In this document: piece after piece, positions 1 to 34,550 of the stretch
How positions within the stretch are numbered: the first letter of the stretch is position 1
How the letters are laid out: every line of letters begins with the position of its first letter
Virus record (IMG/VR): IMGVR_UViG_3300033993_003435
Coordinates: 1 to 34,550 of that record
Length of the DNA stretch: 34,550 bases
Strand: one strand, 5' to 3'
DNA from: a virus
Made by a program: the position numbers and the translations under genes
The notes under the pieces: model-generated
The model's database searches: none
Seen by the model: the letters and a program-made list of their open reading frames with translations, nothing else
Told to the model about the DNA's origin: nothing

Positions 1-53
1 AGAAAGAGCTACTCTTTGATATTGATGTCAACAAACACTCTATAACCCTATGA
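1..53 (+). CDS. 3' end of an unidentified gene (partial)
   Basis: An open frame runs in from the left edge (frame starting at base 3) and encodes KELLFDIDVNKHSITL before a TGA at 51-53. The stop overlaps the ATG of the sulfotransferase by four bases (ATGA). That is the usual sign of translational coupling within an operon. Only 16 residues are visible, so no function can be assigned. It could be a chance frame, but the ATGA junction makes a real upstream gene more likely. Confidence 0.45.
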   Translation, partial: KELLFDIDVNKHSITL

Positions 54-868
54 TATTCTTTAATTCATCAATGCCAAGGTCCATGTCGACCTTGCTACAA
101 TGTATACTCAATCAGAACCCACAAGTATGTGCTACTCCAACAGACGGTGTATTAGAGTACCTATATGGTGCACGTGCTAACTATACTTCAACACCAGAGG
201 TTAAAGCCATAGATAAGGAACTAGCTTTAAAGACTTGGCGAGGGTTTTGTTGGGGAGGTCTCGAGGGTTATGCAAAGGCATATACCAATAAGGATCATAT
301 TTGTATTAAAACAAGAGGTGCTACAATTCACCATGATTGGTTTAATTCATTTATGCCATATGATATGAAGTGCATTGTAATGGTGAGGAATCTTAAGAGT
401 ATTGTCTCCTCTATGGAGAAGCTCTATAGGTCAAATCAAGAAAACCATCAAGAGATACAAAACCACGCAGCGATGACCGGTACGAGTACCGCTAAGAGAG
501 TCGATTCATGGTTTGCAAGTCCACCGGTTGGATTGGCGTTAGAACGTCTACAGCAGTGCTTCCTTGAAGGTACAAACAAAAACTTTTTATACGTACGAGC
601 TGAAGATCTTACTAGCTACCCTGATCGGGAGATGAATAAGATTTATAATTATCTTGGTCTTGACCCGTTTAAGCATGACTTTGATAATGTAGAGCAAACA
701 ATAAAAGAAGATGATTCTGTATACGGTCTATCATCTACATTACACACAATTAGAAAATCTGTAAAACCCCTGACACCGGACTATACACAGGTACTAGGAC
801 CACAGATATGTGATTGGATTGATAATACATTCCAGAACTATCAAAGAATGTTTGGCTATATTAAATAA
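50..868 (+). CDS. Sulfotransferase family protein
   Basis: This 272-residue protein resembles PAPS-dependent sulfotransferases. The N-terminal strand-loop FFNSSMPRSMSTLLQ (residues 3-17) fits the 5'-phosphosulfate-binding loop PRSGSTLL. CIVMVRNLKSIVSSMEKLYR (about 108-127) fits the 3'-phosphate-binding segment, with its conserved Arg and Ser. YVRAEDL near residue 195 and NKIYNYLGLDP after it match the late conserved region of the family. Such enzymes move sulfate from PAPS to hydroxyl or amine groups. In a phage the acceptor could be host surface glycan, virion protein or a metabolite; nothing here decides which. The start is fixed by the ATGA overlap with the preceding frame. A 57-residue capsid-targeted protein follows 8 bases downstream. 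Confidence 0.8.
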   Translation: MIFFNSSMPRSMSTLLQCILNQNPQVCATPTDGVLEYLYGARANYTSTPEVKAIDKELALKTWRGFCWGGLEGYAKAYTNKDHICIKTRGATIHHDWFNSFMPYDMKCIVMVRNLKSIVSSMEKLYRSNQENHQEIQNHAAMTGTSTAKRVDSWFASPPVGLALERLQQCFLEGTNKNFLYVRAEDLTSYPDREMNKIYNYLGLDPFKHDFDNVEQTIKEDDSVYGLSSTLHTIRKSVKPLTPDYTQVLGPQICDWIDNTFQNYQRMFGYIK

Positions 869-876
869 TATAGCCA

Positions 877-1050
877 ATGACATTTAAAGAATACCTGAAG
901 ACACCAGAAGCAAAACGCAAAATTAAACAGATTATAAAGAAGAGACACGCTTTGCCTGTATGCACTAAATCACGTCATATGGATACAAGCAATATGGGAT
1001 CAACTGCAGCATTACCTGCTGCATCACCTACACAGCCTTCTTTAAGTTGA
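877..1050 (+). CDS. Small basic protein with capsid-targeting-like N-terminus
   Basis: A 57-residue frame starts 8 bases after the sulfotransferase stop. It begins MTFKEYLKTPEAKRK and continues with a Lys/Arg-rich helix to about residue 24, then a Ser/Thr/Pro/Ala-rich tail. The first eight residues resemble the shared F-K-x-F/Y-x-x-E leader seen in four other proteins of this window and the T4 internal-protein leader MKTYQEFIAE. I infer a small DNA-binding protein packaged in the head, but the family is not recognised. Here the glutamate lies one or two residues later than in its siblings, so this is the weakest member of the set. Confidence 0.5.
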   Translation: MTFKEYLKTPEAKRKIKQIIKKRHALPVCTKSRHMDTSNMGSTAALPAASPTQPSLS

Positions 1051-1083
1051 AAAATCAAATAAACAGAATAAATCTTATTATAT

Positions 1084-1278
1084 ATGTCAACAAACACATC
1101 CAACACACTAACAGAACTCGTAGCTTCTTTTGCTCTTGATGCAGAGAAATTTTACAGCGGAAATAACGCTGCTGGAGCTCGCGCAAGAAAGACTCTTCAG
1201 GAGATCATTAAGTATGGTCGCACGGAGAGAAAGACAATACAAGAGACAAAGAACGCACGTAAGGCAACTAAGGAGTAA
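1084..1278 (+). CDS. Histone H1-like (Hc1-type) DNA-binding protein
   Basis: This 64-residue, Lys/Arg/Ala-rich protein carries the block EKFYSGNNAAGARARKTLQE (residues 22-41). It matches the core of bacterial Hc1/histone H1-like proteins (G-N-K-A-A-G-x-R-x-R-K-x-L-Q-E). A basic helical tail (RKTIQETKNARKATKE) follows. Such proteins bind DNA without sequence specificity and compact it. In a phage they may help package or protect the genome or condense host DNA; the role here is inferred. The last 11 bases overlap the 3' end of the convergent Cys-rich gene. No strong Shine-Dalgarno is visible; an AATAAATC box lies 9 bases upstream of the TTATTATAT/ATG junction. Confidence 0.72.
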   Translation: MSTNTSNTLTELVASFALDAEKFYSGNNAAGARARKTLQEIIKYGRTERKTIQETKNARKATKE

Positions 1279-1531
1279 TTTCTCTCCATTTTGGCTGCGG
1301 TAGCGGGCATTCTGTTGTCACTAATGGTAATTTAGCAATAGTAGAACAACCGCAAACCTTACATAAGCCAGTATTAACAAAGCCTGTGGGATCCCAATGC
1401 TCACAGGCTTTGCACTGTTTAATGCGCTCCTCATACTGCTCGTCCGTTACAAGACCAAAGTCATTCTTTGACCACTTAATAACCTCTTCGGTTACACTTT
1501 TTATTTTCGATGTAATAGACGGCTTATTCAT
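1268..1531 (-). CDS. Small Cys-rich putative zinc-binding protein
   Basis: This 87-residue protein has an N-terminal helical part and a C-terminal half with C-K-A-C (about residues 40-43), C-K-V-C-G-C (about 57-62) and a last Cys in ECPLPQPKW. That pattern fits a zinc ribbon or rubredoxin-like knuckle common among small phage proteins. I do not recognise a named family. Its start overlaps the stop of the upstream gene (1524-1715) by eight bases, so it belongs to a tightly packed minus-strand operon. Its 3' end overlaps the end of the convergent H1-like gene. Confidence 0.7.
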   Translation of the reverse strand: MNKPSITSKIKSVTEEVIKWSKNDFGLVTDEQYEERIKQCKACEHWDPTGFVNTGLCKVCGCSTIAKLPLVTTECPLPQPKWREITP

Positions 1532-1715
1532 CGTATTCTACAAATCCCTCTTCAACGAGGTATTGGGTTAATTTTAGTAAATCTTCTTCAGCTATATCAT
1601 CATCGATATCTGCATACTCCACATAAACAGACGTCCTACCGTTCCACTCCATGACATCAACAATATATTGTATGCCCTGAAAAGTTATACGAAAGGTAGT
1701 GCCGTCGTTGTTCAC
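1524..1715 (-). CDS. Small acidic hypothetical protein, paralogue-like to 13582-13788
   Basis: The 63 residues are mostly beta-strand then helix: ITFQGIQYIVDV, then a DIDDDIAEEDLL acidic stretch and a C-terminal LTQYLVEEGFVEYDE. The protein at 13582-13788 has the same plan (IQFLGKPYKCDV, then LRNYLEDEGFIQEID). The two look like distant paralogues. The gene overlaps both neighbours by a few bases (ATG/TGA-type junctions). Function unknown. Confidence 0.6.
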   Translation of the reverse strand: MNNDGTTFRITFQGIQYIVDVMEWNGRTSVYVEYADIDDDIAEEDLLKLTQYLVEEGFVEYDE

Positions 1716-1927
1716 ACAATTTTCTGAATAAACTGTAATGCTTTAGGTGCTGAATTAATATTCAAAAAGAACTGTCTACCATCCTTTTGGTAGATTGTCC
1801 CCCATGCATGTGTATTGCTCATTGGTTCACGCTGCACTGAACCAATATTTTCCCAGTTATTTGTTTCAAATGCTGTTTGAGCTGCAGCTAAAACCTGAAG
1901 ATCTTTCTTGAGTGTTTCGTTTAACAT
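1712..1927 (-). CDS. Hypothetical protein, 71 aa
   Basis: An N-terminal amphipathic helix (LNETLKKDLQVLAAAQTAFE) is followed by a likely beta segment (AWGTIYQKDGRQFFLNI) and a short helix. No family is recognised. It is the first gene of the 1268-1927 run and overlaps the next gene by four bases, which supports translation. Confidence 0.55.
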   Translation of the reverse strand: MLNETLKKDLQVLAAAQTAFETNNWENIGSVQREPMSNTHAWGTIYQKDGRQFFLNINSAPKALQFIQKIV

Positions 1928-1960
1928 ATATAATAATTTATGATATGCTCGTTTACAGAT

Positions 1961-2221
1961 CTACTTTTTTCTTAGTTGTATCTCTGTTTTTTCTAACTTA
2001 TCACCCTTATCCCATGTCTTACCGTCCTGATCACATTTATACTCGATCTTATTGCCGATAATATTGTCTTTCTTACCCTTTATCTTACTAACCTTTGTAA
2101 CAACACCTTTACTTTTATAGTGTTTGCATTCTTTATTACAATCCTCGACATTATCTCCAACCTTTAATTCATTAGGTCGGAGATTTGTCTTTTCTATAAA
2201 GGTCTTAAACGTGATAGGCAC
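1961..2221 (-). CDS. Small capsid-targeted protein with KOW/SH3-like body
   Basis: The 86-residue protein starts (GTG) with MPITFKTFIEKTN, a close match to the T4-type capsid-targeting leader (MKTYQEFIAE). A predicted cleavage lies after the Glu at position 10. The rest (LKVGDNVEDC, CKHYKSKGVVTKV, then GNKIEYKC, KTWDKGDKLEKTEIQLRK) looks like a small beta-barrel with the phrase 'G-V-V-T-K-V'. Small proteins of this plan occur in T4-like phages. A late-type box AATAAATA ends five bases before the GTG and leaves no room for a Shine-Dalgarno. Inferred role: late protein packaged in the head. Confidence 0.68.
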   Translation of the reverse strand: MPITFKTFIEKTNLRPNELKVGDNVEDCNKECKHYKSKGVVTKVSKIKGKKDNIIGNKIEYKCDQDGKTWDKGDKLEKTEIQLRKK

Positions 2222-2226
2222 GTATA

Positions 2227-2234
2227 TATTTATT
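2227..2234 (-). promoter_or_regulatory. T4-like late promoter box AATAAATA
   Basis: AATAAATA on the minus strand is followed by TATAC and then the GTG start of the 1961-2221 gene, so the spacing is five bases. This is the same box-to-start geometry as at 7043, 11971, 12675 and 22597. In T4 the late box spans about -13 to -6, which would put +1 on the start codon. Confidence 0.6.
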
Positions 2235-2727
2235 ATTTACGCTTCTTTGCTTTAGTGAATCTCCCCTTCTTGTCGCGCGCTGGACCGGTCTTCTTCTTTA
2301 CATTAGAGGGAACACGTTGAAACTTAACTGAATGAATAGCGTTCTGAATACGCTGGAGCCATTCCTGATGTGCTTGATCATATAGTGCACTGAGTCCTTC
2401 ATTTACGAGATAATCAATACGGCTAAAGGTAAACTCTTTGTTATCACTGTATCTACCACCGCGTACGAGTGATTGGATAGCTAGCAAAGCATTCTCTATA
2501 TCCGTCTCACCTCCTTGATCGTATGGTGCCTTTACAAGGTCATCTGAGTGATATGCTAGCTTATAAGCTACAAATGCCTTACTATTAATTTTCTTAAGGA
2601 TGCTACTATTATGTAAATTGAGCTTACAAAAAATAGGGTGTGTCGATGCTTTAATAACAGTATCTGTAATACCGTTATAAACTGCTTTAGCGATTTTTGC
2701 CTTAATGGTTGGTGTTGTATTACTCAT
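2233..2727 (-). CDS. Hypothetical protein with basic C-terminus, 164 aa
   Basis: The protein is mostly helical, with a central segment (AYHSDDLVKAPYDQGGETDIENALLAIQ) and a strongly basic tail from about residue 140 (VKKKTGPARDKKGRFTKAKKRK). The tail suggests nucleic-acid binding. No family is recognised. Its ATG overlaps the TGA of dCMP deaminase by four bases, so it is co-translated with that gene. Confidence 0.6.
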   Translation of the reverse strand: MSNTTPTIKAKIAKAVYNGITDTVIKASTHPIFCKLNLHNSSILKKINSKAFVAYKLAYHSDDLVKAPYDQGGETDIENALLAIQSLVRGGRYSDNKEFTFSRIDYLVNEGLSALYDQAHQEWLQRIQNAIHSVKFQRVPSNVKKKTGPARDKKGRFTKAKKRK

Positions 2728-3176
2728 TCTGTATAGAGATTAGATTCTTTAGAGAGTGATGGCAACTCAATTCTTATACAATCTATATTATAGAACTTAA
2801 AAATATCCAGAGCACTCATATCTTTAGTGTATATATCCCTATACACTACTCGCTTAATACCATGCGCTATGATTTGTCTTGCGCATGATGAGCATGGTAG
2901 CAATGTACATGCAAGTAAACGCCCTTCCCCTCTCTTAAAGAGAGATAACAAATTAGTCTCCGAATGCAAAATAAATGGACGTCTACCATCTCTATCTGCC
3001 CAGAAGTAGTCTGATGCTGCTGTACCAGGTGCTAATCCATTATAAGCTACACCAAGGACGCGATTGTTATGATCGAGAGCACATGAACCAACTTGCACAT
3101 ATGGGTCTTCTGATCTCAGTGCAGCAACTTCCGCTAAGCGTAAAGCATAAACATCCCATGACAATCGTTCTTTCAT
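2724..3176 (-). CDS. dCMP deaminase
   Basis: A 150-residue member of the cytidine/deoxycytidylate deaminase family. The zinc site is complete: H71-S-E73 (HSETN, supplying the ligand and the catalytic Glu) and P94-C95-S-S-C98 (PCSSC). An early motif, DPYVQVGSCALD, and VAYNGLAPG fit the substrate pocket of dCMP deaminases. The enzyme converts dCMP to dUMP, the substrate of the ThyX encoded at 25423-26070. It therefore feeds dTTP synthesis together with NrdA/NrdB. It lies five bases after the HNH gene and overlaps the next gene by four bases. Confidence 0.88.
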   Translation of the reverse strand: MKERLSWDVYALRLAEVAALRSEDPYVQVGSCALDHNNRVLGVAYNGLAPGTAASDYFWADRDGRRPFILHSETNLLSLFKRGEGRLLACTLLPCSSCARQIIAHGIKRVVYRDIYTKDMSALDIFKFYNIDCIRIELPSLSKESNLYTE

Positions 3177-3180
3177 TATA

Positions 3181-3762
3181 TTATTTTATATGGTCTAAGA
3201 AGAGATTCCATTCTGGAATTTGATGATAGTTCTTTATATAGAATGTTATTGGAAGACACTTCGGCTCTTTAGGTGGTCGAACCAGACGTAGATTAGCTTC
3301 CTCCGGTGTCATGTTAGCCTTCCGTGCGTTAACCTCTCTATGGGTAACAACACAGTTCGTCCATGATGTCTTACCTCCTCGACTCCTTGGGATAATATGA
3401 TCGATATTAGCCTCGTTGGGTGTAAGTTTTTTATTTGTATACTGACAAATACCACCATCTCGTTGCCATAGGGCTTTAAACGAGAACTTAGGTCTCTTTT
3501 GCGGTACTCTATCGTATTTGCATAAGATGATGACCTTGGGAATTTTTATATCCCCTCTTACAGTTTTAATGTAATTAGAGTTTTCATCATAAGGAAGCTT
3601 AATCCAATCTTGCCACTTATTTGGAATCATTGTTTCTGAACTTTGTATATCTAAACCTGTAGCAGAATCTGAATACATCATAGAAAGGGCATCTGCCACG
3701 GTCTTAGTACCAATAGCCTGCCAGCAACGATTCAACACAAGAACTATTTCTCCCTTTGTCAT
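3181..3762 (-). CDS. HNH endonuclease
   Basis: The 193-residue protein has an N-terminal phrase LVLNRCWQAIGTKTVADAL typical of a widespread free-standing HNH family. The HNH core is NIDHIIPRSRGGKTSWTN (D121, H122, N136), followed by VTHREVNARKANMTPEE with H141. The usual CxxC zinc pair of this family is reduced to a single Cys in ICQYTNKKL, so the zinc knuckle may be missing. A GGTGGA Shine-Dalgarno lies about ten bases upstream of the ATG. It may be a homing or DNA-processing nuclease; it interrupts the nucleotide-metabolism cluster. Confidence 0.82.
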   Translation of the reverse strand: MTKGEIVLVLNRCWQAIGTKTVADALSMMYSDSATGLDIQSSETMIPNKWQDWIKLPYDENSNYIKTVRGDIKIPKVIILCKYDRVPQKRPKFSFKALWQRDGGICQYTNKKLTPNEANIDHIIPRSRGGKTSWTNCVVTHREVNARKANMTPEEANLRLVRPPKEPKCLPITFYIKNYHQIPEWNLFLDHIK

Positions 3763-3811
3763 AGAATTAATCCACCTATTGTAAAACTCTTAATTTAAGA
3801 TAGCAATAAAA

Positions 3812-3967
3812 TTAATACCGCTTAAAGCTTTTTTTCTTTTTGTGGTTGAAAGTTCTATACGGAGTTAATGTTGTGTCGTAAACTTTGCATTCCTTTCTAC
3901 GTTGCTGATACCAGATAAAGTCTTCCTTAGAGAGGACTACTTTATCTGCATCTGGCTCCCAACGCAT
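3812..3967 (-). CDS. Small basic protein downstream of nrdA, 51 aa
   Basis: The longer frame in this phase would overlap nrdA by over 110 bases. The ATG at 3967 lies ten bases after the nrdA TAA and has a good Shine-Dalgarno (AAGGA, seven bases upstream) that overlaps the nrdA stop. The resulting protein, MRWEPDADKVVLSKEDF and onward, is short and ends in a Lys/Arg-rich tail (NHKKKKSFKRY). Function unknown. The shared SD/stop arrangement suggests coupling to nrdA. Confidence 0.62.
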   Translation of the reverse strand: MRWEPDADKVVLSKEDFIWYQQRRKECKVYDTTLTPYRTFNHKKKKSFKRY

Positions 3968-3977
3968 ATACGTATCC

Positions 3978-5627
3978 TTATGATTCGCAATTGGAGCAAG
4001 CCAAGATGGAGCGAGCAAGTTCTTGGGCAGGGTTAGCCGAACGCTGATAGTATAAAGCTTTGATTCCCTGCTCCCATGCAAATATAATAAGTTCATTTAC
4101 ATCCTTAGGCTTTGTATTAGGAGGTATCATTACATTCAATGACTGACCTTGATCAATATACTTTTGACGACCTGCAGCTTGGATGATAATCTCTTTTTGT
4201 GGAATTTCACCGAAAGTCTTGAAGACATCCTTTTCATGCTGCGTTAGAAAATCTAAATGCTGAACCGAACCGCCCTTCTTGAGAATAGACATCCATGTCT
4301 CATCATCATGCTTACCCTTCTCCTTAAGAAGCGCTTTAAGATACGGATTCTTATAGGTAAATTTACCCTTAGCAAGATCCTTAACATAGTAGTTTGAATT
4401 TTGAGGTTCGATAGACGGGCTTACCTGACCGAGAATAAACGAACTCGATGTCGTTGGAGCTACAGCTAATGTCGTTGTGTTGCGACGACCATAACCCTTA
4501 AGTAGAGGTGGTTCGCCAAATTCCTTAGCTAGAGATTCAGAAGCTCTATCTGCTTTCTCTCTAATAGTCTTCCAGATCTGAGTATTGATAATCTTCGCCT
4601 GCATTGACTCGAACGCAACCATCTTTTGCTGAAGTAAGGAATGCCAACCTAGAACACCAACGCCAATAGCGCGCTGATTGATAGCAAAGTTTCTAGGATG
4701 ATCCATAAACTTCATTCCTTCGGTCTTATTAATAAACTCTGTCATTACAGCATCAAGGAAGTATACAAGTGTTTCGACAGCATCTGTATCCTTCCAATCT
4801 TCCCAACGCTCAAGATTAAGCGAAGAAAGATCACACACAAAAGACTCATCAATACCATTTGATAACATAATTTCGCTGCAAAGGTTGCTGTGGTGAATCT
4901 TTAATCCCTTATCCTTATAGACTTGCGGGGCCTGGTTATTAGCGTTATCGGTAAAGAAGATATAAGGATATCCAGATTCAAAACGCTTCTTAATAACAGA
5001 GGCCCAGATAGTACGCTTTTCCCTGTCACCTTCCTTCATGGACTTCATCCATTCATCCGATACACAGACACCAATTGAAAGATTCTGAATATCATCACCT
5101 TCTCCTCTAATCTTCAGGAACTCTTCAATATCAGGGTGATCAATAGGAAGATAAGCTGCAAAAGAACCACGGCGGACATTACCCTGGGAGATATAATTTG
5201 TTAATGACTCAAACACTGTTAACTGATGATGGACACCGGTTGCTTCGCCCCCAGAAGAAATCTTAGCACCTCTCGGTCTAATTGCACCAAAATATCCAGA
5301 TGTACCACCGCCAACCTTAGACATAACACCGACCTCTGACATCTTATAAAGAATATCATCCATGTCATCGTTAACATAAGAACCGAAGCAAGAAATTGGT
5401 AAGCCGCGATCACGGCCGAAATTACTCCAGATAGGACTTGAAAGTGAATAGTAACCTAATTTTAAATATTCTTCGAACTTGTCTGCAAAACCTTTAATCT
5501 TTAGAAGCTTTTCAGCAGTCTTTGCGATGTCAGTAATGCGTTGTTCGGCAGTTTCTCCTTCTAGAAGGTAACCACGTTCTAGAAACTTTCTAGAATCCTT
5601 ATTAAGCCAATAGATATCCTTATGCAT
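3978..5627 (-). CDS. nrdA: Ribonucleotide reductase class I, large (alpha) subunit NrdA
   Basis: A 549-residue NrdA that reduces ribonucleotides to deoxyribonucleotides with NrdB. Visible catalytic features: C80 in SCFGSYV, N248-L-C250-S-E252 (radical-site NLCSE) and C265 in FVCDLSSLNL. Further along are Y526-Y527 (ALYYQRS, radical relay) and a C-terminal C544-S-N-C547 redox pair. At 549 residues it is about 200 shorter than E. coli NrdA, and the N-terminal ATP-cone is absent. It therefore probably lacks overall activity inhibition by dATP, which would suit a phage needing high dNTP flux. nrdB lies 36 bases upstream. The frame looks intact. Confidence 0.95.
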   Translation of the reverse strand: MHKDIYWLNKDSRKFLERGYLLEGETAEQRITDIAKTAEKLLKIKGFADKFEEYLKLGYYSLSSPIWSNFGRDRGLPISCFGSYVNDDMDDILYKMSEVGVMSKVGGGTSGYFGAIRPRGAKISSGGEATGVHHQLTVFESLTNYISQGNVRRGSFAAYLPIDHPDIEEFLKIRGEGDDIQNLSIGVCVSDEWMKSMKEGDREKRTIWASVIKKRFESGYPYIFFTDNANNQAPQVYKDKGLKIHHSNLCSEIMLSNGIDESFVCDLSSLNLERWEDWKDTDAVETLVYFLDAVMTEFINKTEGMKFMDHPRNFAINQRAIGVGVLGWHSLLQQKMVAFESMQAKIINTQIWKTIREKADRASESLAKEFGEPPLLKGYGRRNTTTLAVAPTTSSSFILGQVSPSIEPQNSNYYVKDLAKGKFTYKNPYLKALLKEKGKHDDETWMSILKKGGSVQHLDFLTQHEKDVFKTFGEIPQKEIIIQAAGRQKYIDQGQSLNVMIPPNTKPKDVNELIIFAWEQGIKALYYQRSANPAQELARSILACSNCES

Positions 5628-5663
5628 ATAGTTTTATTTTAATACCTGGTTTCTAGATAACAA

Positions 5664-6635
5664 CTAGAATAGATCGTCTTCAGAAAAAGATTGATTTTTC
5701 TTTGAGTACTCAACTGGACGAGAGCTAAAAAAATCGGTCATGTTGTTGCCATGTAATTCCTCTTCGAACCAGGTCGAAGCTTTTAGTAATTCAGTATCAA
5801 CTTCAAAGGGCTTTTGAAAGCCAATGCCTTCTAATGAATGATTAATTCTGTTCTTGATAAACTCCTTGAGAAGAAGAGCATTGAGATTCTCCTCGTTGAT
5901 ATCATTTAACATCCAATCAACAATCTTAGCCTCTGCTTTAAAGGCTTCATGAGCTTCGTGAATAATCTTATCTTCAAGCTCTTGATCAAATAAATCAGGG
6001 TATTCTTCTCTAATTGTATTAATTATCTTTGTACCTACAAGCCCGTGAATGTTCTCTTCATTACGAGTGTACTTTACTTGCTGGTCGGTATCCTTGAGAA
6101 CGTTCTTAAAACGTGCAAACCAATTAATAACATAGAACTGACTAAAGAGCGATACGTTCTCAATAAGAAGAGTAAAGAGAGCAATAGCATAAAGGTACTG
6201 CTTCTTTGAATCTTTAAAACAACGTTTAGTATACTTCTTAAGATACTTTACTCGACCCTGGATCCAAGGGAGCTCTAAGTTCTTTTCGAAGATATCCTCT
6301 AATCCAAGAACGGAAAGCAAACGTTCGTAGGCATTATTATGAATGACTTCTGTATTAGCCATAACATAACCGAGATCATAGATAGATGGATGAGGTAGAT
6401 TATCACCTAGACGTGCCCAGAATGTCTTAACTGAGACCTCTATCTGACCGATAGCTGAAAGAACCCTGATTACTGCTTCTCTTTCCTGTTCGGTTAAATT
6501 TACTTTAAATTGTTGGACATCAGCCTTAAAGCTAAATTCCTTATCTGTCCAGAAGCCATTGTGCATGGCCTCTATGAATTCTTCTGTCCAGGGATAGTTA
6601 TTCGGTTTACGTGAGATTTGTTCGTTGAAAATCAT
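5664..6635 (-). CDS. nrdB: Ribonucleotide reductase class I, small (beta) subunit NrdB
   Basis: This 323-residue beta subunit carries the diiron/tyrosyl-radical site. I assign E66 (IEVSVK), E96-V-I-H99 with radical Y103 (EVIHNNAY), E159 (LLIENVSLF) and E194-N-I-H197 (EENIHG). The first ligand is Glu rather than the Asp of E. coli NrdB, as in other class I small subunits with the IEVxVK motif. The C-terminus (NQSFSEDDLF) is the acidic-aromatic tail that docks on NrdA. It is first in the nrdB-nrdA order. Upstream lie a sigma70-like promoter (6717-6744) and an AATAAATA box 15 bases before the ATG. Confidence 0.95.
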   Translation of the reverse strand: MIFNEQISRKPNNYPWTEEFIEAMHNGFWTDKEFSFKADVQQFKVNLTEQEREAVIRVLSAIGQIEVSVKTFWARLGDNLPHPSIYDLGYVMANTEVIHNNAYERLLSVLGLEDIFEKNLELPWIQGRVKYLKKYTKRCFKDSKKQYLYAIALFTLLIENVSLFSQFYVINWFARFKNVLKDTDQQVKYTRNEENIHGLVGTKIINTIREEYPDLFDQELEDKIIHEAHEAFKAEAKIVDWMLNDINEENLNALLLKEFIKNRINHSLEGIGFQKPFEVDTELLKASTWFEEELHGNNMTDFFSSRPVEYSKKNQSFSEDDLF

Positions 6636-6650
6636 GGCTTTGGTCGAGTT

Positions 6651-6658
6651 TATTTATT
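6651..6658 (-). promoter_or_regulatory. AATAAATA late-type box upstream of nrdB
   Basis: The box lies 15 bases before the nrdB ATG, which is longer spacing than in the structural genes. It may allow late top-up of nrdB transcription or be a chance match in an AT-rich leader. Confidence 0.35.
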
Positions 6659-6716
6659 ATTGTTTTACAAGGCATCTTACATCAAAAGAGAAACTTTTGT
6701 TGTAAAATCTACATCA

Positions 6717-6744
6717 ATAATAGCCTAAATACCAGCTAAAGCAA
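6717..6744 (-). promoter_or_regulatory. Sigma70-like promoter for nrdB-nrdA
   Basis: On the minus strand TTGCTT (6739-6744) and TATTAT (6717-6722) are separated by 16 bases. They lie in the 158-base gap between the 6795-7037 gene and nrdB. This would give early or middle expression of ribonucleotide reductase by host-type RNA polymerase. No NrdR-box-like repeat is evident. The rest of the gap is AT-rich, with no other clear element. Confidence 0.5.
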
Positions 6745-6794
6745 TTATTTTTTACGAATAAAAAAATAGCTATAACTAATTTATAATAATGTAT

Positions 6795-7037
6795 TTAAAC
6801 GAATCGAATATTCCCAGAATTAATAAGCTCTTTAGCTCTTTGAAGAGCTGATTCGTTTGTCCAGATTCCTGCTTCTTCGTATTCTACTGGTCCATACCAG
6901 AGGTAGATATCTCTTCCTAAAGCAGGTATTGTTGTCCAGATTGTCTGACTTGACGAGCTATCGATAACCTTCTCTAGCATAAGAGAATTTGTATCTATAT
7001 CGACTGTCTGTTCGGGTTGTAGTATAATTGTTGCCAT
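6795..7037 (-). CDS. Small tail-fibre-associated protein, paralogue of 12059-12298
   Basis: The 80-residue protein ends LWYGPVEYEEAGIWTNES...LINSGNIRFV. The protein at 12059-12298 ends LWDGEEEYTAAGNWTNET...ILNSGNVRFL. The N-termini also align (IILQPEQTVDID against FTLRPAETVTID). The two paralogues flank the giant fibre gene, so a role in fibre assembly, capping or chaperoning is a fair inference. A late-type box ACTAAATA ends five bases before the ATG. No named family is recognised. Confidence 0.7.
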   Translation of the reverse strand: MATIILQPEQTVDIDTNSLMLEKVIDSSSSQTIWTTIPALGRDIYLWYGPVEYEEAGIWTNESALQRAKELINSGNIRFV

Positions 7038-7042
7038 AATAG

Positions 7043-7050
7043 TATTTAGT
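7043..7050 (-). promoter_or_regulatory. T4-like late promoter box ACTAAATA
   Basis: ACTAAATA, then CTATT, then the ATG at 7037. The box overlaps the stop region of the fibre gene. The five-base spacing leaves no space for a ribosome-binding site. Confidence 0.6.
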
Positions 7051-10000
7051 TAATCTTAAAGACTTCAACCTTTGTCCAAGCTCCATCAGATGTACCTATA
7101 ATACTTTGAGCAGCATTGCTTGAATAGGCTATAAATTCAAGGTAATCAGTCGTACCATTAAGGAAGGCAATATCTGCTGTATTCTGTGTTGTGTTAACAT
7201 TAGAGTCACTAATAGGTTGCTGAGCTAGAGCCACCGATGTATCATTTCTTCTAATTTGAATGTTATTTTGATTACCTGAACCTGAAGTGCCACCGACCCA
7301 GGCTACTTGATAATCAACATGATAATAACCAGGGATGGTTGGTGTAAGTCTGCGGGTGCTTCTATCAAACCAATTATTTGGATCATTTAAAGGATCGAGA
7401 GTTACAGTAGTATCAGAAGCGTTATTAGCTGTTTGATTTGCTGTTAAAGATAAAGTGACAACGTAGTTTGTATTTGATTCAATATTTCCTTGAACCGATA
7501 AGTTATTAACGTATGTGTAATTTGCTTTAGATGCACTTAAACTTGATCCTAAGATAAAGGTATTAGCAAATCCCTTTGTATTATTAGCAGACCCACCAGC
7601 AACGAATGAGTAGTTACCAGATGCTGTATTACAGAAACCACCAACGATAACGGAGAAACCACTAGATACAAGATTTCTACAACCTGCACCTATGAAAATA
7701 CATCCGCCAGAAGCTATATTATTTCTCCCGCCAATAACTGTTGAGGCACCACCACTTGTGATACAATTTGTATAACCTGAAACAGTATTTCTGCTACCGC
7801 CACATATTGCATTACCACTTCCGCCTAAAATCGTATTAACATCATTTGCAGGCGAATTGACTGTGTTAAAAAGCCCTCCTAAAATAGAGTGATAACTGCC
7901 TGCACATATTCTATTTGTGAGACCACCGACAATGTTATTATAGTTGCCTGTACTTATTGTATTTGTGATACCACCGACAATGTTATTATAACTTCCTGTA
8001 CTTATTGTATTTGTGTCTCCACCTCCAACAAAGCTAAAGCTACCAAATGATGTATTTCTAAAACCACTTCCCACAAAATTATAACAACCGGACGCTGTAT
8101 TTAAAATACCTCCGCCAATAAAACTGTTTCGCCCGCCGATGTTTAAGCATCTATCATAAACAAAGATACTACAAGCACTCAATCCTGTTCTGCATGCACT
8201 ATAGTCTTCATTAATAATAATGCAGTTCGCAGCATTCGTAACGACATTGGCTGTAGTAAAACATGCTGATGATAGGGTACTATTAGCTGTACCTGATGTC
8301 ATCCACATTAAGGATACTGCTCCTGTTGTACCTGATGCACTAAAGCACGATCCGATGCCTGTAGCTATTAAAGCTGTATTAGTTCCATTACCTGATAGGT
8401 TAGCACCAAAAGTGATATTAGCTGGAGTAAAGCCACCAGTATGGTTAAAAGAACCACCAACAATACTAGAATTAAAGAGAGGGTTATGATTGAATTTACC
8501 ACCGGCGATAGTTGAGAAAGCACCTAATACAGTATTACATAAACCACCTGCTATATTTGAATAGTTTCCAGAAGCCGTTTGTCTATAACCCCCTGAAATC
8601 GTAGTACGAGCTCCGCATGTTGTATTTGCATGTCCGAGAACTACGTTAACACTTCCGCATGCTCTATTTGATGCTCCCATTGCAACACCAATATTTCCAA
8701 TGACCTGATTCAGATATCCTGATGCGGTTCCAGCAGCACCACCAGTGCAAATAATATTACCTCTCCCGCCTAGTATACTTGCACAGTTAGCAATAACAGT
8801 ATTAGCACAACCGCCTACTATAACAGAACAGCTACCAGTTACTGTATTACTTGCACCTCCACCGATAAAACTATAGCGCCCTGAAGCTGTATTAAGTTTA
8901 CCACCAGCTATAGTATTAACGTACCCTGTCTGGTTTATTGTTCTGTCATAAACATATACAGATGTAGCACTAAGACCAGATGAGGTACAAGTACTATAAT
9001 CATTATTAACTACAATAAAGTTAGTACCAGTTGCTGCAATTGTAGCTGTTGTAAATATACCAGAGCTTAGAGGTACAGTAGGTGTAGCATAGTATAGAGA
9101 AACATTACCAGTAGTAAAAGGAAAAGAGAAACAGCTTTGGATACCAGTACCAGTTAATCTGGTCTGGGTACCATTACCTGAAATTGATGCTGTTGTGATA
9201 TTAAAAGGAGCAAATCCACCGGTATGATTAGCAACGCCTCCACCAATAATTGAGTCTCGAAGAGGGTTAAAGTTACCGAGACCGCCAACGATAATAGAAT
9301 AGGCTGAAGAAGCTGTAATAGCATTACAACTACCTCCAGCGATATTGCTAGGTGCGGCTAATGCACAATTCTGCAGACCTCCGCCTACAGAGCTGCAATT
9401 ACCAATAGCACAATTTGAATTACCAGCAGCTACAATTGATGCTCTACCTTGAGCTAAATTAGATAAACCACCAACAACATTAGCAAATGTACCAACAGAA
9501 GCAGTGTTGTTTCTACCTCCTACAACTACATTATAAGCAGCTGAAGCTGTATTACAACATCCACCGTTTATAGAGCTATAATTACCCGAAGCTGTATTCT
9601 TATTACCACCAACAGCTACAGCATAGTTACCTGTAGCTCTATTTCCTGAACCAGCGCCTACAAATGTTGCATAGCCTGTTGCACGTGAACTAAAACCGCC
9701 AACGATTGATGAATAGGTTCCAGATGCTATATTACAATCACCTCCTAAGACACCAGAGAATATACCAGAAGCTATATTATCACCTAAAACTGTATCAATT
9801 GATGACGTTAAAGAAACAATTGTAAAGGGATTAGTTGAAACTGCTTGATACGCTGTATTCCATTGATCTGAATTTCCGTCTCCTTGTATGTAAATCTTGC
9901 CACTCGTCGTGATATCCGACGTCGCTGATATTTCACCGACTACAGTTAATGTCTTATTAGGTGTACTCGTCTTAACACCTACATTAGGATGCGAACCATT

Positions 10001-11965
10001 ATTACCACCAACATGAAGTACTTCAATACCTTGATCCAAATCATAGAATGAAGCAATGTCACCATCTCCATTGTTACCAATATATAATGCAGGACCACTC
10101 CCTATGTGAACAACGCTCAAAGCACTTGTAACAGAAAAGACAGTGTTTGCAAACGTTGTAGTGCCTGTCGCTGTCAAGTTACCAAAGACAGTTAAATTAT
10201 TATTGATTCTTACAGGACCTGAAACTAAGCCACCAGTGAGATTGAGAAAGTTACTATCTACATAGTTTGTTGTAGCATATAATGCAGAATTGCTAGCGTA
10301 TACAGTAGAGATATTATATGCAGTATCCCAATTAGCACTCGTACTAATAACAAGAGCATTAACGTTAGGGTTACCAGCACCGCCTCCGCTCCCAGATAGA
10401 ATATTAAATAAACTAACGCCACCAGAGAGATATTGACCGGTAACGTTCAGATCGCCATTCATCGTACCGCCATTAGCGTATTGTACAGCATTTGAACCAC
10501 CACCGCCTCCGAGGTCAAGAATGCGTCTAGCGTACGACATGACCTCTTCTGATACCTTAGCTACCTTAGCGTCTGTATATTTTCTTGCGTCATCAACTAG
10601 TAACTGGACGTTCTTCTTCTCAGTGACAAAAGATTGTATTCTCTTGTTTATATCTTTAATGGTGGTGTTGAGCTCGGGGAGCTTTCCGTCTACTTCGCTC
10701 TTAAATTTATCAATTGAATACCCGACAGTGTTGAGTTTATCTGTTATTGTATTGTTTAAATTCTGCTTATGTTCATCAAGTAATACAGTTACAGCCTTAT
10801 TTAACTCCTCTGTCTTTTCGTTAAAGATCCTTGAGGCTGTCTCCGTAGAGGAGGTTTTAAACTCACGAGACAGGTTGTTTTTATATTCAGCTAAATCTGT
10901 AGCTACCTTTTCACTAAATTGATCCTGTAAAATACCAGCTCTATTTACAAGAAGCACATCAACATTATCATTGTTTAAAGTTATTTTTTCAGTAACAATA
11001 ACATCAAGTGACTTAGTTATCGTATCAATCTCTGAACCGATATTACGCTTATGCTCTTCTAGTTCTGTAATGATTTTTTCTGTAAAAACAGCTTCAAGCT
11101 CAGAAGCACGTTCAAGAAGTAGCTTATCATTCTCAACAGAGGCCTGCTCTAATCTCTCTGCTAGAAGAGAATTAATGCTACTCTTAATCTCATTTACTTG
11201 ATTATCCTGATATTTCTTAACTTCCTCCAGATTGGCAGAAGATAGTGTTTCAAGATATTTACCGACATTAATTTGCTGATCATCAAACTGTCCTTGTATA
11301 GATGCAACAGCTTCGTTAATTGCTTGCTCAAGAAGCTCTTTCTGTTGTTCACTAATACGAAAGGTTTCATGTAATAACTCTGACTTATAATCCTCAAGCG
11401 TTTTTTGTATTCTACGATCATCCTCTAACACTATACGCTCTCTATTCAATCGCTGTACTTCAGCCTTAATTCTTGCTTGCTCCTCAATAAGATGTGCTTC
11501 ATATGATTTAACCCTTTCTACATATTCGCTAACATCTTCTGATACAGGTATTATCTGAAGATCATCAATCGAGTCCTCTATATTCTTTTCGTTACCGATA
11601 GTTACATCATAACTCTCTTCGATGAAATTAGGTAGTGTTGTGTGTTCGCTTATTGACGAATAAGAACCGAGTAAAGAGAGATTAATGGTTGATTGAGGTA
11701 GCTCTTTACTGCCTTCAACAGTGACGAGCTTAAAGCGGACACTAGGGTAAACACGACCATCAGGGAGCTGGATATCAGTCTCTAAATAGTTGTTGGTTGA
11801 TTCTTGTATGTAGCTATGAATAAACTCATTATCCTTTGTAGAGATAATAGATACATTATCGAGACTCTCTTCGAGAGGTCGACAGAATATAACATTTTCA
11901 ATACTCGAACTCTCGATAAAGGAACACGATATTCGATTATCAATGACTATATCAATAAGCTGCAC
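7046..11965 (-). CDS. Giant tail fibre with coiled coil, YadA-like beta-roll repeats and C1q-like tip
   Basis: This 1639-residue protein starts with GTG. Residues 1-145: beta-rich attachment region. About 145-480: long coiled coil rich in Glu/Lys/Leu. About 485-490: glycine hinge (LGGGGGSNAV). About 490-730: fibre-type repeats (MNGDLNVTG, VFGNLTATG, SDITTSGKIYIQG). About 730-1490: many 14-16-residue repeats of the type GGxxNTASGxYSxIxGG, as in the trimeric YadA/Hia head (left-handed beta-roll). Two homologous inserts (about 896-1011 and 1155-1278) interrupt the roll. About 1500-1639: a C1q/TNF-like jelly roll (LTPTIPGYYHVDYQVAW), the likely receptor-binding tip. Cys is unusually frequent in the roll. 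It is probably a trimeric long tail fibre or baseplate spike for host recognition. A late box (CATAAATA) ends five bases before GTG. Confidence 0.85.
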   Translation of the reverse strand: MQLIDIVIDNRISCSFIESSSIENVIFCRPLEESLDNVSIISTKDNEFIHSYIQESTNNYLETDIQLPDGRVYPSVRFKLVTVEGSKELPQSTINLSLLGSYSSISEHTTLPNFIEESYDVTIGNEKNIEDSIDDLQIIPVSEDVSEYVERVKSYEAHLIEEQARIKAEVQRLNRERIVLEDDRRIQKTLEDYKSELLHETFRISEQQKELLEQAINEAVASIQGQFDDQQINVGKYLETLSSANLEEVKKYQDNQVNEIKSSINSLLAERLEQASVENDKLLLERASELEAVFTEKIITELEEHKRNIGSEIDTITKSLDVIVTEKITLNNDNVDVLLVNRAGILQDQFSEKVATDLAEYKNNLSREFKTSSTETASRIFNEKTEELNKAVTVLLDEHKQNLNNTITDKLNTVGYSIDKFKSEVDGKLPELNTTIKDINKRIQSFVTEKKNVQLLVDDARKYTDAKVAKVSEEVMSYARRILDLGGGGGSNAVQYANGGTMNGDLNVTGQYLSGGVSLFNILSGSGGGAGNPNVNALVISTSANWDTAYNISTVYASNSALYATTNYVDSNFLNLTGGLVSGPVRINNNLTVFGNLTATGTTTFANTVFSVTSALSVVHIGSGPALYIGNNGDGDIASFYDLDQGIEVLHVGGNNGSHPNVGVKTSTPNKTLTVVGEISATSDITTSGKIYIQGDGNSDQWNTAYQAVSTNPFTIVSLTSSIDTVLGDNIASGIFSGVLGGDCNIASGTYSSIVGGFSSRATGYATFVGAGSGNRATGNYAVAVGGNKNTASGNYSSINGGCCNTASAAYNVVVGGRNNTASVGTFANVVGGLSNLAQGRASIVAAGNSNCAIGNCSSVGGGLQNCALAAPSNIAGGSCNAITASSAYSIIVGGLGNFNPLRDSIIGGGVANHTGGFAPFNITTASISGNGTQTRLTGTGIQSCFSFPFTTGNVSLYYATPTVPLSSGIFTTATIAATGTNFIVVNNDYSTCTSSGLSATSVYVYDRTINQTGYVNTIAGGKLNTASGRYSFIGGGASNTVTGSCSVIVGGCANTVIANCASILGGRGNIICTGGAAGTASGYLNQVIGNIGVAMGASNRACGSVNVVLGHANTTCGARTTISGGYRQTASGNYSNIAGGLCNTVLGAFSTIAGGKFNHNPLFNSSIVGGSFNHTGGFTPANITFGANLSGNGTNTALIATGIGSCFSASGTTGAVSLMWMTSGTANSTLSSACFTTANVVTNAANCIIINEDYSACRTGLSACSIFVYDRCLNIGGRNSFIGGGILNTASGCYNFVGSGFRNTSFGSFSFVGGGDTNTISTGSYNNIVGGITNTISTGNYNNIVGGLTNRICAGSYHSILGGLFNTVNSPANDVNTILGGSGNAICGGSRNTVSGYTNCITSGGASTVIGGRNNIASGGCIFIGAGCRNLVSSGFSVIVGGFCNTASGNYSFVAGGSANNTKGFANTFILGSSLSASKANYTYVNNLSVQGNIESNTNYVVTLSLTANQTANNASDTTVTLDPLNDPNNWFDRSTRRLTPTIPGYYHVDYQVAWVGGTSGSGNQNNIQIRRNDTSVALAQQPISDSNVNTTQNTADIAFLNGTTDYLEFIAYSSNAAQSIIGTSDGAWTKVEVFKIN
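7923..8018 (-). repeat. 48-bp tandem duplication inside the fibre gene
   Basis: Two adjacent 48-base units (7923-7970 and 7971-8018) are nearly identical and keep frame. Each encodes one 16-residue beta-roll repeat (NNIVGGxTNTISTGxY). The near-identity points to a recent repeat expansion that changes fibre length. Confidence 0.75.
8130..9276 (-). repeat. Duplicated ~115-residue insert domain in the fibre
   Basis: Two homologous segments lie at about 8930-9276 and 8130-8500. Each begins NPLxxSxIxGGxxNHTGGF and carries NITxxxxxSGNGT and TGIxSCFS. Each ends with a DYSxC...LSAxSxxVYDR block, then returns to NTASG beta-roll repeats. They look like a duplicated small domain (loop or side knob) set into the roll. 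Identity is moderate, so this duplication is older than the 48-bp one. Confidence 0.7.
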
Positions 11966-11970
11966 GTGAG

Positions 11971-11978
11971 TATTTATG
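11971..11978 (-). promoter_or_regulatory. T4-like late promoter box CATAAATA for the fibre gene
   Basis: CATAAATA is followed by CTCAC and then GTG at 11965. The box is preceded by the terminator palindrome at 12010-12037, so the fibre has its own transcription start. By T4 geometry the transcript would start at the start codon. Confidence 0.68.
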
Positions 11979-12001
11979 CGTTATTAGAAGTATTCAATCT
12001 A

Positions 12002-12037
12002 TAAAAATGGAGAGAGAGCATATATATGCTCTCTCTC
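12002..12037 (-). terminator. Rho-independent terminator (28-bp perfect palindrome)
   Basis: A perfect 28-base palindrome (12010-12037, half-site GAGAGAGAGCATAT) is followed on the minus strand by CCATTTTTAT. It lies between the stop of the 12059-12298 gene and the fibre late box, so it ends upstream transcription just before the fibre promoter. Confidence 0.8.
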
Positions 12038-12058
12038 GTTGTAGACTCTTAAAGTTTA

Positions 12059-12298
12059 TTAGAGAAATCTAACGTTACCGGAATTTAAAATTTCAGTAGC
12101 TTTACTGAGGACTGTCTCGTTAGTCCAGTTTCCAGCTGCAGTATACTCCTCTTCACCATCCCAAAGGACGACCGGGGAAGGGAGACCCTTAACTCTTGCA
12201 ACAATCTTCTTCTCGAGGAAGAGATCTCTTACTGCTAAAACTTCAACTTCATCAATGGTAACGGTTTCTGCCGGTCTAAGTGTAAATGTAATGCTCAT
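12059..12298 (-). CDS. Small tail-fibre-associated protein, paralogue of 6795-7037
   Basis: The 79-residue protein is homologous to 6795-7037 over its whole length, most clearly in L-W-x-G-x-x-E-Y-x-x-A-G-x-W-T-N-E and the C-terminal I-L/I-N-S-G-N-V/I-R-F. It lies upstream of the fibre gene, separated by a strong terminator. A late-type box (AATAAATA) ends six bases before the ATG. A virion or fibre-assembly role is inferred from the position and promoter. Confidence 0.7.
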   Translation of the reverse strand: MSITFTLRPAETVTIDEVEVLAVRDLFLEKKIVARVKGLPSPVVLWDGEEEYTAAGNWTNETVLSKATEILNSGNVRFL

Positions 12299-12304
12299 AT
12301 TGAG

Positions 12305-12312
12305 TATTTATT
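12305..12312 (-). promoter_or_regulatory. T4-like late promoter box AATAAATA
   Basis: AATAAATA, then CTCAAT (six bases), then the ATG at 12298. It shares the CTCA stretch with the fibre gene promoter at 11966-11970. Confidence 0.58.
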
Positions 12313-12321
12313 GTTTAAAAA

Positions 12322-12669
12322 TTATAATACTACAGAAATCAATTGATTTCTATTGGATAATTTTGTATATCCTGCTTTATTGTAAAACACTACATCAACT
12401 ATACCGGTACCTGAAAGAGCGAATCCTGGTATAGTTACGCGTAAATTGTTGTTATCGATTGCTGCAAAGTATTTTTGTGGTAGATTATAACCAGAAAATG
12501 GTGGACAAAAGCTTGATACCACTCTGTTTGTGGTAAATGTATTTACCGCTGTTAGACTTGGAAATCTAACAGTTCCAGAGCTTAAAAAAACATTTAATGT
12601 ATAATTATACTGATAACCTTGTACATTAAGATAAGCGGTAGTGAGAGGTGATAATGTTATGAATTCCAC
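12322..12669 (-). CDS. Probable tail/fibre-associated beta-sandwich protein, 115 aa
   Basis: Starts with GTG. The sequence is Ser/Thr/Asn/Val-rich, predicted beta throughout, and ends GFALSGTGIVDVVFYNKAGYTKLSNRNQLISVVL. That resembles an immunoglobulin-like or IPT-type sandwich. No named family is recognised. It begins the fibre-module gene run and has a late-type box (AATAAATA) five bases before the GTG, so a structural role is likely. Confidence 0.6.
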   Translation of the reverse strand: MEFITLSPLTTAYLNVQGYQYNYTLNVFLSSGTVRFPSLTAVNTFTTNRVVSSFCPPFSGYNLPQKYFAAIDNNNLRVTIPGFALSGTGIVDVVFYNKAGYTKLSNRNQLISVVL

Positions 12670-12674
12670 GATAT

Positions 12675-12682
12675 TATTTATT
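12675..12682 (-). promoter_or_regulatory. T4-like late promoter box AATAAATA
   Basis: AATAAATA, then ATATC, then the GTG at 12669. Same five-base spacing as the fibre gene. Confidence 0.58.
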
Positions 12683-12699
12683 AATATCGAGTAGGTACA

Positions 12700-12933
12700 T
12701 TAAATCTTAACCACCATACCTTCATCTGAATTCCAGCGATGAAATGGGTTTGTGTATTTACTAGGTTTTTTCTTAGGCTTGGAATTTACGACACGGTATG
12801 GGTTCTCTGCTGTATAGTGCCATGAATACGTTTTTAAATGCTTAGAGACTTCCGACATTGTTTTAAAGGACAAACCAGGAAAAGAATCCCACGCACGCCC
12901 TGTCCACCTCTCAACGACAAATCTCATCGACAT
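12700..12933 (-). CDS. Hypothetical basic protein, 77 aa
   Basis: The long frame extends to 13026, but that would overlap the membrane-protein gene by 92 bases. The ATG at 12933 (MSMRFVVERWTGRAWDSF) starts just after that gene's stop. The protein is Trp-rich with a basic middle (VVNSKPKKKPSKYTNPF). No family is recognised. Confidence 0.6.
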   Translation of the reverse strand: MSMRFVVERWTGRAWDSFPGLSFKTMSEVSKHLKTYSWHYTAENPYRVVNSKPKKKPSKYTNPFHRWNSDEGMVVKI

Positions 12934-12934
12934 T

Positions 12935-13144
12935 TTAATTATTCTTTTTATTTTGCCAATGCGTTGCACCTCTCCACGTGAAATACAAAAACGACATAGC
13001 TCCCCAGTTAGTAAGGCTGTAAGCAATATGTAGATTGAACAGTGTATTTAAAGACCAGATAACACAGAGTGGAATAAAAATTATAAGTGCGAGAGCAATT
13101 ATACATACGGTGAGTAAGCTAATAATTTTACTAATCATATCCAT
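12935..13144 (-). CDS. Small membrane protein, 69 aa
   Basis: Two hydrophobic stretches are visible: ISLLTVCIIALALIIFIPL (about residues 8-26) and a second around YSLTNWGAMSFLYF. They are joined by VIWSLNTLFNLHIA. Short proteins with this 'CVIWSLNTLF' phrase occur in T4-like phages, but their role is not known. A GGATATG sequence overlaps the start region. It overlaps none of its neighbours. Confidence 0.62.
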   Translation of the reverse strand: MDMISKIISLLTVCIIALALIIFIPLCVIWSLNTLFNLHIAYSLTNWGAMSFLYFTWRGATHWQNKKNN

Positions 13145-13182
13145 ATGATAATTTTAAGAAATTAAAATGCAAGCTTAAAAAA

Positions 13183-13258
13183 TGGTGGAGCATGTCGGGA
13201 TCAAACCGACGACCTGAAGCTTGCAAAGCTACCGCTCTATCAACTGAGCTAATGCCCC
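13183..13258 (-). tRNA. tRNA-Ala (UGC)
   Basis: A full cloverleaf. Acceptor GGGGCAT/ATGCTCC, anticodon loop CTTTGCAAG with TGC, and T-stem GTCGG/CCGAC. CCA is encoded. The T-loop reads TTTGATC (position 56 is T, not C). Confidence 0.93.
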
Positions 13259-13265
13259 ATTAAAA

Positions 13266-13339
13266 TGGTAGGAGATGACGGTAACGCTCCGCCGAATCCT
13301 GAGTGTAAATCAGGTGTTTTACTTTTAAACTAATCTCCC
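13266..13339 (-). tRNA. tRNA-Val (UAC), with atypical D- and T-loops
   Basis: Acceptor GGGAGAT/ATCTCCT and anticodon stem CCTGA/TCAGG, with loop TTTACAC (anticodon TAC). CCA is encoded. The D-loop (AAAAGTA) lacks the GG pair and the T-loop (AGCGTTA) lacks the TTC signature. The usual G18-U55 and G19-C56 elbow contacts are therefore both missing. Confidence 0.8.
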
Positions 13340-13401
13340 TTATTTGTCTTTAGTATATAGACAGAAAGATAGAAAATCAAGATTGTAATAATTCGAACTT
13401 T

Positions 13402-13474
13402 TGCCTGTAGTAGGATTCGAACCTACCCTTGATGGCTTCTAAGACCATTGCCTCTTCCGCTGGGCTATACAGGC
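13402..13474 (-). tRNA. tRNA with UAG anticodon (Leu by decoding), short variable loop
   Basis: Acceptor GCCTGTA/TACAGGC is perfect, and the T-arm GTAGG/TTCGAAT/CCTAC is canonical. Anticodon stem ATGGT/GCCAT with loop CTTAGAA gives TAG, which reads CUA. The variable loop is only five bases (CAAGG), whereas bacterial tRNA-Leu normally has a long arm. CCA is not encoded. Confidence 0.8.
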
Positions 13475-13481
13475 TTAAAAA

Positions 13482-13558
13482 TGGTACAACCGGAGGGACT
13501 TGAACCCCCATAAGCCGAGGTAGAAGCTCGGTACTTTATCCAGTTAAGTTACGGTTGC
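13482..13558 (-). tRNA. tRNA-Arg (UCU)
   Basis: Acceptor GCAACCG/CGGTTGT and anticodon stem CCGAG/CTCGG, with loop CTTCTAC (TCT, reading AGA). The T-loop is TTCAAGT. CCA is encoded. Confidence 0.92.
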
Positions 13559-13581
13559 ATAAAAACCTATTATATAACCCC

Positions 13582-13788
13582 CTACGATTTAAACAAGTCA
13601 AAAATTCCTTTTCTTTTATCAATTTCTTGAATAAAACCTTCGTCTTCGAGATAGTTCCTCAATGAGGCATAATGCTGTTCATCTATAGGTCCCCAGCCTT
13701 CAATCGTAACGTTCGTACCTACAACGTCGCACTTATATGGCTTGCCAAGAAATTGAATGTAGACGGTGTAATCGTTGTGTTGCTTCAC
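13582..13788 (-). CDS. Small hypothetical protein, related to 1524-1715
   Basis: Starts with a GTG that directly follows the stop of the upstream gene (TAAGTG). The 68 residues hold a beta-rich IQFLGKPYKCDVV and a helical LRNYLEDEGFIQEID, then a basic/hydrophobic tail. The same plan appears at 1524-1715. Function unknown. Confidence 0.6.
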   Translation of the reverse strand: MKQHNDYTVYIQFLGKPYKCDVVGTNVTIEGWGPIDEQHYASLRNYLEDEGFIQEIDKRKGIFDLFKS

Positions 13789-14052
13789 TTATAGAGTTGT
13801 AGAATAAGAAACTATAGAATCATGTCTAAACGATCGCCAAGCAGCCTTTTCCAGGTCCCAGACTGCGATACTTTCATCGTTCTGCTTCTTTTCCTTCTTA
13901 ACCTCATCATCTTCCTTCTTTTCAATAACAGGAAGAAGTGACGGATTAAGTGTACAGAGCATGGTACGCACTGTACCGTCCTTCTTAGTGAAACAGACAG
14001 TAAGTGTATTTTCGTGAAGAAGCTTCTTAAGATGTTCTTTATCGTGAATCAT
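13789..14052 (-). CDS. SH3-like beta-barrel (DUF2693-type) protein
   Basis: The frame opens further upstream, but ATG 14052 is the likely start: it lies four bases after the previous stop and is preceded by AAGAAG. The 87-residue product has an N-terminal HDKEHLKKLLHENTLTVCFTK, then KDGTVRTMLCTLNPSLLP. A charged insert (KKEDDEVKKEKKQ) and VWDLEKAAWRSFRHDSI follow. This order of phrases (F-T-K-K-D-G-T-x-R and V-W-D-x-x-x-x-x-W-R-S-F-R) is typical of a small SH3-like barrel family found in many phages, sometimes annotated as DUF2693. No enzymatic role is known. Confidence 0.75.
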   Translation of the reverse strand: MIHDKEHLKKLLHENTLTVCFTKKDGTVRTMLCTLNPSLLPVIEKKEDDEVKKEKKQNDESIAVWDLEKAAWRSFRHDSIVSYSTTL

Positions 14053-14056
14053 AAGG

Positions 14057-14395
14057 TTACTTCTTAGTCCAGGAACGAATACCAGCTGTCCATGCCTTAC
14101 AGCCCTTTTCGTTATTAAATTTAGTTGCATTGCCCCACGTGCTATTAGGATCGAGAGCCTTAAGCTTGTAATTTACAATAGGCCAGATTTTATTAAAACG
14201 TAGCTTTTGTCCAAAGTACTTGTAGCTATGACCGAGACCATACTCAGTATCGTTATAATAAGCAGGCGGTAGATAGTCTTCATTAGGGAAAAGAACCTTG
14301 AATGTCTTTTCAATAATATTATCGATCTCAAATTTATTATGAAGCTCAGATCGATTGTAGAACTTCTTCCAGGTTGTTGGTGTTCTTTTTTTCAT
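14057..14395 (-). CDS. Hypothetical protein, 112 aa
   Basis: ATG 14395 (MKKRTPTTWKKFYNRSEL) is chosen because the longer frame would overlap the small basic gene at 14400-14555. The protein is Lys/Tyr/Trp-rich, with a central IIEKTFKVLFPNEDYLPPAYY and a C-terminal NNEKGCKAWTAGIRSWTK. No family is recognised. The order 14555 to 13582 is a tight operon with gaps of five bases or less. Confidence 0.6.
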   Translation of the reverse strand: MKKRTPTTWKKFYNRSELHNKFEIDNIIEKTFKVLFPNEDYLPPAYYNDTEYGLGHSYKYFGQKLRFNKIWPIVNYKLKALDPNSTWGNATKFNNEKGCKAWTAGIRSWTKK

Positions 14396-14399
14396 ATTT

Positions 14400-14555
14400 T
14401 TATTTCCGCTTCCTACCGGCATCACTACGCTGGGCACGGCTCTTCTGTCCGAACATACGCTGACGAGCTGCGGTAGCTTTTTGTTCTTTAGCTGCAAAGC
14501 TGTTCTTTGAGGTTGTAGCACCCCACACCTTAATTATTTTGTTTTTTGTTGTCAT
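14400..14555 (-). CDS. Very basic small protein, 51 aa
   Basis: The frame encodes MTTKNKIIKVWGATTSKNSF and ends ARQRMFGQKSRAQRSDAGRKRK. It has a high Arg/Lys/Gln content with no acidic patch, so nucleic-acid or ribosome binding is likely. Its stop is four bases before the next ATG. It is absent from usual length-limited gene calls but fits the spacing of the operon. Confidence 0.62.
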   Translation of the reverse strand: MTTKNKIIKVWGATTSKNSFAAKEQKATAARQRMFGQKSRAQRSDAGRKRK

Positions 14556-14567
14556 AGAATGTTAATA

Positions 14568-14655
14568 TGGTAGTGCGGGTGGGATTCGAACCCACAATGT
14601 TTCTAATGTAAGGGATTTTAAGTCCCTTGCGTTTCACCAATTTCGCCACCGCACC
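14568..14655 (-). tRNA. tRNA-Leu (UAA)
   Basis: A class II tRNA: acceptor GGTGCGG/CCGCACT, anticodon stem GGGA/TCCC with loop CTTAAAA (TAA), a long variable arm and T-loop TTCGAAT. CCA is encoded. The 74 bases after it, up to the next small gene, hold nothing recognisable. Confidence 0.92.
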
Positions 14656-14729
14656 ATATTTTTAAAAGTTATTCATACCTCCAAATTAGATCTATATAAT
14701 ATATCTTATTATACTGGAACGCAAGCATT

Positions 14730-14906
14730 TTATAGAGCTTCCAAAGCCTTCTTATAGTCATCTCGTTCAATAAGAGCGTGTCCATAAGCTTCAGCAAGTT
14801 CTACCAACTGCTTATCTTTGTACTTGATCTGATCTTCAAGTACTTTAATATGAAGATTCTTCTCTTTTAGAATATATTCGTACTCAGCTTGAATAGGAGT
14901 TGTCAT
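14730..14906 (-). CDS. Small helical protein, 58 aa
   Basis: Encodes MTTPIQAEYEYILKEKNLHI and then an amphipathic, Lys/Glu/Leu-rich sequence ending RDDYKKALEAL. It is predicted to be a single coiled coil. It starts three bases after the 14910-15164 gene. Function unknown. Confidence 0.58.
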   Translation of the reverse strand: MTTPIQAEYEYILKEKNLHIKVLEDQIKYKDKQLVELAEAYGHALIERDDYKKALEAL

Positions 14907-14909
14907 AAG

Positions 14910-15164
14910 CTATTGTGGAAGAGGAGGGCTAATAACAAAGATCTGATTGGTTTCAGTATCCAAAGCCTTAGCAACCCAATCATTTGGATCAGCTTTGAAT
15001 TCTGAGAATTGAGATATAGCCGAAAGAAGAGGTTGATTCCAGCTTACAACACTATCATATTCTTCTTTTGACCACTTCTTAGCATCATCCATCTTAATAG
15101 GAATCATCAATCCTTCTAGGATATCGATGACCTCTTGGTTGTCCCATCCATTACGCTTAAGCAT
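14910..15164 (-). CDS. Hypothetical protein, 84 aa
   Basis: A helical N-terminal part (NQEVIDILEGLMIPIKMDDAKKW) is followed by a beta-like C-terminus (WVAKALDTETNQIFVISPP). No family is recognised. It overlaps the upstream gene by eight bases. Confidence 0.55.
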   Translation of the reverse strand: MLKRNGWDNQEVIDILEGLMIPIKMDDAKKWSKEEYDSVVSWNQPLLSAISQFSEFKADPNDWVAKALDTETNQIFVISPPLPQ

Positions 15165-15366
15165 TGATTGTCTCCTTAACTAGTTCAATAATGTCTGGGT
15201 TATGAATATGAGGTCCAAGATGGTAATCGGAGAAGACAAAGTATTGGTCTCCAGCTGCCGATCGAATCCTATTAACCTTATACCTGCCTTCATAAGCTCC
15301 TTTAAGCTCAACCTTATAGGTAGTTACATCAGCCCTATAAGCATCTGTAATTGTGAATGTACTCAT
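15157..15366 (-). CDS. Hypothetical protein, 69 aa
   Basis: Short beta-rich protein (TYKVELKGAYEGRYKV, DQYFVFSDYHLG) with a terminal helix. No family is recognised. It lies five bases after the membrane protein gene and overlaps the next gene. Confidence 0.55.
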   Translation of the reverse strand: MSTFTITDAYRADVTTYKVELKGAYEGRYKVNRIRSAAGDQYFVFSDYHLGPHIHNPDIIELVKETINA

Positions 15367-15371
15367 ATGTT

Positions 15372-15671
15372 TTATTTTGGTGGTTCTTGTCCTGGTGATC
15401 CGTCAGTTCTCCAATTAATATAGATGCCTTCATTAAAGGCGTCAAGATTAATATAGTTATGAATTAAACTATAATCATGTTTCATCTGAAGGAAGGCTCC
15501 AATAAGCATTATAATAATTGGAACAATAAAGAAGATAGGCCAAACTTTAAGCCACATTCTATTAGCCCATCTAATGAGTTTCATCTTATTATAGATGACA
15601 TGGGCCTGGAAGTAGATCTTAGCCTTCCTCCAATGACCATGGGATAGATAATATAGAAGTTCTTTAATCAT
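15372..15671 (-). CDS. Single-pass membrane protein, 99 aa
   Basis: A basic N-terminal region (HGHWRKAKIYF, NKMKLIRWANRMW) precedes one transmembrane helix, VWPIFFIVPIIIMLIGAFL (about residues 43-61). A hydrophilic C-terminus ends SPGQEPPK. The positive-inside rule suggests a cytoplasmic N-terminus. It overlaps the HD-protein gene by eight bases. Function unknown. Confidence 0.6.
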   Translation of the reverse strand: MIKELLYYLSHGHWRKAKIYFQAHVIYNKMKLIRWANRMWLKVWPIFFIVPIIIMLIGAFLQMKHDYSLIHNYINLDAFNEGIYINWRTDGSPGQEPPK

Positions 15672-16083
15672 TTAGGTACTCCAAACCCTTCTTATACTTC
15701 TCAATCTGTTTCTGAGATGGTGTATCATTCAGGTTATAGGTCATATCGGCAATCTTTACTGCCCTGGCTATAGCATTCTCCTTTACCTTCTTTAGATACT
15801 CTTCATATGAAAGATGATCAAACTTTGTTAGAATCAAGACTGCGTCAACTACCATCTTAGGCATTCCAATCTTCTGAAGATCCATGGAGTTATAATTCGT
15901 ATCTTCAATGACATCATGAAGGTAGGCGGTAGCAATGTACTCAGGCTTCTGCGGCTTAACTAGCCTGGCGACACCATCAACATGCTTAAAGTATGGAGTA
16001 GTACCATCTCTACGGAACTGACCCATATGGGCTATCTGGGCAAAGTTCCTGGCCGTTGCTATAAGATCTAATCCGTCTTTCAT
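15664..16083 (-). CDS. HD-domain protein, (p)ppGpp hydrolase-like
   Basis: The 139-residue protein has the RelA/SpoT hydrolase signature. H19 lies in AHMGQFRRDGTTPYFKHV (with H34), then H56-D57 in YLHDVIEDT, then D113 in VKIADMTYNL. These supply the HD metal-binding set. The length matches stand-alone small alarmone hydrolases (Mesh1/SAH type) rather than bifunctional SpoT. It could remove (p)ppGpp and so keep host translation and replication open during infection. Another nucleotide pyrophosphate could be the substrate. It is co-transcribed with small unknown genes. Confidence 0.8.
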   Translation of the reverse strand: MKDGLDLIATARNFAQIAHMGQFRRDGTTPYFKHVDGVARLVKPQKPEYIATAYLHDVIEDTNYNSMDLQKIGMPKMVVDAVLILTKFDHLSYEEYLKKVKENAIARAVKIADMTYNLNDTPSQKQIEKYKKGLEYLND

Positions 16084-16121
16084 ATTACCATAATAGATTC
16101 CAGAAGAAGGAATGACAAGCT

Positions 16122-16289
16122 TTATTTCTCTATCAAAGTAAGCTCAGAGGCCGATCGATACATCTTCGAAGGCTGAATAGGTATGAGCTGAATAAGCGGA
16201 TCATCCGGTCGATCAGAATCATTAATTGTATCCAATACAATATAATCCCAACCATCATACTCTACCCTATCTCCTCTTTTGAATTTCAT
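16122..16289 (-). CDS. Small hypothetical protein, 55 aa
   Basis: Encodes MKFKRGDRVEYDGWDYIVLD and ends with YRSASELTLIEK. The opening (K-x-G-D-x-V-x-Y-x-G) resembles a small SH3/KOW-like barrel. The ATG is four bases after the upstream stop. It sits in a tight gene run, which supports translation. Confidence 0.58.
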   Translation of the reverse strand: MKFKRGDRVEYDGWDYIVLDTINDSDRPDDPLIQLIPIQPSKMYRSASELTLIEK

Positions 16290-16293
16290 ATTA

Positions 16294-16620
16294 TTAATAG
16301 TATTTTAATTGTACAGGCTTATTTGTGCAATCTAAAAACTCATTATTTTTAAATTCTACACACTTATATGTCCCTATTTCTTCAAGATAGAGTTTATCGC
16401 CCAATGTCATGGGGTTAACATATCTTTTACCGTCTTTTGTAATGGGTGAATGGTTACAGATAAATCCAAGCTCACATGCTGCTTTGAGCAAGGATTTATC
16501 TTTACCTGTTCTTGATACTTTCTTTTGAGCTCGCTCTATAATCTTATGCGCTTTTTTAAAAGACCGTTCCAGGTCCTTAGCTTTTACAGCAACGTCTTTA
16601 AGAATATATTGCTTGGCCAT
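16294..16620 (-). CDS. Hypothetical protein, 108 aa
   Basis: A basic helical half (VAVKAKDLERSFKKAHKIIERAQKK is the longest helix, at about residues 10-34) is followed by a beta-like half. The latter contains FICNHSPITKDGKRYVNPM and YLEEIGTYKCVEFK. No family is recognised. Confidence 0.55.
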   Translation of the reverse strand: MAKQYILKDVAVKAKDLERSFKKAHKIIERAQKKVSRTGKDKSLLKAACELGFICNHSPITKDGKRYVNPMTLGDKLYLEEIGTYKCVEFKNNEFLDCTNKPVQLKYY

Positions 16621-16628
16621 ATTAGATA

Positions 16629-16787
16629 TTAATCTTCTGGATCAATTAGCTCTTTAATCTCTTCGTTAATCCTCTTGATTTCTTCGTTAAATCCCTTTGC
16701 AGCTGCCTTTTTACGGAGCTTCATGTCCTCGAGCTCTGTACAGAGTTGAAAAACGCGTGCTTCTTTTGTTGTGTTTGTTTGTGTCAT
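16629..16787 (-). CDS. Small coiled-coil protein, 52 aa
   Basis: Encodes MTQTNTTKEARVFQLCTELE followed by a basic then acidic helix ending IKELIDPED. A single charged helix is predicted. Function unknown. It fits between flanking genes with short gaps. Confidence 0.5.
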   Translation of the reverse strand: MTQTNTTKEARVFQLCTELEDMKLRKKAAAKGFNEEIKRINEEIKELIDPED

Positions 16788-16802
16788 AAATTCTTGAATA
16801 TA

Positions 16803-16925
16803 TTAATAGCTTAGCCACAGGCATTCAAGTATAAAAATTATAAAACATACACATATTGTAATCATGATTATACGGTCGTGGTTCCAAAAATTTAACCAAG
16901 CTCGGTATAATTGATTTTTGTTCAT
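16803..16925 (-). CDS. Very small membrane protein, 40 aa
   Basis: The ATG at 16925 follows the homing-endonuclease TGA by one base (TGATATG), a coupling junction. The protein has a polar N-terminus (MNKNQLYRAWLNFWNHDR) and one transmembrane helix, IIMITICVCFIIFILECLWL. No family is recognised. Confidence 0.5.
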   Translation of the reverse strand: MNKNQLYRAWLNFWNHDRIIMITICVCFIIFILECLWLSY

Positions 16926-16926
16926 A

Positions 16927-17691
16927 TCATGTTAAAGTACCTATTGAGGCTTGAGACTGTCTCTCATTTAATATTCTTTTATAGATGGTTTTAAGCACCG
17001 GCGCCGTATTAAAATCTAACCAAAGCATCTTATACCCTTTATCGTCGCAGTATTTTTCTAACGCCAGTTGCTTATAAGGTATAGTTCTATTATAAGGGTG
17101 CTCTGATTGTATATTCCACTTTTGCTTTACCTCGACAATGCACGTTTTACTATCTATCCTACAAATAAAATCAGGATTAAATGTTCGATGTGACCCGTCT
17201 TCCCAATAATTTAAAATACTTATAAATCGCTCAATACGATTCGCACCTAATTCATCAATGAGATATACAATACCAGCTTTTTCTAAATTTGAATCAACAT
17301 CTATTACCACATCTTTATAATTAAATGTTTCTCTTAATGTAGAGAAATTACCGTGCTCTTTGAGATAATTTTGCCTATTAATAGAACGTAAATAGCTCGC
17401 ACATACCTTACTACATGTCTTTTTTTCGTAACCAGCTTGTGCTATAAAAGTATCACCACACGTTACACAAACACAATCGATGTACGTCCTTGGCCTATAT
17501 CCCGGTGATCCTGGAATATTTCGCTTTCTACCTTTGAGGGACCGAGAGATTTTTAATTTTGTTGCTTCTGAGCGCACTCCCCTGTTATTAGCGCAATTGC
17601 GCGAACAATATAATAAAGGTTTTGTTTTACGAACAACCCTATCCTTACGCCAATCATCAACTATTTCTTCTTTACAAGTTATACATTTCAT
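16927..17691 (-). CDS. Homing endonuclease: zinc fingers + NUMOD3 + PD-(D/E)XK
   Basis: 254 residues. Two Cys4 knuckles are visible (C3/C6/C29/C33 and C75/C78/C93/C97). A NUMOD3-like DNA-binding stretch, SEATKLKISRSLKGRK (41-56), lies between them. The C-terminal nuclease has P173-D174 (FNPDF) and E187-V-K189 (IVEVKQ), a PD-(D/E)XK site. The gene lies directly downstream of the intron-split tRNA-Asn. That suggests a free-standing endonuclease that spreads this locus or the intron, although it is not inside the intron. A late-type box ACTAAATA lies 18 bases before the ATG. A sibling enzyme lies at 22905-23651, also beside tRNAs. Confidence 0.8.
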   Translation of the reverse strand: MKCITCKEEIVDDWRKDRVVRKTKPLLYCSRNCANNRGVRSEATKLKISRSLKGRKRNIPGSPGYRPRTYIDCVCVTCGDTFIAQAGYEKKTCSKVCASYLRSINRQNYLKEHGNFSTLRETFNYKDVVIDVDSNLEKAGIVYLIDELGANRIERFISILNYWEDGSHRTFNPDFICRIDSKTCIVEVKQKWNIQSEHPYNRTIPYKQLALEKYCDDKGYKMLWLDFNTAPVLKTIYKRILNERQSQASIGTLT

Positions 17692-17709
17692 AAGATTTGA
17701 ACCTATAAT

Positions 17710-17717
17710 TATTTAGT
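17710..17717 (-). promoter_or_regulatory. Late-type box ACTAAATA for the homing endonuclease
   Basis: ACTAAATA is preceded by CTAGAG and lies 18 bases before the ATG of the 16927-17691 gene. The second homing endonuclease has the same box (23658-23665) preceded by CTAG. Late expression of homing endonucleases is known from T4 (I-TevI). Confidence 0.5.
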
Positions 17718-17740
17718 CTCTAGGTTCGAGTCCTAAAGAG

Positions 17741-17995
17741 CTCCGGGGGCAGGATTTGAACCTGCGACCAATCGGTTACATCTACCCTTAAGTTTTAATT
17801 CCTTAAGGAATGGACTTTGTCTTCATCCTGTTAGGATGTGTCGTGTAAAGTCTCTACACTTGCCCGGTCTTTCGACCTGCTAGCTCGGCGTTAGCATTTC
17901 AGCTTTCACCGACTTAGCGACATTTTTCAATCAACATTACTGCTGAAAGCTGCAACTTAATACAGCCGACCGCTCTACCGCTGAGCTACCCCGGA
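17741..17995 (-). tRNA. tRNA-Asn (GUU), interrupted by a group I intron
   Basis: Exon 1 is 17962-17995 and exon 2 is 17741-17778. Joined, they give acceptor TCCGGGG/CCCCGGA, anticodon stem GTCGG/CCGAT and the standard tRNA-Asn loop CTGTTAA (anticodon GTT). The T-arm is GCAGG/TTCAAAT/CCTGC and the discriminator is G. The intron sits between anticodon positions 35 and 36. CCA is not encoded. Confidence 0.9.
17779..17961 (-). ncRNA. Group I self-splicing intron in the anticodon loop of tRNA-Asn (183 nt)
   Basis: The exon ends in U and the intron ends in G, as required. P1: exon GGCTGT pairs with the internal guide GCAGCT, giving the splice-site U-G wobble; the bases before the guide (GTT) can form P10 with exon 2 (AAC). 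P3: TGTCG/CGACA. P4: TGCTA/TAGCA. P6-like: GGTC-GAAA-GACC. The R element is GTGTAGAGACTTTACACG and the S element AAGACAAAGTCC, which give P7 (GACTTT/AAAGTC). P8: CATCC-TAACA-GGATG. P9: ATTCC-TTAA-GGAAT. At 183 nt it is among the most compact possible and carries no ORF. Confidence 0.9.
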
Positions 17996-18047
17996 TCGGT
18001 AATTATATTAATCTCTAAAAGAAAATATGCAATAAAATTTTAAAAAA

Positions 18048-18142
18048 TGGAAGTGGGTATGGGAATCGAACCCATGCTCGTCCCTCATCTAGGGAACACA
18101 GATTATAAGTCTGTCGGTGCTATCCAGTTACACTAACCCACC
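18048..18142 (-). tRNA. tRNA with UAU anticodon and long variable arm
   Basis: Acceptor GGTGGGT/ACCCACT and anticodon stem ACAGA/TCTGT, with loop CTTATAA (TAT, formally Ile AUA). A long variable arm has stem TCCC/GGGA. The T-arm is ATGGG/TTCGATT/CCCAT and CCA is encoded. A class II variable arm and U73 do not fit a normal tRNA-Ile, so the charged amino acid is uncertain. Confidence 0.8.
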
Positions 18143-18213
18143 GCAATTGTTTAGCATCCTCCTTTTGTTGAGTTAGTTGCATGAATCATTATTCACGTAA
18201 TATATATACAGTC

Positions 18214-18504
18214 TTATGAAGATGCAAGCATCTTAAGCGACTTAAATTCGTTTTTAAAAAACAACTGACCAACAATTGTCAGTCTTTGCTTAAGCAGAGG
18301 CATAAAGGTAATAACATCACCGTTCTCAAGTGCTTGAATAATATCGCGGATATAATCACGATCACTCTCGTAGTGCTGACGAATTTTCTCGTTATTGTCT
18401 AGCATAGAAGATAGCATTCGCTCGAGAGAAGCTTTCTTATATTGAATTAATCTCTGACCAAACGTAATTGAGAGATCAATTTCTGCTATTTCTCTGTCAG
18501 TCAT
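18214..18504 (-). CDS. Helical hypothetical protein, 96 aa
   Basis: Predicted almost wholly helical, with a long central coiled coil (ASLERMLSSMLDNNEKIRQHY, about residues 25-45) and a C-terminal LLKQRLTIVGQLFFKNEF. No family is recognised. It is the first gene after the tRNA region. AAAGGAG lies about 16 bases upstream, further than usual for a ribosome-binding site. The 71 bases downstream, before the UAU tRNA, hold no gene. Confidence 0.58.
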   Translation of the reverse strand: MTDREIAEIDLSITFGQRLIQYKKASLERMLSSMLDNNEKIRQHYESDRDYIRDIIQALENGDVITFMPLLKQRLTIVGQLFFKNEFKSLKMLASS

Positions 18505-18542
18505 AAAAAGAGAATATACTCCTTTAAAGGAAGATGCAAGAT

Positions 18543-19289
18543 TTATATCTCAACAATATTACCAGAAGCCGGTACACGATCAACTAGCACGATCCTTCGA
18601 CCGCTATCTCCCTTTGTCGGGCTTTTACCTAGAATCAACGGGTTACCGTCTTTATCTTTTAAATCCGGTTCATATGGTTGATCTTCTCTACGCTTTCTTA
18701 GTCTTAAAAAGATTGAATGTCCTTTCGCATATTGATCAATATCTGTAAACACACCGTTGAGATTTAATTGATTGCTCTTAAAGGATCCAACAACATCCAT
18801 AGGACCAATATACATGTAATCAACCGGTCCACCCATAGCTGGTGTTCCTTTTAAAACAGTGAGAGTATCTTTTTCATTCAGACGACCATATACATCTGGA
18901 ATTAAATCACCTCTCTTAAACCCTTGCTTTTTATACCAAGCATTAGCGTTATTTAAAAATCTTTTAGTTATATCAGGTATTAAAGTCTGTAAGCCGACAA
19001 GACCACCTCCTCCTACGCTCGGTGCTGCAGATACACCGCTCTCGGTACCTCCTTTGAGGCTAACGTTAATACGCTTTTTACCCGAACCAATTGTAAGAAT
19101 TACATCTGTGTATGGTTCAGTGCCTAGTTCATTAATGCCTTCCATCTTCTCTGCAGAAGATACGTTCTTTATTTGATTAACAGAAATAGGCCCTTTTTTA
19201 GCATATCTGTTAATAGCATCAATGACTCCACGTTCTTGACGCTCAGCTCCGACGCCGCCTTCAATGAGAAATGTTTTAAATGATACCAT
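18543..19289 (-). CDS. Capsid-targeted protein, possible PD-(D/E)XK-like nuclease fold
   Basis: ATG 19289 is chosen. It removes the overlap with the upstream gene, places a late-like box (AATAAGTA) five bases before the start, and gives MVSFKTFLIEGGVGAE, a good capsid-targeting leader with an L-I-E/G cleavage site. The 248-residue body contains TDVILTIGSGKKRINVSLKGG (quoted region about residues 55-75). Its D...S-L-K arrangement resembles the core of PD-(D/E)XK enzymes, with Ser in place of the Glu. A glycine-rich loop follows (SVGGGGLVGLQ). The C-terminus is basic and ends RRIVLVDRVPASGNIVEI. Packaging into the head is a fair inference. Nuclease activity is only a suggestion. Confidence 0.62.
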   Translation of the reverse strand: MVSFKTFLIEGGVGAERQERGVIDAINRYAKKGPISVNQIKNVSSAEKMEGINELGTEPYTDVILTIGSGKKRINVSLKGGTESGVSAAPSVGGGGLVGLQTLIPDITKRFLNNANAWYKKQGFKRGDLIPDVYGRLNEKDTLTVLKGTPAMGGPVDYMYIGPMDVVGSFKSNQLNLNGVFTDIDQYAKGHSIFLRLRKRREDQPYEPDLKDKDGNPLILGKSPTKGDSGRRIVLVDRVPASGNIVEI

Positions 19290-19294
19290 AAATG

Positions 19295-19302
19295 TACTTA
19301 TT
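19295..19302 (-). promoter_or_regulatory. Variant late promoter box AATAAGTA
   Basis: AATAAGTA, then CATTT, then the ATG at 19289. It has one mismatch to the consensus TAAATA but the same five-base spacing. It lies in the 16-base gap after the 19306-20145 gene. Confidence 0.42.
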
Positions 19303-19305
19303 GTT

Positions 19306-20145
19306 TTAAAACCCTTCTTCAGGAATTGCAACATCTTTTTGTGGTCGTTGGTTTAATTTTTGGTAATAGTGTTGAAGAGCTAACTTAAATTTTCTATATT
19401 GTTTTCTGAATTCAGGCTTTTCTTTAATACGAAAGAGAGTACGAATAAAGTCTTCCTGATACTTCAAATAACTCGGGAGAGGGAAATCTTTAGGTAGATT
19501 AGATGACCTTATAAAGGTATCAAGTAATCGGAGAAAACCGATACGCTGCTTTTCCCAAAACTTCTTATTATCACCTCGTTTCAAATGCTGAAGAATGAGA
19601 CTGTATTGACGCTGAAGTTCTTCAGTAATTGAAGCGAGTTGTATTGGAAATTCGTTCGGTGATGTATAATAACCCTGCTTACTTCTTATAGAAACTTGAC
19701 CGGTAGGGAGGGTTCTCTGATTAGTAGCACGTATGTCTTGAGGCCTTAGTTTCTTATAGTGCTGTCTGGCGTGAAGGACTTCATGTAATATTGTATTACG
19801 CTGTTCGTTAGGTGATAAATTACTGAAATAGTTATAAAAGAGAATTACAGAATTCGTGCTCTCTCTATATCCCGCTGCAGCAGACGCCTTTTGACCGAAG
19901 CTTACCTCTACATGAAGCTTTTTTTCTTTTCTATCTACCTGGTCTATATAGGTAACCGTCCCGAGAAAGAAAGTACCATCTCCCTGTAGTTTTTTTCTAT
20001 AAACAGCTTCAGGTGATTTACCTTGCAGCTTATCATCATTAAAATAAAGCTGATATCTATCGAAGATATCCTCGATTTGCTTTCTTTCTTTTGATGTAAC
20101 GCTGTAAGTCTTCTCCGTTACAAATTTTTTAAACGGAACAAGCAT
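19306..20145 (-). CDS. Capsid-targeted zinc metallopeptidase-like protein (HExxH)
   Basis: 279 residues. It opens MLVPFKKFVTEKTYSV, which matches the F-K-x-F-x-x-E leader (likely cleavage after Glu11). A central domain has H121-E122-V-L-H125 (NTILHEVLHARQHY), a gluzincin-type motif; E165 in SPNEFPIQLA could be the third zinc ligand. The C-terminal third is long, helical and basic (FRKQYRKFKLALQHYYQ). This architecture (head leader plus protease-like core plus basic tail) suggests a protein packed with the DNA and delivered into the host. An AGGAG Shine-Dalgarno lies nine bases before the ATG, and bS21 is immediately upstream. Protease activity is inferred from the motif only. Confidence 0.68.
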   Translation of the reverse strand: MLVPFKKFVTEKTYSVTSKERKQIEDIFDRYQLYFNDDKLQGKSPEAVYRKKLQGDGTFFLGTVTYIDQVDRKEKKLHVEVSFGQKASAAAGYRESTNSVILFYNYFSNLSPNEQRNTILHEVLHARQHYKKLRPQDIRATNQRTLPTGQVSIRSKQGYYTSPNEFPIQLASITEELQRQYSLILQHLKRGDNKKFWEKQRIGFLRLLDTFIRSSNLPKDFPLPSYLKYQEDFIRTLFRIKEKPEFRKQYRKFKLALQHYYQKLNQRPQKDVAIPEEGF

Positions 20146-20150
20146 ACGTA

Positions 20151-20351
20151 TTATCTCCTACGCTTATATTTACGGTCCTGAGCCTTTTGTTTACGTTTCT
20201 TCTTTTGGGCCTTTGTCTCAAAGGAACGACGATTTTTTACCTCTTCGAGGATATTACCAGCGTCGAGCTTTGTTTTAAGTCTCTTAAGAGCACGATCTAT
20301 ATCCTCTCCTTGATAAACCTTTATAGAGTAAAGCCCGCCTCGTCTAATCAC
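20151..20351 (-). CDS. rpsU: Ribosomal protein bS21 homologue
   Basis: The body (SIKVYQGEDIDRALKRLKTK, then a helical GNILEEVKNRRSFETKAQ and a Lys/Arg-rich tail KKKRKQKAQDRKYKRRR) matches bS21 in order and length. bS21 sits on the small subunit near the 3' end of 16S rRNA and affects mRNA selection. I choose the GTG at 20351 because it overlaps the TGA of a 27-residue upstream ORF (GTGA). An upstream TTG at 20372 is the alternative. No Shine-Dalgarno is visible, so translation probably depends on coupling. A perfect TATAAATA box precedes the pair, pointing to late expression. Phage bS21 copies are known from other large phages; replacement of host bS21 is the usual inference. Confidence 0.85.
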   Translation of the reverse strand: MIRRGGLYSIKVYQGEDIDRALKRLKTKLDAGNILEEVKNRRSFETKAQKKKRKQKAQDRKYKRRR

Positions 20352-20431
20352 AGGAAAAATATTATGTTGCAAGCAGTTAGAAATATTTCTAAACCGCTAA
20401 TTTGGTTAATAAAAGAGTGAACACCGTTCAT
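20348..20431 (-). CDS. 27-aa leader ORF coupled to bS21
   Basis: Encodes MNGVHSFINQISGLEIFLTA and ends CNIIFFL. The TGA overlaps the bS21 GTG by one frame step (GTGA). The ATG is nine bases after TATAAATA. The ORF contains the 16-bp palindrome (20377-20392). It could be a regulatory leader peptide whose translation opens the bS21 start, or simply a small hydrophobic protein. Confidence 0.5.
   Translation of the reverse strand: MNGVHSFINQISGLEIFLTACNIIFFL
20377..20392. repeat. 16-bp perfect palindrome upstream of bS21
   Basis: The half-site is TTAGAAAT. It lies inside the leader ORF, 25 bases before the bS21 GTG. It could be a repressor operator or, in RNA, a short hairpin that blocks the bS21 start until the leader is translated. 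It is AT-rich, so chance cannot be excluded. Confidence 0.45.
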
Positions 20432-20440
20432 ATGTTCGAA

Positions 20441-20448
20441 TATTTATA
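20441..20448 (-). promoter_or_regulatory. Perfect T4 late promoter box TATAAATA for the bS21 unit
   Basis: This is an exact match to the T4 late consensus, nine bases before the leader ORF ATG. It lies in a 43-base gap after the 20475-20672 gene. It suggests that bS21 is made late in infection. Confidence 0.68.
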
Positions 20449-20474
20449 TAATAAATACCTTCTATTTACAATAA

Positions 20475-20672
20475 TTATTCTATTGGCTTTTTCCAAAGAA
20501 GGTAACCTGCTCTTTCGTCATAATCAAGAGATAACGACATGAACTTTTGATAAAGAGACCAGGAAGGCATAGCAATAAGATGACGAGTCACTGTATTCCA
20601 ATCTGTCCAACAGACTATTCGCCAACAAAAATCACCAAGATAGTAAAATATATACGCTAAAAGTCTATTCAT
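20475..20672 (-). CDS. Small hydrophobic/aromatic protein, 65 aa
   Basis: Begins MNRLLAYIFYYLGDFCWRIV, a likely amphipathic or membrane-embedded helix, followed by a Trp/Tyr-rich stretch (MPSWSLYQKFMSLSLDYDE). No family is recognised. It may associate with the inner membrane. Confidence 0.55.
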   Translation of the reverse strand: MNRLLAYIFYYLGDFCWRIVCWTDWNTVTRHLIAMPSWSLYQKFMSLSLDYDERAGYLLWKKPIE

Positions 20673-20690
20673 ACAGATATATAATCATTT

Positions 20691-20921
20691 CTACCTCTTC
20701 TTTTTACGAACAAAGATATTAACTTTCGCAGACTTCATATCCTTCTCTGCAATAATAAAGCGAAACGGTCTACCTTCATACTTGTTATTCTCTCTGATGA
20801 GAGCACGACGTAGAATACCTTCACGCTCTTCATACGTACACTCCTTAATAAAAGGAACAGTAATAGTATACATTTCTTCGTTTTTTGGCTTAGACTTTGC
20901 TTTGATAGGTGCTTTAGGCAT
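20691..20921 (-). CDS. Basic hypothetical protein, 76 aa
   Basis: A basic N-terminus (MPKAPIKAKSKPKNEE) and C-terminus (VNIFVRKKKR) flank a likely alpha/beta core (MYTITVPFIKECTYEEREGI). An AGGA Shine-Dalgarno sits next to the ATG. No family is recognised; nucleic-acid binding is possible. Confidence 0.57.
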   Translation of the reverse strand: MPKAPIKAKSKPKNEEMYTITVPFIKECTYEEREGILRRALIRENNKYEGRPFRFIIAEKDMKSAKVNIFVRKKKR

Positions 20922-20938
20922 TCCTATAGTATAAAGAG

Positions 20939-21079
20939 CTATTTAAATTTAACAAGAATAAACTTCCATAATTTCTGTACTGCGAGAAATGTAAAGAAGA
21001 TCGTCCAGTATAAAGCACCAGTCGCTAGAAAAGGCAAAAGAATTAATGCAAAAAAAATACCTTCTTCAGCGGTAAGCAT
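20939..21079 (-). CDS. Small membrane protein, 46 aa
   Basis: Encodes MLTAEEGIFFALILLPFLAT followed by a second hydrophobic stretch and a basic end (KLWKFILVKFK). One or two transmembrane helices are predicted. It fills the gap between genes and overlaps neither. Function unknown. Confidence 0.52.
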   Translation of the reverse strand: MLTAEEGIFFALILLPFLATGALYWTIFFTFLAVQKLWKFILVKFK

Positions 21080-21096
21080 AAAGATATTTAATATTT

Positions 21097-21855
21097 TTAT
21101 ATCTCTACTTTAAATACTTTCTCAAAAACTTTAGGATCCTGCTTGTATCCTTCTTTTGATTCATCGTATGCATCTGTAGTATACTGCCAGTTAAAGAAAA
21201 GCTGATTCGGTGTCTTGAATCCAAAGAACTTTAAAACTTGTTGTTGCGTCTCCACGACGACCTTACCATTCCAGTTATGACCAAGACCGATAAAGCCTAC
21301 ATCAATATCCTTCACGACGTTTGCTTCACTGAGAGTTGTATGCCTATTCTCTATCCAGTTTAGTCTTTCGATTAGTTTTTGATATATAGCGTTTGTCTGG
21401 CCCCAGCGAATACTAGAGAAAAACACAACACAGTCTGACTTAAAAAGTTCTTTTGATATCTTCCAAAGCTCATCATCTTTATTACCATACGATACCCAGC
21501 AACGATGATAACCGGAAGGGTTTTTATCCTTATCTTCTAAAAGCGCACCTTTGAGACCACACGAATTCCCGTCTTTTGTCGATACATTACCAACACAGGG
21601 TAGAATATTGAGATCCGGTACTTCAATAATTCTAATATTTTTGCTCGGAAATTCATCTTTTAAGTGATAAGCGAAAAGAGTACTCTTAGGTCTTTCTTCA
21701 TCCTGACCAGGCCTTCTGTTTGAGGTAGTTAAGAATAAAATGTTTTCTTTTGTATTGAGGTATTCTTTGAGGTCAGAGATTTTCTTCTGAATAGGCGCAG
21801 GAGATGAGTTAATTCTCTCAAGAATTATTTGATTGTATGCTTGTTCTAGACTCAT
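21097..21855 (-). CDS. Flavodoxin-fold NAD(P)H-dependent FMN reductase-like protein
   Basis: The 252-residue protein has a beta-strand/loop ILFLTTSNRRPGQDEE (about 39-54) at the position of the FMN phosphate-binding loop. VVFFSSIRWGQTNAIYQKLI (about 142-161) resembles the second FMN loop of the NADPH-dependent FMN reductase/WrbA superfamily. A Cys-rich segment (CVGNVSTKDGNSCGLKG) could hold a cofactor or disulfide. The N-terminus MSLEQAYNQIILERIN ends in I-L-E, a possible prohead-protease site, so packaging in the virion is conceivable. It is adjacent to the DUF5661 gene (one base apart). Redox role inferred. Confidence 0.68.
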   Translation of the reverse strand: MSLEQAYNQIILERINSSPAPIQKKISDLKEYLNTKENILFLTTSNRRPGQDEERPKSTLFAYHLKDEFPSKNIRIIEVPDLNILPCVGNVSTKDGNSCGLKGALLEDKDKNPSGYHRCWVSYGNKDDELWKISKELFKSDCVVFFSSIRWGQTNAIYQKLIERLNWIENRHTTLSEANVVKDIDVGFIGLGHNWNGKVVVETQQQVLKFFGFKTPNQLFFNWQYTTDAYDESKEGYKQDPKVFEKVFKVEI

Positions 21856-21856
21856 A

Positions 21857-22591
21857 TTAGCAATGATAATTTATAAATCTTTGAGCTCCCTTTGCTGTAG
21901 CGTTAGATTTATTCTTTTGTTTTGATTTTAAGGCTCGAGCCTTAGCACAGGTTACTTTACCCTTTATTTGACGCTTGAGAATACCAGGACGAACTGGATC
22001 ATGTATATTCTTCTTCTCTGTAACTTCTGCAAGACCTGGTTGGGTATTAAAACGGTTTGAAGCTCGTACACCTCTACCAACTTTCTTGATTTGCCGTGCA
22101 CCTGCTACTACAGCCCGAGCTATCGGCTTTGCTTTTCGTAATTTAAGAACTTTGATGATATCAGCAAACGGAATCAAAGATATAGCACTGATCCCTGCAT
22201 TGATTATATGTTTCTTTCGTTCGTCAGTTGTCTTGGATAATCCAGCTCGTAGCCCTGATATTAAGACATTTGCAGCATCGGCAAACGTACCGAAAGTAGG
22301 TTCAAAGCCTATTACATCTAAGGCGGCTTGAAGTGTGTTTATTGCTTGCTGTGTGCCTTCTACAACATTAGAAAGCTTTGTATAATAGTCGGGGTCTTCA
22401 AACAAGTGATCCATAGCAATCTTTCTTGCAACACTATCATCCTTTGTATGTTCGTGCTCTATTTTAATACCCTTCTTTAACTGACTGCTAATATGCTCTA
22501 TAGAAACCTTGTGCTTCTTAGCGAGATCATCAATGCTTTTACCTTTAGCTAGACCACTAAATGTCTGTTCGTAAAAAGTCTTGAAAGTCAT
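21857..22591 (-). CDS. Capsid-targeted DUF5661 / pre-toxin-like protein
   Basis: 244 residues. Leader MTFKTFYEQ (F-K-x-F-x-E). Residues 20-75 match the DUF5661 pattern: DDLAKKHKVSIEHISSQLKK, then G-I-K-x-E-x-E-H-T, then A-x-x-I-A-x-D-H-L-x-E-x-P-x-Y-Y. Residues about 84-155 (ALDVIGFEPTFGTFADAANV, then HIINAGISAISLIPFADIIK) closely resemble the hydrophobic pre-toxin (PT-TG-like) region that precedes toxin domains in polymorphic toxins. The last 90 residues are basic (GVRASNR, VTCAKARALKSKQKNK) and end AQRFINYHC. A late box CATAAATA ends five bases before the ATG. I infer a head-packaged protein delivered to the host; toxicity is a hypothesis. Confidence 0.72.
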   Translation of the reverse strand: MTFKTFYEQTFSGLAKGKSIDDLAKKHKVSIEHISSQLKKGIKIEHEHTKDDSVARKIAMDHLFEDPDYYTKLSNVVEGTQQAINTLQAALDVIGFEPTFGTFADAANVLISGLRAGLSKTTDERKKHIINAGISAISLIPFADIIKVLKLRKAKPIARAVVAGARQIKKVGRGVRASNRFNTQPGLAEVTEKKNIHDPVRPGILKRQIKGKVTCAKARALKSKQKNKSNATAKGAQRFINYHC

Positions 22592-22596
22592 AAAAG

Positions 22597-22604
22597 TATT
22601 TATG
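22597..22604 (-). promoter_or_regulatory. T4-like late promoter box CATAAATA
   Basis: CATAAATA, then CTTTT, then the ATG at 22591: five-base spacing and no Shine-Dalgarno. It overlaps the right arm of the structured element 22603-22687. Confidence 0.65.
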
Positions 22605-22687
22605 CTAGATAGGTCTTCGTTGGCTACCGGGTCTTTAACCCGCTGGACGAAGCGCTCTAGTTGCCCCCTGCCTACTCGGGTCTAGCA
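22603..22687 (-). ncRNA. Compact structured element between tRNA-Cys and the DUF5661 gene
   Basis: Three nested stems are visible: TGCTAGA/TCTAGCA (22681-22687 with 22603-22609), CTTCGT/ACGAAG (22615-22620 with 22647-22652) and CGGGT/ACCCG (22628-22632 with 22638-22642). The outline is tRNA-sized but there is no T-arm and no usable anticodon loop. It may be a decayed tRNA, a processing signal or a small RNA. The strand is assumed to be that of the flanking tRNAs. Confidence 0.4.
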
Positions 22688-22710
22688 AAATTATTTAATG
22701 AGCTGCGTGC

Positions 22711-22788
22711 TGGAGCGTAGAGCCAGATTTGAACTGGCGATTTTATCCTTTTGCAGAGGATTGCCTTTGACCACTCAGCCATCTACGC
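22711..22788 (-). tRNA. tRNA-Cys (GCA)
   Basis: Acceptor GCGTAGA/TCTACGC and anticodon stem ATCCT/AGGAT, with loop CTGCAAA (GCA). U73, as expected for Cys. The T-arm is GCCAG/TTCAAAT/CTGGC and CCA is encoded. Confidence 0.92.
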
Positions 22789-22797
22789 ATTAAAAAT

Positions 22798-22886
22798 TGG
22801 CGGGCAGCTGAGGTGTCGATCCCCATACCTTTAACAGTATCACCCGATTTCAAGTCGGAGCCCAGGGCCGCCTGGGGTAACTGCCC
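22798..22886 (-). tRNA. tRNA-Ser (UGA)
   Basis: Acceptor GGGCAGT/GCTGCCC with G73 and encoded CCA. Anticodon stem CCGA/TCGG with loop CTTGAAA (TGA). A long variable arm confirms class II. The D-stem is GC-rich (CCCAGG/CCTGGG) and longer than usual. Confidence 0.88.
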
Positions 22887-22904
22887 GTATAAATCTATAT
22901 TAAT

Positions 22905-23651
22905 TTATTTAAGAGACATTATATCTTCTTTTTTCCACACAATCAAGCTTTCCTTAAATTGATTCCATTTACATCGATCAAGCTCTGTTTCAAATCCTTT
23001 TACTTCCAAATAACCACCAAGTTCTTCTACCCAAAAATCAGGTGTATAATAAGCATCTCTACCGTTCAAGTGAACATATTTAAACCGTTGCGTATTTCTC
23101 TTCCAATTATAATTTTTACTATCTAACCATTTTGCAACTCTAAGCTCCCACGTGCCATCCACAGTTATATCACCAGCGATTGGACTCAAATACGTGTATT
23201 TTTTGCATCTACCGGCTTTATTGTCCCACCCTTCAGCGTGTCTACGTAATGCGCTTTGTCTAATAAGTTCTTTAGATTTTTCTGTATGTTTACGACCAGT
23301 ATATACCGTCCTACCGGTAATATAGTTTTCACGCTTAGTATTTAAAAGTTTTTGAACGCGTGGATCTTCAGCTGTTAAACCCTTGTTCCACGCCGTGCTT
23401 CCTTTTTGTCTGCCTGCATTAGGTGACCGCTTTCCAGGTATTCTATTGGGATTTAATTTACATCTTTTAATATGTACGATAAGCGATCCCTTGTTAAGAA
23501 TTTCCTTATTACAGAAATTACACTTTGTATCATTATATTGTGCATATAGCCTTTTACCGCACTGTTTACCATTTAAATGACGCTGTATCGTTGATAAAGA
23601 TATTTTTTTATTGCAACCAGGGCAATCTGTGTAGTTTCTTTTAATTTTCAC
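22905..23651 (-). CDS. Homing endonuclease: C2HC zinc fingers + NUMOD + PD-(D/E)XK
   Basis: I choose GTG 23651, because it leaves the late-type box ACTAAATA six bases upstream; a TTG three bases earlier is possible. About 248 residues. Two zinc fingers lie near the N-terminus (C11/C14/H26/C32 and C45/C48/H61/C65, counting from the TTG). A NUMOD-type GSTAWNKGLT and a NUMOD3-like GRKHTEKSKELIRQSA (120-135) follow. The nuclease domain has E170 (TWELRVAKWL), P205-D206 (YTPDFWVE) and E217-V-K219 (YLEVKGF). The architecture matches the 16927-17691 protein, but sequence identity is low. It is bracketed by two tRNA-Ser genes, so it is probably a free-standing homing enzyme. Confidence 0.78.
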   Translation of the reverse strand: MKIKRNYTDCPGCNKKISLSTIQRHLNGKQCGKRLYAQYNDTKCNFCNKEILNKGSLIVHIKRCKLNPNRIPGKRSPNAGRQKGSTAWNKGLTAEDPRVQKLLNTKRENYITGRTVYTGRKHTEKSKELIRQSALRRHAEGWDNKAGRCKKYTYLSPIAGDITVDGTWELRVAKWLDSKNYNWKRNTQRFKYVHLNGRDAYYTPDFWVEELGGYLEVKGFETELDRCKWNQFKESLIVWKKEDIMSLK

Positions 23652-23657
23652 CAAAGA

Positions 23658-23665
23658 TATTTAGT
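23658..23665 (-). promoter_or_regulatory. Late-type box ACTAAATA for the second homing endonuclease
   Basis: ACTAAATA is preceded by CTAG and lies six bases before GTG 23651 (three before TTG 23654). Compare 17710-17717. Confidence 0.52.
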
Positions 23666-23697
23666 CTAGACGGTCACTTTTAACCACTCTTACAAAC

Positions 23698-23784
23698 AAG
23701 AGGTGGAGGGATTCGAACCCCCGAGACCGGTTATGGTCTGGCGATTTAGTAAATCGCTCTCGTCGACCGCTTGAGTACACCTCC
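23698..23784 (-). tRNA. tRNA-Ser with ACU anticodon
   Basis: A class II tRNA. Acceptor GGAGGTG/CACCTCT, anticodon stem GCGAT/ATCGC with loop TTACTAA, and variable arm GACC/GGTC. The T-arm is GGGGG/TTCGAAT/CCCTC. The anticodon is ACT (reads AGU), with A at position 34, which is very unusual in bacteria and phages. CCA is not encoded. Confidence 0.82.
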
Positions 23785-23813
23785 GTGTTATATAAGAAAA
23801 TTTTATTATAAGT

Positions 23814-24394
23814 GCTCCTGGTCGCTCAATCCAGAGCTAAATTAAACTTTTTTAATTAACCTTCACGTCGATAGAAACGACCTCCGGTTTTACGACAGGG
23901 ACCTTAACTCGAAGAAGGCCGTCTGTGTATGTTGATGAGATGTTCTTAATGTCCGTATTGTCATTGAGGGTGAAGGACAATTGTCCCTTCCTCCTACTAA
24001 TGCCCTTACGGTGGAAGTGGACGGTCTCATCATGTTCCTCTTCCTCTTTATTAACATTAATGTGGAGTCGACCCTCCTTAACATTAACGGTAATATTGTC
24101 TTTACCGACCCCTGCCAACGCTACTTCAATATAGTATGCGTATGGATTCCCATCAGGATCGGTTTCCGATACGATGTTATAAGGATATGTAGCATTTGGA
24201 ATATCAAATGCTTTATCAAAATCCTTGATAACGCTGCTTAGCCAACTTTCGTTAAACAGGCCTGGAAGATGGCTATAACCAGTACCTGCTGCCGGGATTA
24301 CCCGACCTAGTGTGTATGTGTGTGTTGTCATATATGTTCTCCTTTGTTAAGCGAGTTAATATGTTTACTTTAGTCCTGTTTGAGCGACCAGAGC
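23814..24394. repeat. Inverted repeat pair flanking hsp20
   Basis: Left copy at 23814-23829 (GCTCCTGGTCGCTCAA) and right copy at 24380-24394 (inverse of GCTCTGGTCGCTCAA), differing by one inserted base. They enclose the hsp20 gene and lie just inside its late promoter and just past its stop. In RNA they could pair the 5' and 3' ends of the transcript. Confidence 0.65.
23852..24331 (-). CDS. Small heat-shock protein Hsp20 (IbpA-like)
   Basis: 159 residues. The N-terminal arm contains LSSVIKDFDKAFDIPNATYP, matching the IbpA/Hsp20 start (the F-D-x-x-F region). An alpha-crystallin domain follows at about 50-145 (YIEVALAGVGKDNITVNVKE, then GISRRKGQLSFTL and YTDGLLRVKVPV with the G-L-L motif). The C-terminal tail has an I/V-x-V motif (SIDVKV). 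It is an ATP-independent holdase. In T4-like phages Hsp20 proteins are common, and roles in virion protein folding are assumed. AAAGGAG lies six bases from the ATG. A TATAAATA box lies about 70 bases upstream. Confidence 0.92.
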   Translation of the reverse strand: MTTHTYTLGRVIPAAGTGYSHLPGLFNESWLSSVIKDFDKAFDIPNATYPYNIVSETDPDGNPYAYYIEVALAGVGKDNITVNVKEGRLHINVNKEEEEHDETVHFHRKGISRRKGQLSFTLNDNTDIKNISSTYTDGLLRVKVPVVKPEVVSIDVKVN

Positions 24395-24399
24395 AAATA

Positions 24400-24407
24400 T
24401 ATTTATA
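24400..24407 (-). promoter_or_regulatory. T4 late promoter box TATAAATA for hsp20
   Basis: An exact consensus box 68 bases before the hsp20 ATG. Unlike the leaderless set, this gene has a leader with a good Shine-Dalgarno, and the inverted repeat lies near the expected 5' end. Confidence 0.6.
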
Positions 24408-24431
24408 TACGACTATTCTTATTTGGCAATA

Positions 24432-25109
24432 CTAGAATTTAATTTTTTTCTTAAAATCTTTAAAATTACTCTTAAGCTCAAGAACAACATCGGTAATATT
24501 CTCGAGTTCCTTTTTATTGAGTTTTGTTTTACTCTTCAGAGATAAGAATTCGGTAGAAAAGTACGCCTGTAACTCATCATTGATAACAGACTTATCGTAT
24601 CCCAATTCAAATAAAACACCGACTGCTTTCTTTTTAGCGGAAGGTATAAGCTTTTTTAGAATTGAATTTGCCTTCTTTTTATACTCTTCATCTAAGAAAT
24701 ATAAAGCATGACATACTTCGTGCTCCACAGTCTTCTTATTATCATCTGAACCTATTAGGTAGTAGTGATTAGGTATGGGTATCTCTTTATTAATCTTCTT
24801 GTGTATATTCTCAATAATCTCATCATATACATTATAATCTTCAATACCGAGCTTAAAGAGATTGGCTATAACCGGGCCAGGAACATTGAAACCACCCCAA
24901 TCCTCAGGGTACGTAAAAACACCTCCGTTCTTTTTAGAATACAGTGACATGAGCTCAACAAGCGTGAATTTCTGTCCCTTTATCTGCTTAATAGGCGATT
25001 CATAGAACTCCTGAACCCTACAGAACGTCATCGCTAAATCATACATATCCTTAATTGAACAGAGATAGATACCGGGATAGAGGTTTTTAAGTGTGTAGTT
25101 GACGTTCAT
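24432..25109 (-). CDS. Putative zinc metallopeptidase (HExxH), 225 aa
   Basis: H130-E131-V-C-H134 (KKTVEHEVCHALYFLDEEY) forms a gluzincin zinc motif. E179 in INDELQAYFSTE is a good candidate for the third ligand. An upstream region rich in aromatic residues (GVFTYPEDWGGFNVPGP) may shape the substrate pocket. The C-terminus is a Lys-rich helix (SNFKDFKKKIKF). It lacks the F-K-x-F leader of the ejected set. A late-type box AATAAATA ends four bases before the ATG. It may be a maturation or host-directed protease; activity is inferred from the motif only. Confidence 0.65.
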   Translation of the reverse strand: MNVNYTLKNLYPGIYLCSIKDMYDLAMTFCRVQEFYESPIKQIKGQKFTLVELMSLYSKKNGGVFTYPEDWGGFNVPGPVIANLFKLGIEDYNVYDEIIENIHKKINKEIPIPNHYYLIGSDDNKKTVEHEVCHALYFLDEEYKKKANSILKKLIPSAKKKAVGVLFELGYDKSVINDELQAYFSTEFLSLKSKTKLNKKELENITDVVLELKSNFKDFKKKIKF

Positions 25110-25113
25110 TTTG

Positions 25114-25121
25114 TATTTATT
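25114..25121 (-). promoter_or_regulatory. T4-like late promoter box AATAAATA
   Basis: AATAAATA, then CAAA, then the ATG at 25109. Four-base spacing, the shortest of the set. Confidence 0.55.
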
Positions 25122-25125
25122 AAGA

Positions 25126-25200
25126 TGGCAGTCTCACGGAGACTCGAACTCCGATTCTGCGGATGAAAACCGCATGTCCTAGCCGTTAGACGATGAGACC
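25126..25200 (-). tRNA. tRNA-Glu (UUC)
   Basis: Acceptor GGTCTCA/TGAGACT, G73 and encoded CCA. Anticodon stem TGCGG/CCGCA with loop TTTTCAT (TTC). T-arm CGGAG/TTCGAGT/CTCCG. Confidence 0.92.
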
Positions 25201-25212
25201 GTTATTAGTTTG

Positions 25213-25289
25213 TGGTCGGCGAGACAGGAATTGAACCTGCAACCACGTGCTCCCAAAGCACGTGCTCTACCAAGTTGAGCTACTCGCCG
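25213..25289 (-). tRNA. tRNA-Pro (UGG)
   Basis: Acceptor CGGCGAG/CTCGCCG with C1-G72 as typical for Pro, A73 and encoded CCA. Anticodon stem CGTGC/GCACG with loop TTTGGGA (TGG). Confidence 0.93.
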
Positions 25290-25304
25290 TTGATCACGAT
25301 AAAT

Positions 25305-25381
25305 TGGTGCGCTATGACAGAGTCGAACTGTCCTCTCAGCCTTGGCAAGGCCACGTATTAGCCGATATACGAATAACGCGC
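25305..25381 (-). tRNA. tRNA-Gly (GCC), imperfect acceptor stem
   Basis: Anticodon loop TTGCCAA (GCC). T-arm GACAG/TTCGACT/CTGTC and encoded CCA. The acceptor (GCGCGTT against ATAGCGC) pairs at positions 1-4 and 7, but has G-A and T-T mismatches at 5 and 6. The D-stem is CGTAT/ATACG. Confidence 0.82.
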
Positions 25382-25422
25382 TTATTATACTTACATCATA
25401 GAATGGCTCAAGCAAATACTTT

Positions 25423-26070
25423 CTACCAATTTAAGGCCTGAAATGTACATGGAAAGTGTTCTTTAAAGATATCTCTAATAGCGTACGCGATTTCACGATG
25501 CTCCTTCTGCGTATCCTCTTTTGCTCTAATATCAATATAATGAATCCATGAACGGATTGTACCTGACATATAGATTGTAGTAGAAGTATTGAGAGGAAGA
25601 ACCATTCTCGCACACTCTTTAGCAATTCCACCATCTACCAATTTACTATATGCATACGTCGCCCACTTTTGAGCACAATTAATAGCTTCTCTTTGCTCGT
25701 TTGTTAATGACTCAAGAGGTATGACATCGTCACCGACCTGTCTATTAGTTTTTCCCTGCATTCTCCATTCAATATCTTCAAGCTCCGTTGTTGATGAATA
25801 CCTCTGACTAAATTCCTGAAAAGAAAAACTACGATGGCGGAGAATTTGTGCTGCAATTGCCCGAGAGGTTTTGATCTCTACAGTCATGCTTACCATCTCA
25901 TAAGGTGACCAATGTTTATGTTTAATCAAATAAGCAAGAAGCCTTGGTGCTGTCTCGGTATTAAGCTGGTTTGTAGGATTTGAGACTCTAGCACAATAGC
26001 TAATAAGCTCTTCAGCCGTTGTAATACCTTCAATCTTTGGTTCAGTAATTGATATGAGTTTAACGTTCAT
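25423..26070 (-). CDS. thyX: FAD-dependent thymidylate synthase ThyX
   Basis: 215 residues with the ThyX signature R78-H-R80-S-F-S-F-Q-E-F-S-Q-R-Y91. The canonical motif is RHRxxSxNxxSxR; Gln stands at the usual Asn. Other family features are WSPYEMVSMTVEIKTSRAIA and the C-terminal MSGTIRSWIHYIDIRAKE. It makes dTMP from dUMP with NAD(P)H, FAD and methylene-tetrahydrofolate, downstream of the dCMP deaminase at 2724-3176. A strong terminator lies 17 bases upstream, so it needs its own promoter or regulated readthrough. TATATAATG just at the start gives no room for a Shine-Dalgarno. Confidence 0.93.
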   Translation of the reverse strand: MNVKLISITEPKIEGITTAEELISYCARVSNPTNQLNTETAPRLLAYLIKHKHWSPYEMVSMTVEIKTSRAIAAQILRHRSFSFQEFSQRYSSTTELEDIEWRMQGKTNRQVGDDVIPLESLTNEQREAINCAQKWATYAYSKLVDGGIAKECARMVLPLNTSTTIYMSGTIRSWIHYIDIRAKEDTQKEHREIAYAIRDIFKEHFPCTFQALNW

Positions 26071-26075
26071 TATAT

Positions 26076-26107
26076 AAAAAGAACAACCCCGGTGCTACAC
26101 ACCGGGG
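26076..26107 (-). terminator. Rho-independent terminator between the DUF932-like gene and thyX
   Basis: Stem CCCCGGTG/CACCGGGG (8 bp) with a 5-base loop. On the minus strand it is followed by TTGTTCTTTTT. It sits right after the stop of the 26123-27220 gene. Confidence 0.85.
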
Positions 26108-26122
26108 TGTTACTTTGATTGT

Positions 26123-27220
26123 TTAGGCTTCCAGGTTAGCTGGAGCAACTGACCGGAAAGGGTCTGGTGCAACTGCTGCGAAGTCAGGTCCGGTGAAGAA
26201 CATGTCTGAAGCCAGACGATTAAGTTCCATTCGGAGAGCGATATCCTGATCAGTAGTCCTATGGGTAGCGACGTTGGTCAGGTTATTGAACAAGTCGTAA
26301 GCGTTGACGTTTGAATTAGCAGTCGCCATCCAACGATTACCCTTACCCTTGAGAGCGATACCAGCGTCAGTGTAGCGGCGCTTGATCTCCTGATCGTTGA
26401 ACATAGTAGCACCGAGCTCCTTATCAACCCTCATAGCGATTGCACGTGCTGTATTGAACTCACGGAGTGAGGCGTTATGGTTGCGGAGGCGGTTACCAGC
26501 CATCTGTACCTCTTCCTTGATAATGTCACCGGATAGGAACTTACGGACCTGGGTATCGAAGGTCTTCTGGGTGAAGTCTGCGCTATCAACAAAACGCTGA
26601 GCCATACGATGTACAGCAGTCATTCCGTTAGAGCAGACAAGACGGAGAAGATAAGGATAGAACTGTGACTTGTTAAGCGAGAAGTTCATACCAAACCCGC
26701 TCTTCCAGACATCCTTTCCATCACCAAATACATCGATGTCAGCGTCAGGGTTCTTGAAGTTGATGGCGATACTGATGTTCGTGGGATCGAAGTAGAAATC
26801 CCTCAGCTCGAGGTTGTTGTTGTTCTCACGGAGATACTCCTCCGTATAGCGTAGACCATTGGAGAGATCTACCGCACGCTCTTCCTTAATAGAACGATCG
26901 AAGATATTGTTAATCTCATTACTCTGACTATTTAGAACAGCGGTCACGCGCTTGTTCTTCCTAATGTTCGAGAGAGCATTGTGAAGAGGTGCCCACTGAG
27001 AGCTATCATCGCTAATCTCATTAACAAGCTGCTCCTTAACTCCAAGAACATTGATAAGGCTCTTAAGAGACTCCTGACGGAGCTGGTTACCATTGTAGAA
27101 GAAGCTGTTACCCTTCTTTTCGATGTTTTCGACATCCAGAGGAACAAGGCTGTAACCTTGAAGCGTCTGGCGAATATTGTTGCTTTGGGCAACGAACTTA
27201 TCTAGTGTTGTTGTACTCAT
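26123..27220 (-). CDS. DUF932-like phage protein, 365 aa
   Basis: The frame opens at 27343, but ATG 27220 is the likely start, with AAGGGGG just upstream; the longer version would run into the terminator at 27312-27354. The protein begins MSTTTLDKFVAQSNNIRQTL. The phrase FYPYLLRLVCSNGMTAVHRM (about residues 190-209) is the hallmark R-x-x-C-S-N-G of DUF932 proteins. Residues around NRWMATANSNVNAYDLFNNL match the C-terminal W-x-x-x-N...D-x-x-N-x-x-T part. DUF932 proteins are common on phages and plasmids; their role is unknown. It is monocistronic between two terminators, and its G+C-richer coding suggests high expression. Confidence 0.72.
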   Translation of the reverse strand: MSTTTLDKFVAQSNNIRQTLQGYSLVPLDVENIEKKGNSFFYNGNQLRQESLKSLINVLGVKEQLVNEISDDSSQWAPLHNALSNIRKNKRVTAVLNSQSNEINNIFDRSIKEERAVDLSNGLRYTEEYLRENNNNLELRDFYFDPTNISIAINFKNPDADIDVFGDGKDVWKSGFGMNFSLNKSQFYPYLLRLVCSNGMTAVHRMAQRFVDSADFTQKTFDTQVRKFLSGDIIKEEVQMAGNRLRNHNASLREFNTARAIAMRVDKELGATMFNDQEIKRRYTDAGIALKGKGNRWMATANSNVNAYDLFNNLTNVATHRTTDQDIALRMELNRLASDMFFTGPDFAAVAPDPFRSVAPANLEA

Positions 27221-27311
27221 GACCCCCTTATAATACGGGCACGAGAAAAGGAACTCCAGAAATTTCTTTAGGATTCCGGAAGTACTTTGTAATTCCTTGA
27301 TTTTAAATAAA

Positions 27312-27354
27312 AAAACCGGAGCTGGAATGTGACTAGCACCCAACTCCGGTTTTC
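27312..27354. terminator. Bidirectional terminator
   Basis: Stem AACCGGAG/CTCCGGTT with an inner CTGG/CCAA part. T-rich on both exits (TTTTTTT on minus, TTTTCTCTTTT on plus). On the minus strand it closes the tRNA/structured-RNA unit before the DUF932-like gene. Confidence 0.85.
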
Positions 27355-27369
27355 TCTTTTATACGATCC

Positions 27370-28018
27370 TCTCACCAACGCGCTGGTATCAACAAGGCAT
27401 CGAGTCTGCTTTTCTTTATTCCCTCTGCATTTGTGCTGGGGTTACAACACGATTAGGACTTGAGACCTTTGGCGACTACGGATAGCTAATCCATTCACCA
27501 GTAGCATTACTAAAGAAATTATTGGTATTGAAAGATTTTATTCCGGATTTTGTTCTTTCCTCAACGGGTACCGGCATGGAGCCAGCGCGCCGTCCAGTCT
27601 GTGTTTATTAAAGCAAGGGATCAAAGCTGTACGCAGGTTTTTGGCTCCCCCTCTGAAAATACGTCTACTAACTTACCAACAGACAACTCAACGCATCTCT
27701 CCCACGGATTATACCTACAACGCGGGAACTTATTTTAATGATTACTGGCCTATCGGAGCTAGGAAGTTTATAGCTCCCGTTCTTTAAGACTTGTGAAACT
27801 CTTAAAACTACTAGGTCGCTACTACCCGCGGCTTCGGACTAGTATTGCTACTACCGAGAACTATACGCAGTAATCAAATTATTATGACCGGGGTGGTTGT
27901 AATCCATCCTAGTGCACCGGTTGATGAAGGCCTTTCAGAGCGAACCTAGTCACGCACACGTACGGTTCAGACCTTAGATGGTCTTCGGCTCTTTCGATCG
28001 AGCCTGCGAACGGTCAAA
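27370..28018 (-). ncRNA. Candidate large structured non-coding RNA (GOLLD/ROOL-like)
   Basis: About 650 bases with no credible ORF on either strand, between tRNA-Met and a terminator. Many stems are visible: GGCTC/GAGCC (27987-28004), AGACC/GGTCT (27969-27984), GAACC/GGTTC (27942-27968) and ACCGG/CCGGT enclosing GGTGG/CCATC (27887-27921). Further ones are GGAGCTA/TAGCTCC (27755-27777) and a long-range GGAGCC/GGCTCC (27578-27583 with 27643-27648). Large ornate RNAs such as GOLLD and ROOL are known beside phage tRNA genes, which makes them the leading guess. I cannot confirm the family without a covariance search. The minus strand is assumed from the flanking tRNAs. Confidence 0.55.
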
Positions 28019-28020
28019 TT

Positions 28021-28093
28021 TGGCAGGGCCGGGAATCGAACCCGGAATCTTGTGGTTATGAGCCACACGACTTAACCGTTTGTCCACCCTGCG
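28021..28093 (-). tRNA. tRNA-Met (CAU)
   Basis: Anticodon stem TGTGG/CCACA with loop CTCATAA (CAT). T-arm CCGGG/TTCGATT/CCCGG. Acceptor GCAGGG/CCCTGC (positions 2-7) with an unpaired C1-C72. CCA is not encoded. The stem lacks the three G-C pairs of initiator tRNA. It could be elongator Met or, after lysidine modification, Ile (AUA). Confidence 0.85.
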
Positions 28094-28169
28094 TTAAAAT
28101 GTACTATCAAAGATCAATTCTTATTCCATTAATATATAGTCTATAGTAGGGACTGGCAAGAATAAAAAA

Positions 28170-28246
28170 TGGCACGTGGTGAAAGAATCGAACTTTCCCA
28201 ATCGCTTTTGGAGAGCAATTCGCCTATCCTTGGAACATTACCACGC
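28170..28246 (-). tRNA. tRNA-Trp (CCA)
   Basis: Acceptor GCGTGGT/ACCACGT, G73 and encoded CCA. Anticodon stem TTGCT/AGCGA with loop CTCCAAA (CCA). T-arm GAAAG/TTCGATT/CTTTC. Confidence 0.9.
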
Positions 28247-28252
28247 AAAAAG

Positions 28253-28335
28253 TGGAGCCTGTGGAGGGACTCGAACCCCCGTTGTTTGTATACCACTTTA
28301 CAAAAGTGGTGCTGTCGCCGCTGAGCCACACAGGC
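28253..28335 (-). tRNA. tRNA-Thr (UGU)
   Basis: Acceptor GCCTGTG/CACAGGC and encoded CCA. Anticodon stem CCACT/AGTGG with loop TTTGTAA (TGT). A 12-base variable region (long for Thr). T-arm GGGGG/TTCGAGT/CCCTC. A TCTAAATA box lies eight bases upstream of the 5' end (28344-28351). Confidence 0.88.
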
Positions 28336-28350
28336 GTGAAAATTATTTAG

Positions 28351-28435
28351 ACCGCAACTAGAGCGAATTCAATCTTTCGGAGGATTGCTAATACCTCGTT
28401 CCTAACAGGAATTCTACCTGCTCTCTAATTGCAGT
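28351..28435 (-). ncRNA. Small structured RNA element downstream of tmRNA
   Basis: A 13-bp closing stem (ACTGCAATTAGAG with CTCTAGTTGCGGT) contains two G-U pairs that exist only in the minus-strand RNA. Inside are hairpins TTCC/GGAA (28399-28411) and CAATC/GATTG (28370-28387). The outline is tRNA-like, but there is no clear anticodon or T-arm. It begins five bases after the tmRNA CCA. It may be a processing element or a separate small RNA. Confidence 0.5.
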
Positions 28436-28439
28436 AAAT

Positions 28440-28888
28440 TGGTGGAGGCGTCGGAGATCTGCCCTCCGAGTCCTTATAATATTTCTCTTATATTTTCTAC
28501 ACGCTTATGTAAGTTTAGGATTTGATTGACTACAGGCTCCTATGGCTTACCAGCCTATCTTTTTAAGTCTGCCTATATAGATGAAGAGTTCTATACAACC
28601 CCTTGTACTGAGTTTTCTAGGAGTCACAAGTACCTCCATAACCTATTGGTTTAGCTCCCTAAGATCTTTAATAGGATCCAATCTTAGTTTTTAGGCAGCG
28701 AGGAGTGACTCTTCTTCGCAGCTGGCGAGGATATCGTCAGCGTTGTTGAAACAGTACTCAGCTTCTGCTAAGAGCGCATCGATGTTATCTTCTGCGTTTA
28801 GTTTTTTAGAAGGCTTTTATAGTGGCCAACCTTCCAACCACTGCGTGCAATATAAAACCAGACTATAAGTCGATTCTATGTCGCCCCC
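28440..28888 (-). ncRNA. ssrA: tmRNA (transfer-messenger RNA), one-piece
   Basis: The tRNA-like domain is closed by GGGGGCG (5') and CGCCTCC (3'), then A and encoded CCA. The 5' side continues GACATAGAATCGAC, as in tmRNA D-arms. The 3' T-stem is CGGAG/CTCCG with an atypical loop GGCAGAT. The tag ORF (28691-28795) runs from a probable resume codon GCA to TAA and encodes AEDNIDALLAEAEYCFNNAD then DILASCEEESLLAA. The terminal L-L-A-A is the protease-recognised end. tmRNA frees stalled ribosomes and marks nascent chains. At 449 nt with a 34-residue tag it is on the long side. Confidence 0.9.
28691..28795 (-). CDS. tmRNA tag peptide ORF (34 aa)
   Basis: Translated only by trans-translation. The likely resume codon is GCA 28793-28795, in the context CTAAAC-GCA that resembles known resume sites. 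It ends with SLLAA and TAA at 28691-28693. It holds two Cys and ten acidic residues, longer and more acidic than the usual 8-15-residue tags. Confidence 0.75.
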   Translation of the reverse strand, partial: AEDNIDALLAEAEYCFNNADDILASCEEESLLAA

Positions 28889-28930
28889 ATAAATTTCAAA
28901 GATCATTGAGCGTATATGCTCTTATTTCCT

Positions 28931-28960
28931 ATAATATATATGCTCTAGAGAGTGTGGCAA
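28931..28960 (-). promoter_or_regulatory. Sigma70-like promoter for tmRNA
   Basis: TTGCCA (28955-28960) and TATTAT (28931-28936) are spaced by 18 bases and lie about 40 bases before the mature 5' end, leaving room for a processed leader. Confidence 0.45.
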
Positions 28961-28992
28961 GTCTTAATCTGCTTGGTTTTTAGCTATTTTTT

Positions 28993-29000
28993 ACTAAATA
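28993..29000 (+). promoter_or_regulatory. T4-like late promoter box ACTAAATA (plus strand)
   Basis: ACTAAATA, then CCTATA, then the ATG at 29007. This is the only clear plus-strand member of the box-to-start set. Confidence 0.6.
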
Positions 29001-29006
29001 CCTATA

Positions 29007-30740
29007 ATGCCTGATTATAACCCTAATGTTATTGCAAATCCTCAAGTAGCGGAATACGGAAAGTTTACACAATTGAATGGTTCACGCTTCCCTGCTGTTT
29101 CTGTTACAAGGGTTCAATATCCAGATAAATCACAAGCATTTCCAGGGAATACTAACGCTCTCCCTGTAACAACCATCGACATATATCCAAAGTTTGGCGT
29201 ATTAAGCTATATAACTAATACTGATGACTTCGCAGTATCACTGAGTGCAGGTCAGATCAATCTCGATACATCGCTAATTGAATTTCATATTTCAAATATA
29301 GATGCGGAGACTACTATCATGGCTAACGCTCTCACGGCGACAGAATGGAACACATTTGATGCAGCTTCTGGTATTAATGAGTTGAATTTTAATTTTCTCA
29401 ACGCTGTATCGGCGCTAAGTACAACCATTGTCAATCCTGTGATTATCGGTAATAGAGGTAACGGTAATACAGCTACCGTTTATGCTCCGACTTCCTCTCT
29501 TAACGTCAATGTTACAAATACAATTAACAGCATTACAACACCAGAGCCAACACAACTTGATGCTTTTGGTCGTTTAAGAGTCTCAACACCTCTCACACTT
29601 TTTGATTCTTCCCACCGTTATAGAGATAATAATCTTTGGTCATCATTAACTGCTGTAGGTGGGACCTATGCATTTAATGCAAATCAGGGATTGATAGATC
29701 TAACAGTAAGTTCGTTATCAGGTTCTTCAGTTATCAGAGAAACAACAAAAGTGTTCTCATACCAACCTGGTAAAAGTTTACTCGTAATGAATACGTTTGT
29801 AATGGCTTCTTCTGCTACAGATTTAAGACAAAGAGTAGGTTATTTTGGAAGTCAGAATGGAATTTATTTTCAATTAGATGATGGTAATATTGGTCTGGTT
29901 AAAAGATCTCTTGTGTCGGGTTCTGTTGTAGATACTATAGTTTTAAGGTCTAGTTGGAACGGAGATAAGTTAGATGGGACAGGAGCCTCTGGATTAACTC
30001 TTGATATAACAAAGGCTCAAATATTTTGGATGGATATTGAATGGCTTGGTGTTGGATCAGTTCGTACAGGTTTTATTATTAACGGACAGTATATTGTTTG
30101 TCATTCCTTTCATCATGCTAATATAATTGATTCTACATACATAACAACAGCATCTCTACCTTTAAGATATGAGATTACAAATAAAGCTGCTACAGGTGTT
30201 TCTAAAACTTTAAAGCAGATATGTTCTTCTGTTGTTTCCGAAGGTGGTTATGAATTAAGAGGTCTTCAACAGGCAGTAGGTACCGCTATAACAGCACCAA
30301 GAAGTCTTGGAACACCCGCAGGAACCTATCGCCCTGTTGTTTCAATTAGATTAAAAACATCTCCAAATAGATTAGATGCAATAGTAATACTAACAGCTTT
30401 ATCTGTAATGGGTGTTGATACAGGGATATATAGTTGGCGAGTAATTGCTTCTGGAACAACTGTTGATGGTACTTGGCAGGATGCAGGAGTTGATTCAGCA
30501 GTTGAATATAAATTAGATGGAACAAGCATTACTGGCGGAAGAATCTTAGCACAAGGATATCTTACATCAAACGCACAGGGCGCAACAACAGTTGATATTT
30601 TAAAGGAAGCTCTTTTTAAATTTCAATTAGAAAGAAATGGACTTACAGGTGTTCCTTATGAACTTACTTTAGCAGTAGCAGCAAGTACACAAAATGAAGT
30701 TGTACATGCTTCAATGGATTGGGAAGAGATTAGCAGGTAA
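29007..30740 (+). CDS. Virion structural protein, probable tail/fibre component
   Basis: 577 residues, beta-rich and Ser/Thr/Asn-rich, with no signal peptide. The phrase QLDAFGRLRVSTPLTLFDSS (about residues 182-201) followed by an aromatic region and YSYRV-like strands occurs in structural proteins of marine T4-like phages. The C-terminal half (AIVILTALSVMGVDTGIYSW, then DILKEALFKFQLERNGLTG) looks like a globular beta domain. I infer an appendage or capsid-decoration protein. It is a lone plus-strand gene between minus-strand blocks. A late-type box lies six bases upstream. It converges on the 30746-30910 gene with a five-base gap that overlaps the palindrome GTATTAATAC. Confidence 0.7.
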   Translation: MPDYNPNVIANPQVAEYGKFTQLNGSRFPAVSVTRVQYPDKSQAFPGNTNALPVTTIDIYPKFGVLSYITNTDDFAVSLSAGQINLDTSLIEFHISNIDAETTIMANALTATEWNTFDAASGINELNFNFLNAVSALSTTIVNPVIIGNRGNGNTATVYAPTSSLNVNVTNTINSITTPEPTQLDAFGRLRVSTPLTLFDSSHRYRDNNLWSSLTAVGGTYAFNANQGLIDLTVSSLSGSSVIRETTKVFSYQPGKSLLVMNTFVMASSATDLRQRVGYFGSQNGIYFQLDDGNIGLVKRSLVSGSVVDTIVLRSSWNGDKLDGTGASGLTLDITKAQIFWMDIEWLGVGSVRTGFIINGQYIVCHSFHHANIIDSTYITTASLPLRYEITNKAATGVSKTLKQICSSVVSEGGYELRGLQQAVGTAITAPRSLGTPAGTYRPVVSIRLKTSPNRLDAIVILTALSVMGVDTGIYSWRVIASGTTVDGTWQDAGVDSAVEYKLDGTSITGGRILAQGYLTSNAQGATTVDILKEALFKFQLERNGLTGVPYELTLAVAASTQNEVVHASMDWEEISR

Positions 30741-30745
30741 CCGTA

Positions 30746-30910
30746 TTAATACTTACGGGTACTGTGAGTGTGTCGCTTTGGCAGATACGCGCTTCTTCCC
30801 TCTGAAATAAGCTGGGAGCGAGTCTTGAGAACAGGTGTCGTTGGCTCAACTACCCTAATACCGAACAGGTTATTTGCAAATTTTTTTACGGTATTAATGA
30901 GTTTAGTCAT
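30746..30910 (-). CDS. Small basic protein, 54 aa
   Basis: ATG 30910 is preferred (MTKLINTVKKFANNLFGIRV); the upstream start adds a Cys-rich stretch with no support. The product is basic and ends SAYLPKRHTHSTRKY. No family is recognised. It is convergent with the structural gene. Confidence 0.52.
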   Translation of the reverse strand: MTKLINTVKKFANNLFGIRVVEPTTPVLKTRSQLISEGRSAYLPKRHTHSTRKY

Positions 30911-30963
30911 AAGCCTACAAATAATTAGTCTGCATAAGGACAATTTTTTATAAAAAGGAAAAA

Positions 30964-31566
30964 TTAAAGTTTTTTCATACCTTTTATCTGATAATTAATA
31001 TTCATTACCACTCTTCTCGGAACTGTTGTCGGTGTGGTACCTGTGTGATAGTGTACCCCTTCGAATATAAAAAGTCTGTTAGCTTTCGGTGTAACTGCTG
31101 TAAGTTGTGTAAGCTGTGTTATCTTTTCTTTATAGAAAGAGTTCGTATCTGGACCGTAATCTGGATCAAACCGCTCATTATATACAATTGTATCGCCGTC
31201 AGAGTCGTTAAAATAGAATAATGCTGTACGGTGTTCATAGCTTATATCAACATGAGCACCATTTTCATAATTTTTGTCTGTAGCTGTATTGAGAATCAAT
31301 CTAACCCGTAATAATTCTTGAAGATCTTCTCCTGCCTGTATAAGAATATTTTCAGCTGCCTTGAGAAGAGTGTTATTAGGATCGTACATTACCTGTTCAC
31401 GAAACAATACCGTATTACCCCAACCATGTAAGAATATATCATTTACACCTCCATGTGATGGTGGTGTTCTATTAAAGAACCACGGGAAATTTCGAGAAAG
31501 AACCTCATCACTAAGATTATTAAATTTCTCTTCAGGTAATATATTGTCAATAATAGTTGCAGACAT
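30964..31566 (-). CDS. 2-oxoglutarate/Fe(II)-dependent oxygenase (prolyl-4-hydroxylase-like)
   Basis: 200 residues. The iron triad is H105-x-D107 (GAHVDISYEH) and H172 or H174 (EGVHYHTGTTP). The 2OG-binding Arg is R184 or R185 (VPRRVVMNINY). Between them lie TALFYFNDSDGDTIVY and a P-K-A-N-R-L-F-I-F-E strand, which matches the double-stranded beta-helix of phage P4H-like enzymes. These hydroxylate protein or nucleotide substrates; the substrate here is unknown. T4-like marine phages often carry several such genes. Confidence 0.88.
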   Translation of the reverse strand: MSATIIDNILPEEKFNNLSDEVLSRNFPWFFNRTPPSHGGVNDIFLHGWGNTVLFREQVMYDPNNTLLKAAENILIQAGEDLQELLRVRLILNTATDKNYENGAHVDISYEHRTALFYFNDSDGDTIVYNERFDPDYGPDTNSFYKEKITQLTQLTAVTPKANRLFIFEGVHYHTGTTPTTVPRRVVMNINYQIKGMKKL

Positions 31567-31596
31567 ATAATAGCTTATTACTGCTACTGCTTGTTA

Positions 31597-32232
31597 TCAA
31601 GACTTTAAGTCTAAAAGATATTTCTGAACGCAATGATCAAACGATTCTTTCACGTTATTCTGCTCTATTTGGTTCTTAGCTTCATTGAGCTTAGCAGTTA
31701 AATAACTCTCGACCTCACCTGCACTACTAAAACCATCCGTTCTCATCTCTACAGCAATACCGCCGGCGTTTCTCCAAGCAGCTAGATACGGTGGAAAATC
31801 ATCGATGAGTATATTAGGGTTACCGTTACTATCAATAGCATATATAGCTTTATTTTTCGGGAAATATGATTCTGAAGGCTGAGGTGATAGGTGTTTTTTT
31901 ATCCACGTTATCTTACCTCGTTTACAGGCTTCAGGGTCAATGCTCGCCGGGTGAGAGCAAATACTATATGCACCAGCGAATTTAACGACTGCTTGAATGA
32001 TAGCATTTGTTACCTCTCCGTTTTTACCAAACGGTGGAAGATTAGCGAAGAATTGTTCAACATCACCGAAATTATCTAAAAAATGCTCTCTATCGTACCA
32101 AATCTTCTTTGCTTCTGTCTTTTCTTCTACCGTTAGCTGTTTATAAGGCTTATTAAAGAATCTAAAGCTAATAGCTCCGAAGAGATCAGCGACGGTACCA
32201 TCCATGTCGACCAAGCAGTTTAGATTACTCAT
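31597..32232 (-). CDS. 5'(3')-deoxyribonucleotidase-like HAD phosphatase
   Basis: 211 residues. HAD motif I is D9-M-D11-G-T-V-A-D-L (CLVDMDGTVADL). Motif II is probably AYSICSHPAS and motif IV LIDDFPPYLAAW (DD near residue 143), with Lys in TWIKKHL. The plan matches NT5C/YorS-type 5'-nucleotidases that dephosphorylate (d)NMPs. The phage may use it to shape nucleotide pools with NrdAB, the deaminase and ThyX. It overlaps the next gene by four bases (ATGA). The C-terminal 40 residues are a helical extension. Confidence 0.8.
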   Translation of the reverse strand: MSNLNCLVDMDGTVADLFGAISFRFFNKPYKQLTVEEKTEAKKIWYDREHFLDNFGDVEQFFANLPPFGKNGEVTNAIIQAVVKFAGAYSICSHPASIDPEACKRGKITWIKKHLSPQPSESYFPKNKAIYAIDSNGNPNILIDDFPPYLAAWRNAGGIAVEMRTDGFSSAGEVESYLTAKLNEAKNQIEQNNVKESFDHCVQKYLLDLKS

Positions 32233-32468
32233 GATAATACAATAGTAAAGCGAAACAAATACTTATTATGTTTCTGTGTATCAACAAATTCTTTTTTCGC
32301 AGAGACAATTCTCTTTGTCGTACCGTATTTTGCTATTTCTTTGTCGAGATGCGCTTGCGCAGCATCAGTGCTTTCGAAGAAGCCACTCCATTTAATAATG
32401 TTGCGATCGACATTAGGCACAATAATATTTAAGCCTTTTTTGAGATGTATTCCTGTTACTAAGAGCAT
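32229..32468 (-). CDS. Hypothetical protein, 79 aa
   Basis: An alpha/beta mix (GLNIIVPNVDRNIIKWSGFF, then a helix TDAAQAHLDKEIAKYG and a final strand YLFRFTIVLS). No family is recognised. It overlaps both neighbours by four to ten bases, so it is translated in the rnh operon. Confidence 0.6.
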   Translation of the reverse strand: MLLVTGIHLKKGLNIIVPNVDRNIIKWSGFFESTDAAQAHLDKEIAKYGTTKRIVSAKKEFVDTQKHNKYLFRFTIVLS

Positions 32469-33316
32469 AGAAAGTCGCTTAGCTTTGATTTCATAAAAAA
32501 TATGCTATACCAGCTATCTATATTTTTAAGAATTTGATAGAAGTTCAACTCTTCGCATTTATGCTTGAAGCTATCGTAATTTAGCACCGGTTTTATATTG
32601 AACTGTTCCTTTACGTAATTTACTTCATCCTGATCGTTAAGAGTCAGAGAGAGATCAACTAGCTTAAGATTTGCATTGAAGTGATCTTCTTCTGCTTCTG
32701 ACATCGTATATTCACCGTTGAAAAATTTTGATATCTTTACCTTACCAAATCCCTTTATACCGGGTATGTTATCAGACTTATCGCCTGTAAGCGCTTTAAG
32801 CTTAACAAAATCCACTATTTCATAGCCTATAAGCTCTTTAAAGTTTCTATGATTAAATTCTATTTTACGAATAGGGTCATATACAACTGTCTTATCATCA
32901 ATAAGCTGACACATATCCTTATCAACGGTGATAATAATCTTCTCGTCTTCTGGGAAGAGATGATGAAAGATGGCGATTACATCGTCTGCTTCGTATGCAC
33001 GTGGCAAAACATTCTTTATGCCTAATAGCTCAAGTAGTTCTTTAATTATATAATTCTTGCTATGTACCTGTTGATTGCGCTCGGTGTCTCTATTGCCTTT
33101 ATATTCTTGTAGCAATTCCTTTCTCTTATTAATCTGAAAGTCTTCCTTCTCATCCCAGGTGCAATACACGACATCAGGATTGTACTGTAATATGTGGTTT
33201 TTAACACTAGTTAAGAAAAGATGAATGTGAAAATGCTCATTAAAGTTGGGTTGGTTTTTAGCTACCCAAAATACCCTGTGAACAAGGTTATTACCATCGA
33301 CAATAAGACGTCTCAT
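32459..33316 (-). CDS. 5'-3' exonuclease / RNase H (T4 Rnh-like, FEN family)
   Basis: 285 residues. Metal-binding acids follow the FEN pattern: D7 (LIVDGNN), E/D/D in RAYEADDVIAIF (about 105-116), D-K-D in ITVDKDMCQLI, and D-x-x-D in LTGDKSDNIPGIKGFG with the helix-hairpin-helix start. In T4 this enzyme removes RNA primers from Okazaki fragments. The tail (YSIFFMKSKLSDF) is a typical C-terminal extension. It overlaps the 33313-33960 gene by four bases. Confidence 0.9.
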   Translation of the reverse strand: MRRLIVDGNNLVHRVFWVAKNQPNFNEHFHIHLFLTSVKNHILQYNPDVVYCTWDEKEDFQINKRKELLQEYKGNRDTERNQQVHSKNYIIKELLELLGIKNVLPRAYEADDVIAIFHHLFPEDEKIIITVDKDMCQLIDDKTVVYDPIRKIEFNHRNFKELIGYEIVDFVKLKALTGDKSDNIPGIKGFGKVKISKFFNGEYTMSEAEEDHFNANLKLVDLSLTLNDQDEVNYVKEQFNIKPVLNYDSFKHKCEELNFYQILKNIDSWYSIFFMKSKLSDFLCS

Positions 33317-33960
33317 GACCAGAAGAAGAAACGATACTTGACAAGCTGTGTTAAAATTTCTGTATCCTTATCCTGAATAAGCTGTTCAAGACGATTTACT
33401 TCACCGTACTTTTCTTCGTATGTTCTACCATCATCAACCATTTTTAGCATCTTGACTTTACCCTTATCGTCATATTCACAAGGCACAAACATTTCCTTAA
33501 GAGGTGGAAGGACAGGATAAGCGTCATCCATCTGCTTTTCAAGAGCAGGTCGTTCAATAGTAATATAGTCGTAAGCTGATTCGAGCCACTTAGCGAATTC
33601 TACTGCGCGTTCTCCGGTACCCTCCCAGTCAGTATGACCATGAAGATACTCATCTTCATAAAAACCTTTAATAAATTCGAAGTTTACAGTCTCAATAAGA
33701 CCGGAAACATCAGACCAGGTACGAGGAATAACTTTACGATAGCGTTTGTTCTGCGGACTAAAGATTGGGCGAATCTTCTCGTAATAATAAATGTCAGCCC
33801 AGCGAGGTACAAACGGAATAAGCTGCCAGAGTTTTCTTGTACCAAATTTATCTTCTAGGAATCTATCGAACTTACACCGAAATGACTTTTTATAATTTTC
33901 CATATCAGCAAAATCACAACGGAGTTTATGATTACGCGCTTCGAATTTCTCAGGTGTCAT
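33313..33960 (-). CDS. Hypothetical protein, 215 aa
   Basis: Aromatic- and charge-rich, with no transmembrane segment. Notable stretches: FGTRKLWQLIPFVPRWADIY (about 39-58), the His-rich DEYLHGHTDWEGTG and a final coiled coil (NRLEQLIQDKDTEILTQLV). No enzymatic motif is recognised. It is the first gene of the rnh operon. Confidence 0.62.
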   Translation of the reverse strand: MTPEKFEARNHKLRCDFADMENYKKSFRCKFDRFLEDKFGTRKLWQLIPFVPRWADIYYYEKIRPIFSPQNKRYRKVIPRTWSDVSGLIETVNFEFIKGFYEDEYLHGHTDWEGTGERAVEFAKWLESAYDYITIERPALEKQMDDAYPVLPPLKEMFVPCEYDDKGKVKMLKMVDDGRTYEEKYGEVNRLEQLIQDKDTEILTQLVKYRFFFWS

Positions 33961-34002
33961 ATTATGATTATAATAAAATTATTTTAGGATTGCAATAAAA
34001 AC

Positions 34003-34075
34003 CTACGAGGGAAAGGCTCGAACTTTCAACCGGCAGATCCAAATTCTGCTGCACTACCAATTGTGCTACCTCGTA
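34003..34075 (-). tRNA. tRNA-Gln (UUG)
   Basis: Acceptor TACGAGG/CCTCGTA (U1-A72 as expected for Gln). Anticodon stem GCAGA/TCTGC with loop ATTTGGA (TTG). T-arm GAAAG/TTCGAGC/CTTTC, G73. CCA is not encoded. Confidence 0.92.
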
Positions 34076-34080
34076 ATAGG

Positions 34081-34215
34081 TTAATATTTCTTTACAAGCT
34101 TTCCTTTTATCTTGACAAAGCCTTCCAGCTTACCAGATGGTTTAATCTTGTCAAAGTTATCGTTGTATTGCTTCTTGTTTACTTTTCTCGGTGTATCGCC
34201 TTTTCCTGCGCTCAT
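34081..34215 (-). CDS. Small basic protein, 44 aa
   Basis: Encodes MSAGKGDTPRKVNKKQYNDN and ends FVKIKGKLVKKY. Small phage proteins with the opening S-x-G-K-G-D-x-x-R are common beside replication genes; their role is unknown. It starts one base before the stop region of the 34217 gene. Confidence 0.58.
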   Translation of the reverse strand: MSAGKGDTPRKVNKKQYNDNFDKIKPSGKLEGFVKIKGKLVKKY

Positions 34216-34216
34216 A

Positions 34217-34550
34217 TTAATGCTTAGTGATTGTAGCTTCGATCTTATTTACCTTCCAGCGAGTCTTAGATCCACGCTTATTATTCTTCTTAAGCTTACC
34301 TTCGAGAGTAAGCTCCCTGAGAAGATATCCAGCACGAGTTGCATCAATACTCAACTCAGCACATACATCAGTAATACCGAACAATCCTTCGAGCTTAAGA
34401 ATGCTCTCCTTATTCTTTTCCTTACGATCGGCTTTGCTGTTCTTCTTTTCAGTAGCTTCAGCCGTAACAGCGGTAAAGACATATCCCCGGCTAGTGAACG
34501 AACAAGTATAGTCGATACCAGGTCCGAAACGATTCTTAGAGAAGTATATG
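34217..34550 (-). CDS. C-terminal part of a RecA/DnaB-like ATPase or related protein (partial)
   Basis: The visible 111 residues start in SKNRFGPGIDYTCSFTSRGY. The K-N-R-F-G phrase is typical of the C-terminal core of RecA/DnaB-type ATPases. A Lys-rich linker (TEKKNSKADRKEKNKE) follows, then a winged-helix-like end (LEGLFGITDVCAELSIDATR, RELTLEGKLKKNNKRG). The gene continues beyond the right edge. A phage replicative helicase or recombinase with a fused winged helix is possible; this is a weak call. Confidence 0.45.
   Translation of the reverse strand, partial: IYFSKNRFGPGIDYTCSFTSRGYVFTAVTAEATEKKNSKADRKEKNKESILKLEGLFGITDVCAELSIDATRAGYLLRELTLEGKLKKNNKRGSKTRWKVNKIEATITKH

Follow-up and report, generated by a model that had tools for sequence, protein, structure and literature searches.

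GOLLD assembles into a homo-14-mer nanocage. We know of no established role for either GOLLD or ROOL in phages, and twister ribozymes, to our knowledge, mostly still lack an assigned biological role. Intermolecular kissing loops have been recognized by loop changes that preserve self-complementarity, GGCC being replaced by GAUC or AGCU in loop L9.3 of OLE, and GC by CG in loop L21a of GOLLD (PMC12286853). Comparison of related phage sequences indicates that, in the stretch beside a phage tRNA-Met gene described here, the minus strand encodes an uncatalogued, conserved and structured RNA, which many large phages from metagenomes have in common. The first-pass annotation had read this stretch as a possible ornate phage RNA, either a divergent member of the GOLLD/ROOL class or a new one. 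A new structured RNA with GOLLD-like habits, lying beside tRNAs, was indeed recovered; however, neither model found a match in the region or in 12 related records, the RNA is of smaller size, and a segment of about 100 nt corresponds to a twister-type ribozyme which had been overlooked.

The window, i.e. the whole stretch of DNA analysed, is a phage fragment of 34.5 kb (34,550 nt; IMG/VR record IMGVR_UViG_3300033993_003435, positions 1 to 34,550). The order on its minus strand is tmRNA (28888-28440), tRNA-Thr, tRNA-Trp, tRNA-Met (28093-28021), the stretch 27370-28018, a hairpin (27361-27304) and a gene start at 27220. The features of the locus are as follows:

28440..28888, minus strand: phage tmRNA (RF00023, 85.7 bits), a neighbour outside the RNA.
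28131..28159, minus strand: sigma-70-type promoter TTGCCA-17-TATATT (-35, 17-nt spacer, -10), conserved in members.
28094..28122, minus strand: conserved 5' leader AAGAATTGATCTTTGATAGTACATTTTAA, near-identical in promoter-bearing members.
28021..28093, minus strand: tRNA-Met (CAU), between promoter and RNA.
28016..27885, minus strand: 5' module D1, closing stem UGACCG/CGGUCA, found in 7 members.
27925..27937, minus strand: hairpin UGAA-AGGCC-UUCA within D1, its loop (GGCC, or CGCG in L089 and L090) being a candidate for self-kissing.
27739..27876, minus strand: optional module D2, closed by UGAUUACUG/CAGUAAUCA.
27526..27730, minus strand: constant 3' core D3 (~205 nt), helices H1-H5 and loop pairing H6.
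27530..27559, minus strand: H5 hairpin with candidate self-kissing loop UCCGGA (27547-27542), from loop comparison in 13 members.
27411..27518, minus strand: twister-type (P1) ribozyme, predicted cut U27509/A27508 (RF03160, 28.3 bits; core pattern).
27304..27361, minus strand: terminator-type hairpin (AAAACCGGAGUUGGG...UUUUUUU), from sequence, readable on both strands.

The stretch 27370-28018 had been described as gene-free, and inspection of both strands confirmed this, the longest ORF being one of 62 aa with a TTG start. A hidden protein gene was rejected, given that ORFs do not exceed 62 aa, indels do not come in threes and base changes keep the pairs. The proposed borders, a tRNA and a bidirectional terminator, also stood (tRNA-Met at 28021-28093 on the minus strand; a strong hairpin at 27304-27361 with A/T tracts on both sides). 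The RNA, for which no strand had been given, lies on the minus strand and is transcribed with tRNA-Met; its conserved part, ribozyme included, ends at about 27411. The promoter-tRNA-core order of the window was found again in L091 and L135. By contrast, the description of the region as hairpin-dense was not borne out as stated, and is weak evidence on its own, because single-sequence folding barely exceeded chance (z of -1.0 on the minus and -2.1 on the plus strand); the structural evidence thus rests on homologues and not on folding of the window sequence. The annotated GGAGCC and GGCTCC strings are present (27648-27643 and 27583-27578), but the long-range helix between them hardly varies among members, so that it gains no support, and it was discarded; the competing hairpin H4b (CUGGC-UCCAU-GCCGG) does vary on both sides. 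At most, the GGA of GGAGCC could contact the UCC loop of H4b. Rfam gave no support to pieces of RNase P, hammerhead or group I/II introns seen by eye in the region.

Several observations were made on the surroundings of the RNA. The tmRNA genes (window 28440-28888 on the minus strand, L003 4017-4462, L084 3815-4261), which were missed by ARAGORN, encode long tag peptides that share a terminal LAA and measure 34 aa in the window (AEDNIDALLAEAEYCFNNADDILASCEEESLLAA) and 33 aa in both L003 and L084. In L089 (5756-5988, minus strand) and L126 (3301-3525, minus strand), a group I intron match overlaps the tmRNA match at its 3' end, and a partial one occurs in L090 (3907-4013, minus strand); phage tmRNA genes possibly contain introns here. 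The window tRNA genes at 28253-28335 and 28021-28093 (both minus strand) resemble tRNAs of Sinorhizobium phage Phosso and of Sinorhizobium plasmids, a weak hint from sequence likeness at an alphaproteobacterial host. A repetitive protein of 1639 aa with S(I/F)(V/I)GGGxxNxA-type motifs, encoded at 7046-11965 (minus strand), is probably a tail fibre.

Members of the family were sought through shared motifs, and 14 distinct phage sequences were found to carry the core, complete in 13 of them (identical sequences counted once). L083, L084, L086, L088, L089-L092 and L117 were recovered via conserved blocks, and L125, L126, L131 and L135, together with copies, via the leader alone. L013, a twister locus, also holds the upstream part in two blocks of 70-75% identity. 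All members are metagenome-derived viral contigs (IMG/VR) of up to 218 kb; a T4-type Gp23 capsid gene is present in three member records, and each of the ten matching records tested carries a single copy. Two arrangements are exceptional. L013/L088 has D1 and D3, no leader and no twister directly behind, the twister lying ~6 kb off. In L003, a syntenic relative whose flanking protein is 76% identical, the twister comes after tRNA-Thr, and no more of the core is present than roughly its final 50 nt. The following matches were discarded as chance: L087 (a tRNA), L093-L096, L105-L116, L127, L128, L130, L132, L133, L140 and L142-L146. No relative was found in 50,697 phage records, in genome contigs or, the tRNA apart, in plasmids, and among the annotated phage, plasmid and cellular genomes searched none carries it. 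No earlier report was found in the open-access literature searched.

The secondary structure of the core emerged from comparison of members. Helices were aligned and checked by hand, and the 40 proposed core pairs in seven helices were kept in 97.9% of cases across 13 sequences, with 22 pairs changed on both sides. Shuffled controls averaged 82% kept and 13 both-sided pairs and none of 2000 reached either observed value, figures which, like those for D1 below, overstate the case because shuffling ignores the relatedness of the sequences. A covariance model of the core (R1) detected members left out of its building with E values of 1e-34 to 1e-70, and RNAalifold recovered H1, H2 and H4b unaided from a sequence-only alignment. 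H1 and H2 are almost wholly rewritten between subgroups and still paired. The segment GGGGAGCCAAA in the core is strongly conserved, and none of the Rfam families matches the core. An inner helix CAAA/UUUG was discarded, as it is broken in L125 and L135.

Promoter, leader, core D3, twister and T-run hairpin are constant, and the variable parts lie between leader and core. The window carries tRNA-Met, D1 and D2 at this place; L083, L086 and L089 carry D1 and D2; D1 alone is found in L084, L090 and L013 (the last without leader), D1' with D2 in L117, D1' alone in L092, L125, L126 and L131, tRNA-Met alone in L091, and tRNA-Met with another hairpin insert in L135. D1 is thus replaced by D1' in L092, L117, L125, L126 and L131, and D2, present in the window, L083, L086, L089 and L117, is absent from L084, L013, L090, L091 and L092. 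D1 and D1' are unrelated in sequence except at their ends, D1' having the closing stem UGACUAG/CUAGUCA, and the closing stems of D1, D1' and D2 are all perfect. From these alignments, the modular 5' end looks like the product of cassette exchange of closed domains. In D1, all of the 26 pairs were kept in 7 sequences, six of them with both-sided changes, a result reached by 1 of 2000 shuffles, and its 5' block of 31 nt is nearly invariant. A D1 helix AGAGC/GCUCU was rejected; it is lost in L089, where the hairpin GAUCC/GGAUC replaces GGCUC/GAGCU. With the tRNA excluded, the RNA measures about 330-510 nt to the predicted cut.

Upstream of the cassette, a promoter-like site of the form TTGNNN-17-TATATT recurs across members. 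Twelve of 13 match 9-10 of 12 positions, with a 17-nt spacer and a fixed distance of 8-9 nt to the leader, the exception being L092. A T4-type late promoter (TATAAATA in L086 and L092) was considered and set aside, as the sigma-70 layout with its 17-nt spacer fits nearly all members better. The leader motif GATCTTTGATA, which precedes the RNA at window position 28120, also precedes tmRNA in L003 (3991), L084 (3789) and L091 (5046), and this suggests a promoter-proximal or processing signal common to tmRNA and the RNA. A hairpin with T-run comes after the twister in most other members. The gap between twister and terminator (window 27410-27367, minus strand) contains the element AGACTCGnTGnCT...GATAC...GTGAG...CGTA, common to the window, L089 and L135; it forms a small hairpin whose GA-rich loop is asymmetric and perhaps kink-turn-like. 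A further conserved noncoding block, about CGTNAGTCATAACAAAACT...ACATAATNANGGAC, was observed upstream of the twister in L003 (~4720-4790) and upstream of the RNA unit in L117 (~670-740) and L091 (~9110-9190).

Comparison also placed a twister core behind D3, and the 3' end of the RNA seems, on sequence grounds, to be trimmed by a built-in ribozyme. A permissive Rfam search matched twister-P1 at 27513-27416 (minus strand; 28.3 bits, E 0.0017), and members scored 25.8-32.4 bits with RF03160, all below the gathering cut-off of 67.2. This low score is less damaging than it appears, because most canonical-looking viral twisters likewise fall below the cut-off. The core bases UAA, GC, GUCnCAAG, AAAnGC and GAGGG/GAGAG stand in the right order. 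A twister core pattern matched once in the window, with 0 expected from shuffles, and 78 stretches in viral contigs; UAAUGC, which lies upstream and outside the search pattern, was found in the true twisters among these 78 and in the window. The T1 pseudoknot is CUC/GGG in the window and L003 and CUC/GAG in the others, compared to CCC/GGG in ordinary twisters, i.e. a U-G or U-A pair instead of C-G. P4 and P1 vary on both sides (UUUCUUUA/UAAAGAAA; UUUUCAU/AUGAAAA in L125); P1 counts for L089, L090 and L092 were out of register and were left out of the evidence. In 12 members the twister follows the core; in L003 it follows tRNA-Thr and scores 29.3 bits, with variable stems quite different from those of the window. 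Other phage twisters were also observed near stable RNAs: in L011 (8996-9210 and 9752) behind a permuted tmRNA, and in L022, L030, L062 and L069 ~270 nt behind tRNA-Met. In L036, L039 and L078, more than 1 kb without long ORFs lies upstream of the twister.

Three hairpin loops, in D1, D1' and H5, vary in sequence and yet remain self-complementary. In D1, UGAA-AGGCC-UUCA becomes UAAA-ACGCG-UUUA, so that stem and loop are both altered and the palindrome is kept; in D1', the loop CGGCCG becomes GUGCAC and the stem CAUU/AGUG becomes CCC/GGG; and the H5 loop reads UCCGGA, UUCCGGAA or AUACUAGUAU in the 13 members. These loops were picked for testing after being noticed, and palindromes of 6 nt or more are not rare, occurring in 19% of random 18-nt loops. 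D1 is not the partner of the H5 loop, because L091 and L092, in which D1 is missing or exchanged, retain the H5 palindrome; the simplest partner would be the same loop of another copy of the RNA.

We consider it somewhat probable that the locus represents a phage gene in its own right, encoding a trans-acting, probably self-associating RNA whose own twister cuts its 3' end. Transcription from the sigma-70-type promoter would yield an RNA consisting of the 5' cassette (tRNA-Met, D1 and D2 in the window), core D3, twister and terminator. The predicted cut directly behind D3 would then remove the terminator and give the RNA a fixed 3' terminus bearing a 2',3'-cyclic phosphate. Mature copies would join via their palindromic loops (H5, and one in D1 or D1'), either as a homo-dimer or in a larger assembly, much as OLE and GOLLD do, the 5' cassette being the variable part. 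We infer action in trans because the terminator directly follows the twister and downstream genes differ between phages. A bolder form, which we hold only tentatively, is that the constant core multimerises via its palindromic loops, frees itself by the twister and displays or encloses interchangeable 5' domains, a tRNA among them. If true, this would be a new class of self-assembling phage RNA.

It is rather unlikely that the RNA instead acts as an RNP or decoy whose partner is the ribosome or a protein of host or phage, the twister only setting the 3' end of the RNA and the loops serving symmetric protein binding or being due to chance. A binding site would fit with the strong conservation of D1, with its 31-nt 5' block, and of GGGGAGCCAAA within the core, and the RNA adjoins tmRNA and tRNAs, but the sequence changes with kept self-complementarity in three unrelated loops are left unexplained. 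A role of the twister in trimming tRNA-Met at its 3' trailer, like that proposed for theta ribozymes, with D1, D2 and D3 as spacer, appears improbable: despite tRNA-Met lying directly upstream in the window, L091 and L135, and the L003 twister lying behind tRNA-Thr, the cut would fall ~510 nt beyond the tRNA, a tRNA between promoter and core is missing from most members, and the supposed spacer is the most conserved part. We give still less credit to a natural aptazyme, in which the core would sense a ligand and control cleavage. Twelve members have core and twister side by side; however, the terminator after the twister leaves no downstream gene under control, L013 has a core without adjacent twister and L003 a twister without most of the core. 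A highly divergent GOLLD or ROOL is the least credible reading, for although the phage origin, tRNA island, conserved 3' and variable 5' parts and kissing-loop candidates would fit, and GOLLD env-38 sits downstream of tRNA-Met (PMC12286853), neither model matches the window or 11 related records, nor the region at E up to 10, and the core of ~205 nt compares with 416 and 574 model positions.

Returning to the self-cleaving, trans-acting RNA that we favour, the theta (HDV-like) ribozymes of gut phages offer a likeness as a self-cleaving class tied to phage tRNA genes (PMC10879173). They belong to another ribozyme class, and here a conserved RNA lies between tRNA and ribozyme; the ribozyme is twister-like and stands ~510 nt behind tRNA-Met, not directly behind it, and the region has no HDV-type Rfam matches. 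With twister-P1 (RF03160) it shares the UAAUGC...GUCUCAAGUC...AAAUGCAGAGGG core and has P1, P2, P4, T1 and T2 pairings in place, but differs in the U in the L4 CCC, in the GAGAG partner of most members and in scoring under the Rfam cut-off. Many viral twisters that we found shortly precede an ORF, whereas this one closes a structured RNA on its 3' side and is followed by a terminator; if true, it would, as far as we found, be the first twister to set where a large structured RNA ends at its 3' side. OLE resembles the RNA in its symmetric kissing loop with switching palindromes (GGCC to GAUC/AGCU in OLE L9.3, GGCC to CGCG here), but it is bacterial, ~600 nt long and protein-bound, and the region has no Rfam match to it. 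ROOL (RF03087) is likewise a phage or prophage RNA; it neighbours tRNA islands, and its fold includes pseudoknots as well as symmetric kissing loops. Its model found no match in 12 records, a weaker negative because control genomes were also silent, and none in the region at E up to 10. The GOLLD model (RF02032) did not match the window either, the best hit in the 12 records being 7.5 bits elsewhere (cut-off 150), with control genomes also silent. As no match to either model was found in these searches, we keep the RNA apart from both. GOLLD is phage-encoded, lies beside tRNA islands, sometimes tRNA-Met, and has a universally conserved 3' and a variable 5' region; its palindromic loops alter but remain self-complementary (PMC12286853). 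The phage setting, tRNA association, conserved 3' region and variable 5' region recur in the present RNA, which is much shorter (about 330-510 nt to the predicted cut, many GOLLD RNAs exceeding 800 nt), and here the 5' part consists of swappable closed modules or a tRNA and the 3' end carries a twister. Its swappable modules are natural experiments on the cargo of the core, and a core of ~205 nt is far easier to test. An assembly might hold tRNAs, ribosomes or other cargo. If an unrelated, much smaller phage RNA shares the GOLLD/ROOL habits (a tRNA neighbourhood, a constant 3' and a variable 5' part, loops that switch palindromes), this would point to RNA assemblies as a strategy to which phages resort repeatedly. 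Judged from its sequence, the RNA is GOLLD-like in layout, yet not GOLLD.

Follow-up and report, generated by a model that had tools for sequence, protein, structure and literature searches.

A virus-encoded tmRNA with a 34-codon tag and a family of phage tmRNAs with long, conserved tags

The 34.5-kb virus record IMGVR_UViG_3300033993_003435, analysed here over all of its 34,550 nucleotides and called the window below, bears a complete one-piece tmRNA gene whose 34-codon tag places it in a family of phage tmRNAs with long, conserved tags. Such a family has apparently not been described so far; no description of it was found in the open-access literature, which defined the scope of that search. 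Phage tmRNAs are usually viewed as borrowed copies of the host rescue RNA that carry a short degron. The present family is widespread and mostly missed by ARAGORN, and the exact core of its long, conserved tag does not occur in sequenced prokaryotes; this points to ribosome rescue being used in a phage-specific way. We consider it fairly probable that the RNA is a working phage tmRNA which uses the host AlaRS and SmpB, and whose tag combines an LAA-type degron with a selected helical module making an added protein contact.

The tmRNA gene and its known counterparts

The initial annotation of the window, made from its sequence, had described a complete one-piece tmRNA with GGGGGCG/CGCCTCC ends and an encoded CCA, and had proposed a search with the tmRNA covariance model as a check. 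The description was borne out: RF00023 covers positions 28888..28440 (minus strand) with all 374 model positions (1-374), at 85.7 bits (E 4.4e-32) against a gathering score of 47. This score, the relatives and the covariation rule out a chance match to the model. The gene contains an acceptor stem with a G3-U70 pair, a discriminator A and CCA, PK1 upstream of the tag, and a GCA resume codon opening a stop-terminated frame with a hydrophobic end (...LLAA, UAA) (Table 1). The window RNA has neither the canonical T-loop (UUC) nor the canonical D-loop (GG), which tmRNAs usually possess, though a match to the model does not depend on them.

PK1 is established by covariation among 59 distinct family sequences. 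In 58 of them its stem P1 pairs completely, via nine stem variants, and when P1 strands were swapped between variants, full pairing was obtained in only 5 of 86 cases. Folding of the window tmRNA is also more stable than that of dinucleotide shuffles (z -4.0; 0 of 100 shuffles as good). ARAGORN called 14 tRNAs in the window and missed the tmRNA at 28440-28888; on nine family loci it called a single tmRNA, with a tag ten residues short. The tmRNA is followed directly on its 3' side by three tRNA genes of the same strand (28021..28335, minus), and a tRNA-Thr(TGT) gene is found near the tmRNA in several relatives as well.

Table 1. Features of the tmRNA gene and the adjoining tRNA genes in the window
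Feature	Position	Strand	Basis
One-piece tmRNA gene (ssrA), CCA encoded	28440..28888	-	RF00023 full model, 85.7 bits; relatives L006, L007, L008, L009 and others
Acceptor stem, 5' half GGGGGCG	28882..28888	-	pairs with 28444-28450, third pair G-U
D-loop ACATAGAATCGAC, UAG type	28869..28881	-	UAG and GGCAG T-loop co-occur, 7/7
Pseudoknot 1 (PK1)	28806..28842	-	compensatory variants in P1
34-codon tag frame AEDNIDALLAEAEYCFNNADDILASCEEESLLAA, resume codon GCA at 28795-28793	28694..28795	-	in-frame selection; U/A at -5/-4
Tag stop codon TAA	28691..28693	-	translation
T-arm, 6-bp stem TCGGAG/CTCCGA, loop GGCAGAT (28457-28463)	28451..28469	-	loop core recurs in distinct, still paired stems
Acceptor stem, 3' half CGCCTCC	28444..28450	-	pairing with 5' half
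Discriminator A and encoded CCA	28440..28443	-	sequence
tRNA-Thr(TGT)	28335-28253	-	ARAGORN
tRNA-Trp(CCA)	28246-28170	-	ARAGORN
tRNA-Met(CAT)	28093-28021	-	ARAGORN

With the bacterial one-piece tmRNA (ssrA, RF00023) the window RNA shares the tRNA-like domain with G3-U70 and CCA, PK1, the alanine resume codon, the alanine-rich hydrophobic tag end and the UAA stop. The clade of the window differs from it in the 34-codon tag with a conserved middle, in the combination of a GGCAG T-loop with a UAG D-loop, and in escaping the ARAGORN call. Phage-borne ssrA is known from Bacillus phage G, mycobacteriophages (e.g. Bxz1), crAss-like cr7_1 and OM43 phage Melnitz, and in phage G and other known cases it is likewise located among tRNA genes. 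However, the tags called by ARAGORN in phage G and cr7_1 have 13 residues, and the Melnitz tmRNA is two-piece (PMC9004378). tmRNA genes were reported in 402 of 18,146 phage genomes (PMC9004378), and both tmRNA and SmpB genes are known from huge phages (PMC7162821). An unannotated tmRNA of Gordonia phage GodonK (MK620899.1, 84631-85159, minus; L144) resembles the window RNA in having a tag of more than the usual length, about 25 codons as read by eye (AEADVVVSDSDIAEIEAYANEAALV), but the tag sequence is unrelated and the RNA has an additional tRNA-like insert.

The long tag: conservation and possible role

Pattern scans of IMG/VR, based on the tag start, PK1, the back-translated core EAEYIFNNA and two D-loop types, gave together with the window 97 loci with 62 distinct tags; some contigs are copies of one phage (the tmRNAs of L007 and L008 are identical), so that loci do not stand for independent phages. 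Contigs of the family phages reach 218 kb, and some are T4-like. Searching for the exact 23 bases that span the resume site recovered four further viral contigs. Of these, L006 carries the same RNA as the window and L009 shares its odd T-loop; in L007 and L008 the T-loop is canonical and the tag, of equal length, has diverged.

The tag frame of the window (28795-28691, minus) translates to AEDNIDALLAEAEYCFNNADDILASCEEESLLAA and a stop, the same 34 residues, ending in ESLLAA, that had been annotated initially. They had been regarded as far beyond the usual 8-15 residues. The tag is indeed long; one review, however, gives a range of 8-35 residues (PMC3968760), which puts 34 residues at the edge of the published range, and only 45 beyond it. 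Tags have 32-35 codons in 95 of the 97 loci and 45 codons in two. Two patterns in which the tag sequence is not used, those for PK1 and for the UAG D-loop, returned contigs with 32-35 codon tags in 16 of 16 and 8 of 8 cases, respectively; unrelated phage tmRNAs, whose tags have about 10-15 and 29 codons, were also caught by the AAGG D-loop pattern. A second group of tags has basic middles (e.g. AKTKVSAILAKVKKAANTITEFCLCDEMAPLAIAA) and the length of the acidic group; there is little shared sequence between acidic and basic tags, yet both have 32-35 codons. The 45-codon tags (L076 and L077) contain an extra VVDSVVDFFNGA stretch past the core. Tags of another type, with 29 codons (ASKGEVTVSASKGIRFSARSSVKAETFAV and ATASTSEVVVSGKNVKFSARTVKAQSFAV), occur in other phage tmRNAs (L162, L175, L166 and L170); we take their second half to resemble cyanobacterial tags.

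When 33 acidic tags obtained with patterns lacking the core motif were compared, pN/pS from codon 5 to the end was 0.30 in the predicted frame versus 1.36 and 1.82 in the shifted frames, which, with pairs non-independent and uncorrected for multiple hits, is a contrast between frames and not a rate estimate. Judged from these sequences, the tag is under purifying selection from codon 5 onward. Conservation is strong at residues 9-23, which are encoded by several synonymous codons. In 92 of 97 loci the resume codon is preceded by U at -5 and A at -4, the frame-setting positions of E. coli tmRNA (U85 and A86). Frame selection is directed by the five nucleotides upstream (PMC3968760). The two cysteines of the window tag, initially put forward as a trait, lack conservation across the family: of the 62 distinct tags, 45 are free of cysteine and 3 have two, and a functional cysteine pair was rejected on these counts. 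Pfam gave no match to the tag, and PDB matches appeared only at E 0.08 or worse. AlphaFold2, supplied with nine aligned tags, predicted helices at 5-17 and 19-33 (mean pLDDT 82), which in a 34-residue peptide is weak evidence for a helical module; amphipathicity of the acidic tags is modest, their moment being matched by 3-11% of shuffles.

An unusually long and evolutionarily conserved tag suggests a role beyond marking proteins for destruction. A second function, such as redirecting tagged proteins or changing the choice of protease, had been raised in the initial annotation. Purifying selection on the tag middle across many phages makes some function beyond the terminal degron plausible; redirection or another protease stays conjectural, and 58 of the 62 distinct tags keep an AA or AV end (LAA in 48). 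The window tag itself carries the LAA-type C-terminus of a ClpXP ssrA degron (LLAA), from which degradation is predicted.

In the mechanism that we favour, the tmRNA would probably be transcribed and processed together with the adjoining tRNAs and charged with alanine by the host AlaRS via G3-U70. Host SmpB and EF-Tu would bring it to ribosomes stalled on broken mRNA in infection, where the stalled chain would gain Ala and 34 residues, comprising a start (AEDN) of the usual kind, the long helical module selected in these phages (approximately LLAEAEYIFNNADEFL) and a likewise usual LLAA end, the latter to be taken by host ClpXP-type proteases. Charging, use of SmpB, tagging and proteolysis are assumed here by analogy with established trans-translation. 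Most likely, the middle module would make an additional contact with a protein (adaptor, protease or other factor), beyond what a 10-residue tag offers. The long tag is a direct bait for a search for such a partner.

It is rather unlikely that this is an ordinary phage tmRNA with a lengthened degron, in which the LAA end suffices and the extra residues are tolerated or serve as an unstructured protease handle. Nearly all tags do have an LAA-like end, lengths of 8-35 residues had already been cited (PMC3968760), and unrelated tags of 20-29 codons occur in other phages. However, the strong conservation extends over residues 9-23 and not just the end, synonymous change being free, and the 32-35 codon length is kept nearly throughout the family. 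Still less probable is that length itself is the function, about 34 residues filling the ribosome exit tunnel so that the truncated chain has emerged by the time of its release, free to fold or be handled, with the sequence conserved for tunnel and helix needs. The length common to acidic and basic tags of different sequence would fit such a role; but two tags have 45 codons, specific residues (such as YIFNN in the acidic group) are conserved beyond what length would need, and common descent could equally preserve length.

Paired changes in the D-loop and T-loop

The T-loop of the window, GGCAGAT, lacks TTC, as had been pointed out initially, but this oddity is not singular and represents one D-loop/T-loop type of the larger family. 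L007, L008 and most relatives have a canonical T-loop and D-loop. Among 49 distinct versions of the tRNA-like domain, the UAG D-loop occurs with the GGCAG T-loop in 7 of 7 (L073 included) and the UGG D-loop with the UUCRA T-loop in 30 of 30; the AAGG D-loop is combined with UAUCRUA in 8 versions, with 2 UUCRA exceptions, and there are two others besides. The perfect 7/30 split has a probability of 1e-7 under the assumption of independent versions, which these are not fully. Both the T-stem and the acceptor stem show compensatory changes across the family. In L073 and L100, the GGCAG/UAG domain surrounds a tag and PK1 that elsewhere (L027, L097) accompany the UAUCRUA type, which looks like an exchange of the outer domain.

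SmpB binding was reported to need contacts between the T-loop and the D-loop (PMC3968760), and the matched GGCAG/UAG change of both loops thus reads, at the level of sequence, as an alternative elbow instead of decay. That these changes prevent charging, leaving a relic or an RNA that titrates SmpB, is very improbable: both loops deviate from the canonical elbow, and the DS6A phage RNA, which has the tRNA-like domain only, is thought able to inhibit tmRNA (PMC4131195), but the RNA retains G3-U70, CCA, the T-stem and PK1 together with an intact tag under selection, and the same loop type is found, along with the matching D-loop, on stems that differ yet remain paired. The paired elbow loops are a natural means of testing which features of tmRNA SmpB and AlaRS depend on. 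As a tentative extension of the preferred reading, that of a working tmRNA, the family might be a phage-specific lineage in which a selected helical module of 15-20 residues recruits a host or phage factor and routes rescued chains differently from the host system, the elbow types being tuned to different SmpB/AlaRS partners.

Distribution, neighbours and other genes of the window

The exact core EAEYIFNNA was found in 76 viral contigs, every match lying inside a tmRNA tag, and in 0 contigs of 84,980 prokaryote genomes. A tag copied from a host was rejected on this basis for the exact pattern only; the window core, EAEYCFNNA, falls outside it, and host tags that have diverged may have escaped the scan. 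Searching genomes a second time, for similar resume contexts, yielded a single tmRNA, from a Clostridium, with a tag of 9 residues. No record with the tag, its core or the whole RNA was present in a phage collection that includes cultured phages.

Among 32 larger related contigs, which may be fragments so that gene absences are not final, SmpB and SspB genes were found in none, ClpP in 2 and T4-type gp23 in 7; the lack of SmpB points to the use of host SmpB. psbA, tried as a cyanophage marker, was present in 0 of these 32 possibly fragmentary contigs. As to a partner encoded nearby, no gene family occurs within 6 kb in more than 24 of the 97 loci. In 20 of the 97 loci (represented by L018), a gene about 2.4 kb upstream, in the same orientation as the tmRNA, encodes an RNA ligase-like protein, recognised by eye. 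Assignment of a host by phage relatives was abandoned, as the markers disagree and indicate no consistent host: NrdB is nearest to Sinorhizobium phage Phosso (62%) and Agrobacterium phage Atu_ph07 (59%), a virion protein to Synechococcus phages, and gp23 of a relative is less than 35% identical to cyanophages.

Elsewhere in the window, a tRNA at 13269-13339 (minus) was detected by Rfam (52.2 bits) and missed by ARAGORN. A protein of 1639 aa with many similar repeats (7046-11965, minus), for which Pfam and PHROG gave no matches, is probably a fibre or adhesin. The window also encodes an Hsp20-type small heat shock protein (PF00011; 23852-24331, minus) and a sulfotransferase-family protein (PF13469; 50-868, plus).
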